Part shown: positions 1 through 34,446 of the stretch, in pieces | Numbering within the stretch: the stretch's first letter is position 1 | How the letters are laid out: each line of letters begins with the position of its first letter | NCBI GenBank assembly: GCA_021838635.1 | Contig: JAKCDC010000029.1 | Span: 1-34,446, forward strand | Reading direction: 5' to 3' | Source: Pseudomonadota bacterium | Lineage (GTDB): Bacteria; Pseudomonadota; Gammaproteobacteria; Steroidobacterales; Steroidobacteraceae | Length of the DNA: 34,446 nucleotides | Made by a program: the position numbers and the translations under genes | The notes under the pieces: generated by a model | What the model was told of the DNA's origin: nothing | Databases searched by the model: none | The model's input: the letters and a program-made list of their open reading frames with translations, nothing else

Positions 1-284
1 AACCAGGCAACGGAGCCTCCCCAGGCAAGGATCGCAAGGCCAGGACGGTCGAGATCGACCTCGGAAGGATCGCTCGACGAGCGTTCACAGGGTGTCAGAC
101 GCCTCGATCACCGGGTTTTTCATCAGCTTGTTAGAGGTCCGTCAACGGGGGACCACTTCACCCCCAACCCATACCCCCACCGGTCTCCGTAATGCCTGCG
201 CTGTACCCCGAACCCAGGTGGTGTGCGCCGCGCTTGTCCGTGCGGTGACACCTCGCATCGTCGCCAAGGGTGGGCTAGATCGTT
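1..284. other. Non-coding left edge of island
   Basis: I see no credible gene here. The stretch holds a C-rich motif at about 160-179 (two ACCCCC tracts about 11 nt apart) that resembles the two better-preserved modules at 1751-1793 and 4354-4396. It has no tRNA fragment in front of it and lacks the closing G-rich arm. It may be a decayed copy of the same element end. Confidence 0.4.
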
Positions 285-536
285 TCAGCGTGCGTGAGCA
301 AGCTCTTCCCGGACGATCTCGCGCATCACTTTGGCGGTCAGCGGACGATCATTCTCGGCAAGCGCGGCGCGCAGCGCCTCGTTGATGAGGGTCTGGTAGC
401 CGCGCCCGGCCCCTTCTGCTTTGGCACGGAATGCTTCGATGACCTCGTCATCGATCATGATCGTGATGCGTGTTTTGCCGGGGGAGGGGATTACTGCGCC
501 GCGCTTGCCGCGGCTGAAGTCATATTCCTTTCGCAT
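285..536 (-). CDS. brnA: BrnA-type antitoxin
   Basis: The product is an 83-residue antitoxin of the BrnA family. It is predicted to bind and neutralise the BrnT ribonuclease encoded just upstream and to repress the shared promoter. The sequence shows the family pattern: a basic N-terminus, then a ribbon-helix-helix segment with ITIMIDDEVIEAF followed by YQTLINEALRAAL. The chosen ATG (536) starts MRKEYDF, as is typical; a longer reading frame to 674 only adds sequence that lies inside brnT. The start overlaps the end of brnT by 17 nt, which suggests translational coupling. The toxin-first order is normal for brnTA. The pair lies in the tRNA-Leu-associated island, where toxin-antitoxin modules are common cargo. 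Confidence 0.88.
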   Translation of the reverse strand: MRKEYDFSRGKRGAVIPSPGKTRITIMIDDEVIEAFRAKAEGAGRGYQTLINEALRAALAENDRPLTAKVMREIVREELAHAR

Positions 537-792
537 ATTGGGCTGCCTCTGATTTGCTCGCCTTGCGAGCGGAAATGATGCGAGTGCGATCGCCACGTGG
601 CGTGTGGATGGTGACGAGAGTTCGCCCGAGCGCGTCAATCCCAAGAGTGACGAAGCGGCGTTCGTCCTCGGCATCTGGATCCTCCAGCGTCAAGGCGTTC
701 GGGTCCCGGAGCGCCTGCTCCGCGTGGGCAAAACTCACGCCGTGCTTGCGCAGGTTCGCCTCTGCCTTGGCGGGGTCGAACTCGATCTCCAT
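520..792 (-). CDS. brnT: BrnT-type ribonuclease toxin
   Basis: The product is a 90-residue BrnT toxin, a small RelE-fold ribonuclease that inhibits translation when free of BrnA. Family hallmarks are visible: N-terminal EFDPAKAEANLRKHGVSF, then the acidic DPDAEDERRFVTLG segment, and the C-terminal RTRIISARKASKSEAAQYA. I chose the ATG at 792 because homologues begin ME-(I/F)-EFD. An in-frame ATG at 807 adds only five residues and lies inside a 21-bp palindrome (801-821) that is probably the operator. Neither start has a well-spaced Shine-Dalgarno sequence, so a short or leaderless transcript is possible. The gene is the first of a two-gene operon with brnA. Confidence 0.88.
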   Translation of the reverse strand: MEIEFDPAKAEANLRKHGVSFAHAEQALRDPNALTLEDPDAEDERRFVTLGIDALGRTLVTIHTPRGDRTRIISARKASKSEAAQYAKGI

Positions 793-800
793 CCCTGTAT

Positions 801-821
801 TATGCATATCAAATATGCATA
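801..821. promoter_or_regulatory. Palindromic operator of brnTA
   Basis: This is a perfect inverted repeat with 9-bp arms (TATGCATAT / ATATGCATA) around a CAA centre, in an otherwise GC-rich stretch. It lies immediately upstream of, and partly over, the alternative brnT start. Known BrnTA systems are autoregulated by BrnA binding near the promoter, so this is the obvious candidate site. Confidence 0.6.
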
Positions 822-1023
822 TGGCAAGAACGATGACTGGCGGTGCACAACCATGCCGGTGGCGACGGTTGTTCGCCCGGGTTCGTCACTGCACCCATAT
901 CGCTGTGGACAGTTTCCAACACCGCCTTTCCGCTCCGTTGCCACCGGACGAAGGCGCCGGGGCATGGGTTATGAGCCTGTAGCGGCGGTTTGAAGCCGGC
1001 AGATCTGGCGAGCGGAAGAGTAA

Positions 1024-1518
1024 TTAGTCCGTTGGGGCTTCCGGAATAGTAATGCTATGGACAGAAAATGTTGGCCCGCCGCTCACACGAGATGGCACGC
1101 GCTCGCCAGTGTCCAAAAAGCCAAGTGCCTTGTAGAAGACCTCCGCAGGAGGATCCGGAAGAACCCACAGTTGTCGCCATCCGTGCGTCCGAGCCACTTC
1201 GAACATGAAGCGCACCACCAACGTTCCGATGCCCCGCCCAATGTGCTCGGGTACAACCCAGAGATTATCGATCAGCACCCGAGCATCGCTCTCCGCGAGG
1301 GAAAAGAATGCGACTATCTCGCCGCGAAGCATCACGACTTCGAAGCAGTGATTTGACCGCAAGTAGGCAGTTGTGATCCGGTGCAACTGCATTGCGCGTG
1401 TCAGATACTCTGCGGGCCATACCCAGTGGGCCCTGGAGCGCGCTATCAAACAATTTACATCGTTGAGAGAGGATTCTCTCGCTGTAACAATGGTGATCTC
1501 TTCGGATATTCGGGTCAC
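1024..1518 (-). CDS. GNAT-family N-acetyltransferase
   Basis: This is a predicted acetyl-CoA-dependent N-acetyltransferase of about 164 residues; the substrate is unknown. The acetyl-CoA-binding motif A is clear around residues 84-108 (DNLWVVPEHIGRGIGT followed by a helix). Motif B follows near 115-133, with LWVLPDPPAEVFYKALGF, the usual GNAT C-terminal Tyr-containing segment. I chose a GTG at 1518 because sequence upstream of it is low-complexity and basic and does not look like a GNAT. The open frame itself extends to 1728, and the true start is uncertain. The gene is alone on the minus strand between the brnTA operon and the 20-bp tRNA-derived repeat, and could be cargo of the island. Confidence 0.8.
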   Translation of the reverse strand: MTRISEEITIVTARESSLNDVNCLIARSRAHWVWPAEYLTRAMQLHRITTAYLRSNHCFEVVMLRGEIVAFFSLAESDARVLIDNLWVVPEHIGRGIGTLVVRFMFEVARTHGWRQLWVLPDPPAEVFYKALGFLDTGERVPSRVSGGPTFSVHSITIPEAPTD

Positions 1519-1680
1519 GAAGCGATCATACGCTTCCTGGCACACAGACGGTCCCGCCGAGAAGCTGGTCTTTGAATGTCCGCTTCGACGGCGCTGAATC
1601 CCGCGCGATGCGCTGGGTGCCGCATTGCGCGGCGCGGAACGCCGAGGTCCGGCGTGCGGCAATGCTTGAAAAGTTGATGG

Positions 1681-1700
1681 TGCCCGAGGTCGGAGTCGAA
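1681..1700. repeat. tRNA-Leu 3'-end direct repeat, copy 1
   Basis: These 20 bp are identical to the T-arm/acceptor part of the tRNA-Leu gene (6909-6928, read on the plus strand). The copy is shorter than the 26-bp match at 4278-4303. Duplicated tRNA 3' ends are the usual footprint of integration by a tyrosine recombinase. Confidence 0.85.
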
Positions 1701-1750
1701 TCTTGCGTAGAAGTACCTGACTTTGCATCAGTTAATCTGGTCACGCAGAA

Positions 1751-1793
1751 GAAGTACCCCCAGTCATACCCCCACGGCTCGGGGGGTACACTG
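1751..1793. repeat. 43-nt att-arm-like module, copy A
   Basis: The module contains two C-tracts (GTACCCCC, then ATACCCCC) and a closing GGGGGTAC. The outer arms (1754-1761 and 1782-1789) form an 8-bp inverted repeat. It begins 50 nt after the tRNA repeat, exactly as in copy B (4354-4396). Similar paired ACCCCC tracts are often seen near integrase genes in tRNA-targeting islands, so it may be a recombinase arm-binding site. Confidence 0.6.
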
Positions 1794-1874
1794 TGCGTCC
1801 TCTCGCCCAGTTGCCTGAGCAGCTGGCGCAGTGAATTAGTCGCTGATTCGCCTCACGATTTGCGGCGAATGGCA

Positions 1875-1900
1875 GCTTCTAGATCACCGGACCTAGAAGC
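1875..1900. repeat. Inverted repeat upstream of fic
   Basis: The arms GCTTCTAG and CTAGAAGC (8 bp, perfect) flank a 10-nt loop. The site lies about 27 nt upstream of the fic -35 box and could be an operator or a hairpin in an upstream transcript. Confidence 0.4.
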
Positions 1901-1926
1901 GGACTTTATTTGGACAATTCACCCTG

Positions 1927-1956
1927 TTGTTAGGCGGTAACTATTTGAACTATAGT
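1927..1956 (+). promoter_or_regulatory. Promoter of fic, probably leaderless
   Basis: A -35-like TTGTTA (1927-1932) and a -10-like TATAGT (1951-1956) are separated by 18 nt. The expected transcription start falls at about 1962-1964, on the ATG of fic itself, and no Shine-Dalgarno sequence precedes that ATG. This fits a leaderless mRNA. Confidence 0.5.
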
Positions 1957-1961
1957 GGGCA

Positions 1962-3197
1962 ATGGCCCAAAATAAAGCGGACAGAAAAGCGGACATGAAC
2001 GCGGCGAAAGGTCGGGACGAGGCAACCGGCCTGATGGAGCCGCTTGTCCTGGGGGAAGGCTCCCGCCACCGCCCGGAATTGACCGATCTTGCCCTAGAGC
2101 TCGCGCAGCGGAGCGCCGGCTTTCGCCGCTCGCTGCCGGAAAGCCTGCTGTCTTCGCTCGCGACGCTCGTGCGCGCGATGAACTGTTACTACAGCAACTT
2201 GATCGAAGGGCATGACACGCACCCGATCGATATCGAGCGCGCCCTTCAGGGCGACTACAGCAAGGATGCGAAGAAGCGCGATCTGCAGCTCGAAGCCCTG
2301 GCGCATATCGCCGTCCAGCAATGGATTGACGAAGGTGGTCTCAAGGGACGGGTAGTTGCCGCGGACTCTATTCGCGAAATTCATCGTCGGTTCTGCGAAG
2401 CGCTGCCCGAAGACCTGCTATGGGTTGAGGATCCGGCGACACACGAACGCATACGGCTCATCCCGGGCGAACTACGCACTCGCGACGTCGCGGTAGGCGA
2501 TCACATCGCTATCAGCGCGCCGGCTGTGCCCCGCTTCCTCGGGCGCTTTGAGGGGGTCTATAGCCGCCTCGGCAAGACTGAAACCATTCTTGCCGCGGCG
2601 GCGGCCCATCATCGCCTGGCGTGGATTCACCCGTTCCTAGACGGCAATGGTCGCGTCGCCCGACTGATGTCGCATGCAACGTTGCTGGACGTACTCGACA
2701 CAGGCGCGATCTGGTCTATCGCGCGTGGCTTGGCACGCAACGTTGCTGCATACAAGAGCCATCTGGCCGCTTGCGACATGGCCCGTCGAAACGATCTTGA
2801 CGGTCGCGGCAATCTGAGCGAGGAAGCTTTGGCGGGATTCACGCGGTTCTTCCTGTCTACGTGCCTCGATCAGGTCACGTTCATGGAAGGGCTCATGCAG
2901 CCGGACTTCCTGCGCAACCGTATCCTCCTGTGGACAGAAGAGGAAATCCGTCTCCATCGTCTACCTCCGAAGTCCGGTGCCATCCTCGAAGCCGTGCTCT
3001 ACCGCGGCGAGCTGCCGCGCGGTGATGCCGCCGACATTGTTGGCACCGGAGACCGTCAGGCGCGGCGCGTCGTGTCGGCGCTGATCGAGAGAGGAGTGGT
3101 GACTTCCGTGAGCAGTCGCGCGCCACTGCGGCTTGCTTTCCCGGCGGCGCTGGCATCACGCTGGATGCCCGGTCTGTTTCCGGATCAGCGTGGTTAA
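1962..3197 (+). CDS. Fic-domain protein, self-inhibited class II type
   Basis: This 411-residue Fic protein probably transfers AMP (or another nucleotide moiety) to a target protein. The catalytic motif HPFLDGNGRVAR is complete at residues 223-234, including the essential His and the GNGR anion-binding loop. An inhibitory-helix motif, SNLIEG (78-83), matches the S/T-x-x-x-E-G/N rule and lies N-terminal to the Fic core. This makes it a class II Fic that carries its own antitoxin-like helix, which fits the lack of a separate antitoxin gene. A flap segment (GELRTRDVAVGDH, about 169-181) precedes the core. The C-terminal 80 residues look like a winged helix (RQARRVVSALIERGVV). An ATG at codon 12 is an alternative start. 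The gene lies alone within the cassette. Confidence 0.9.
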   Translation: MAQNKADRKADMNAAKGRDEATGLMEPLVLGEGSRHRPELTDLALELAQRSAGFRRSLPESLLSSLATLVRAMNCYYSNLIEGHDTHPIDIERALQGDYSKDAKKRDLQLEALAHIAVQQWIDEGGLKGRVVAADSIREIHRRFCEALPEDLLWVEDPATHERIRLIPGELRTRDVAVGDHIAISAPAVPRFLGRFEGVYSRLGKTETILAAAAAHHRLAWIHPFLDGNGRVARLMSHATLLDVLDTGAIWSIARGLARNVAAYKSHLAACDMARRNDLDGRGNLSEEALAGFTRFFLSTCLDQVTFMEGLMQPDFLRNRILLWTEEEIRLHRLPPKSGAILEAVLYRGELPRGDAADIVGTGDRQARRVVSALIERGVVTSVSSRAPLRLAFPAALASRWMPGLFPDQRG

Positions 3198-3375
3198 GGT
3201 AGCGATGCTGTATGCGGGCCAATCGCAAAATGGTCCTTTCAGTCGCTTCGAGACCGTCACGGCATAATTCAGAATTCCAGTTTGCGGTCATCGGCCATGT
3301 CCTGCTGCTTGGGATCCCGACAGCCCTCCGACGAGGGCGCGCCTGGATTGGATCTGCATAATTGCAGCATCGCCT

Positions 3376-4095
3376 ATGAAAGCCGTTGAGAGACGCAATG
3401 CCCGCGTAATCGTGATCCTCGGCTGCGCGATCGCCGTCGGATTGCTTACGGGATGGGTATTGTCCAGACAATGCGGCAGAGCCGCGCATGGCAATTTACC
3501 GGAGCCAGTGGTACGACGGTTGACTGCCGCATCAGCACAGCGCGCAGCTATCACACAGTCAGGTAAGCAGACAGCTCCGAAGACGGTATCAACCGGAAAT
3601 CCGGCTCCTGATTGGGTCAGCCCAAGAGTGCAGAACCCGCCGCCCGGACAATATGGCAAAGGCGCGCATTGGAATGATGTTCAAGCACAAGTGATGGAGT
3701 TTTTTGGCAACGATCATGGTCGTTATTTGAGTGACAAGTATGTGTACCACTCAGAAGATCCGTCTCTCGTCGATCAATATACTGCCTCGACATATGACCA
3801 GTTTGCCACGGAGTATAAAGAGACTGATTTCGCTTATGACAGGCGACTGGCTGATGGGACGCGAATGCTCGTGAAGCAGTACGATACGGATTCGATGACG
3901 CGGATCTTCCTGTTCTTAAGCGCAGACCAATCAGAGGTGCTTGCCGCCGGGATGACGACGGTTACCGGAACGGGATACCAGGTTCAACTGTTCGAAAAGC
4001 AAGACATGGGATTAACGCCGGAGATCCGGGCGGCATTAAAACAGTACCTCTCTCACTACGAGTCGTTGACTATTGATTTGCATGTCTTGCGCTGA
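3376..4095 (+). CDS. Membrane-anchored or exported protein of unknown function
   Basis: I do not recognise this 239-residue protein. Residues 11-29 form a hydrophobic segment after a basic start (MKAVERRNARVIVILG), so it is a signal anchor or uncleaved signal peptide. A Pro/Thr/Ala-rich linker (about 36-95) leads to a globular, acidic and Tyr-rich domain (about 96-239). That domain has alternating strand-like stretches (RIFLFLSADQSEVLAAGMTT) and a probable C-terminal helix. Base composition falls well below that of the core genes in the middle of this frame, which suggests foreign origin. The gene is downstream of fic with a 178-nt gap and is probably transcribed separately. Nothing in the sequence proves a functional link to Fic. 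Confidence 0.65.
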   Translation: MKAVERRNARVIVILGCAIAVGLLTGWVLSRQCGRAAHGNLPEPVVRRLTAASAQRAAITQSGKQTAPKTVSTGNPAPDWVSPRVQNPPPGQYGKGAHWNDVQAQVMEFFGNDHGRYLSDKYVYHSEDPSLVDQYTASTYDQFATEYKETDFAYDRRLADGTRMLVKQYDTDSMTRIFLFLSADQSEVLAAGMTTVTGTGYQVQLFEKQDMGLTPEIRAALKQYLSHYESLTIDLHVLR

Positions 4096-4277
4096 GGTGT
4101 GAACAAACATGCCGGACTGTCCTGTCGGCAGGGTCATCTCGTGCCTGAGGCGGATCTCCGGATGCTTTGGCAATTGCTCGGGAGACTAAGGCATTCTGGG
4201 ATCTGGTTAGCGCCGCGCATGCCTCACCGCGGAGCAGGAGGGTGCCGAACGCAGGCGCCAAGCTGGTGCGCAAAAAA

Positions 4278-4303
4278 TGGGTCTGCCCGAGGTCGGAGTC
4301 GAA
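4278..4303. repeat. tRNA-Leu 3'-end direct repeat, copy 2
   Basis: These 26 bp are identical to 6903-6928. They cover the 3' part of the T arm, the 3' acceptor strand, the discriminator base and six downstream bases. Identity breaks sharply on both sides, as expected for a recombination core. Confidence 0.9.
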
Positions 4304-4353
4304 ACAGACGCGAAATTGCTGAGAATTACTGCACCTCCATAACTACCCAGAGA

Positions 4354-4396
4354 GAAGTACCCCCAGCTATACCCCCGCAACCCTGGGGGTACACTG
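4354..4396. repeat. 43-nt att-arm-like module, copy B
   Basis: It has the same length, layout and 50-nt offset from the tRNA repeat as copy A. The 8-bp arms are GTACCCCC (4357-4364) and GGGGGTAC (4385-4392). Bases between the arms differ at several positions from copy A while the C-tracts and arms are kept. Confidence 0.6.
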
Positions 4397-4654
4397 GGCC
4401 GCGCACCATCGCGGACTGAGCAGCGTGGTGTGCTAAATGACCGCCTGCCAGTGGCAGGGTGCCGGCCCAGAGCCTCTCGATGCTGCGCGGCGACCGGCCG
4501 CTAGGGGCGGGGGCGGAACCGGAGCACACCTGCGGGATTGTGGCTGCTGGCCCGCCGGTCCCGGCAATGTGGCGAACGCCCGCCGGCATTTCCGGCTTGC
4601 GGGACGCGCGCTCATAAAGTAGGCTAGCGTCAGTCTAGACCATCCTTAAGTGCC

Positions 4655-4900
4655 ATGCACAATCCTTCCGTTCCTCTTGCCGAGGCAAAGAACAGGCTCT
4701 CTGAGCTGATCGATCGGGTCAGTCGGGGCGAGGAAATCGTCATCAGCCGTCACAATACCGACATTGCCCGGCTCGTTCCGATCGGGCGTCCGCCCAGGCG
4801 CGACATCAGCGATGCAATCGCCAAGATGCGCGCGACCCGCAAGAACAGAAGCGCCAGTATCGAGGAGATCCTCCACTGGCGTAGCGAAGGACGCCGTTGA
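4655..4900 (+). CDS. vapB: Phd/YefM-family antitoxin
   Basis: This is an 81-residue antitoxin of the Phd/YefM fold. The N-terminal half (PLAEAKNRLSELIDRVSRGE, then IVISRHNTDIARLVPI) is the typical DNA-binding and dimerisation domain; the C-terminal tail (about 48-81) would wrap the toxin. It should neutralise the PIN-domain ribonuclease encoded next and repress the operon. The antitoxin-first order and the overlapping or near-overlapping junction with vapC are normal. An 8-bp palindrome at 4633-4640 is a candidate operator. The symbol vapB follows the toxin; the fold is Phd/YefM instead of the AbrB type. Confidence 0.88.
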   Translation: MHNPSVPLAEAKNRLSELIDRVSRGEEIVISRHNTDIARLVPIGRPPRRDISDAIAKMRATRKNRSASIEEILHWRSEGRR

Positions 4901-4902
4901 AC

Positions 4903-5325
4903 ATGGAGTTCGTTCTGGATTCCTCGGTCACCATGTCGTGGTTCTTCGAAGATGAAGCCACAATCGCCACGGATGAATTGCTTGATCAGCTCAACAGCGA
5001 CGGACGCGCCATTGTCGCGGCGCACTGGGCATTGGAGGTCGGCAACACGCTCCTTATGGCCGAGCGGCGCAAGCGTTCGACTGTCGCCGAGTCGAGCCAT
5101 TTTCTGGCCATCCTCGATGCGCTGCCGATCGAAACGGATCAGGAAACAATTTCTCGAGCGGGCACGGAAACCATGGCGCTGGCTAGGGCTCAAGGGCTCA
5201 CACTCTATGACAGCGCCTATCTCGAGCTCGCCATGCGCCGTAGTTTGCCTTTGGCTACACTCGACAAGCAGCTGCGCGCCGCGGCAAAGAAAACTGGCGC
5301 ACCCTGCCTGCCCAAGGAACTCTGA
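4903..5325 (+). CDS. vapC: VapC-like PIN-domain ribonuclease toxin
   Basis: This is a 140-residue PIN-domain endoribonuclease and toxin partner of the preceding antitoxin. The four acidic metal-binding residues expected of the family are visible: Asp6 (FVLDSSV), Glu45 (WALEVGN), Asp103 (TLYDSAY) and Asp121 (LATLDKQL). I placed the start at the ATG 4903, since homologues begin just before the FVLD motif. A TTG at 4897 is in frame, overlaps the antitoxin stop and lies at a better distance (6 nt) from the AAGGA at 4886-4890, so initiation there adding two residues is possible. The pair is cargo of the tRNA-associated segment. Confidence 0.9.
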   Translation: MEFVLDSSVTMSWFFEDEATIATDELLDQLNSDGRAIVAAHWALEVGNTLLMAERRKRSTVAESSHFLAILDALPIETDQETISRAGTETMALARAQGLTLYDSAYLELAMRRSLPLATLDKQLRAAAKKTGAPCLPKEL

Positions 5326-5452
5326 GGATTACCGGCTTGGTCGGCGGCAGTCGGCCAGAAGCGGCCGGACAGGCGATAGATTTGCGGGGCTGAAACCAGA
5401 CGTTCAGAATGGATGCTCGGATAAGAGCTAATGTTAGGGGGGTGATCGCGCA

Positions 5453-5650
5453 ATGCCATCATCTTACGTCTGTGCCGTGTGTGGAGCCCCCATCCTGATC
5501 GGGCGGCACAACAGCGGTTGGCGGCACAGTGGAGCGAGCAGGGAAGCCCACCGCGTTCGCCCGATTCCGCGCGATGAGTATATGAAGAAGGAAATTTCGG
5601 AGATCGCCTCCGCTGTCAAAAGCTCTCGCAGGCCAAAAGGCACAACATGA
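5453..5650 (+). CDS. Small CxxC protein of unknown function
   Basis: This is a predicted 65-residue basic protein. An N-terminal CAVC pair followed by His residues (GRHNSGWRH, EAH) suggests a small metal-binding knuckle; the C-terminus is Lys/Arg-rich. A G-rich Shine-Dalgarno-like tract (AGGGGGG) ends about 10 nt before the ATG. It sits downstream of vapC with a gap of about 130 nt. I do not recognise the family. The length is modest and the coding potential is supported only by the ribosome-binding site and the motif, so this call is tentative. Confidence 0.45.
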   Translation: MPSSYVCAVCGAPILIGRHNSGWRHSGASREAHRVRPIPRDEYMKKEISEIASAVKSSRRPKGTT

Positions 5651-5853
5651 AGCGGTTCATCCGCGCGCCATCAATCCCTCGATTGGCCGAACCCAACCAG
5701 GGACGTGAGCGTCTCAATGGCGCACAATGGCGGGCGGCTGCCAAGGGTCGTTATGCGCTCCTTGGACGCTGATCGGCCGCGTGCGGCCAAGAAGCGACAT
5801 TCGCTGTTCAAGTATAGCTCCCAGGAAGCGGACGCTCCCTGCCCACAATCCCA

Positions 5854-6339
5854 TTATTCCATGGAACTGGTTTTCACGTATTCCACCAGCTGTTCAAGCA
5901 CTCTGCCCCAGCCCTGCGTGAAGCCTATCTTCTCATGCGCGGCAGCATGCTCTTTGGTGGCATGCATGGCAGTAGCCGTGTATTTACAGCCACCGCTGCG
6001 ATGCGGTTCAAACGTTAACACTGCGGTAAAGAACCACGGAGCGGCGGCCGCGTCATGCGGCCGAAAGCCGGGCCCGAGCGCAGAGGTCCAGACCAGCCTG
6101 CGGTATGGCACGATTTCCAGGTAACAGCCGGGAGTCGCCGGCATTTTTTTGCCATCGGCGTCCACCATTTGGGCGAAGAATTTGCCGCCGGGCTTCAAGT
6201 CGATTTCGCACTCGATGGTCCGGTAAGGCTTGGGGCAGAACCAAGGCATCAAATGTTTCGGTGTCGTCCAGGCTTTGAACACCAGCTCCGGCGATACGTC
6301 CACAATGCGTTCTAACACCAAGTCCAGTTCACTTGTCAT
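5854..6339 (-). CDS. SRPBCC/AHSA1-like protein
   Basis: This 161-residue protein is of the activator-of-Hsp90-ATPase-1-like (SRPBCC, START-like) family. These proteins form a helix-grip cavity for a hydrophobic ligand. Family features are ERIVDVSPELVFKAWTTPKHLMPWFCP near the start, DLKPGGKFFAQM in the middle, and a final amphipathic helix with GWGRVLEQLVEYVK. The substrate is unknown. The ATG overlaps the end of the upstream arsR gene by 11 nt, so the two are translationally coupled. The ArsR-SRPBCC pairing is widespread in bacteria, where the regulator often precedes one or more such genes. The pair is convergent to the toxin-antitoxin genes. Confidence 0.88.
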   Translation of the reverse strand: MTSELDLVLERIVDVSPELVFKAWTTPKHLMPWFCPKPYRTIECEIDLKPGGKFFAQMVDADGKKMPATPGCYLEIVPYRRLVWTSALGPGFRPHDAAAAPWFFTAVLTFEPHRSGGCKYTATAMHATKEHAAAHEKIGFTQGWGRVLEQLVEYVKTSSME

Positions 6340-6658
6340 CGTCGTCCCCCTTCATCGTGAGCAGATAAGCGTCCAATTGATCCAAGCGCTTCTCCCAGAG
6401 TTTCCGTCGATCGAGGATCCAGTCTTCCGCGGTCTGAAGGCTTTTTGGAACGAGCTCGTACGTGCGCACTCGACCGGACTTCTTGGATTTCACCAGCCCG
6501 TACATTTCAAGCACGCTCAAGTGCTGCGTGAATGACGAAAGTGCCATGTCAAATGGACGCGCCAGCTCAAGGGTCGAAGCGGCGCCAATGCTTAGCCGCT
6601 GTAGCACTGCCCGGCGGGTTGGATCGGCAAGCGCCTGGAATATTTGATCCAGTTTCAT
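6329..6658 (-). CDS. ArsR-family transcriptional regulator
   Basis: This is a 109-residue winged-helix repressor. The helix-turn-helix is clear: FQALADPTRRAVLQRLSIGA, then LARPFDMALSSFTQHLSVLE, then the wing GLVKSKKSGRVRTYELVP. It has no ELCVC-type metal-binding cysteines, so it is not a classical arsenic sensor; ArsR proteins paired with SRPBCC genes are of this kind. I chose ATG 6658, preceded by AGG, because the 13 extra codons to 6697 run through the operator and promoter. An imperfect palindrome (6665-6682) overlaps the -10 region, which implies autorepression of the arsR-SRPBCC operon. Confidence 0.9.
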   Translation of the reverse strand: MKLDQIFQALADPTRRAVLQRLSIGAASTLELARPFDMALSSFTQHLSVLEMYGLVKSKKSGRVRTYELVPKSLQTAEDWILDRRKLWEKRLDQLDAYLLTMKGDDDDK

Positions 6659-6664
6659 CCTATG

Positions 6665-6682
6665 GTTAGTCACGTGTCTAAC
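6665..6682. promoter_or_regulatory. Operator of arsR-SRPBCC operon
   Basis: GTTAG and CTAAC arms surround a CACGTG core in an 18-bp near-palindrome (one mismatched pair each side of the core). It covers the end of the -10 box and the predicted transcription start of the minus-strand arsR gene, an ideal place for repression. Confidence 0.55.
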
Positions 6683-6709
6683 TATATCGCGTCGCATTAC
6701 TTAGTGCAA
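6681..6709 (-). promoter_or_regulatory. Promoter of arsR-SRPBCC operon
   Basis: On the minus strand, TTGCAC (6709-6704) and TATAGT (6686-6681) are separated by exactly 17 nt, a good sigma-70 match. Transcription would start near 6675. Confidence 0.6.
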
Positions 6710-6902
6710 GACCGAAGTGTTTGTTTACGCGTAGATGGTCAGGGGAAGCGATTCGACACCTTACGGTAGGCACCCCGGAACCGGCCATAATCCACCGTCG
6801 GCTTCGGGTCGATACCGGCCCGTCAACTTCGGGCGGTCGCTCCGGCAGCTGGCGCACTGTGAGTAGGCTGGTGGAGGCCAGCGAACGCCAGCGAAAAGGA
6901 GG

Positions 6903-6928
6903 TGGGTCTGCCCGAGGTCGGAGTCGAA
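6903..6928. repeat. tRNA-Leu 3'-end direct repeat, host copy
   Basis: This is the copy inside the intact tRNA gene. It spans six bases beyond the discriminator, the 3' acceptor strand and part of the T arm, and is repeated exactly at 4278-4303 and over 20 bp at 1681-1700. Confidence 0.9.
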
Positions 6929-7224
6929 CCGACACGCTTTTAAGGGCGGCGGATTTTCATCCCACTTCGACTTTCGTCGCCCCCGTGGCCTTAGGCCACC
7001 GGGGTTCGTGGGCTGGAGCACGCCTTCACCATAGCCTCGCGGCCTTAGGTGCCCGCCGTCTGCTCTCTACACCTTCCCCGCAGGGCGCGGGGCTTGGCTC
7101 GGCATGAGCTCGAAGTTCTCAGGGCCTCTACCGAGTTTGACGGGCTTCACCTCACAGATTTCTCCGCGAGGGCTCAAGTTGTATGGTCTGAGTCCGCTGC
7201 GTCTACCAATTCCGCCACTCGGGC
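6909..7224 (-). tRNA. tRNA-Leu(CAA), split by a group I intron
   Basis: The 5' exon is 7224-7190 (35 nt) and the 3' exon 6957-6909 (49 nt); the CCA end is not encoded. Joined, they give an 84-nt class II tRNA: a 7-bp acceptor stem (GCCCGAG/CTCGGGC), a D stem GCG/CGC with a GG-containing loop, an anticodon stem GCGGA/TCCGC with loop CTCAAAA (anticodon CAA), a long variable arm with a CGC/GCG stem, and a T stem GTCGG/CCGAC with loop TTCGACT. The discriminator is A, as in leucine tRNAs. Leu(CAA) is the only identity consistent with a seven-base loop and a conserved intron boundary. It decodes UUG. The gene is the integration target for the island on its 3' side. Confidence 0.88.
6958..7189 (-). 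ncRNA. Group I intron in the tRNA-Leu anticodon loop
   Basis: The 232-nt insert has the conserved group I core in order: Q-like GCCGAGCCAAGCC (7091-7103), R-like GTGTAGAGAGCAGACGGC (7055-7072) and S-like AAGGCGTGCTCCAGC (7012-7026), all read on the minus strand. The P7 pairing GAGCA/TGCTC keeps complementarity while differing from the common GACTA/TAGTC. A guide segment near the 5' end (TTGAGCC) can pair with the exon end GGACTC. The intron ends in G before AAAATCC, as in the cyanobacterial tRNA-Leu(UAA) intron, and the core closely resembles the Azoarcus tRNA-Ile intron. It contains no open reading frame for a homing endonuclease. The 3' part has a strong hairpin (GTGGCC TAA GGCCAC). Confidence 0.9.
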
Positions 7225-7235
7225 ACGAGGGCGAG

Positions 7236-7264
7236 AGTATACGGGGCCGGACTCGTCCTGGAAA
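7236..7264 (-). promoter_or_regulatory. Promoter of tRNA-Leu
   Basis: On the minus strand TTTCCA (7264-7259) and TATACT (7241-7236) are 17 nt apart. Transcription would begin about five bases before the mature tRNA end. The sequence between the -10 box and the start is C-rich, as is usual for stringently controlled tRNA promoters. Confidence 0.55.
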
Positions 7265-7309
7265 CTGGCGAGGCCGCCGGTCCGCCCTGGCACCGTGTAC
7301 CATTCGCGG

Positions 7310-9530
<2,221 letters not shown>

Positions 9531-9593
9531 TGCCGCCCCTTCGCTCCGGGACCCGCGAATGAGGTGCCGGAGGTGGTCTCGAGGATTTATTAA

Positions 9594-9926
9594 ATGAATG
9601 CATTGATTCCTACCGCCTGGGCTGCCACGGCCGCCCCGGCCGCCGGCCCGAGTCCGTTGCCCTCGCTGCTGCTGATGGGCGCGGTGATCATCGGGATGTA
9701 TTTCCTGCTGATCCGGCCGCAGCAAAAGAAGATGAAGGAGCACCAGACCCTGGTCTCCAAGCTCTCGGCCGGCGACGAGGTGGTCACCAGCGGGGGGCTT
9801 CTCGGGCGCATCGTCGAGGTCGGCGAGCATTTCGTCACCCTGGAGATTGCCGAGGGCGTGCAGGTGAAAGTGCAGAAGCACCAAGTCAACGCCCTGATGC
9901 CCAAGGGCACCCTGAAAAGCGCGTAA
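9594..9926 (+). CDS. yajC: Sec translocase accessory subunit YajC
   Basis: This is a 110-residue inner-membrane protein, part of the SecDF-YajC accessory complex of the Sec translocase. It has one hydrophobic segment (about residues 20-38, LLLMGAVIIGMYFLLI) followed by the family signature RPQQKKMKEHQ and a cytoplasmic domain with LSAGDEVVTSGGLLGRI. A GAGGA sequence lies 9-10 nt before the ATG. It is 63 nt downstream of tgt and 3 nt upstream of secD. Linkage queA-tgt-yajC-secD-secF is conserved in many gammaproteobacteria. Confidence 0.97.
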   Translation: MNALIPTAWAATAAPAAGPSPLPSLLLMGAVIIGMYFLLIRPQQKKMKEHQTLVSKLSAGDEVVTSGGLLGRIVEVGEHFVTLEIAEGVQVKVQKHQVNALMPKGTLKSA

Positions 9927-9929
9927 ACC

Positions 9930-11804
9930 ATGCTCGAATACGCTCGTTGGAAGTACTTCCTGATCGCGGCCGTACTGGCCCTAGGCCTGCTGTTCGCGCT
10001 GCCGAACGTGTTTGGCCAGGATCCGGCGCTGCAGCTGGCGCACGCGGATCACTCGGCGGTGACGAGCGCCGAGACGCACGTGGTCACGTCCTTCCTGCAG
10101 CAGCGGAAGATTCCCTTCCGCAGGGCGTACGTGCAGAACGGTCGTCTGATCGTGCGGTTCGCAAATGTGCCCGATCAGCTGCGCGGCAGCGATGCCATCG
10201 ATGGCCAGTTCAAGAAGCAGTACATCTCGGCCAAGACGCTCGTGCCGCGCACCCCGGGGTGGCTACGTGCCCTGGGGCTGAAGCCGATGCCGCTCGGGCT
10301 GGATTTGAGCGGTGGCCTGGACCTTCTTTATCAGGTCGATATCAAAAGCGCGGTGCGCCAGATCCTGCAGACCTACACCCAGGACGCCTCACGGGCGCTG
10401 GCGGATGCGAAGGTGCCGGTGGCCGGCATCGCCGATGTCGCGATCGATGGTAGCGCGTTGCCGAACACGATCCAGATCACGCTCGCGCCGAACGCGAATC
10501 TGGCCACTGCGCAACGCGCCCTCGCCGACCCGCTGCGTGGCCTGACCATCAATACGAGCACCGGCTCGGGCGGTGCGCTCATCCAGGCGACCATGCCGGC
10601 GGCGAAGATCCTCGCACGCGAGAATTATGCGATCGAGCAGAACATCTCCATTCTGCGCAATCGCGCCAACCAGCTGGGCGTCTCCGAGCCGAAGGTGGAG
10701 CGCCAAGGCAACGACCGCATCGACGTGCAGCTGCCCGGCGTGCAGAACATGGCCGAGGTCAAGCACCTGCTCGGCCAGACGGCGACGCTGGAATTCCACC
10801 TCAACGACATGGAGAACAACGCGTTCGAGGCGCAGCAGAGCGGTAACGTGCCGCTCGGGGACAAGCTCTACACGGACACCTCAATGGGCATTCCGGTGCT
10901 GTTGAAGCGCGAGGTGATCGCCACCGGGGATCAGCTCACCAATGCCACGGTGGGTCAGAGTCAGCAGGGACCGGCGGTCAATATCACGCTCGACAGCCGG
11001 GCCGGCGAGAGCATGCTAAGGACCACCAAGCAGAACGTCGGCAAGCAGATGGGCGTGGTGCTCATCACCAAGCACACCGAGACGCGCAAGGTCGATGGCA
11101 AGCAGGTGACGCGGCAGGTGACCACCGAGAAGGTGATCAATGACGCCACCATCGATGGAGTGTTCGCTGACCGCTTCCAGATCTCCGGTCTCACGCTCGG
11201 GGAGGCGCAGGATCTGGCCATCCTGTTGCGTTCCGGCTCGTTCGTGACGCCCATCAGCCTGGTGTCGGAAAATATCATCGGTCCAAGCCTCGGTGCGGCA
11301 AACATCCACATGGGCATGATGGCGCTGATCATCGGTATGGCTGGCGTGCTGATGTTCATGGCCTTGTACTACAAGGTCTTCGGGCTGGTGGCCGATGCGG
11401 TTCTGGTCGCGAACGTCGTGCTGTTGACGGCGCTGCTGTCGATGATGCACGCCTCGCTGTCGCTGCCGGGCATCGCCGGCATCATCCTGACCGTGGGCAT
11501 CGCAGTCGACGCGAACGTGCTGATCTATGAGCGCATCCGCGAGGAGCTGCGCAAGGGCGTGACGCCGCAGGCGGCGATCCGTGCCGGGTTTGAGAAGGCG
11601 TTCTCGGCGATCGCGGACTCGAACGTCACCACCGCGATTGCGGGCCTGGTGCTGTGGATTTTCGGCACCGGGGCGATCCGCGGCTTTGCCGTGGTGCTGA
11701 CCCTCGGCATTGCCACTTCGATGTTCACCTCGCTGATGGGCAGCCGCGCGGTGGTGACGCTCATGTACGGCGGGCGGCGCAAGATCGCCCGGCTGCACAT
11801 CTAG
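9930..11804 (+). CDS. secD: Protein translocase subunit SecD
   Basis: SecD uses the proton gradient to help release translocated proteins on the periplasmic side. The 624-residue product has the expected plan: a first membrane helix at about 9-27, the large periplasmic P1 region (LGLDLSGGLDLLYQVD at about 122-137 is the conserved D-L-x-G-G motif), and five more membrane helices in the last 170 residues. The C-terminal part carries GIAVDANVLIYERIREELR, the signature of the SecD/SecF fold, with the functionally important Asp. It is translated as part of the yajC-secD-secF operon; spacings are 3 and 10 nt. Confidence 0.97.
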   Translation: MLEYARWKYFLIAAVLALGLLFALPNVFGQDPALQLAHADHSAVTSAETHVVTSFLQQRKIPFRRAYVQNGRLIVRFANVPDQLRGSDAIDGQFKKQYISAKTLVPRTPGWLRALGLKPMPLGLDLSGGLDLLYQVDIKSAVRQILQTYTQDASRALADAKVPVAGIADVAIDGSALPNTIQITLAPNANLATAQRALADPLRGLTINTSTGSGGALIQATMPAAKILARENYAIEQNISILRNRANQLGVSEPKVERQGNDRIDVQLPGVQNMAEVKHLLGQTATLEFHLNDMENNAFEAQQSGNVPLGDKLYTDTSMGIPVLLKREVIATGDQLTNATVGQSQQGPAVNITLDSRAGESMLRTTKQNVGKQMGVVLITKHTETRKVDGKQVTRQVTTEKVINDATIDGVFADRFQISGLTLGEAQDLAILLRSGSFVTPISLVSENIIGPSLGAANIHMGMMALIIGMAGVLMFMALYYKVFGLVADAVLVANVVLLTALLSMMHASLSLPGIAGIILTVGIAVDANVLIYERIREELRKGVTPQAAIRAGFEKAFSAIADSNVTTAIAGLVLWIFGTGAIRGFAVVLTLGIATSMFTSLMGSRAVVTLMYGGRRKIARLHI

Positions 11805-11814
11805 GGGATTGCAC

Positions 11815-12750
11815 GTGGAATTTTTCAGCCATCAAACCAATTTCCAGTTCATGGCCACACGCAAGGTGTGGTTTGGACTGTCCATCGTGCTGATGATCGC
11901 CTCGTTCGTGCTGCTATTCACGCGCGGCTTGAACCTGGCCATCGACTTCACCGGCGGCGTCACCGTGCAGGCGACGTTCCCGACCTCGGCGGACCTCTCG
12001 GCCGTGCGGCAGAAGGTCGCTGCGGCGGGATTCAGTGACGCGGTGGTCGAGTACGTCGGCACATCGCGGACCATCGCCGTGCGCCTGCCGCCGGAGCCGC
12101 ATCAGACCTCCACGCAGTTGCGCACCCGCATGGAGAACGCGCTGAAGCAGGTCAACTCGGGAGCCACCGTGCAGTCGCTCTCGGTGGTCGGGCCGCAGGT
12201 CGGCTCACAGCTGGAGAAGAGCGCCGGGTGGGCACTCGCCTTCACGTTGCTGTTCATCTTTCTCTACATTGCTTGGCGTTTTCATACCTGGAGACTTTCG
12301 CTCGGTGCCATTCTCGCGGTGCTGCACGACCCTATTCTGGTGCTCGGATTCTTCGCGCTTACGCAGATCTCCTTCGATCTGAACGTGGTCGCGGCGGTGC
12401 TGGCGGTGATCGGTTATTCGCTGAACGATACCGTCGTGGTATTCGATCGTATTCGCGAACGCTTCGAGGGCAACCGGCGTCTCGCACCGAACGTGGTGCT
12501 CGATCAGGCGATCAACCAGACGCTCTCGCGTACGATCATGACCAAGGTTGTGACCTCGATCGTTGTGGTGGCGCTGCTGGTGCTCGGCGGACCGGTGCTG
12601 CGCGGCTTCTCGGCCGCGCTGCTCATCGGCATCCTCGCCGGTACGTATTCCTCGATCTACATCTCCAGCGCCATCGCGCTCGAGTGCGGTCTTACCGCCG
12701 AGCACATCTTCCCCTCCGCCCGCAAGGCGGCCGCGGACGAGCTGCCCTGA
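11815..12750 (+). CDS. secF: Protein translocase subunit SecF
   Basis: SecF is the partner of SecD. The 311-residue product has N-terminal FFSHQTNFQFMATRKVW, a first helix, the periplasmic region after LAIDFTGGVTVQ, and five C-terminal membrane helices with YSLNDTVVVFDRIRERF, the RND-type motif. I placed the start at GTG 11815, which is 6 nt after GGGGA (11804-11808). A TTG at 11809 is in frame but too close to that ribosome-binding site. The next gene, suhB, begins 10 nt after the stop, so suhB may share the transcript. Confidence 0.96.
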   Translation: MEFFSHQTNFQFMATRKVWFGLSIVLMIASFVLLFTRGLNLAIDFTGGVTVQATFPTSADLSAVRQKVAAAGFSDAVVEYVGTSRTIAVRLPPEPHQTSTQLRTRMENALKQVNSGATVQSLSVVGPQVGSQLEKSAGWALAFTLLFIFLYIAWRFHTWRLSLGAILAVLHDPILVLGFFALTQISFDLNVVAAVLAVIGYSLNDTVVVFDRIRERFEGNRRLAPNVVLDQAINQTLSRTIMTKVVTSIVVVALLVLGGPVLRGFSAALLIGILAGTYSSIYISSAIALECGLTAEHIFPSARKAAADELP

Positions 12751-12760
12751 GGACGGATTT

Positions 12761-13567
12761 TTGGCCGCACACGCACTGTTGAACATCGCGGTCCGCGCCG
12801 CGCGCCGCGCCGGCGAGGTGATCGTGCGTAGCATGAACAACCTCGAGTCGCTCACCGTGACGGCGAAGGGCCGCAATGACTTCGTCTCCGAGGTCGATAG
12901 GGCCGCCGAGGCGCAGATCGTCGAGGTCATCCGCCGGCATTATCCGCACCACGCCATCCTCGCCGAGGAAGGCGGCGCGCAGGGCGAGCACGAGGTCCGC
13001 TGGATCATCGATCCGCTCGATGGCACGACGAATTTTCTGCACGGGTTTCCGGTATTTGCCGTGTCGATCGCCTGCGAGCAAAGCGGCCGACTGGAGCACG
13101 CGGTGGTGTATGACCCGATGCGCCAGGAGCTGTTTACCGCTTCGCGCGGCGGTGGGGCACACCTTGACAATCGGCGCATTCGGGTCAGCAAACAGCGTAC
13201 CCTCGAGGGCGCATTGCTCGGCACGGGTTTCCCGTTCCGCGCCAATGACCGCTATCTGGATACCTATTTTGCGATGCTTAAAGCGGCTACGCAGATTGCC
13301 GCGGGTATCCGTCGGCCGGGCGCCGCGGCGCTCGATCTGGCCTACGTCGCGGCGGGGCGCATCGATGGGTTCTGGGAGTTTGGGCTTGCGCCCTGGGACA
13401 CTGCGGCGGGCACACTGCTGGTACAGGAAGCCGGCGGTCACATCGGCACCCCGGGCGGTGAGCCATACCAGCAGGGCGGGAATGTCGTGGCCGGCAACCC
13501 GAAGGTGTATGCGGCCCTCCTGGAACTATTTGCACCGTACATTCCTGAGGAAATGCGCGCGCGTTGA
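12761..13567 (+). CDS. suhB: Inositol monophosphatase family protein SuhB
   Basis: SuhB hydrolyses inositol-1-phosphate in vitro and in several gammaproteobacteria also acts with the Nus factors in ribosomal RNA transcription. The 268-residue product carries all metal-binding motifs: Glu69/Glu70 (LAEEGG), IIDPLDGTTNFLHGFP with Asp84 and Asp87, and PWDTAAGTLLVQEAGG with Asp213. The likely start is TTG 12761, 7 nt after TGAGGA (12748-12753); no ATG lies near the expected N-terminus. The gene follows secF closely and keeps the order secF-suhB-trmJ seen in Pseudomonas, except that a permease gene separates it from trmJ. Confidence 0.95.
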   Translation: MAAHALLNIAVRAARRAGEVIVRSMNNLESLTVTAKGRNDFVSEVDRAAEAQIVEVIRRHYPHHAILAEEGGAQGEHEVRWIIDPLDGTTNFLHGFPVFAVSIACEQSGRLEHAVVYDPMRQELFTASRGGGAHLDNRRIRVSKQRTLEGALLGTGFPFRANDRYLDTYFAMLKAATQIAAGIRRPGAAALDLAYVAAGRIDGFWEFGLAPWDTAAGTLLVQEAGGHIGTPGGEPYQQGGNVVAGNPKVYAALLELFAPYIPEEMRAR

Positions 13568-13629
13568 GCCGCCTGTTCAGTTCGGTGGGCGGACTCGCAA
13601 TCCGGGATGTCCTTGTGTAGAGTCCCGGC

Positions 13630-15108
13630 ATGATAAGACAGATTTTTGCAACAAAATCGGTCGCCGAAATCGAGGCAGCGGACGCTTCGGACGCAGAGGG
13701 GCACCAGCTCAAACGTACCCTCTCTGCCACGGCGCTCACCATGCTCGGTATCGGGGGGATCATCGGTACCGGTATTTTCGTCCTCACCGGGGTGGCGGCC
13801 GCCCAGTACGCGGGACCCGCGCTGGTGCTCTCGTTCATCATCGCCGGCATTGGGTGTGCATTCGCAGGACTGTGCTACGCCGAATTCGCGGCGATGATTC
13901 CGGTTTCCGGCAGCGCCTACTCTTACACCTACGCCACGCTCGGCGAGGGCATCGCCTGGTTCATCGGTTGGAATCTGGTGCTGGAGTACCTGTTCGCGGT
14001 TGCGACGGTCTCGGTCGGCTGGTCCGGATACGTGGCACGGCTGTTGGCCACCTTCGGGGTTCACTTGCCCAACGCGCTGTCGCACGCCCCGTTCATGCAG
14101 GCCGCGCCGAACAGTTTCTCGGTGATGGCCTCCGGCGCTATTTTGAACGTGCCGGCGGTGCTGATCGTGCTGGCGCTGGCGACCGTGTGCTACATCGGCA
14201 TCAAGCAGTCCGCCGAGTTCAATACCGTCATCGTCACCCTGAAGGTTGCGGTGGTCGTGCTGTTCATCGTGCTCGGCATGGGCTTCATCCAGCACAACAA
14301 CTGGCATCCGTTCATTCCGGCGCCGACCGGACGAGCAGATCAGTATGGATGGAGCGGTGTGTTCACCGCCTCAGGGGTCATCTTCTTCGCGTACATCGGG
14401 TTCGATGCGATCTCGACGACGGCCCAGGAGGCGAAGAATCCTCAACGCGACATGCCAATCGGTATTCTCTCCAGCCTGGTCGTCTGCACGTTGCTGTACG
14501 TGGCGGTCTCGGCGGTGCTGACCGGCATGGTGCACTACACCAAGCTCAACGTCGCCGCGCCGATCGCACTGGCGCTCGACACGTACCCGCAGCTGCGGTG
14601 GTTCAGCGTGCCGGTCGACATCGGCGCCATTCTCGGCATGACCTCGGTGATGCTGGTGATGACCATCGCGCAGGCACGAATCTTCTACTCCATGGCGCAG
14701 GATGGGTTGCTGCCGCCGGTGTTCGGGCGGATTCATGCCAAGTTCCGCACGCCCTCGGTTGGCACCGTGGTTACGGGGGTGGCTGCCGCAGTGATCGGTG
14801 GGCTGTTTCCCGTGGATCTGCTCGGCGAGCTCGTGTCGATTGGCACCCTGATGGCGTTCGTGACGGTGTGTATCGGAGTGCTGGTGCTGCGCTACACGCG
14901 TCCTGACCTGGAGCGCCCGTTCCGTGTGCCAGTGCCCTGGCTGACCTGCACGCTCGGCGCTGCGGTGTGCGGATTCATGATCTACAATCTGCCGGCCAGT
15001 ACCTGGGTGCGTCTGATCGTATGGACGGCGATCGGGGCGCTGGTGTATGGCTTTTACGGTTATCGGCACAGCAAGCTGCGCACCCGGGTCGCCGAGCCTG
15101 CAGGCTGA
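13630..15108 (+). CDS. APC-superfamily amino acid permease, CAT type
   Basis: This is a 492-residue permease with about 12 membrane helices, resembling bacterial cationic amino acid transporters (YfnA/GkApcT-like). Typical features are the helix-1 glycine motif MLGIGGIIGTGIFVLTG (about 38-54), ALVLSFIIAGIGCAFAGLCYAEFAAMIPVSGSAY across helices 2-3 (given in two parts: ALVLSFIIAG and CYAEFAAMIPVSGSAY), FFAYIGFDAISTTAQEAKNP in helix 6, and IFYSMAQDGLLPPVFGRIH. The substrate cannot be fixed from sequence. It is inserted between suhB and trmJ, with 62 nt before it and 78 nt after, the latter holding a strong stem-loop. It does not belong to the usual set of genes in this block. Confidence 0.92.
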   Translation: MIRQIFATKSVAEIEAADASDAEGHQLKRTLSATALTMLGIGGIIGTGIFVLTGVAAAQYAGPALVLSFIIAGIGCAFAGLCYAEFAAMIPVSGSAYSYTYATLGEGIAWFIGWNLVLEYLFAVATVSVGWSGYVARLLATFGVHLPNALSHAPFMQAAPNSFSVMASGAILNVPAVLIVLALATVCYIGIKQSAEFNTVIVTLKVAVVVLFIVLGMGFIQHNNWHPFIPAPTGRADQYGWSGVFTASGVIFFAYIGFDAISTTAQEAKNPQRDMPIGILSSLVVCTLLYVAVSAVLTGMVHYTKLNVAAPIALALDTYPQLRWFSVPVDIGAILGMTSVMLVMTIAQARIFYSMAQDGLLPPVFGRIHAKFRTPSVGTVVTGVAAAVIGGLFPVDLLGELVSIGTLMAFVTVCIGVLVLRYTRPDLERPFRVPVPWLTCTLGAAVCGFMIYNLPASTWVRLIVWTAIGALVYGFYGYRHSKLRTRVAEPAG

Positions 15109-15117
15109 GCCCGCCGA

Positions 15118-15155
15118 CGGCGCAGGGCGTCCGCTCGGAGCGGCGCTCTGCGCCG
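15118..15155. other. GC-rich stem-loop between permease gene and trmJ
   Basis: Arms CGGCGCAG (15118-15125) and CTGCGCCG (15148-15155) enclose a second stem, CCGCTC/GAGCGG. There is no T-tract, so it is not a standard Rho-independent terminator. It may limit read-through or protect the permease mRNA end. Confidence 0.4.
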
Positions 15156-15186
15156 GTAGATCGCTCGGCACGTCAGGGCATTGACG

Positions 15187-15921
15187 ATGGACACAGCGCA
15201 GATTCGCATCGTATTGGTCGAGCCGTCTCATCCGGGCAACATCGGCGCAGTGGCACGCGCGATGAAGAATATGGGTCTTCAGCACCTGGTGCTGGTGAGT
15301 CCGCGGCAGTTTCCCGACCCGGAGGCGAGCGCCCGTGCCTCGGGCGCCGACGACGTGCTGGCGGGCGCGCGCGTCGTACTCACCGTGGCCGAGGCGCTGC
15401 AGGGCTGCGGGTTCGTGGCGGCGACGACCTCGCGCGAACGTGACCAGCATTTCCGAGTCGCCGACGTACGCGAAGCGGCTGCGAAGCTCGCGTCCGAATC
15501 GGACCGTGGATCGGTGGCGATACTGTTCGGGTCCGAGCGCGCGGGCCTCACCAACGAGCAGCTCGAGGCGGCGCATCTGTTGGTGAGCATCCCGGCCAGC
15601 AAGGCCTACCCCTCGCTCAATCTCGCCATGGCGGTGCAGATCGTCGTCTACGAGGTCTTCCGGACCGGCGGCGTCGCGATCGATCCGGCCCCGGCGGCCG
15701 GGCCGCTCGCCGAACCGGCGGATCTCGAGCGGCTGTACGCGCATTTCGCACAGGTGCTCGAGGAGGTGGACTTCCGCGATCGTACCCAAAGCGGCACGCA
15801 CCTCATGGCGAGAATCCGCCGTTTCCTGCAGCGCGCCGAACTGGACCGCAACGAGGTGAACATTCTGCGCGGCTTCCTCACGGCCGTGCAGCGGCGCCGC
15901 CGGCGCGCGGGGGAAGGCTAG
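15187..15921 (+). CDS. trmJ: tRNA (cytidine/uridine-2'-O-)-methyltransferase TrmJ
   Basis: TrmJ methylates the ribose of nucleotide 32 in several tRNAs. The 244-residue SPOUT-fold protein has VEPSHPGNIGAVARAMKNMG near the N-terminus and the knotted SAM-binding segments VAILFGSERAGLTNEQL and LVSIPASKAYPSLNLAMAVQ, all characteristic. The C-terminal dimerisation tail includes LMARIRRFLQRAELDRNEVN. ATG 15187 gives MDTAQIRIVLVEP; a TTG two codons upstream is less likely. It ends 18 bp from the convergent doxDA. In relatives the next genes are cysE and/or iscR, which are missing here. Confidence 0.96.
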   Translation: MDTAQIRIVLVEPSHPGNIGAVARAMKNMGLQHLVLVSPRQFPDPEASARASGADDVLAGARVVLTVAEALQGCGFVAATTSRERDQHFRVADVREAAAKLASESDRGSVAILFGSERAGLTNEQLEAAHLLVSIPASKAYPSLNLAMAVQIVVYEVFRTGGVAIDPAPAAGPLAEPADLERLYAHFAQVLEEVDFRDRTQSGTHLMARIRRFLQRAELDRNEVNILRGFLTAVQRRRRRAGEG

Positions 15922-15939
15922 CGGTCCCCCGCGGTTCGC

Positions 15940-17013
15940 TCAGGTTCCGGGCGTCAGCGCGAGTTCAAACACCCGTCCGTTCACCGAGTGCAGCACCAGT
16001 CGGTAGCGGCCGGCGGCGAGTTCCAGTCCGGGTGCGACCGGCGGCAGCGTGATGGTGGCGCGCGCCCCGACTTTGGCCGTGATGCCGGCATACCCGGCAC
16101 CAAAGCGGTTGTACGGGTAATCGTTGACGAACGCACTTGCTGGCAGTGCCGCGAGTGCGCGGCTGCCCCAGTGCTCCACGATCGGTCCGCCCGGACCGAT
16201 CAGGTCCGCACGCACCACATTGGCGGGCGCCGCAGGCGTGCCGGCATCGAGGTAGGCGCTGAAGCGCACCATGCCCCCGGGGGTGAGCTGGCCGGCCGAC
16301 AGGCTGACGTGGTGGGCGGCCGGACTGACCGGGCCGCCGTGAAACGGCGTCAGAACCGAACCTCGGTAGTAGTTGTATGTGAGCACGACGAACAGCGCCG
16401 TCACCGTGATACCGATCAGACTCCAGCGCTTCAGTCGCTCGAGCGGCCATGGGCCGCTGCCGAACCATTGGAACCATCTGGCGGCCGCGAGGCTCGGCCG
16501 GCGCTTCAGCAGCCAGGCATCGAGCGACCATGCGCCGCCGCCGGCGAGCAGCAGCGCGACTCCCATGCCGAAATTTGCCGACGCCATGGTCCACTCATCG
16601 ATACACGTGGCGCCCTGCCAGCCGAACAGCAGCATCAGCACGACGCTCAGGCCGATGGTCACGAGGGCGGAGAGCCGGGTCATGAAGCCGAGCAGCAGAA
16701 ACAGGCCGAACACCAGCTCGGCGGCGCTGAAGAGAATGACACCGGCGTAGAGCAGAGCGAAGTGATGCAACAGGTAGTCCACCACGTGCCCCATGCCAAG
16801 CAGGGCCCCGGGCATGGCCGTCTGGAACTTGTTGGCCATCCAGCTTGGGGCGTGCGGGTCGAGTTTTGCCGGTGCGTAGATAAACCGCCGGCTGCCGCCG
16901 CCCCAGTAGATCCAGCCTTGCACGAAGCGCACGGCGAGCAACGCGAGGCCAAGCTGTCGCCAGAGACCTGCGCTCTCGGTGCAGGACTCGGTCGGTGCGG
17001 TCGGTGTGCTCAT
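15940..17013 (-). CDS. doxDA: Thiosulfate:quinone oxidoreductase, fused DoxD-DoxA
   Basis: This 357-residue membrane protein probably oxidises thiosulfate to tetrathionate and passes electrons to quinone. Residues about 18-165 match DoxD: QGWIYWGGGSRRFIYAP (32-48), SWMANKFQTAMPGALLGM (57-74), then membrane helices and FGWQGATCIDEWTMA (130-144). Residues about 195-357 match DoxA: a membrane helix, then YNYYRGSVLTPFHGGPVSP and a beta-rich periplasmic domain ending in a Pro/Gly-poor strand pattern. In archaea DoxD and DoxA are separate; in Acidithiobacillus they are fused as here. The gene is last in a three-gene operon, 19 nt after the binding-protein gene, and convergent with trmJ. Substrate assignment is by family only. 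Confidence 0.85.
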   Translation of the reverse strand: MSTPTAPTESCTESAGLWRQLGLALLAVRFVQGWIYWGGGSRRFIYAPAKLDPHAPSWMANKFQTAMPGALLGMGHVVDYLLHHFALLYAGVILFSAAELVFGLFLLLGFMTRLSALVTIGLSVVLMLLFGWQGATCIDEWTMASANFGMGVALLLAGGGAWSLDAWLLKRRPSLAAARWFQWFGSGPWPLERLKRWSLIGITVTALFVVLTYNYYRGSVLTPFHGGPVSPAAHHVSLSAGQLTPGGMVRFSAYLDAGTPAAPANVVRADLIGPGGPIVEHWGSRALAALPASAFVNDYPYNRFGAGYAGITAKVGARATITLPPVAPGLELAAGRYRLVLHSVNGRVFELALTPGT

Positions 17014-17032
17014 GGAGTGCTCCGGTGCCGCC

Positions 17033-18043
17033 TCAGCGGCGCTGTGCGGCGCTCGCGGGCGCCGGTTTGAAACCGTAGCGGGCGAAGATGCGCTCGGCGG
17101 TGCCCGAGTGCAGGAACGCGAGCCAGGCGCGCGCGGCCCGCGGATGGCGTGCGCCGCGCACCATGGCGGCGGCGTAGATCGCCGTCACGTTGTCGGCGGG
17201 CGCAATGTCGACGTGGCTCAGCGGGTGACCGATCTGCTGCTGGAAAATCGCTTCGGATTTCCACGTGACGCCGGCATCGGCGATGCCCTGCATGAGAAAC
17301 AGCGGTGTTTGGCGATGATGGATGTGCGTAAGGATGGTTTGTCCGTCGGCCACTTTGCTGACGTACACCGTGTGGGCGAGCGCCGGGCCGCCGGCCCGCT
17401 CTAGGGCCATGCGGATCTGGCGCGCCACGCCTTCCCAGGCCGGGTTCGGCATCGCCAGGCGCACGCCCGGCCGGCCGAGATCGGCAAGGCCCGCGATGTG
17501 CGCCGGGTTGCCGGCCGGCACCATGATGGTCAGGGTGTTGGTGGCGTACGGGACCGCGGGCGGTACCAATCGTCGTGCGGCGATCTGTCCGCGGACCTTC
17601 TTCAGACCCGCGGCGTACACATCGGGTGCGACGGTGAATGTCAGATTGCCGGAGGTGAACGTGCCGCCGTTCGCCATGGCCTTGATCAGCAGGCCGGGTG
17701 GCAGCGTGACGTAGAAGATCCGCCCGCGCAGTCGCGGATGCTGCGCTGAGAACGCCTGCACCAGCGGTGCCATCGCGAAGTAGTAGTTGCCGCCGACGAA
17801 AATCACGAGTCCCGGGTGAACGAGACTGCCGTGGAAGTCCGGCATGTCGTCGACTTCCGGCACGGTGATGTTCAGGCCCTGGTGCAGGGCCGGATCATTC
17901 GCGCCCTGCGACCAGGGCGGGTACAGCCGCTCGGCGTACTGCGGTGGACCGACCGCTCGCGCGGCGCCGGCGGCATGCACCGGGCCGGCGAGCAGTGCGG
18001 CGAACATGCAGCCGGCGAATGCAGTGAGATGTCGTGTGATCAT
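17033..18043 (-). CDS. ModA-like periplasmic binding protein, orphan
   Basis: This 336-residue protein has a signal peptide (about residues 1-24, with AALLAGPVHA before the cleavage site) and a type 2 periplasmic-binding fold. The family pattern of ModA-like/SBP_bac_11 proteins is visible: NTLTIMVPAGNPAHIAGLAD, LGRPGVRLAMPNPAWEGVA, then LMQGIADAGVTWKSEA and FLHSGTAERIFARYGF at the C-terminus. No permease or ATPase gene lies nearby, so it may deliver or sense an oxyanion in the periplasm instead of feeding an ABC importer. Position between a DsrE-like gene and doxDA suggests a sulfur oxyanion, but molybdate or sulfate are equally possible by fold. ATG 18043 was chosen because it precedes the signal peptide. 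Confidence 0.8.
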   Translation of the reverse strand: MITRHLTAFAGCMFAALLAGPVHAAGAARAVGPPQYAERLYPPWSQGANDPALHQGLNITVPEVDDMPDFHGSLVHPGLVIFVGGNYYFAMAPLVQAFSAQHPRLRGRIFYVTLPPGLLIKAMANGGTFTSGNLTFTVAPDVYAAGLKKVRGQIAARRLVPPAVPYATNTLTIMVPAGNPAHIAGLADLGRPGVRLAMPNPAWEGVARQIRMALERAGGPALAHTVYVSKVADGQTILTHIHHRQTPLFLMQGIADAGVTWKSEAIFQQQIGHPLSHVDIAPADNVTAIYAAAMVRGARHPRAARAWLAFLHSGTAERIFARYGFKPAPASAAQRR

Positions 18044-18080
18044 GGGCGTCTCCTGCGGCCGGCTAGGGCGGCCGTTGTGG

Positions 18081-18635
18081 TTACATGCGCACCAGCGCAT
18101 AGCCTTTGTTCTGCAGAATGATCACGGTCGAGAGTGCCGAGAGTGCGACGTGTACGCCGGGGTCGACCTCGGAGGGGTTCAGGTGCATATCGCCGAGCGC
18201 GTTGCCGCAGACCATCAGCCGCACGCCAGCCTTGCGCAGCGTCGCGAGCAGCGCGAGGTTGGGATTCGGGTGGCCGAACTTCGCCCGATAGGCGGCCGCG
18301 TCGAGCACGATCGGCGTCGCCGGTCCGTGGATGATGACCTCGAAGTTCATGTGCTTCAGCGGGACGCCGGCGGCGGCGAAGATGTTGATGGTGCGGGCAA
18401 TGTGATCGAGGCCCGGATTGACGCTGCCGGATTGCGCCTTACCTTGCGTTACATCGAACAGCGCATGGTAGGTGGTGTGCGCGTTCGGCCGCACGACGAC
18501 ACCCGGCCAGGTGTGTTCCGGGCCGTAGCCCTTGATGGCCGGGTAGTGCCAGAAGCCGGCCGGATGTGCCGTGGCGGCACCCGCCGCCAGCAGGCCCAGG
18601 GCCAGAGTGGAAAACAACACGGAGCGTGAAGTCAT
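18081..18635 (-). CDS. Periplasmic DsrE/DsrF-like protein
   Basis: This 184-residue protein starts with a signal peptide (SVLFSTLALGLLAAGAATAH), so it is exported. The mature part resembles the DsrE/F family: HALFDVTQG at the first strand, LDHIARTINIFAAAGVP, MNFEVIIHGPAT, and RLMVCGNALGDM with a single conserved-type Cys143. In DsrE and TusD relatives such a cysteine carries sulfur as a persulfide. The exported location is unlike cytoplasmic DsrE. It is first in the operon with the binding protein (37-nt gap) and doxDA, which suggests a role in periplasmic sulfur handling. I chose ATG 18635 at the signal peptide; the frame extends to 18722 without good support. Confidence 0.82.
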   Translation of the reverse strand: MTSRSVLFSTLALGLLAAGAATAHPAGFWHYPAIKGYGPEHTWPGVVVRPNAHTTYHALFDVTQGKAQSGSVNPGLDHIARTINIFAAAGVPLKHMNFEVIIHGPATPIVLDAAAYRAKFGHPNPNLALLATLRKAGVRLMVCGNALGDMHLNPSEVDPGVHVALSALSTVIILQNKGYALVRM

Positions 18636-18853
18636 GGGTGTGTCCTGTGTGAGGGGAGTAGGGTGCGGACGGCCGCTATCATTGCCCCACACGTGATATA
18701 TCTCAAATGCATCTATATGCATAAAGACATATCACAAATGCAATTATATTGTCCTGGCGTCGGATCCGATCCCGCACTCGATATGACCTGCCGCCGCGCT
18801 CCGGGCATCATGTGCGCGTGAGCGGCCGCCATGATCTGCGGCCCTGATGCCCC
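18636..18853. promoter_or_regulatory. Divergent regulatory region between dsrE-like and iscS genes
   Basis: This AT-rich patch (18691-18750) holds two direct copies of ATATCnCAAATGCA (18698-18711 and 18729-18742; one difference), 31 bp apart, about three helical turns. Between them lies the palindrome ATGCAT-CTAT-ATGCAT (18707-18722). On the minus strand a weak TTGCAT (18743-18738) and CATATA pair with 18-nt spacing could drive the sulfur operon. A separate 10-bp palindrome TCGGATCCGA is at 18760-18769. The likely regulator is not encoded next to it. Confidence 0.5.
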
Positions 18854-20341
18854 ATGATGGATACCGCTGCACCGATCTACCTCGACTACGCCGCCACCAC
18901 CCCGCTCGACCCGGCGGTCATCGCGGCCATGACCGACAGCCTTGCGGCCGAAGGCGGGCGGGGCAATCCCGCCTCGCTGCACGGCTGGGGGCGGCGTGCC
19001 GCGGCACGGATTGAGACGGCGCGGGCCGAGGTCGCGGCGCTGATCGGGTCGGCGGCCGAAGAGGTCGTGTTCACGTCCGGGGCGACTGAGTCAGACAATC
19101 TCGCGCTGCTCGGTGCAGCGCGTGCCGCGGCCGACCGCGGCCGGCACCTGGTGAGCACGCGCATCGAGCACAAGGCGGGACTGGATCCGTGCAAACGCCT
19201 GCAGAAGGAAGGGTTCGCGCTGACGCTGGTGGCGCCCGATCGCAGCGGCCGGATTGATCCGCAGGCGCTCGCCGCGGCGCTGCGCCCCGAGACGATCCTG
19301 GTCTCCGTGATGTGGGTCAACAATGAGACGGGCGTGATCCAGGATGTCGCGGCGATCGGCGCGCTGTGCCGCGAGCGCGGCATTCTCTTCCACACGGATG
19401 CGGCGCAGGCGGTTGGCAAGGTTCCGATGGCGGTGCGGGAGCTGCCGATCGATCTGATGTCCTTCACGGCGCACAAGTTCTACGGCCCGAAGGGCATCGG
19501 CGCGCTGTACGTGCGGGCCGGCGTGCGCGCTCGGCTGCAGCCGCTGCTCTACGGCGGTGGCCAGGAGCGCGGGCTGCGTCCCGGCACCCTGCCGACGCAC
19601 CAGATCGTCGGCTTCGGCACGGCCTGTACGCTGGCCCGTGCGGCGCTCGGACACGAACCGCGGCGGCTGGCTGCGCTGAGCGAGCAGCTCTGGGTGCAGC
19701 TCGGACCGCTCGGCGGCGTGCACCTCAACGGGGCGGGTGCGCCGCGGGTACCCGGGATCCTGAATGTCTCCATCGAAGGCGTGGAGGGCGAGAGCCTGGT
19801 CACGGGTCTTTCCGACCTGGCCGTGTCCACCGGATCGGCCTGCAACTCGGCCTCGGCAGAGCCCTCTTACGTGCTGCGGGCCCTCGGCCGCGACACCGAG
19901 CTGGCGCAGAGTTCACTACGCTTCAGCCTGGGGCGATTCTCGCAGCCGGCGGATATCGAGGCGGCCGTAGCCGCCGTCCGGCGCGAAGTAACGCGGCTGC
20001 GCGCGCTGTCCCCGGCGGCTGAGCCGCAGGGGACTGCGTCGGAAGCACAGCTGGTGGGGGAATCTGGCGGCCCGGGCCGGGAGGTCTGGGTTCGCTTTCG
20101 ACTGCAAGTCGAGGCCGAACGCGTTGTGCGCGTGACGTATCGCGTATATGGCTGTCCGCACACGATCGCGGCCGCCGCGTGGCTCGCCGAGCGGGTGCGG
20201 GGACGAGCGGTGGCGGACGTCGTGCCGGGCACGCCGCAGCAGTGGGCCACGGCCCTGGGCATCCCGGCCGAGAAGCTCGGCCGCCTGCTCACGCTCGAGG
20301 ATGCGCTTCGGGAATGTCAGCGGCGCGCCGCGGCAGTGTAG
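18854..20341 (+). CDS. iscS: Cysteine desulfurase with C-terminal IscU-like domain
   Basis: Residues 1 to about 385 form a complete IscS-type desulfurase: IYLDYAATTPLDP, TSGATESDN, the catalytic His106 (IEHKAGL), HTDAAQA with Asp182 and Gln185, the PLP lysine Lys208 (FTAHKFYGPKG), and the active-site Cys330 in STGSACNSASAEPSYV. After a linker (about 386-408) comes a domain (409-495) resembling IscU/NifU-N: RVYGCPHTIAAAAWLAERV and AEKLGRLLTLEDALREC. Only the cysteine equivalent to IscU Cys63 (Cys434) is kept; the ACGD and HC motifs are absent, so it cannot bind a cluster like IscU. A separate iscU gene is absent. The start may be ATG 18854 or 18857. The next gene is iscA-like, 30 nt away. Confidence 0.92.
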   Translation: MMDTAAPIYLDYAATTPLDPAVIAAMTDSLAAEGGRGNPASLHGWGRRAAARIETARAEVAALIGSAAEEVVFTSGATESDNLALLGAARAAADRGRHLVSTRIEHKAGLDPCKRLQKEGFALTLVAPDRSGRIDPQALAAALRPETILVSVMWVNNETGVIQDVAAIGALCRERGILFHTDAAQAVGKVPMAVRELPIDLMSFTAHKFYGPKGIGALYVRAGVRARLQPLLYGGGQERGLRPGTLPTHQIVGFGTACTLARAALGHEPRRLAALSEQLWVQLGPLGGVHLNGAGAPRVPGILNVSIEGVEGESLVTGLSDLAVSTGSACNSASAEPSYVLRALGRDTELAQSSLRFSLGRFSQPADIEAAVAAVRREVTRLRALSPAAEPQGTASEAQLVGESGGPGREVWVRFRLQVEAERVVRVTYRVYGCPHTIAAAAWLAERVRGRAVADVVPGTPQQWATALGIPAEKLGRLLTLEDALRECQRRAAAV

Positions 20342-20371
20342 AATGGCAGCGCACCGGAGCTCGTTACCGCC

Positions 20372-20695
20372 ATGGCTATCTCGCTCACCGAATCCGCCGC
20401 TCACCGTATCCAAAGCTTTATCGCCGCCCGCGGACACGGCTTAGGGCTGCGGCTTGGCGTGCGCAAGACCGGCTGCTCGGGCTTCGCTTACGTCGTCAAT
20501 TACGCCGAGGAGCAGCAGGCCGATGACGTCGTGTTCGAGGATCGGGGGGTGAAGGTCTACGTCGATCCGCAGAGTCTGCCGCTGATCGACGGCACCACCG
20601 TGGATTTCGTCAAGCAGGGCTTGAATGAAGCGTTCCGCTTCCGCAACCCGAACGTACGGGGCGAATGCGGCTGCGGCGAGAGCTTTTCGGTCTGA
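20372..20695 (+). CDS. iscA: A-type iron-sulfur carrier IscA
   Basis: This is a 107-residue A-type carrier that binds iron or a Fe-S cluster and passes it to target proteins. All three conserved cysteines are present: Cys35 in [11 protein letters not shown], and Cys99 and Cys101 in GECGCGESF near the C-terminus. Start ATG 20372 gives [15 protein letters not shown], as in IscA. The Shine-Dalgarno sequence is weak (GGAG at 14 nt). It follows the IscS-IscU-like fusion, so the pair is a minimal assembly set without hscA, hscB and fdx. IscA, ErpA and SufA are similar, and the symbol relies on context. Confidence 0.9.
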
Positions 20696-20699
20696 TCCG

Positions 20700-20756
20700 C
20701 GCCGTCGGCTGACGGCGGATTTCGTAAAAATCTTTTGTAATCCGCCACTTCGGCGG
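20700..20756. terminator. Terminator or attenuator-like hairpins before ndk
   Basis: Three stems overlap: CGCCGTC-GGCT-GACGGCG (20700-20717), GGCGGATT/AATCCGCC (20714-20721 with 20739-20746) and CCGCC/GGCGG (20742-20746 with 20752-20756). The second shares bases with both others, so the folds exclude each other. Short A- and T-rich runs lie in the loop. It may end the isc transcript or regulate ndk. Confidence 0.4.
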
Positions 20757-20896
20757 CCGTGGCAAATTGCCTCCTACCGGTATCACCGGGTAGACTGTCG
20801 CGCTCGATGACGGCCGGCTGGCAGTACCCCGCGTGCGCGGTGCTGGGCAGGACCGTCTTCCGTTCCGCATTCACAGCTCCCGAAAGGTTAATTCGC

Positions 20897-21325
20897 ATGG
20901 CGCTCGAGCGCACTTTGTCCATCGTCAAGCCGGACGGCGTTGCCCGCAATCTCATCGGCGAGGTGTACCGCCGCTTCGAGACGGCCGGACTGTCCATCAT
21001 CGCCGCGCGGATGCGGCAGCTCTCGGAGCGCGAGGCAGAAGGCTTTTATGCCGTGCACCGCGAGCGGCCCTTCTTCAAGGATCTGGTGCGGTACATGACC
21101 TCCGGCCCGGTGATCGTGCAGGTGCTCGAAGGCGAGAACGCCATCGCGCGCCACCGGGAAATCATGGGCGCCACGGACCCGAAGAAGGCCGCCCCGGGCA
21201 CGATCCGCGCCGACCTTGCCGAAAGCATCGAGCGCAACGTCGTGCACGGCTCGGACGCCGCCGATACGGCCGCGCGCGAGATCGGTTATTTCTTCAGCAG
21301 CACGGAGCTGCACCCGCGCGGCTGA
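20897..21325 (+). CDS. ndk: Nucleoside-diphosphate kinase
   Basis: Ndk moves the gamma phosphate from ATP to other nucleoside diphosphates. The 142-residue product is standard in length, with [19 protein letters not shown] at the start and the active-site His in [10 protein letters not shown] near residue 118. GGRY-type family motifs appear as [26 protein letters not shown] 20897 is the only start that fits the family; the frame extends upstream through a non-coding leader. The ndk-rlmN junction (16 nt) is conserved in gammaproteobacteria. Confidence 0.97.
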
Positions 21326-21341
21326 TGCCGCCCTGCCGGCC

Positions 21342-22460
21342 ATGAGCGAGCCCGCCACGACCACGAATCTGCTGGGATTGCCCCGGAGCGAGCTCGAGCT
21401 GTTCGTGGCGCAGCTCGGCAGCAAGCCGTTCCGGGCGCGCCAGCTGATGCAGTGGGTCTATAAGCGCGCCGAGTCGCAGTTCGAGCGCATGACGGACCTC
21501 GCTAAGTCCTTCCGCGCCGAGCTCGCAGCGCGGGCCTGCGTGCAGCCGCCGCAGATCATCACCGAGCAGCGTTCGGCGGACGGTACGCGCAAGTGGCTGC
21601 TGCGGGCCGACGGCAGCCAGGCCTTCGAGATGGTGTACATCCCGGAACCCGATCGGGCGACGCTGTGCATCTCCTCGCAGGTCGGGTGCGTGCTGGACTG
21701 CGCGTTCTGTTCGACCGCGCAGCAGGGGTTCAACCGCAATCTGACCACTGCGGAAATCGTCGGACAGGTCTGGCTGGCGAATCGTGAACTCGCCGGTACG
21801 GTCGCAGACTTGGCGCGCGAACGCGCTGTCACCAACGTGGTGCTGATGGGCATGGGCGAGCCGCTCGCGAATTTCCGCAACGTGGTGCCGGCGCTTGAGA
21901 TCCTGCTCGATGACTTCGGCTTCGATCTGTCACGCCGGCGCGTGACGCTCTCGACGTCCGGACTGGTGCCGCAGATCTACAAATTGGCCGAGCACAGCAA
22001 CGTGGCGCTCGCCGTGTCACTGCACGCACCCGACGATGCGCTGCGCAACGAGCTGGTGCCGATCAACCGCAAGCATCCGATTGCAGAGCTGCTGGAGGCC
22101 TGCTGGCATTACATCGATGAGCGCAATGGCCGCAGCGTGACTTTCGAGTACGTGCTGCTCGCCGGCGTGAACGATTCGCGTGCACAGGCGCGCGCGCTGG
22201 CCGCGCTGCTCCGCGGGCATCCGGCCAAGGTCAATCTCATTCCGTTCAATCCTTTTCCCGGGACGCAGTTTCGCCGCTGCGCACCCGAGGCGGTGCACGC
22301 CTTCCGCGACGAGCTGCTGCGCCGTGGTGTGCTGGCCACCGTGCGCCGCACGCGCGGCGATGACATCGATGCGGCCTGCGGCCAGCTGGCCGGCCGCGTC
22401 ATCGACCGCACCACGGTGCGCCTCGGCAACCGCACCTTCGCTCTGGCGGTACAGCCATGA
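21342..22460 (+). CDS. rlmN: Dual-specificity 23S rRNA/tRNA adenine-C2 methyltransferase
   Basis: RlmN is a radical-SAM enzyme that methylates A2503 of 23S rRNA and A37 of some tRNAs. The 372-residue protein has the cluster motif CVLDCAFC (Cys116, Cys120, Cys123), the N-terminal accessory domain (LPRSELELFVAQLGSKPFR), MGMGEPLANF, and a late Cys346 (DIDAACGQLAG) that matches the catalytic methylated cysteine. I chose ATG 21342 (MSEPATTTNLLGL). The stop overlaps the next start by four bases (ATGA), so the TPR lipoprotein gene is translationally coupled. Confidence 0.97.
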   Translation: MSEPATTTNLLGLPRSELELFVAQLGSKPFRARQLMQWVYKRAESQFERMTDLAKSFRAELAARACVQPPQIITEQRSADGTRKWLLRADGSQAFEMVYIPEPDRATLCISSQVGCVLDCAFCSTAQQGFNRNLTTAEIVGQVWLANRELAGTVADLARERAVTNVVLMGMGEPLANFRNVVPALEILLDDFGFDLSRRRVTLSTSGLVPQIYKLAEHSNVALAVSLHAPDDALRNELVPINRKHPIAELLEACWHYIDERNGRSVTFEYVLLAGVNDSRAQARALAALLRGHPAKVNLIPFNPFPGTQFRRCAPEAVHAFRDELLRRGVLATVRRTRGDDIDAACGQLAGRVIDRTTVRLGNRTFALAVQP

Positions 22461-23230
22461 GCGGCGCGCGCCACTGGCGCTGGTGCGTGGCGATTACCGG
22501 ATCGCTGGCGGTGGCGCTGCTCGCCGGCTGCAGTAATCCGCAGCAAGTCCGCAACCGGCACCAGGCGGCAGTGTTCAATACCGAGCTCGGTGTCGCCTAC
22601 ATGCAGCGCGGGCAGCTCGCGATCGCCAAACGCAAGCTCGATAGGGCGCTGCGCGAAAATCCGAACAACCCCAATGTGCACAGCGCCCGGGCGCTGTTGT
22701 TTGAGCGACTCGGGGAGCCGGCGCGGGCCGACCACGAGTTCCGCGCCGCGCTCGAGCTGGCGCCGCACAACCCGGACTACGAGAACGACTACGCGGTCTA
22801 CCTGTGCAATGCCGGTCGAACCCAGGCGGGGGTCAAGTATTTCCTCGCTGCGGCCCGCAACCCGCTCTACCTGACGCCGGCGGACGCCTACAACAATGCT
22901 GGGGTGTGTCTGGGCGTCGCGCATCACTATCAGCAGGCCGCCAAGATGTTTCGGGCCGCGCTTGCGGTGAGTCCTGGCTTCGAGCAGGCCGCTTGGCAGC
23001 TCGCCGACCTTGAGTACAAGCGCGGGCACTACCCGCAGGCGCATGCGCTCATCAAACAATTTCTGGCGGCCAACAGTGAGACGCCGGACATGCTGCTGCT
23101 TGCGGTGAAGGTCGCGCGCGCACAGGGTGACGCACTCGGTGCGCAGCTCTACGCCCGCCGCCTGCAGCTGGATTTCCCCAACTCGGCCGAGGCGCACGCG
23201 CTGGCCGCTCTTGGACATAACCCGGGCTGA
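22457..23230 (+). CDS. pilW: TPR lipoprotein, type IV pilus assembly PilF/PilW
   Basis: This 257-residue outer-membrane-type lipoprotein has a signal peptide and lipobox (ALLAGC, lipidated Cys25) and five to six tetratricopeptide repeats, such as AVFNTELGVAYMQRGQLAIA and ADAYNNAGVCLGVAHHYQQA. PilF of Pseudomonas (PilW elsewhere) is the pilotin that localises the secretin PilQ for type IV pili. Its place between rlmN and rodZ is conserved and supports the call, though some organisms keep this gene without making pili. No other pilus genes are in the window. Confidence 0.92.
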   Translation: MSGARHWRWCVAITGSLAVALLAGCSNPQQVRNRHQAAVFNTELGVAYMQRGQLAIAKRKLDRALRENPNNPNVHSARALLFERLGEPARADHEFRAALELAPHNPDYENDYAVYLCNAGRTQAGVKYFLAAARNPLYLTPADAYNNAGVCLGVAHHYQQAAKMFRAALAVSPGFEQAAWQLADLEYKRGHYPQAHALIKQFLAANSETPDMLLLAVKVARAQGDALGAQLYARRLQLDFPNSAEAHALAALGHNPG

Positions 23231-23235
23231 GCATC

Positions 23236-24105
23236 ATGGCCGAAGCACCAGGCGGCGAGCCGCGCCGCGAGGGCGGCAGCGGCATCGGCGCGCCACTGCG
23301 CGCCGCACGTGAGCGTGCCGGGATGAGTCTCGCGCAGGCCGCGCAGCGACTGCACGTGTCCGCCGACGTGCTGGAGGCGCTTGAGGACGAGCAATTCGAA
23401 CGGCTCGGAGCGCCGATCTACGTCAAGAGCTATCTCGGCCGCTATGCCGAGTTGCTTGGAGAATCCGCCGAGGCCCTGCAGGCGCAGCTGGCCGGGTCGG
23501 CCATGGCCGCGCCGGATCTGACGCGCATTCCGCGCGGGGCGCCGGCGGACGGCCGGGCAAGCGCGCTGCTCGCTGCCGTCGGTATCGGCGCCGCGGTGGT
23601 GCTCGCCGCGGGTCTCTCCTGGTGGGGCTGGACGCGACTGACCCGACACGACGTGGCGGTGGTGGGACGATCCGGGGGCGCTGGACAGCCGTTTGCGACC
23701 CCGGCGGTCCCTTCGCTGCGCGCAGCGCCAGGGGCCGCTTCGTCGAGCACTTCGGCGGGGCCGAATATCCCCACAACCGTGCCCGCAGCGCCGAGCGCTC
23801 CGGCCAACGCCTCCGGGATGCGGATATCCCTGCAGTTCCCGGCGGCCAGCTGGGTGAGCGTCACCGATGCGACGGGCCACAGCCTGTACCGCGGCCTGGT
23901 GCTCCCGGGGACGCTGGAGTCATTCAAGGGGCCGGGGCCGTTGCATGTCGTGCTCGGCTACGCCGACGGCGTTGTGCTCAAGGTCAACGGACATGCCGTG
24001 CCACTGGCTCCGTACATCGGGCGCGATCACGCCGTGTCGATTGCGGTGGCCGCGGACGGGCAGGTCTCGCCCGTGTCGCGGCAGGCCCGGCATGCGGGAG
24101 GATAA
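23236..24105 (+). CDS. rodZ: Cytoskeletal protein RodZ
   Basis: RodZ links MreB filaments to the cell-wall elongation machinery. The 289-residue product has an N-terminal Xre-like helix-turn-helix (about 18-75: LRAARERAGMSLAQAAQRLH ... YVKSYLGRYAELLG), a membrane helix (about 109-131), a Ser/Pro/Ala-rich periplasmic linker and a C-terminal beta domain (about 195-275, ASWVSVTDATGHSLYRGLVL). Order and topology are those of the family. It begins 5 nt after pilW. In most relatives ispG follows rodZ; here hisS follows directly, its TTG start 1 nt after the rodZ stop. Confidence 0.95.
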   Translation: MAEAPGGEPRREGGSGIGAPLRAARERAGMSLAQAAQRLHVSADVLEALEDEQFERLGAPIYVKSYLGRYAELLGESAEALQAQLAGSAMAAPDLTRIPRGAPADGRASALLAAVGIGAAVVLAAGLSWWGWTRLTRHDVAVVGRSGGAGQPFATPAVPSLRAAPGAASSSTSAGPNIPTTVPAAPSAPANASGMRISLQFPAASWVSVTDATGHSLYRGLVLPGTLESFKGPGPLHVVLGYADGVVLKVNGHAVPLAPYIGRDHAVSIAVAADGQVSPVSRQARHAGG

Positions 24106-24106
24106 G

Positions 24107-25396
24107 TTGAGCGATCAGATACAACCGGTGCGCGGAATGAACGATGTGCTGCCGGCCGAGATCGGCGCGTGGCAGACCATCGAGACGGCGGCGCGGGAGG
24201 TGCTGGAAGCCTATGGTTTCCAGGAAATCCGCGTGCCGCTCGTGGAGCGTACCGAGCTGTTCAAGCGGGCTATCGGCGAGTACACCGATGTGGTCGAGAA
24301 GGAGATGTACACCTTCGTCGATCAGGGCGGGGAGAGCCTGACGCTGCGTCCCGAGGGGACCGCCGGGGTGATGCGTGCGCTCATTTCTAACGGCATGCTG
24401 CGTGGTCAGCGGCACAAGCTGTGGTGCGCCGGGGCGATGTTCCGCCACGAACGGCCGCAGAAGGGCCGCTACCGCCAGTTTCACCAAGTGAGTGTCGAGG
24501 CGGTCGGTTTCAACGGACCGGACGTGGACGTGGAGCTGATTGCGCTCGCTGCGCGCCTGTGGCGCCGACTCCGGATCACGCGTGTGCGCCTGGAGATCAA
24601 TTCCCTCGGTACACCGCAGTCGCGACGCGCCTACCGCGAGCAGCTGGTGGAGTACCTGCAGGCCCATTACGAGCAGCTCGATGCCGACAGCCGCCGCCGG
24701 CTGCAGGGCAATCCGTTGCGCGTCCTCGACAGCAAGAACCCGGAGATGCGCGCGCTGATCGAGGCCGCTCCGGTGCTGACCGATCACCTCGATCCGCAAT
24801 CCCAGGCGCACTTTGAGGCGCTGTGCGCCGGACTGGAGGCGCTCGGCATCCCCTTCCGGATCAATCCGCGCCTGGTGCGCGGCCTGGATTACTACAGCCG
24901 CACGGTCTTCGAGTGGATTACCGACGCTCTTGGGGCTCAGGATGCCGTATGCTCCGGAGGCCGCTACGACGGGCTGATCGGTCAGCTCGGCGGTGAGGCG
25001 ACGCCGGGCATTGGTTTCGCCATGGGCATCGAGCGGCTGGTCGCGCTGATGAGCCAGGATGCCGCGCCGGCACCGGCGCCGAGCGCCGATGTGTACATCG
25101 TCGTCAATGGCGAACGCGCCGCCGCCTACGGCCTGGAACTGGCCGAGCGGTTGCGCGATGCGCTGCCTGACAGGCGTTTCGAGCTGAATCTCGGTGGCGG
25201 TAACTTCAAGGCACAGTTCCGCCGCGCCGACCGCAGTGGCGCGGCGCTTGCGCTGATCCTGGGTGATGATGAGTTGGCGCGCGGGGTCGGCGCATTGAAA
25301 CCTTTGCGCCAGGAGGCCGGTCAGAGCGAGAGTCCGCTGCCCGATCTGGCCGCGGCGATCGAAACGGCTCTGGCCGCTGCCGCCGTGCATACCTGA
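24107..25396 (+). CDS. hisS: Histidine-tRNA ligase
   Basis: HisS charges tRNA-His. The 429-residue class II synthetase has motif 1 near ETAAREVLEAYGFQEIRVPL, motif 2 (GAMFRHERPQKGRYRQFHQ), the HisA signatures LVRGLDYYSRTVFE and AVCSGGRYDGL, motif 3 (GIGFAMGIERLVAL), and a C-terminal anticodon-binding domain. The best start is TTG 24107, with GGAGG 5 nt upstream; an ATG at 24092 would overlap rodZ and lies before the ribosome-binding site. The stop of rodZ lies within this ribosome-binding site region, so translation is coupled. Confidence 0.96.
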   Translation: MSDQIQPVRGMNDVLPAEIGAWQTIETAAREVLEAYGFQEIRVPLVERTELFKRAIGEYTDVVEKEMYTFVDQGGESLTLRPEGTAGVMRALISNGMLRGQRHKLWCAGAMFRHERPQKGRYRQFHQVSVEAVGFNGPDVDVELIALAARLWRRLRITRVRLEINSLGTPQSRRAYREQLVEYLQAHYEQLDADSRRRLQGNPLRVLDSKNPEMRALIEAAPVLTDHLDPQSQAHFEALCAGLEALGIPFRINPRLVRGLDYYSRTVFEWITDALGAQDAVCSGGRYDGLIGQLGGEATPGIGFAMGIERLVALMSQDAAPAPAPSADVYIVVNGERAAAYGLELAERLRDALPDRRFELNLGGGNFKAQFRRADRSGAALALILGDDELARGVGALKPLRQEAGQSESPLPDLAAAIETALAAAAVHT

Positions 25397-25411
25397 TTTC
25401 GAGGAGGGGTC

Positions 25412-26098
25412 GTGGACAGTTATCTGGATGAACGTGAGAAGTGGGAGGCGCTGCTCGCCTGGCTGCGGGCCAACGGGCCGGCGATGCTTACCGGTGTAGC
25501 GATCGCTGCGCTCGCGCTCGGCGGCTACCGCTGGTGGCAGGGACATGTGAACGGGCGCGACCTGAGCGCCAGCGTATTCTACGGGCAGATGGAGCACGAC
25601 TTCGCCAGCGGACAGCAGGCTGCCGCGTTCGCCATGGCCGGGCGTCTGGAGCGTCACTACGGGCCGACCCCGTATGCCGATCAGGCGCGGCTTGCCTCGG
25701 CCGGGGCATTCGTCGACTCGGGCCACCTGAGCCGCGCGGCCGGGGAACTCGCGACCGTGATGCACCACCCGCACGATGCGATCCTCGGGCTGATCGCCCG
25801 GCTGCGCCTGGCGCGCGTGCAGATTGCACTGCACCAGCCGCAGCAGGCGCTCACCACGCTCGATGGCGTTGATCCCGGCGCGTTCGCGCCGCGCTATGAC
25901 GTCGTGCGCGGGGAGGCGTACCAGGCGCTGGGCCATAAGCGCGCCGCGCTCGCCCAGTATCGGCTGGCCCGCGCCAGTGATACGGGCGGCGAGACCGACC
26001 ACCAGCTTCTGGCGCTTGAGATTTCCGAACTCGCCGCGAACTTGCCCGCCTCCTCGGCCGGGCAGCATGCTGCGGCCGCCGCGGGCGCCCGCAAGTGA
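25412..26098 (+). CDS. yfgM: Membrane-anchored TPR protein YfgM
   Basis: YfgM is an inner-membrane protein with a periplasmic TPR-like domain that, in E. coli, works with PpiD near the Sec translocon. The 228-residue product begins with the family motif YLDEREKWEALLAWLRANGP, has a membrane helix at about 25-42 (LTGVAIAALALGGYRWW), then helical repeats (RLRLARVQIALHQPQQALTT) and an Ala-rich tail. Start GTG 25412 has a strong GAGGAGGGG just upstream. The stop overlaps a possible GTG start of bamB. Confidence 0.93.
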   Translation: MDSYLDEREKWEALLAWLRANGPAMLTGVAIAALALGGYRWWQGHVNGRDLSASVFYGQMEHDFASGQQAAAFAMAGRLERHYGPTPYADQARLASAGAFVDSGHLSRAAGELATVMHHPHDAILGLIARLRLARVQIALHQPQQALTTLDGVDPGAFAPRYDVVRGEAYQALGHKRAALAQYRLARASDTGGETDHQLLALEISELAANLPASSAGQHAAAAAGARK

Positions 26099-26112
26099 GG
26101 CGGATCGAAACG

Positions 26113-27333
26113 ATGTCGAGCAGGATGAGACGCTTGCAAAACCAAAACCCCCGTTCGATGCGATTCTGGGTCGTGGCACTGGCCGCGACCGGGCTGTTGG
26201 CCGCCTGCTCGCACAAGCAGGTCGACCAGCCCGCCAAACTTGCCCCCATCAAGTCGACACTGCGCGTGCATGAGATCTGGAGCGCCTCGGTCGGCGGATT
26301 CCACCTGATCAACTTCTGGGGATTCGGCAACTCCAAGACCCGTACGCTGCTGCTCGGCCTGCGCCTGGTGGTGCGAGGCCACCGGTTGTTCGCCTCCGGT
26401 CATGACGGGGAGGTGGCGGCATTCGATCCGAGCAACGGCCATGAGCTGTGGCACACCGACACCCACCTGCCGCTCGGCGGTGGCCCGGCGGTGTTCGGCA
26501 AGCTGCTCGTGGTCGGCGCCACCGACGGCCACGTGATCGCATTGAATGCCGACAACGGCAAGACGCTGTGGAAGGTGCGGCTCCCCGATGCCGTGATTTC
26601 CTCGCCAGGACTTTCGCGCAAGTTGGTGGCCGTGCGCACCATCGACGGGGTGCTGCATGCCCTCTCGACGCGTGATGGCCATGAGCTGTGGGAGACCCAG
26701 CAGCACATGCCCTCGCTCGCTCTGCGCGGGGCGGCTATCCCGGTGATTACCCATCACATGGTGATCAGCGGCTTCGCCAACGGCAAGGTGCTGGCCGTGA
26801 ATGCCTCCGACGGCTCGCAGGTCTGGCTCGCGACGGTGTCTCAGCCCACCGGGCGCACCGCGATCGAGCGGCTGGCCGACGTGCATGGGGCGGTGGTCGT
26901 GTCCGGCAAGGACGTGTACACCGTCGGCTACCACGGGACGGTCGACATGCTCGCGCTGGCGAGCGGACAGCCCTGGTGGAGCCACAAGGCGTCGAGCTTC
27001 CGCGGCCTCGCGCTCGGTGCGCATGCGGTGTACATGTCTACGGCTGACGGGGCGGTAGTGGCCCTGAACCGCAAGAATGGCTCGGTGATCTGGCGTCAGC
27101 CGGCGCTGCGCTATCGCGCTGTGACGCAGCCGGCGGTCAGTCCGGACGGCATAATCGTCGCGGACTATCAGGGCTACGTGCATTGGCTGAACAAACGCAC
27201 GGGGGCTTTCGAGGCACGCGTGGAGACGGGCGGGGTCCGAGTCTCGAACCCGCCCGTGGTGATCGGCACCGAGGTCGTGGTGATCAACGACGTCGGGCAG
27301 ATCACCGCGTTCCGCGTCTCGCCGCGGCACTGA
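26113..27333 (+). CDS. bamB: Outer membrane protein assembly lipoprotein BamB
   Basis: BamB is a lipoprotein of the BAM complex, which inserts beta-barrel proteins into the outer membrane. The 406-residue product has a lipobox (GLLAAC, Cys32) and an eight-bladed PQQ-like beta-propeller shown by repeated segments such as DGEVAAFDPSNGHELWHTDT, GHVIALNADNGKTLWKV and GVLHALSTRDGHELWETQ. Start choice is uncertain: ATG 26113 leaves a long basic leader, ATG 26158 gives a standard 16-residue lipoprotein signal but lacks a ribosome-binding site, and GTG 26095 overlaps yfgM. yfgM-bamB-der order is conserved. Confidence 0.95.
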   Translation: MSSRMRRLQNQNPRSMRFWVVALAATGLLAACSHKQVDQPAKLAPIKSTLRVHEIWSASVGGFHLINFWGFGNSKTRTLLLGLRLVVRGHRLFASGHDGEVAAFDPSNGHELWHTDTHLPLGGGPAVFGKLLVVGATDGHVIALNADNGKTLWKVRLPDAVISSPGLSRKLVAVRTIDGVLHALSTRDGHELWETQQHMPSLALRGAAIPVITHHMVISGFANGKVLAVNASDGSQVWLATVSQPTGRTAIERLADVHGAVVVSGKDVYTVGYHGTVDMLALASGQPWWSHKASSFRGLALGAHAVYMSTADGAVVALNRKNGSVIWRQPALRYRAVTQPAVSPDGIIVADYQGYVHWLNKRTGAFEARVETGGVRVSNPPVVIGTEVVVINDVGQITAFRVSPRH

Positions 27334-27352
27334 GTGTACGGACGCAGCGCCC

Positions 27353-28744
27353 ATGCTGCCCATCGTCGCACTGGTCGGTCGGCCGAACGTCGGTAAATCG
27401 ACCCTGTTCAACGTGCTCACCGGCACGCGGGATGCCATTGTCGCGGACGTCCCGGGCCTCACCCGTGATCGCCAGTACGGCTTCGGCCGCGTCGGCCCCA
27501 TGCCGTGCGTGGTGGTCGACACCGGCGGGCTGGTGGAGAACCCGAGTGGCATCGAGACCCAGATGCGTGAGCAGACCGAGCGCGCGGTGGCGGAAGCGGA
27601 TCGGCTGGTGTTCGTGCTCGATGCGCGCAGTGGTCTGACGCCGCAAGACTATTTCGTGGCGCGGGAACTGCGCCGCTGCGGCAAGCCGGTGACGCTGGCG
27701 CTGAACAAGGCCGAGGGTCTGGACACACAGGTCGCGGGCGCGGAGTTTCACGCGCTCGGCTTCGGTGAGCCCCTCGGTATTTCGGCGAGCCACAGCCAGG
27801 GGTGCGAGGATCTCATGGCGGCAGCCCTGGAGGGGCTTGAGCCGACGGCCGATGGTGAGCCCGAAGATCGCGACGCGGTGCGGATCGCGGTCATCGGTCG
27901 GCCCAACGTCGGCAAATCCACCCTGGTCAACCGACTGCTTGGCGAGGAGCGCGTCATTGCGAGCGATCAGCCCGGCACCACGCGCGACAGCATCCTTGTG
28001 CCGTTCGAGCGCGACGGCCGACGTTTCCTGCTAATCGACACGGCGGGCGTGCGGCGGCGGGCACGGGTCGAGGATGCCGTCGAGCGCGCCAGTGTCGCAA
28101 AGACACTGCAAGCCATAGACGAGGCGAACGTGGTGATCCTGGTGCTCGATGCTCACGATACCGTGGCCGAGCAGGATGCGAGCGTGCTCGGCATTGCGCT
28201 CGAGCGTGGACGGGCGCTGCTCCTGGCGGTGAACAAGTGGGATGGCATCGAACCGGACCAGCGCGAAGAAATTCACCGTCAGCTCGCCCTGAAACTCGAT
28301 TTCGTGCCGTTTGCGCCAATGCATTTCATCTCGGCGCGCCATGGCACAGGCGTCGGCGAGCTGGTGCACTCGACCGTGCGCGCCTATGACGCCGCCATGC
28401 GGGAGATGCCCACTCGTGAGCTGACGCGTACGCTGGAACAAGCCATGACGGCTCATCAACCACCGCTGGTGCACGGCCGGCGCATCAAGCTGCGTTACGC
28501 CCATCAGGGTGGGCGTAACCCGCCGCGCGTGGTGATTCACGGTAATCAGACGGCGTCGGTGCCGAGCGCCTACACGCGCTATCTCACCAATGTCTTTCGC
28601 AAGCGGTTCGATTTGTTCGCCACGCCAGTGGCCATCGAATACCGGACGGACCAAAACCCCTACGACAGGCCAGGCAAGGTCAAGCGCGTGGCGCCCGGGG
28701 CCCGGCGCGGTCGCGCGCGCATCGCACGCAGCTCGCGCCGCTGA
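27353..28744 (+). CDS. der: Ribosome-associated GTPase Der (EngA)
   Basis: Der is a tandem GTPase needed for maturation of the 50S ribosomal subunit. The 463-residue product has two GTPase domains, each with GRPNVGKS (first at 9-16; second starting near residue 182), switch motifs PGLTRDR and PGTTRDS, DTGG and DTAG, and NKAEG and NKWDG, followed by a C-terminal KH-like domain (HGRRIKLRYAHQGGRNPPR, HGNQTASVP). It ends in a very basic tail. It closes the hisS-yfgM-bamB-der block and is convergent, 18 bp apart, with the acyl-CoA dehydrogenase gene. Confidence 0.97.
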   Translation: MLPIVALVGRPNVGKSTLFNVLTGTRDAIVADVPGLTRDRQYGFGRVGPMPCVVVDTGGLVENPSGIETQMREQTERAVAEADRLVFVLDARSGLTPQDYFVARELRRCGKPVTLALNKAEGLDTQVAGAEFHALGFGEPLGISASHSQGCEDLMAAALEGLEPTADGEPEDRDAVRIAVIGRPNVGKSTLVNRLLGEERVIASDQPGTTRDSILVPFERDGRRFLLIDTAGVRRRARVEDAVERASVAKTLQAIDEANVVILVLDAHDTVAEQDASVLGIALERGRALLLAVNKWDGIEPDQREEIHRQLALKLDFVPFAPMHFISARHGTGVGELVHSTVRAYDAAMREMPTRELTRTLEQAMTAHQPPLVHGRRIKLRYAHQGGRNPPRVVIHGNQTASVPSAYTRYLTNVFRKRFDLFATPVAIEYRTDQNPYDRPGKVKRVAPGARRGRARIARSSRR

Positions 28745-28762
28745 GCGCGGCGGACACCGGCC

Positions 28763-29932
28763 TCAGAAGGCGTTGTGCCCGGTCAACGCCCGCCCGACGG
28801 ACAGCTGGTGGATGGTTTCTGTGCCCTCGTAGGTGATGACGCTCTCGAGGTTCAGCATGTGACGGATGGGAGCGTACTCGGCACTGATGCCGGCACCACC
28901 GAGCAGGTCGCGGCAATCACGGGCGATATCGAGTGCGGCGCGGCAGTTGTTCCACTTGGCGAGGGAGACCTGGACGGGGTCAAGTGTGCCGCGCTCTTTG
29001 AGCCGTGCAAGCTGCAGAGCGAGCATCTGCGCGCAGGTGATCTGACGCGCCATTTCGGCGAGGCGGACCTGGACGGCCTGGTTGTGGGCGAGGGAGCGGC
29101 CGAATAGCGATCGGGAAGCGCTGTACTCAAGCAGCTGCTCGAGGCAGGCCTGAGCGGCGCCGATGACGCCCCAGGCGATGCCATAGCGGGCCTGGGTGAG
29201 GCAGGAGAGGGGGCCTTTGAGGCCGATGACGCCCGGCAGCACGTTCTGCTCCGGCACCAGGACGTCATCGAAGAACAGCGCGGAGGTGATCGAGGCGCGC
29301 AGGGAGAACTTGCGCTCGATGAGCTGAGCGGTGAAGCCGCGCATGCCCTTCTCCAGCAGGAAGCCACGAATCCCGTCATCGGTCTGGGCCCAGACCAGGG
29401 CGAGATCGGCGATCGAGCCGTTGGTGATCCACATTTTCGAGCCGTTGAGGACCCAGTCGCGGCCGCGCTGGCGGGCATAGGTTTTCATATTGGCGGGGTC
29501 TGAGCCGCCGTGCGGTTCGGTGAGGCCGAAGCAACCGATGAGTTCCCCGCGGGCCATGCCGGGCAGGTACTGGAGTTTTTGGGCGTCGGAGCCGTAGGCG
29601 TGAATGGGGAACATGCACAGCGAGGACTGCACGGAAACGAAACTGCGGATGCCGGAGTCACCGCGTTCGAGTTCCTGGCAGATCAGCCCGTAGCACAGGG
29701 CATTGAGTCCGGCGCAACCGTAACCCTCGAGGGAGGAACCCAGCAAGCCCAGGGCGGCGAGTTCGGGGACCAGCTCGCGCGGGAAGCGGTGTTCCTCGAA
29801 GCATTCGCGGATGATCGGCAGCACGCGCTCATTCACAAGCCGCCGTACCGAATCCTGCACCATGCGCTCCTCTTCGGTGAGTGACTCGCGCAGAGCGAAC
29901 AGATCAAGAGGGTCGAGGCTGGGGTTTGGCAA
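28763..29932 (-). CDS. gcdH: Acyl-CoA dehydrogenase, glutaryl-CoA dehydrogenase type
   Basis: This 389-residue flavoenzyme most resembles glutaryl-CoA dehydrogenase, which oxidises and decarboxylates glutaryl-CoA to crotonyl-CoA in lysine and tryptophan breakdown. Marks of the subfamily are DSGIRSFVSVQSSL with Arg96 (the glutaryl carboxylate ligand in the human enzyme), IGCFGLTEPHGGSDP, GSKMWITNGSIADL, ARYGIAWGVIGAA, DLLGGAGISAEY and the catalytic Glu369 in TYEGTETIH. The likely start is TTG 29932, 9 nt after GGGAG; an ATG at 29974 is also in frame. No other glutarate-pathway gene is in the window, and the substrate is inferred from motifs. Confidence 0.88.
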   Translation of the reverse strand: MPNPSLDPLDLFALRESLTEEERMVQDSVRRLVNERVLPIIRECFEEHRFPRELVPELAALGLLGSSLEGYGCAGLNALCYGLICQELERGDSGIRSFVSVQSSLCMFPIHAYGSDAQKLQYLPGMARGELIGCFGLTEPHGGSDPANMKTYARQRGRDWVLNGSKMWITNGSIADLALVWAQTDDGIRGFLLEKGMRGFTAQLIERKFSLRASITSALFFDDVLVPEQNVLPGVIGLKGPLSCLTQARYGIAWGVIGAAQACLEQLLEYSASRSLFGRSLAHNQAVQVRLAEMARQITCAQMLALQLARLKERGTLDPVQVSLAKWNNCRAALDIARDCRDLLGGAGISAEYAPIRHMLNLESVITYEGTETIHQLSVGRALTGHNAF

Positions 29933-30170
29933 AGCAATCCACTCCCGGTAAGAGCATGCGAGTCTGCGTCGCATCCGCCGGCAAGGCGTGTGCGGGTCGC
30001 GATGATACCCTACTCGGCGGTAGGGTATGGCGATGCAGGGCGCTGATCGCCAAGTCTTGCCATAAATTATTAGTAAACAATGACTTGCAAAATTTTGAGA
30101 TGCATCGGGCCGACCACTGCCTGGCCGGTAGACAGTGCGGCGGAGTGGGGCAGTCGGTCGGGGGAGGAGC

Positions 30171-30842
30171 ATGAGCGGTACGACGCTGATGGGGGCCGAC
30201 GGCCGGCGCCGCTGCGCTTGGTGCACGGTGACGCCGGAGTACACCGCCTACCACGATACGGAATGGGGCTTTCCCGTGTCCGAGGATCGGCGGCTGTTCG
30301 AGAAACTCTGTCTGGAGGGCTTCCAGGCCGGTCTGAGCTGGCGGACCATCCTCGCCAAGCGCGAACGCTTCCGTGCGGTGTTTCATCACTTTGAGATCGA
30401 TCGGGTTGCGCGGTTCGGGAGGCGTGAGGTCGAGCGGCTGCTGCAGGATCCGGGCATCGTGCGCCACCGCGGCAAGATCGAGGCGGTCATCCACAACGCC
30501 CGCTGTGCGCAGGAGCTCATCGGCCAGGAGGGGTCCCTGGCGGCCTTGATCTGGCGCTACCAGCCGCGGCACGCCCGCCGCGCTCCCAGTACGGCCGCCA
30601 CCTCCGCAGCGTCTGTAGCGCTCTCAAAAGACCTCAAGCGCAGGGGCTGGCGCTTCGTCGGCCCGACCACGGTGTACGCATTCATGCAGGCGATGGGATT
30701 GGTCAATGACCATGCCACCGAGTGCATCGTGCGCGCCGAAGCCGAGCGTGCCCGAGCCCGCTTCGAACCTCCCGCGGGGACTGGCACCCACGCGCAGTCC
30801 CGCGCGGCGATCCGGCCCAGATCTGCGCAGCGCCGCACGTAG
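30171..30842 (+). CDS. tag: DNA-3-methyladenine glycosylase I
   Basis: Tag removes 3-methyladenine from alkylated DNA. The 223-residue product has RCAWCTVTPEYTAYHDTEWG with the zinc ligands Cys15 and His28, LCLEGFQAGLSWRTILAKRE with the helix-hairpin region, and near the end RRGWRFVGPTTVYAFMQAMG and NDHATECIV with the second His and Cys ligands. ATG 30171 has a strong GGGGAGGA 2-8 nt upstream. The C-terminal 40 residues are longer and more basic than in E. coli Tag. The gene is divergent from gcdH with a 238-nt AT-containing gap. Confidence 0.94.
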   Translation: MSGTTLMGADGRRRCAWCTVTPEYTAYHDTEWGFPVSEDRRLFEKLCLEGFQAGLSWRTILAKRERFRAVFHHFEIDRVARFGRREVERLLQDPGIVRHRGKIEAVIHNARCAQELIGQEGSLAALIWRYQPRHARRAPSTAATSAASVALSKDLKRRGWRFVGPTTVYAFMQAMGLVNDHATECIVRAEAERARARFEPPAGTGTHAQSRAAIRPRSAQRRT

Positions 30843-30910
30843 CAGATCCGGGAAGGGCTGGATGCCGTCGAGCTTGACGACTTTTCATTCCGTCCATTAT
30901 TTTACTAAAC

Positions 30911-30922
30911 AGTTATTTAACT
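30911..30922. promoter_or_regulatory. Candidate operator of the solitary arsR gene
   Basis: AGTTA-TT-TAACT is a 12-bp inverted repeat directly before a TATATC -10-like box (30923-30928) and 16 nt upstream of the GTG start. Its half-sites resemble the GTTAG/CTAAC arms at the other arsR operator (6665-6682), as might be expected for related regulators. Confidence 0.45.
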
Positions 30923-30937
30923 ATATCGTAAACCTAA

Positions 30938-31285
30938 GTGGATGCCCTGAGTAGAACTTTTCAGGCCCTTGCCGATCCGACCCGCCGCGCCATTCTGGAG
31001 CGCCTGCTGCAGGGTGAGGCCTCGGTGAACGAACTCGCCGAGCCATTCCGCATGACGCTGCCGGCCGTCTCGAAGCACCTGAAGGTGCTCGAACGCGCCG
31101 GCCTGATCGGCCGCGGCCGCGAGGCGCAGTTCAGGCCGGCGCGGCTCACGCCGCAGGCGCTGCAGGACGCCGATGCCTGGATCGCGGTGTATCGGCGCCT
31201 GTGGACCGGGCGGCTCGATGCTCCTGAGGACGATCCGCGCCAGACGCATCCGAGCGCCGCGCCACCGGGATCCCCAGGCACGTGA
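30938..31285 (+). CDS. ArsR-family transcriptional regulator
   Basis: This is a 115-residue winged-helix repressor. The N-terminal half is very like the island ArsR at 6329-6658: TFQALADPTRRAILERLLQGE, LAEPFRMTLPAVSKHLKVLE, then GLIGRGREAQFRPARLTP. It lacks metal-binding cysteine pairs. Start GTG 30938 is inferred from family alignment; the predicted promoter would place transcription only a few bases upstream, so the message may have almost no leader. No SRPBCC gene follows; the next gene is 422 nt away. The target is unknown. Confidence 0.88.
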   Translation: MDALSRTFQALADPTRRAILERLLQGEASVNELAEPFRMTLPAVSKHLKVLERAGLIGRGREAQFRPARLTPQALQDADAWIAVYRRLWTGRLDAPEDDPRQTHPSAAPPGSPGT

Positions 31286-31707
31286 TGACCTGGCCGCCTC
31301 GCACGCGCGCCGCTCACCATCAGTCAGTTCACCGCGGCGCCCCGCCGAATTGACTCTATCCGGTATTCGCGACAACACGTTGGTTTTGCGCACCGCGACG
31401 TCGCGCGGATTCAACCTCTTTTGCGCCACTCGGGTTCTCTCGCAAGAGAGAGGACTCGCTGCGCGATCTGGGCAACACTAGCCCAATAGTATGCAGCGGT
31501 CACATTGCGCTTACACCGCAGCTGCAGCGCCGGATGCGTCGCCCATGACGTGCGGATGACCATTTTGTGTCACTGGCGTGAAAATTTATCAACGACACAC
31601 GTGATCGTGTTCGCTTGATTGTGCGCGGTGTTTTGCTAACGTGAGTTCCAGCGAAGGGCGCTCTGCCGTCCGCGCCACGACGGGCTGTGATCAGGAGTTG
31701 ACTGCAT
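31286..31707. other. Intergenic region with hairpins upstream of HAD phosphatase gene
   Basis: I see no gene here. Two small hairpins stand out: TCTCTC-GCAA-GAGAGA (31436-31451, a GNRA-type loop) and a bulged stem around ACACG-TGAT-CGTGT (31593-31613). Neither is followed by a clear T-run. The 3' part is less GC-rich and probably holds the promoter of the next gene. Confidence 0.4.
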
Positions 31708-32523
31708 ATGCTGCCGACGATGAACAGACACTTCATGCTGGCGTCCGACTTCGATCAGACGCTGAGTTTCAACGATTCCGGATTCGTGCTCGCCGAGTTG
31801 CTCGGTGTCCGCGACTTCGAAGCCAAAGTCGCGGGACTCGCGCGCAGCAATCTGGTTCAACAGGGTGGTGAGCTCGCCTACCTGATCCGGCATGATCCGG
31901 ACTTTCGCGGCGTGCGCCGTGAGCACCTGGTTGAGGCCGGGCGGCGCGTGCGGCTGAAGAATGCGCTGCCAGCGCTGGTGAGTGTCCTCGAGCAGGGGGT
32001 TGGCGCCGACCGATTCTCGTTCTTCGTGGTTTCGGCGGCGCCACGCGAAGTGGTCGTGTCCGCGCTTGCGGGCATCGTACCGCCGGACCACATCCACGGC
32101 ACTGAGTTCGAATACGATGCGACCTCGGGAGAGGTCAGCAGTATTCGACGAGTGGTTGCCGGTTACGGCAAGGTGGCCGCGCTTGATGAGCTCAGCCGCG
32201 AACACGACATTCACACAGATCGGATCGTTTACGTCGGTGATGGAAGTTCCGACGTACACGTCATGCTACACGTCAACAACGGCGATGGCTTCACCATTGC
32301 GGTTTCCGAGAACCAGCAGCTTGCCCGCATCGCGCGCTGTACCGTTGTCAGCGACAACGTCTGCAGTGTGCTGGTGCCGGTGTTCGATCAGGTGCTTGGA
32401 ATGCGCACTGCGGAGATCCGGCGAGTACTCGAGGCGAACGGTCTGCGGCTCGAGGACTGGGAGAAGGCGCGCACGGATCGGGTGCTGCTACGGGAGACGC
32501 CGGCATCGCCGGCGGCGGCGTGA
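31708..32523 (+). CDS. HAD-superfamily phosphatase, SerB-like
   Basis: This 271-residue hydrolase has the HAD signature motifs: DFDQT with nucleophile Asp14 and Asp16 at 14-18, a motif II Ser in FFVVSAAPREVV, a Lys in VAGYGKVAAL, and motif III/IV VYVGDGSSD near residue 180. The layout (helical cap after motif I) is that of phosphoserine phosphatase and related small-molecule phosphatases; the substrate is unknown. An AGGAG lies 12 nt upstream of ATG 31708; ATG 31720 is possible. The stop overlaps the next start. Confidence 0.85.
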   Translation: MLPTMNRHFMLASDFDQTLSFNDSGFVLAELLGVRDFEAKVAGLARSNLVQQGGELAYLIRHDPDFRGVRREHLVEAGRRVRLKNALPALVSVLEQGVGADRFSFFVVSAAPREVVVSALAGIVPPDHIHGTEFEYDATSGEVSSIRRVVAGYGKVAALDELSREHDIHTDRIVYVGDGSSDVHVMLHVNNGDGFTIAVSENQQLARIARCTVVSDNVCSVLVPVFDQVLGMRTAEIRRVLEANGLRLEDWEKARTDRVLLRETPASPAAA

Positions 32524-32804
32524 GCGCCGTGACGCTCGCACCGAACGAACTGCTCGGTTGGACCGCTACCGGTGTATTCGTGGCCTCGTATTTTTTCTCT
32601 GCACCGGCGGTGCTGCGTGGTCTGCAGATGGTCGGCGCGATGCTGTGGATCCTCTACGGCGTGTGGATCGGTGCCGCACCGGTGATCGTGGCGAATGTGC
32701 TGGTGTTCTCGGCGGCGGCATGGACGCTGCTGCGAGCGCGCCTGCGCTCGGCGCAGCAGGCTCGGCAGCACTCGCAGCTCGCTCCCGAGGAACTGGGGAT
32801 CTGA
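32520..32804 (+). CDS. Small three-helix membrane protein
   Basis: This 94-residue protein has three predicted membrane helices (about 10-27, 33-50, 53-70) and a polar C-terminal tail. The core LGWTATGVFVASYFFSAPAV and MVGAMLWILYGVWIG resembles the YgjV/PQ-loop class of small membrane proteins, but I cannot assign a function. It starts at GTG 32520, overlapping the HAD gene stop by four bases, so the two are translated together and may share a process. Confidence 0.7.
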   Translation: MSAVTLAPNELLGWTATGVFVASYFFSAPAVLRGLQMVGAMLWILYGVWIGAAPVIVANVLVFSAAAWTLLRARLRSAQQARQHSQLAPEELGI

Positions 32805-32828
32805 GCGCTGCGGCCGCCGGGCAGCCAC

Positions 32829-33365
32829 TCACTGGGGATCTGAGGGCATCGCCGGGGTTGTGCCCACTGGCGGGCGGCTGCGCCTCAGCACCCCGAGAAA
32901 GTACGCGATGTAGTAGCCAATGAAGGCGCCGGAGACGGCCAGCGTCAGCGGACTTTCGTGGAAGACCGGCGAGCGGGCCCCCACGACGGCCAGTGACGCT
33001 TCGTGTCTGAATAGCATGAAATCGTAGATCAGGCGGGCGAGGAACGAAACGGTCAGGATCAGCCCGATGACGGTGTGGGGCGTGTAGAAGCGGCCCTCCG
33101 GCGTGCCCTCGATCTGCGTATGGCGCAGCGCGAGCAGCGACAGCAGCGCGCCGCAGGCGGCGCCGGCGATGATGCCCGCGACTGACCATGGGGTCGCAGC
33201 GCTGAGCGCGATCAGTACGACTCCGAACAGCCCGAGGATGCCAATGCGCACGGCAATCCGCCTCGGTTGCACCCGTTGGCGGCCGAATGAGCGCCGTGTG
33301 CGCATGTAGATGCGCCAGAGCACGACTGCGACGATGAGAATCGGGATGATCAGCTTCGACTGCAT
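32829..33365 (-). CDS. Four-helix membrane protein of unknown function
   Basis: This is a 178-residue inner-membrane protein with about four hydrophobic segments: IPILIVAVVLWRIY near the start, IGILGLFGVVLIALSAA, VAGIIAGAACGALLSLLAL and a last one at SGAFIGYYIAYFLGVL. A conserved-looking cytoplasmic loop reads MRTRRSFGRQRVQPRR, reminiscent of CcdC/DUF1453-like proteins of Xanthomonadales. ATG 33365 (MQSKLIIPI) begins right at the first helix; the frame extends upstream to 33716 without plausible coding character. It is convergent with the small membrane protein gene. Confidence 0.72.
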   Translation of the reverse strand: MQSKLIIPILIVAVVLWRIYMRTRRSFGRQRVQPRRIAVRIGILGLFGVVLIALSAATPWSVAGIIAGAACGALLSLLALRHTQIEGTPEGRFYTPHTVIGLILTVSFLARLIYDFMLFRHEASLAVVGARSPVFHESPLTLAVSGAFIGYYIAYFLGVLRRSRPPVGTTPAMPSDPQ

Positions 33366-33514
33366 GGCGAGTTCTTGTCCTCGGTGAGCGGGAGTGCGCG
33401 CCCCCGTGAGGGGAGCATACCTCTGCGCGCCGGGCGAATCAGCAGCCGCAACGGGCGCCGCTGGCGGTCGGCCGGTGCACACACCGCGGTATTCTGGAGC
33501 GCAGCCACGTGCGG

Positions 33515-34237
33515 TCAACGGTGCGGCGGGCTCGCCGGTGGGCGTCTGAGCAGCGCGACGTTTTTCGTCGGAATCTCGCATGACCAGCCGCGCGCATTCG
33601 CCAGATATCGCAGCGTCTGTTCGCGATAAAAGACAACGTGCGTCGGTTCGCGCCGATAGTGCCAGTTGGCGAAGCACGCATCGTCGGTTTGGAAGCAAGT
33701 CATGATGGCGAGCCACCCTCCGGGACCGACCCGCTCCATCAGCTGCGCGAAAGTTTCCGCCGGTCGGTGGAAATGCTCGACCGCCTCGGTGCAGGTCACG
33801 AAATCATATTCATGCTGCAGCGGCCCTGGGTCCGGGCAGAAGAATGGGTCATAGACGGCCATGGTGTGGCCGGCCTCGCGCAGCAGTGCCGCGAGTGCCG
33901 CCGCCGGGCCGCAGCCGAAGTCCAGTCCGCAGGCGCCGGGCGCGAGCCGCACCAGCAGCGGGTCGGCGAGCTTGCGCAGGAAACGGCGGTAACCCGGATC
34001 GTCCACAGTGTTGCGGTGCTTCTGATATTCGGCGAATTCCGCCTCGCGGGAAGGATGCTGGCGCGGGTCGAGAAAACGCGCTGCACATTGTGCGCACCGC
34101 CAATAGTTGCGCCCCTCGATCGACAGCATCGCCTCAGTCGTGGCGGCTGCACACACGGGACAGGCCGTCTGCGCTGCGGCAGGTGCCGGGACGCTGCCCT
34201 CAGCGGCGGCCAAGGGCAGCGTGGACAGAGCGGTCAT
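33515..34237 (-). CDS. Class I SAM-dependent methyltransferase with zinc ribbon
   Basis: This 240-residue protein joins an N-terminal zinc-ribbon-like segment (CPVC at 26-29, CAQC at 48-51) to a Rossmann methyltransferase domain. Motif I is GLDFGCGPA (104-112), the acidic SAM ligand is Asp130 (VYDPFF), and the later motif EYDFVTCTEAVEHF is clear. The layout matches methyltransferases found in small-molecule or surface-sugar modification; the substrate is unknown. The ATG 34237 has a weak ribosome-binding site and lies inside a short upstream frame (34200-34259) that has a strong one. A good promoter is at 34296-34301. Confidence 0.85.
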   Translation of the reverse strand: MTALSTLPLAAAEGSVPAPAAAQTACPVCAAATTEAMLSIEGRNYWRCAQCAARFLDPRQHPSREAEFAEYQKHRNTVDDPGYRRFLRKLADPLLVRLAPGACGLDFGCGPAAALAALLREAGHTMAVYDPFFCPDPGPLQHEYDFVTCTEAVEHFHRPAETFAQLMERVGPGGWLAIMTCFQTDDACFANWHYRREPTHVVFYREQTLRYLANARGWSCEIPTKNVALLRRPPASPPHR

Positions 34238-34259
34238 CGCTCATGATGCCAAGCGTCAT
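34200..34259 (-). CDS. Short upstream reading frame in methyltransferase leader
   Basis: A 19-codon frame starts at ATG 34259, preceded by a purine-rich GGGAGTGACGAGG. It overlaps the methyltransferase start (34237) in another frame and stops inside that gene. Such an arrangement can couple or attenuate translation. Nothing shows that the peptide itself is functional. Confidence 0.35.
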   Translation of the reverse strand: MTLGIMSDDRSVHAALGRR

Positions 34260-34446
34260 GCGGGCCTCGTCACTCCCACTCAATTGTCTCCGGCAATTAT
34301 ACTACCCAGCACGTAAGTATTTGCAGCTACGCGGCTGCATAACAGGTCTCCGGCGCCCGGAAGAAGCTGCGGACGCGACCGGGCCGCCTCTGCAGGAAGC
34401 GTAGCCGACTGACGACTGTGCGGTGCAAATCCTTGGGACCTTCGAG
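34260..34446 (-). promoter_or_regulatory. Leader and promoter of the methyltransferase gene
   Basis: A perfect TATAAT (minus strand, 34301-34296) lies at an expected distance from a TGCAAA -35-like hexamer with an 18-nt spacer. Transcription should begin near 34289, giving a leader of about 50 nt. The rest of this edge (34330-34446) shows no recognisable gene. Confidence 0.5.

Follow-up and report, generated by a model that had tools for sequence, protein, structure and literature searches.

A 232-nt insert splits a gammaproteobacterial tRNA-Leu(CAA) gene between C34 and A35 and, judged from its sequence, is a group I intron. The gene lies on the minus strand at 7224..6909 of the window, the whole stretch of 34,446 nucleotides that was analysed, and the insert occupies 7189..6958. 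Taken as a whole, the data are best explained by a group I intron of probable foreign, UAA-type origin in tRNA-Leu(CAA), which would be removed in two steps to leave the anticodon CAA, and we give this reading a probability of roughly 0.88. The CAA isoacceptor, the C-G pair at the splice site and the probable foreign origin are what is unusual here, and none of the three featured in the original prediction.

The interrupted tRNA gene

With introns allowed, ARAGORN reported a minus-strand tRNA-Leu(CAA) at 7225..6908, containing a 232-nt intron that ends exactly at 7189 and 6958. The original prediction had placed a 232-nt insert at 6958..7189 in the anticodon loop of a tRNA-Leu, and the two agree to the base. 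Run without introns, the program found zero tRNAs across the window. The 5′ exon (7190..7224; ARAGORN and direct reading of the sequence) contains the acceptor, the D arm, the 5′ anticodon stem and the loop bases C32, U33 and C34, and the 3′ exon (6909..6957; ARAGORN) runs from A35 to A73, CCA not being encoded in the window's genome. The two halves (7224..7190 and 6957..6909), with discriminator A73 and a long variable arm, are of the leucine tRNA type. A group I intron at C34/A35 is supported by ARAGORN, by copies from other members of the host genus and by the covariance model described below. At the 3′ end the sequence reads ATG|AAAATCC, as had been noted beforehand; the terminal G (omega-G, 6958..6958) is constant in 34/34 genus copies, while the bases preceding it vary.

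Evidence for a group I intron

The core motif GAAGGTGTAGAGAGCAGACGG had a single occurrence at up to three mismatches, and was matched in none of 100 shuffles. A motif pattern scan of public genomes gave at least 119 stretches, 80 of them listed, which served as the source of rows for a covariance model. ARAGORN read an intron-bearing tRNA around the motif in 74 of the 80 listed stretches, some of the anticodons and ends being plainly wrong; three stretches that it labelled Leu(CAA) (L167, L206 and L218) were read as CAU tRNAs and set aside. Thirty-one leucine rows with usable ends were reduced to 28 by omission of the CAA row L133, of L187 with its shifted ends and of L157, and then to 23 by omission of five that have the window's P7 sequence. 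The resulting model of 23 tRNA-Leu(UAA) introns from other lineages, from which genus members and all rows sharing the window's P7 sequence were absent, matched 7199..6948 with 176 bits (E 3.3e-61). The match covered the window intron end to end and was the only one in the window.

Covariation was assessed on 101 matches. Over 59 pairs including P7, and 100 distinct rows, 96.6% of cells were paired, and 45/59 pairs had changed on both sides, compared with at most 23 when the partners were slid by 1-3 columns; because the alignment was fitted to the covariance model, these pair counts lean towards the model. P7 was absent from the model behind the alignment and was added afterwards. It is paired in 99.8% of cells over 100 distinct rows, with three of its six pairs changed on both sides, which is the P7 pairing with covarying bases that had been described from the window by itself. 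Within the host genus P7 is invariant, and the covariation is against other lineages. Thus the conserved core P3, P4, P5, P6, P7 and P8 shows the covariation expected of a group I intron, and the intron-final G is likewise present in every genus copy. The minimum free energy fold of the window intron contains P2, P3, P4, P5, P6, P8 and P9 (z -3.0), and 2 of 200 shuffles folded as well. The insertion point and significant homology are those of the tRNA-Leu 34/35 intron lineage; that lineage has a UAA host, and the CAA host therefore makes the window intron a variant of it and not a plain member. The group I identity proposed at the outset was borne out by the 176-bit match and the covarying core.

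Rfam gave no group I match at the gathering cut-off in the window, and none at E<=10 in 6800..7350 or in the whole genome; the window intron does not reach the 50-bit gathering threshold of RF00028 (Intron_gpI). This silence is the one point in favour of an insertion of another kind, such as a protein-spliced intron, mobile DNA or an assembly chimera. In a control with RF00028 on eight loci carrying such introns, two scored above 50 bits and four from 44.9 to 23.7, the six spanning 54.5-23.7, and the window intron and its UAA neighbour were both unlisted at E<=1. RF00028 therefore fades out over this intron family, and the silence reflects a limit of that model. Against any other kind of insertion stand the covariance model match, the core covariation and the presence of the same structure in 34 assemblies, which refute it at the level of sequence; we give it practically no credence. 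The original prediction had proposed an Infernal search with the Rfam model and had named the lack of a significant covariance-model hit as evidence against itself; RF00028 did not match, but the lineage-built model was decisive, and that objection does not hold. As the Rfam group I model and default ARAGORN both miss the intron, pipelines that depend on them would list the genome as being without this tRNA.

Predicted structure and the splice-site pair

All structural elements lie on the minus strand. The internal guide sequence UUGAG (7173..7177; covariation and splice-site comparison) is predicted to pair with exon CUC and intron A1 and G2; the resulting P1 would have C34-G as its splice-site pair. 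Covariation and folding together support the P2 hairpin (7150..7171, formed by 7171-7163 with 7158-7150), the 5′ and 3′ strands of P3 (7139..7145 and 7051..7057), those of P4 (7129..7135 and 7098..7104), the P8 hairpin (7028..7050) and the P9 domain (6961..7012), in which a closing helix of 7012-7008 with 6965-6961 encloses two inner hairpins. P6 and P6a (7072..7097) come from the fold. P7, placed by covariation, consists of the 5′ strand GAGAGCA (7067-7061), with a bulged A, and the 3′ strand UGCUCC (7020-7015). The putative guanosine-binding site is G125-C174 (intron numbering) beside the bulged A, and is invariant in 99/99 rows lettered on both sides. By alignment comparison, the region 7105..7128 comprises J4/5 (7128-7127), P5 (7126-7124 with 7109-7107) and J5/4 (7106-7105); from known group I structures, we presume that this region receives the P1 splice-site pair.

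In the proposed pathway, exon CUC of the anticodon loop would pair with the guide UUGAG to give P1, and a guanosine bound at P7 would cut after C34. The freed 5′ exon would then attack after the intron's terminal G, and the joined exons would form the loop CUCAAAA with anticodon CAA. On this reading of the sequence the intron very probably cuts itself out. We infer that splicing takes place, that it is independent of protein, and that it is needed to decode UUG.

The last exon base forms C-G in 19/19 aligned genus CAA rows, as against U·G in 79/79 UAA rows (L133 and L187 being set apart from the latter count), and C precedes the cut in 34/34 genus copies. The window intron thus departs from the U·G pair, which we treat as typical of group I introns and not as defining them. 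If the cut stays where it is, C at position 34 is forced by the CAA anticodon. The CAA introns start with AG, as opposed to GA in their seven nearest UAA relatives, so that the first pairs are C-G, A-U, G·U in the former and U·G, G·U, A-U in the latter. One J5/4 base is A or G in 79/79 UAA rows and C in 7/19 CAA rows. A change to G in J4/5, found in 7/19 CAA rows, also occurs in 16/72 UAA rows and therefore proves nothing. From mutational work on other group I introns, replacement of U·G by C-G should slow the first step of splicing.

Distribution in the host genus

BLAST was used to search 99 genomes, including 58 of the host genus with the window's own among them. A full-length intron copy was found in 34/58 genus genomes, and among the matches listed all copies were in the genus, although BLAST could miss remote ones. 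ARAGORN found an empty tRNA-Leu(CAA) gene in 14 genus genomes (one of them clipped by a contig end) and in one genome from another genus of the family; those of the 14 genus genomes show the expected spliced form. In the remaining 10/58 genus genomes neither an intron-bearing nor an empty CAA gene was found; seven of the ten are less than 90% complete, and three (G029, G043 and G057) are 96-97% complete.

These ten genomes, together with the replacement of U·G by C-G at the splice site, are what speaks for an intron that is group I by descent but is now slow or dead, in a CAA gene on its way out, with the UAA tRNA reading both UUG and UUA. Decay is not how the locus looks: the exons are near-invariant in the 30 carriers compared at full length, and long stretches of the intron core do not vary in any of the 34 copies, neither of which would be kept under decay. 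In addition, the genome's own UAA gene is also interrupted, which leaves no fallback free of splicing. We consider a slow or dead intron distinctly improbable, and prefer an intron that splices.

A SecD tree was made for the host genomes. Of 50 genomes chosen, G034 had no match and G022 and G053 gave only fragments, leaving 47. On this tree the presence of the intron needs 6 changes, at least 4 of them forced by well-supported branches, compared with 12.9 in shuffles, and the count was unchanged when G060 was left out. So few changes indicate that the intron has mostly been inherited, with repeated loss or gain. Wherever one contig holds both the tRNA gene and secD, no more than ~7 kb separates them, whether the genome is a carrier or empty. 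SecD also bore out the gammaproteobacterial host named in the original prediction. Among named records outside the genus its best match was Peristeroidobacter soli (596 bits), followed by several gammaproteobacteria at 534 to 486 bits, against 414-429 for betaproteobacteria; some gammaproteobacteria scored no better than betaproteobacteria (Carnimonas, 427; a Cellvibrionales MAG, 407; SB0661_bin_12, 361). One genus member (L234) is deposited as Gammaproteobacteria bacterium isolate CP_BM_ER_34.

A second intron and the decoding of UUR leucine codons

The tRNA-Leu(UAA) gene of the window's genome (G000:C58:3185-3536) is likewise interrupted between positions 34 and 35, by a group I intron of 265 nt. 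The leucine tRNAs with anticodons CAG, GAG and UAG are intact (tRNA search and ARAGORN). The same searches found no uninterrupted leucine tRNA with anticodon CAA or UAA; as the assembly is 96.5% complete, an unseen intact copy is possible. A second intact tRNA-Leu(CAA), which the original prediction had named as counter-evidence, was accordingly among the things not found there. Most genus genomes are fragmented and many are incomplete, so that in these the lack of a second tRNA copy could stem from a gap in the assembly. Thirteen window genes contain 44 UUG and 0 UUA codons in 5,033 codons, gene starts being approximate. If the assembly is right, the reading of UUG would depend on splicing by a ribozyme, in a genome in which no UUR-leucine tRNA free of a ribozyme intron was found.

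Origin of the intron

For the phylogeny of the intron, which the original prediction had suggested, one of the 101 matches was not read as a tRNA intron and was dropped, leaving 100 rows. The sequences are short, many forks are weak and the root is a midpoint root. The 19 genus CAA introns formed one clade (support 100/100). This clade joined seven UAA introns (L145, L230, L184, L144, L122, L128 and L219, which between them come from the betaproteobacteria Hydrogenophaga, Variovorax, Achromobacter and Azonexus, from Pseudofulvimonas gallinarii, from a Lysobacterales MAG and from Stutzerimonas nosocomialis) in a 100/99 group of 26 rows, being nested among them or sister to them. The 26 rows sit in turn in a 100/90 group of 30, with four more betaproteobacterial UAA introns. 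The tree program warned that the 26-row group and the pair L205/L157 are long branches that meet, at a join external to the 26 rows. The UAA introns of the genus itself are elsewhere, in a 95/96 group with 19 of 30 other rows from the order; the other 11, several of which belong to the same family, group with introns of alphaproteobacteria. Among UAA introns of the order there is thus more than one origin as well.

The two interrupted genes share an insertion point and a homologous core within one genome, as would be the case if the CAA intron were a local copy of the genome's UAA intron. Forcing the genus CAA and UAA introns together, however, made the tree 95.6 log units worse (AU p 4.3e-7, in a test named after the tree had been seen), and local duplication was rejected. 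Over aligned columns the window intron is 59% identical to the genome's own UAA intron and 75-78% identical to the seven foreign UAA introns, whose P7 and P3 sequences it matches in the five compared. A local copy is on these grounds very improbable.

The grouping of the CAA introns with foreign UAA introns, and not with the genus's own, indicates that lateral acquisition probably brought them into a new tRNA; by phylogeny, a UAA-type intron from another order probably landed in the CAA tRNA. The splice junctions are one base apart (CAA GGACTC|AAAATCC; UAA GGACTT|AAAATCC), so that entry into the sister tRNA by reverse splicing or homing is plausible, and the transfer may have gone by either of these or by recombination at the tRNA locus. 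An antisense HNH-type gene lies inside the long tRNA-Leu(UAA) introns of three gammaproteobacterial MAGs (L142, L148 and L229); of their three proteins, the two that were searched both reach the Pfam HNH_3 cut-off. In genus member G005 the UAA intron (L097) contains an antisense HNH-type gene broken by a stop, in an insert at a place matching P6/P6a of the window intron. The intron lineage has thus had a homing gene, for which the CAA introns, at 224-244 nt, are too short. The exact CAA 5′ splice-region pattern was also met in five viral-contig stretches; none has a covariance-model match or a tRNA there, and phage carriage was rejected, the hits being taken as chance. By exact matching only, the same pattern occurred in 1/369 genomes of the class, the window's own, which is the only genus member in that sample.

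Alternatively, the locus might have been replaced by a complete tRNA gene, foreign or duplicated, that brought the intron with it and may have travelled on an integrating element. G050 has, ~210 nt upstream of the intron-bearing gene, the 5′ half of a tRNA-Leu(CAA) that lacks the intron (L064 432-470, G050:C69), and in the window, G005 and G050 the tRNA looks like an integration site. Only one such remnant was found, however, carrier exons nearly equal those of empty sisters, and the tRNA-secD spacing is alike in both. We regard replacement of the locus as unlikely, though by no means negligible, and favour acquisition of the intron into a resident CAA tRNA.

Repeats at the 3′ end of the tRNA were observed in two of these genomes. 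Three direct copies of the tRNA 3′ end, TTCGACTCCGACCTCGGGCA, lie on the minus strand of the window at 6909-6928, 4284-4303 and 1681-1700. The second also has GACCCA, common to the tRNA's own flank, and CCA follows the third. Between the copies lie two stretches of ~2.6 kb, which contain Phd/PIN and ArsR-AHSA1 genes in one case and a Fic gene in the other; no integrase was found among the five proteins searched from these stretches. The arrangement resembles the outcome of tandem integration at this tRNA, in which the encoded CCA would have been moved to the distal end. Beyond the outermost repeat is a BrnT/BrnA toxin-antitoxin pair (285-807, minus strand). In L063 (G005:C200) the 49-nt 3′ exon occurs four times (686-734, 5384-5432, 11363-11411 and 17191-17239), at intervals of ~5-6 kb, with GCGGACTC in front of all but the first; the tRNA has the appearance of a site used repeatedly for integration, the anticodon loop forming its core.

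Taken together, transfer and splice-site change suggest a more specific scenario, which we offer tentatively, at slightly less than even odds. On jumping from another order into the CAA tRNA, a UAA intron would have swapped U·G for C-G, kept this pair through at least 34 species, and still spliced well enough for every UUR-leucine tRNA found in the host to depend on a ribozyme; adaptation could have come, for example, through the fixed AG start, which places a G·U pair two positions farther inwards, and through changes in J4/5 and J5/4. If so, the clade would be a natural experiment on bypassing the U·G requirement. A clade without U·G, with close U·G relatives and a one-base exon difference, makes the role of the pair directly testable, and the probable transfer would be a case of an intron crossing from one leucine tRNA to another and from one order to another.

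Introns in other tRNA genes

The lineage-built model matched 154/296 genomes of the order at E<=0.001, not all of the matches being in leucine tRNAs: 15 such stretches were read, as 5 Leu(UAA), 2 Arg(UCU) and 8 CAU tRNAs. Group I introns were seen in apparent tRNA-Ile2(CAU) genes of five genus members and two relatives (L278-L284; labelled Gln(CTG) by ARAGORN), and the counterpart in the window's genome is intronless. Those in tRNA-Arg(UCU) (L285 and L286) lie within tRNA clusters in other families of the order. Three leucine tRNA introns (L187, L212 and L169) seem by eye to be inserted one base earlier, at U33|N34, keeping U before the cut; L212, from an alphaproteobacterial MAG, reads CAA, and a cut after U33 is an alternative way to keep U·G. 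Among the matches listed, motif and ARAGORN readings also gave candidate tRNA group I introns in records named Acidobacteria, Bacteroidetes, Planctomycetota, Chloroflexi, Coriobacteriia, Microbacterium and others (L117-L235). Bacterial tRNA group I introns are given for cyanobacteria, alpha- and betaproteobacteria in PMC4033280. On the motif and ARAGORN readings among the matches listed, these candidates suggest a range wider than the reviews covered here state.

Comparison with known systems

Searches of the open-access literature yielded no bacterial tRNA-Leu(CAA) group I intron, and a narrower one on the splice-site pair yielded no natural C-G case. The papers found describe the cyanobacterial tRNA-Leu intron (PMC4033280, PMC4476775), mention Ile2 and fMet tRNA cases (PMC8450103) and speak of tRNA genes in general as group I intron hosts (PMC3984707). 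The original prediction knew of no described gammaproteobacterial tRNA-Leu case. Such cases are in print: tRNA-Leu-TAA introns of Ca. Thiomargarita nelsonii and Beggiatoa, the latter credited to MacGregor et al. 2013, appear in PMC4853749 as putative group I introns with structure and type undetermined there, and public genomes hold many more. Like the window intron they are in a gammaproteobacterial tRNA-Leu, but in the UAA isoacceptor.

The tRNA-Leu(CAA) intron of a Coriobacteriia MAG (L133) shares with the window intron the CAA anticodon, the C34|A35 position and the C-G pair. It differs in belonging to another phylum, in lying on a long branch among alphaproteobacterial UAA introns, where its place is unsure, and in its 59% identity. 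The cyanobacterial and plastid tRNA-Leu(UAA) introns and the Azoarcus tRNA-Ile intron (subgroup IC3) have what we take to be the same insertion point and general architecture as the window intron. Within the genus, the UAA introns share position and fold with the CAA introns and are found by the same model, but the genome's own UAA intron has another P7 sequence and falls in a separate clade. The seven foreign UAA introns come closest, sharing position 34/35, the core, a length of ~220-232 nt and, in the five compared, the same P3 and P7 sequences; they differ from the window intron in their UAA host tRNA, their U·G pair and their GA start.
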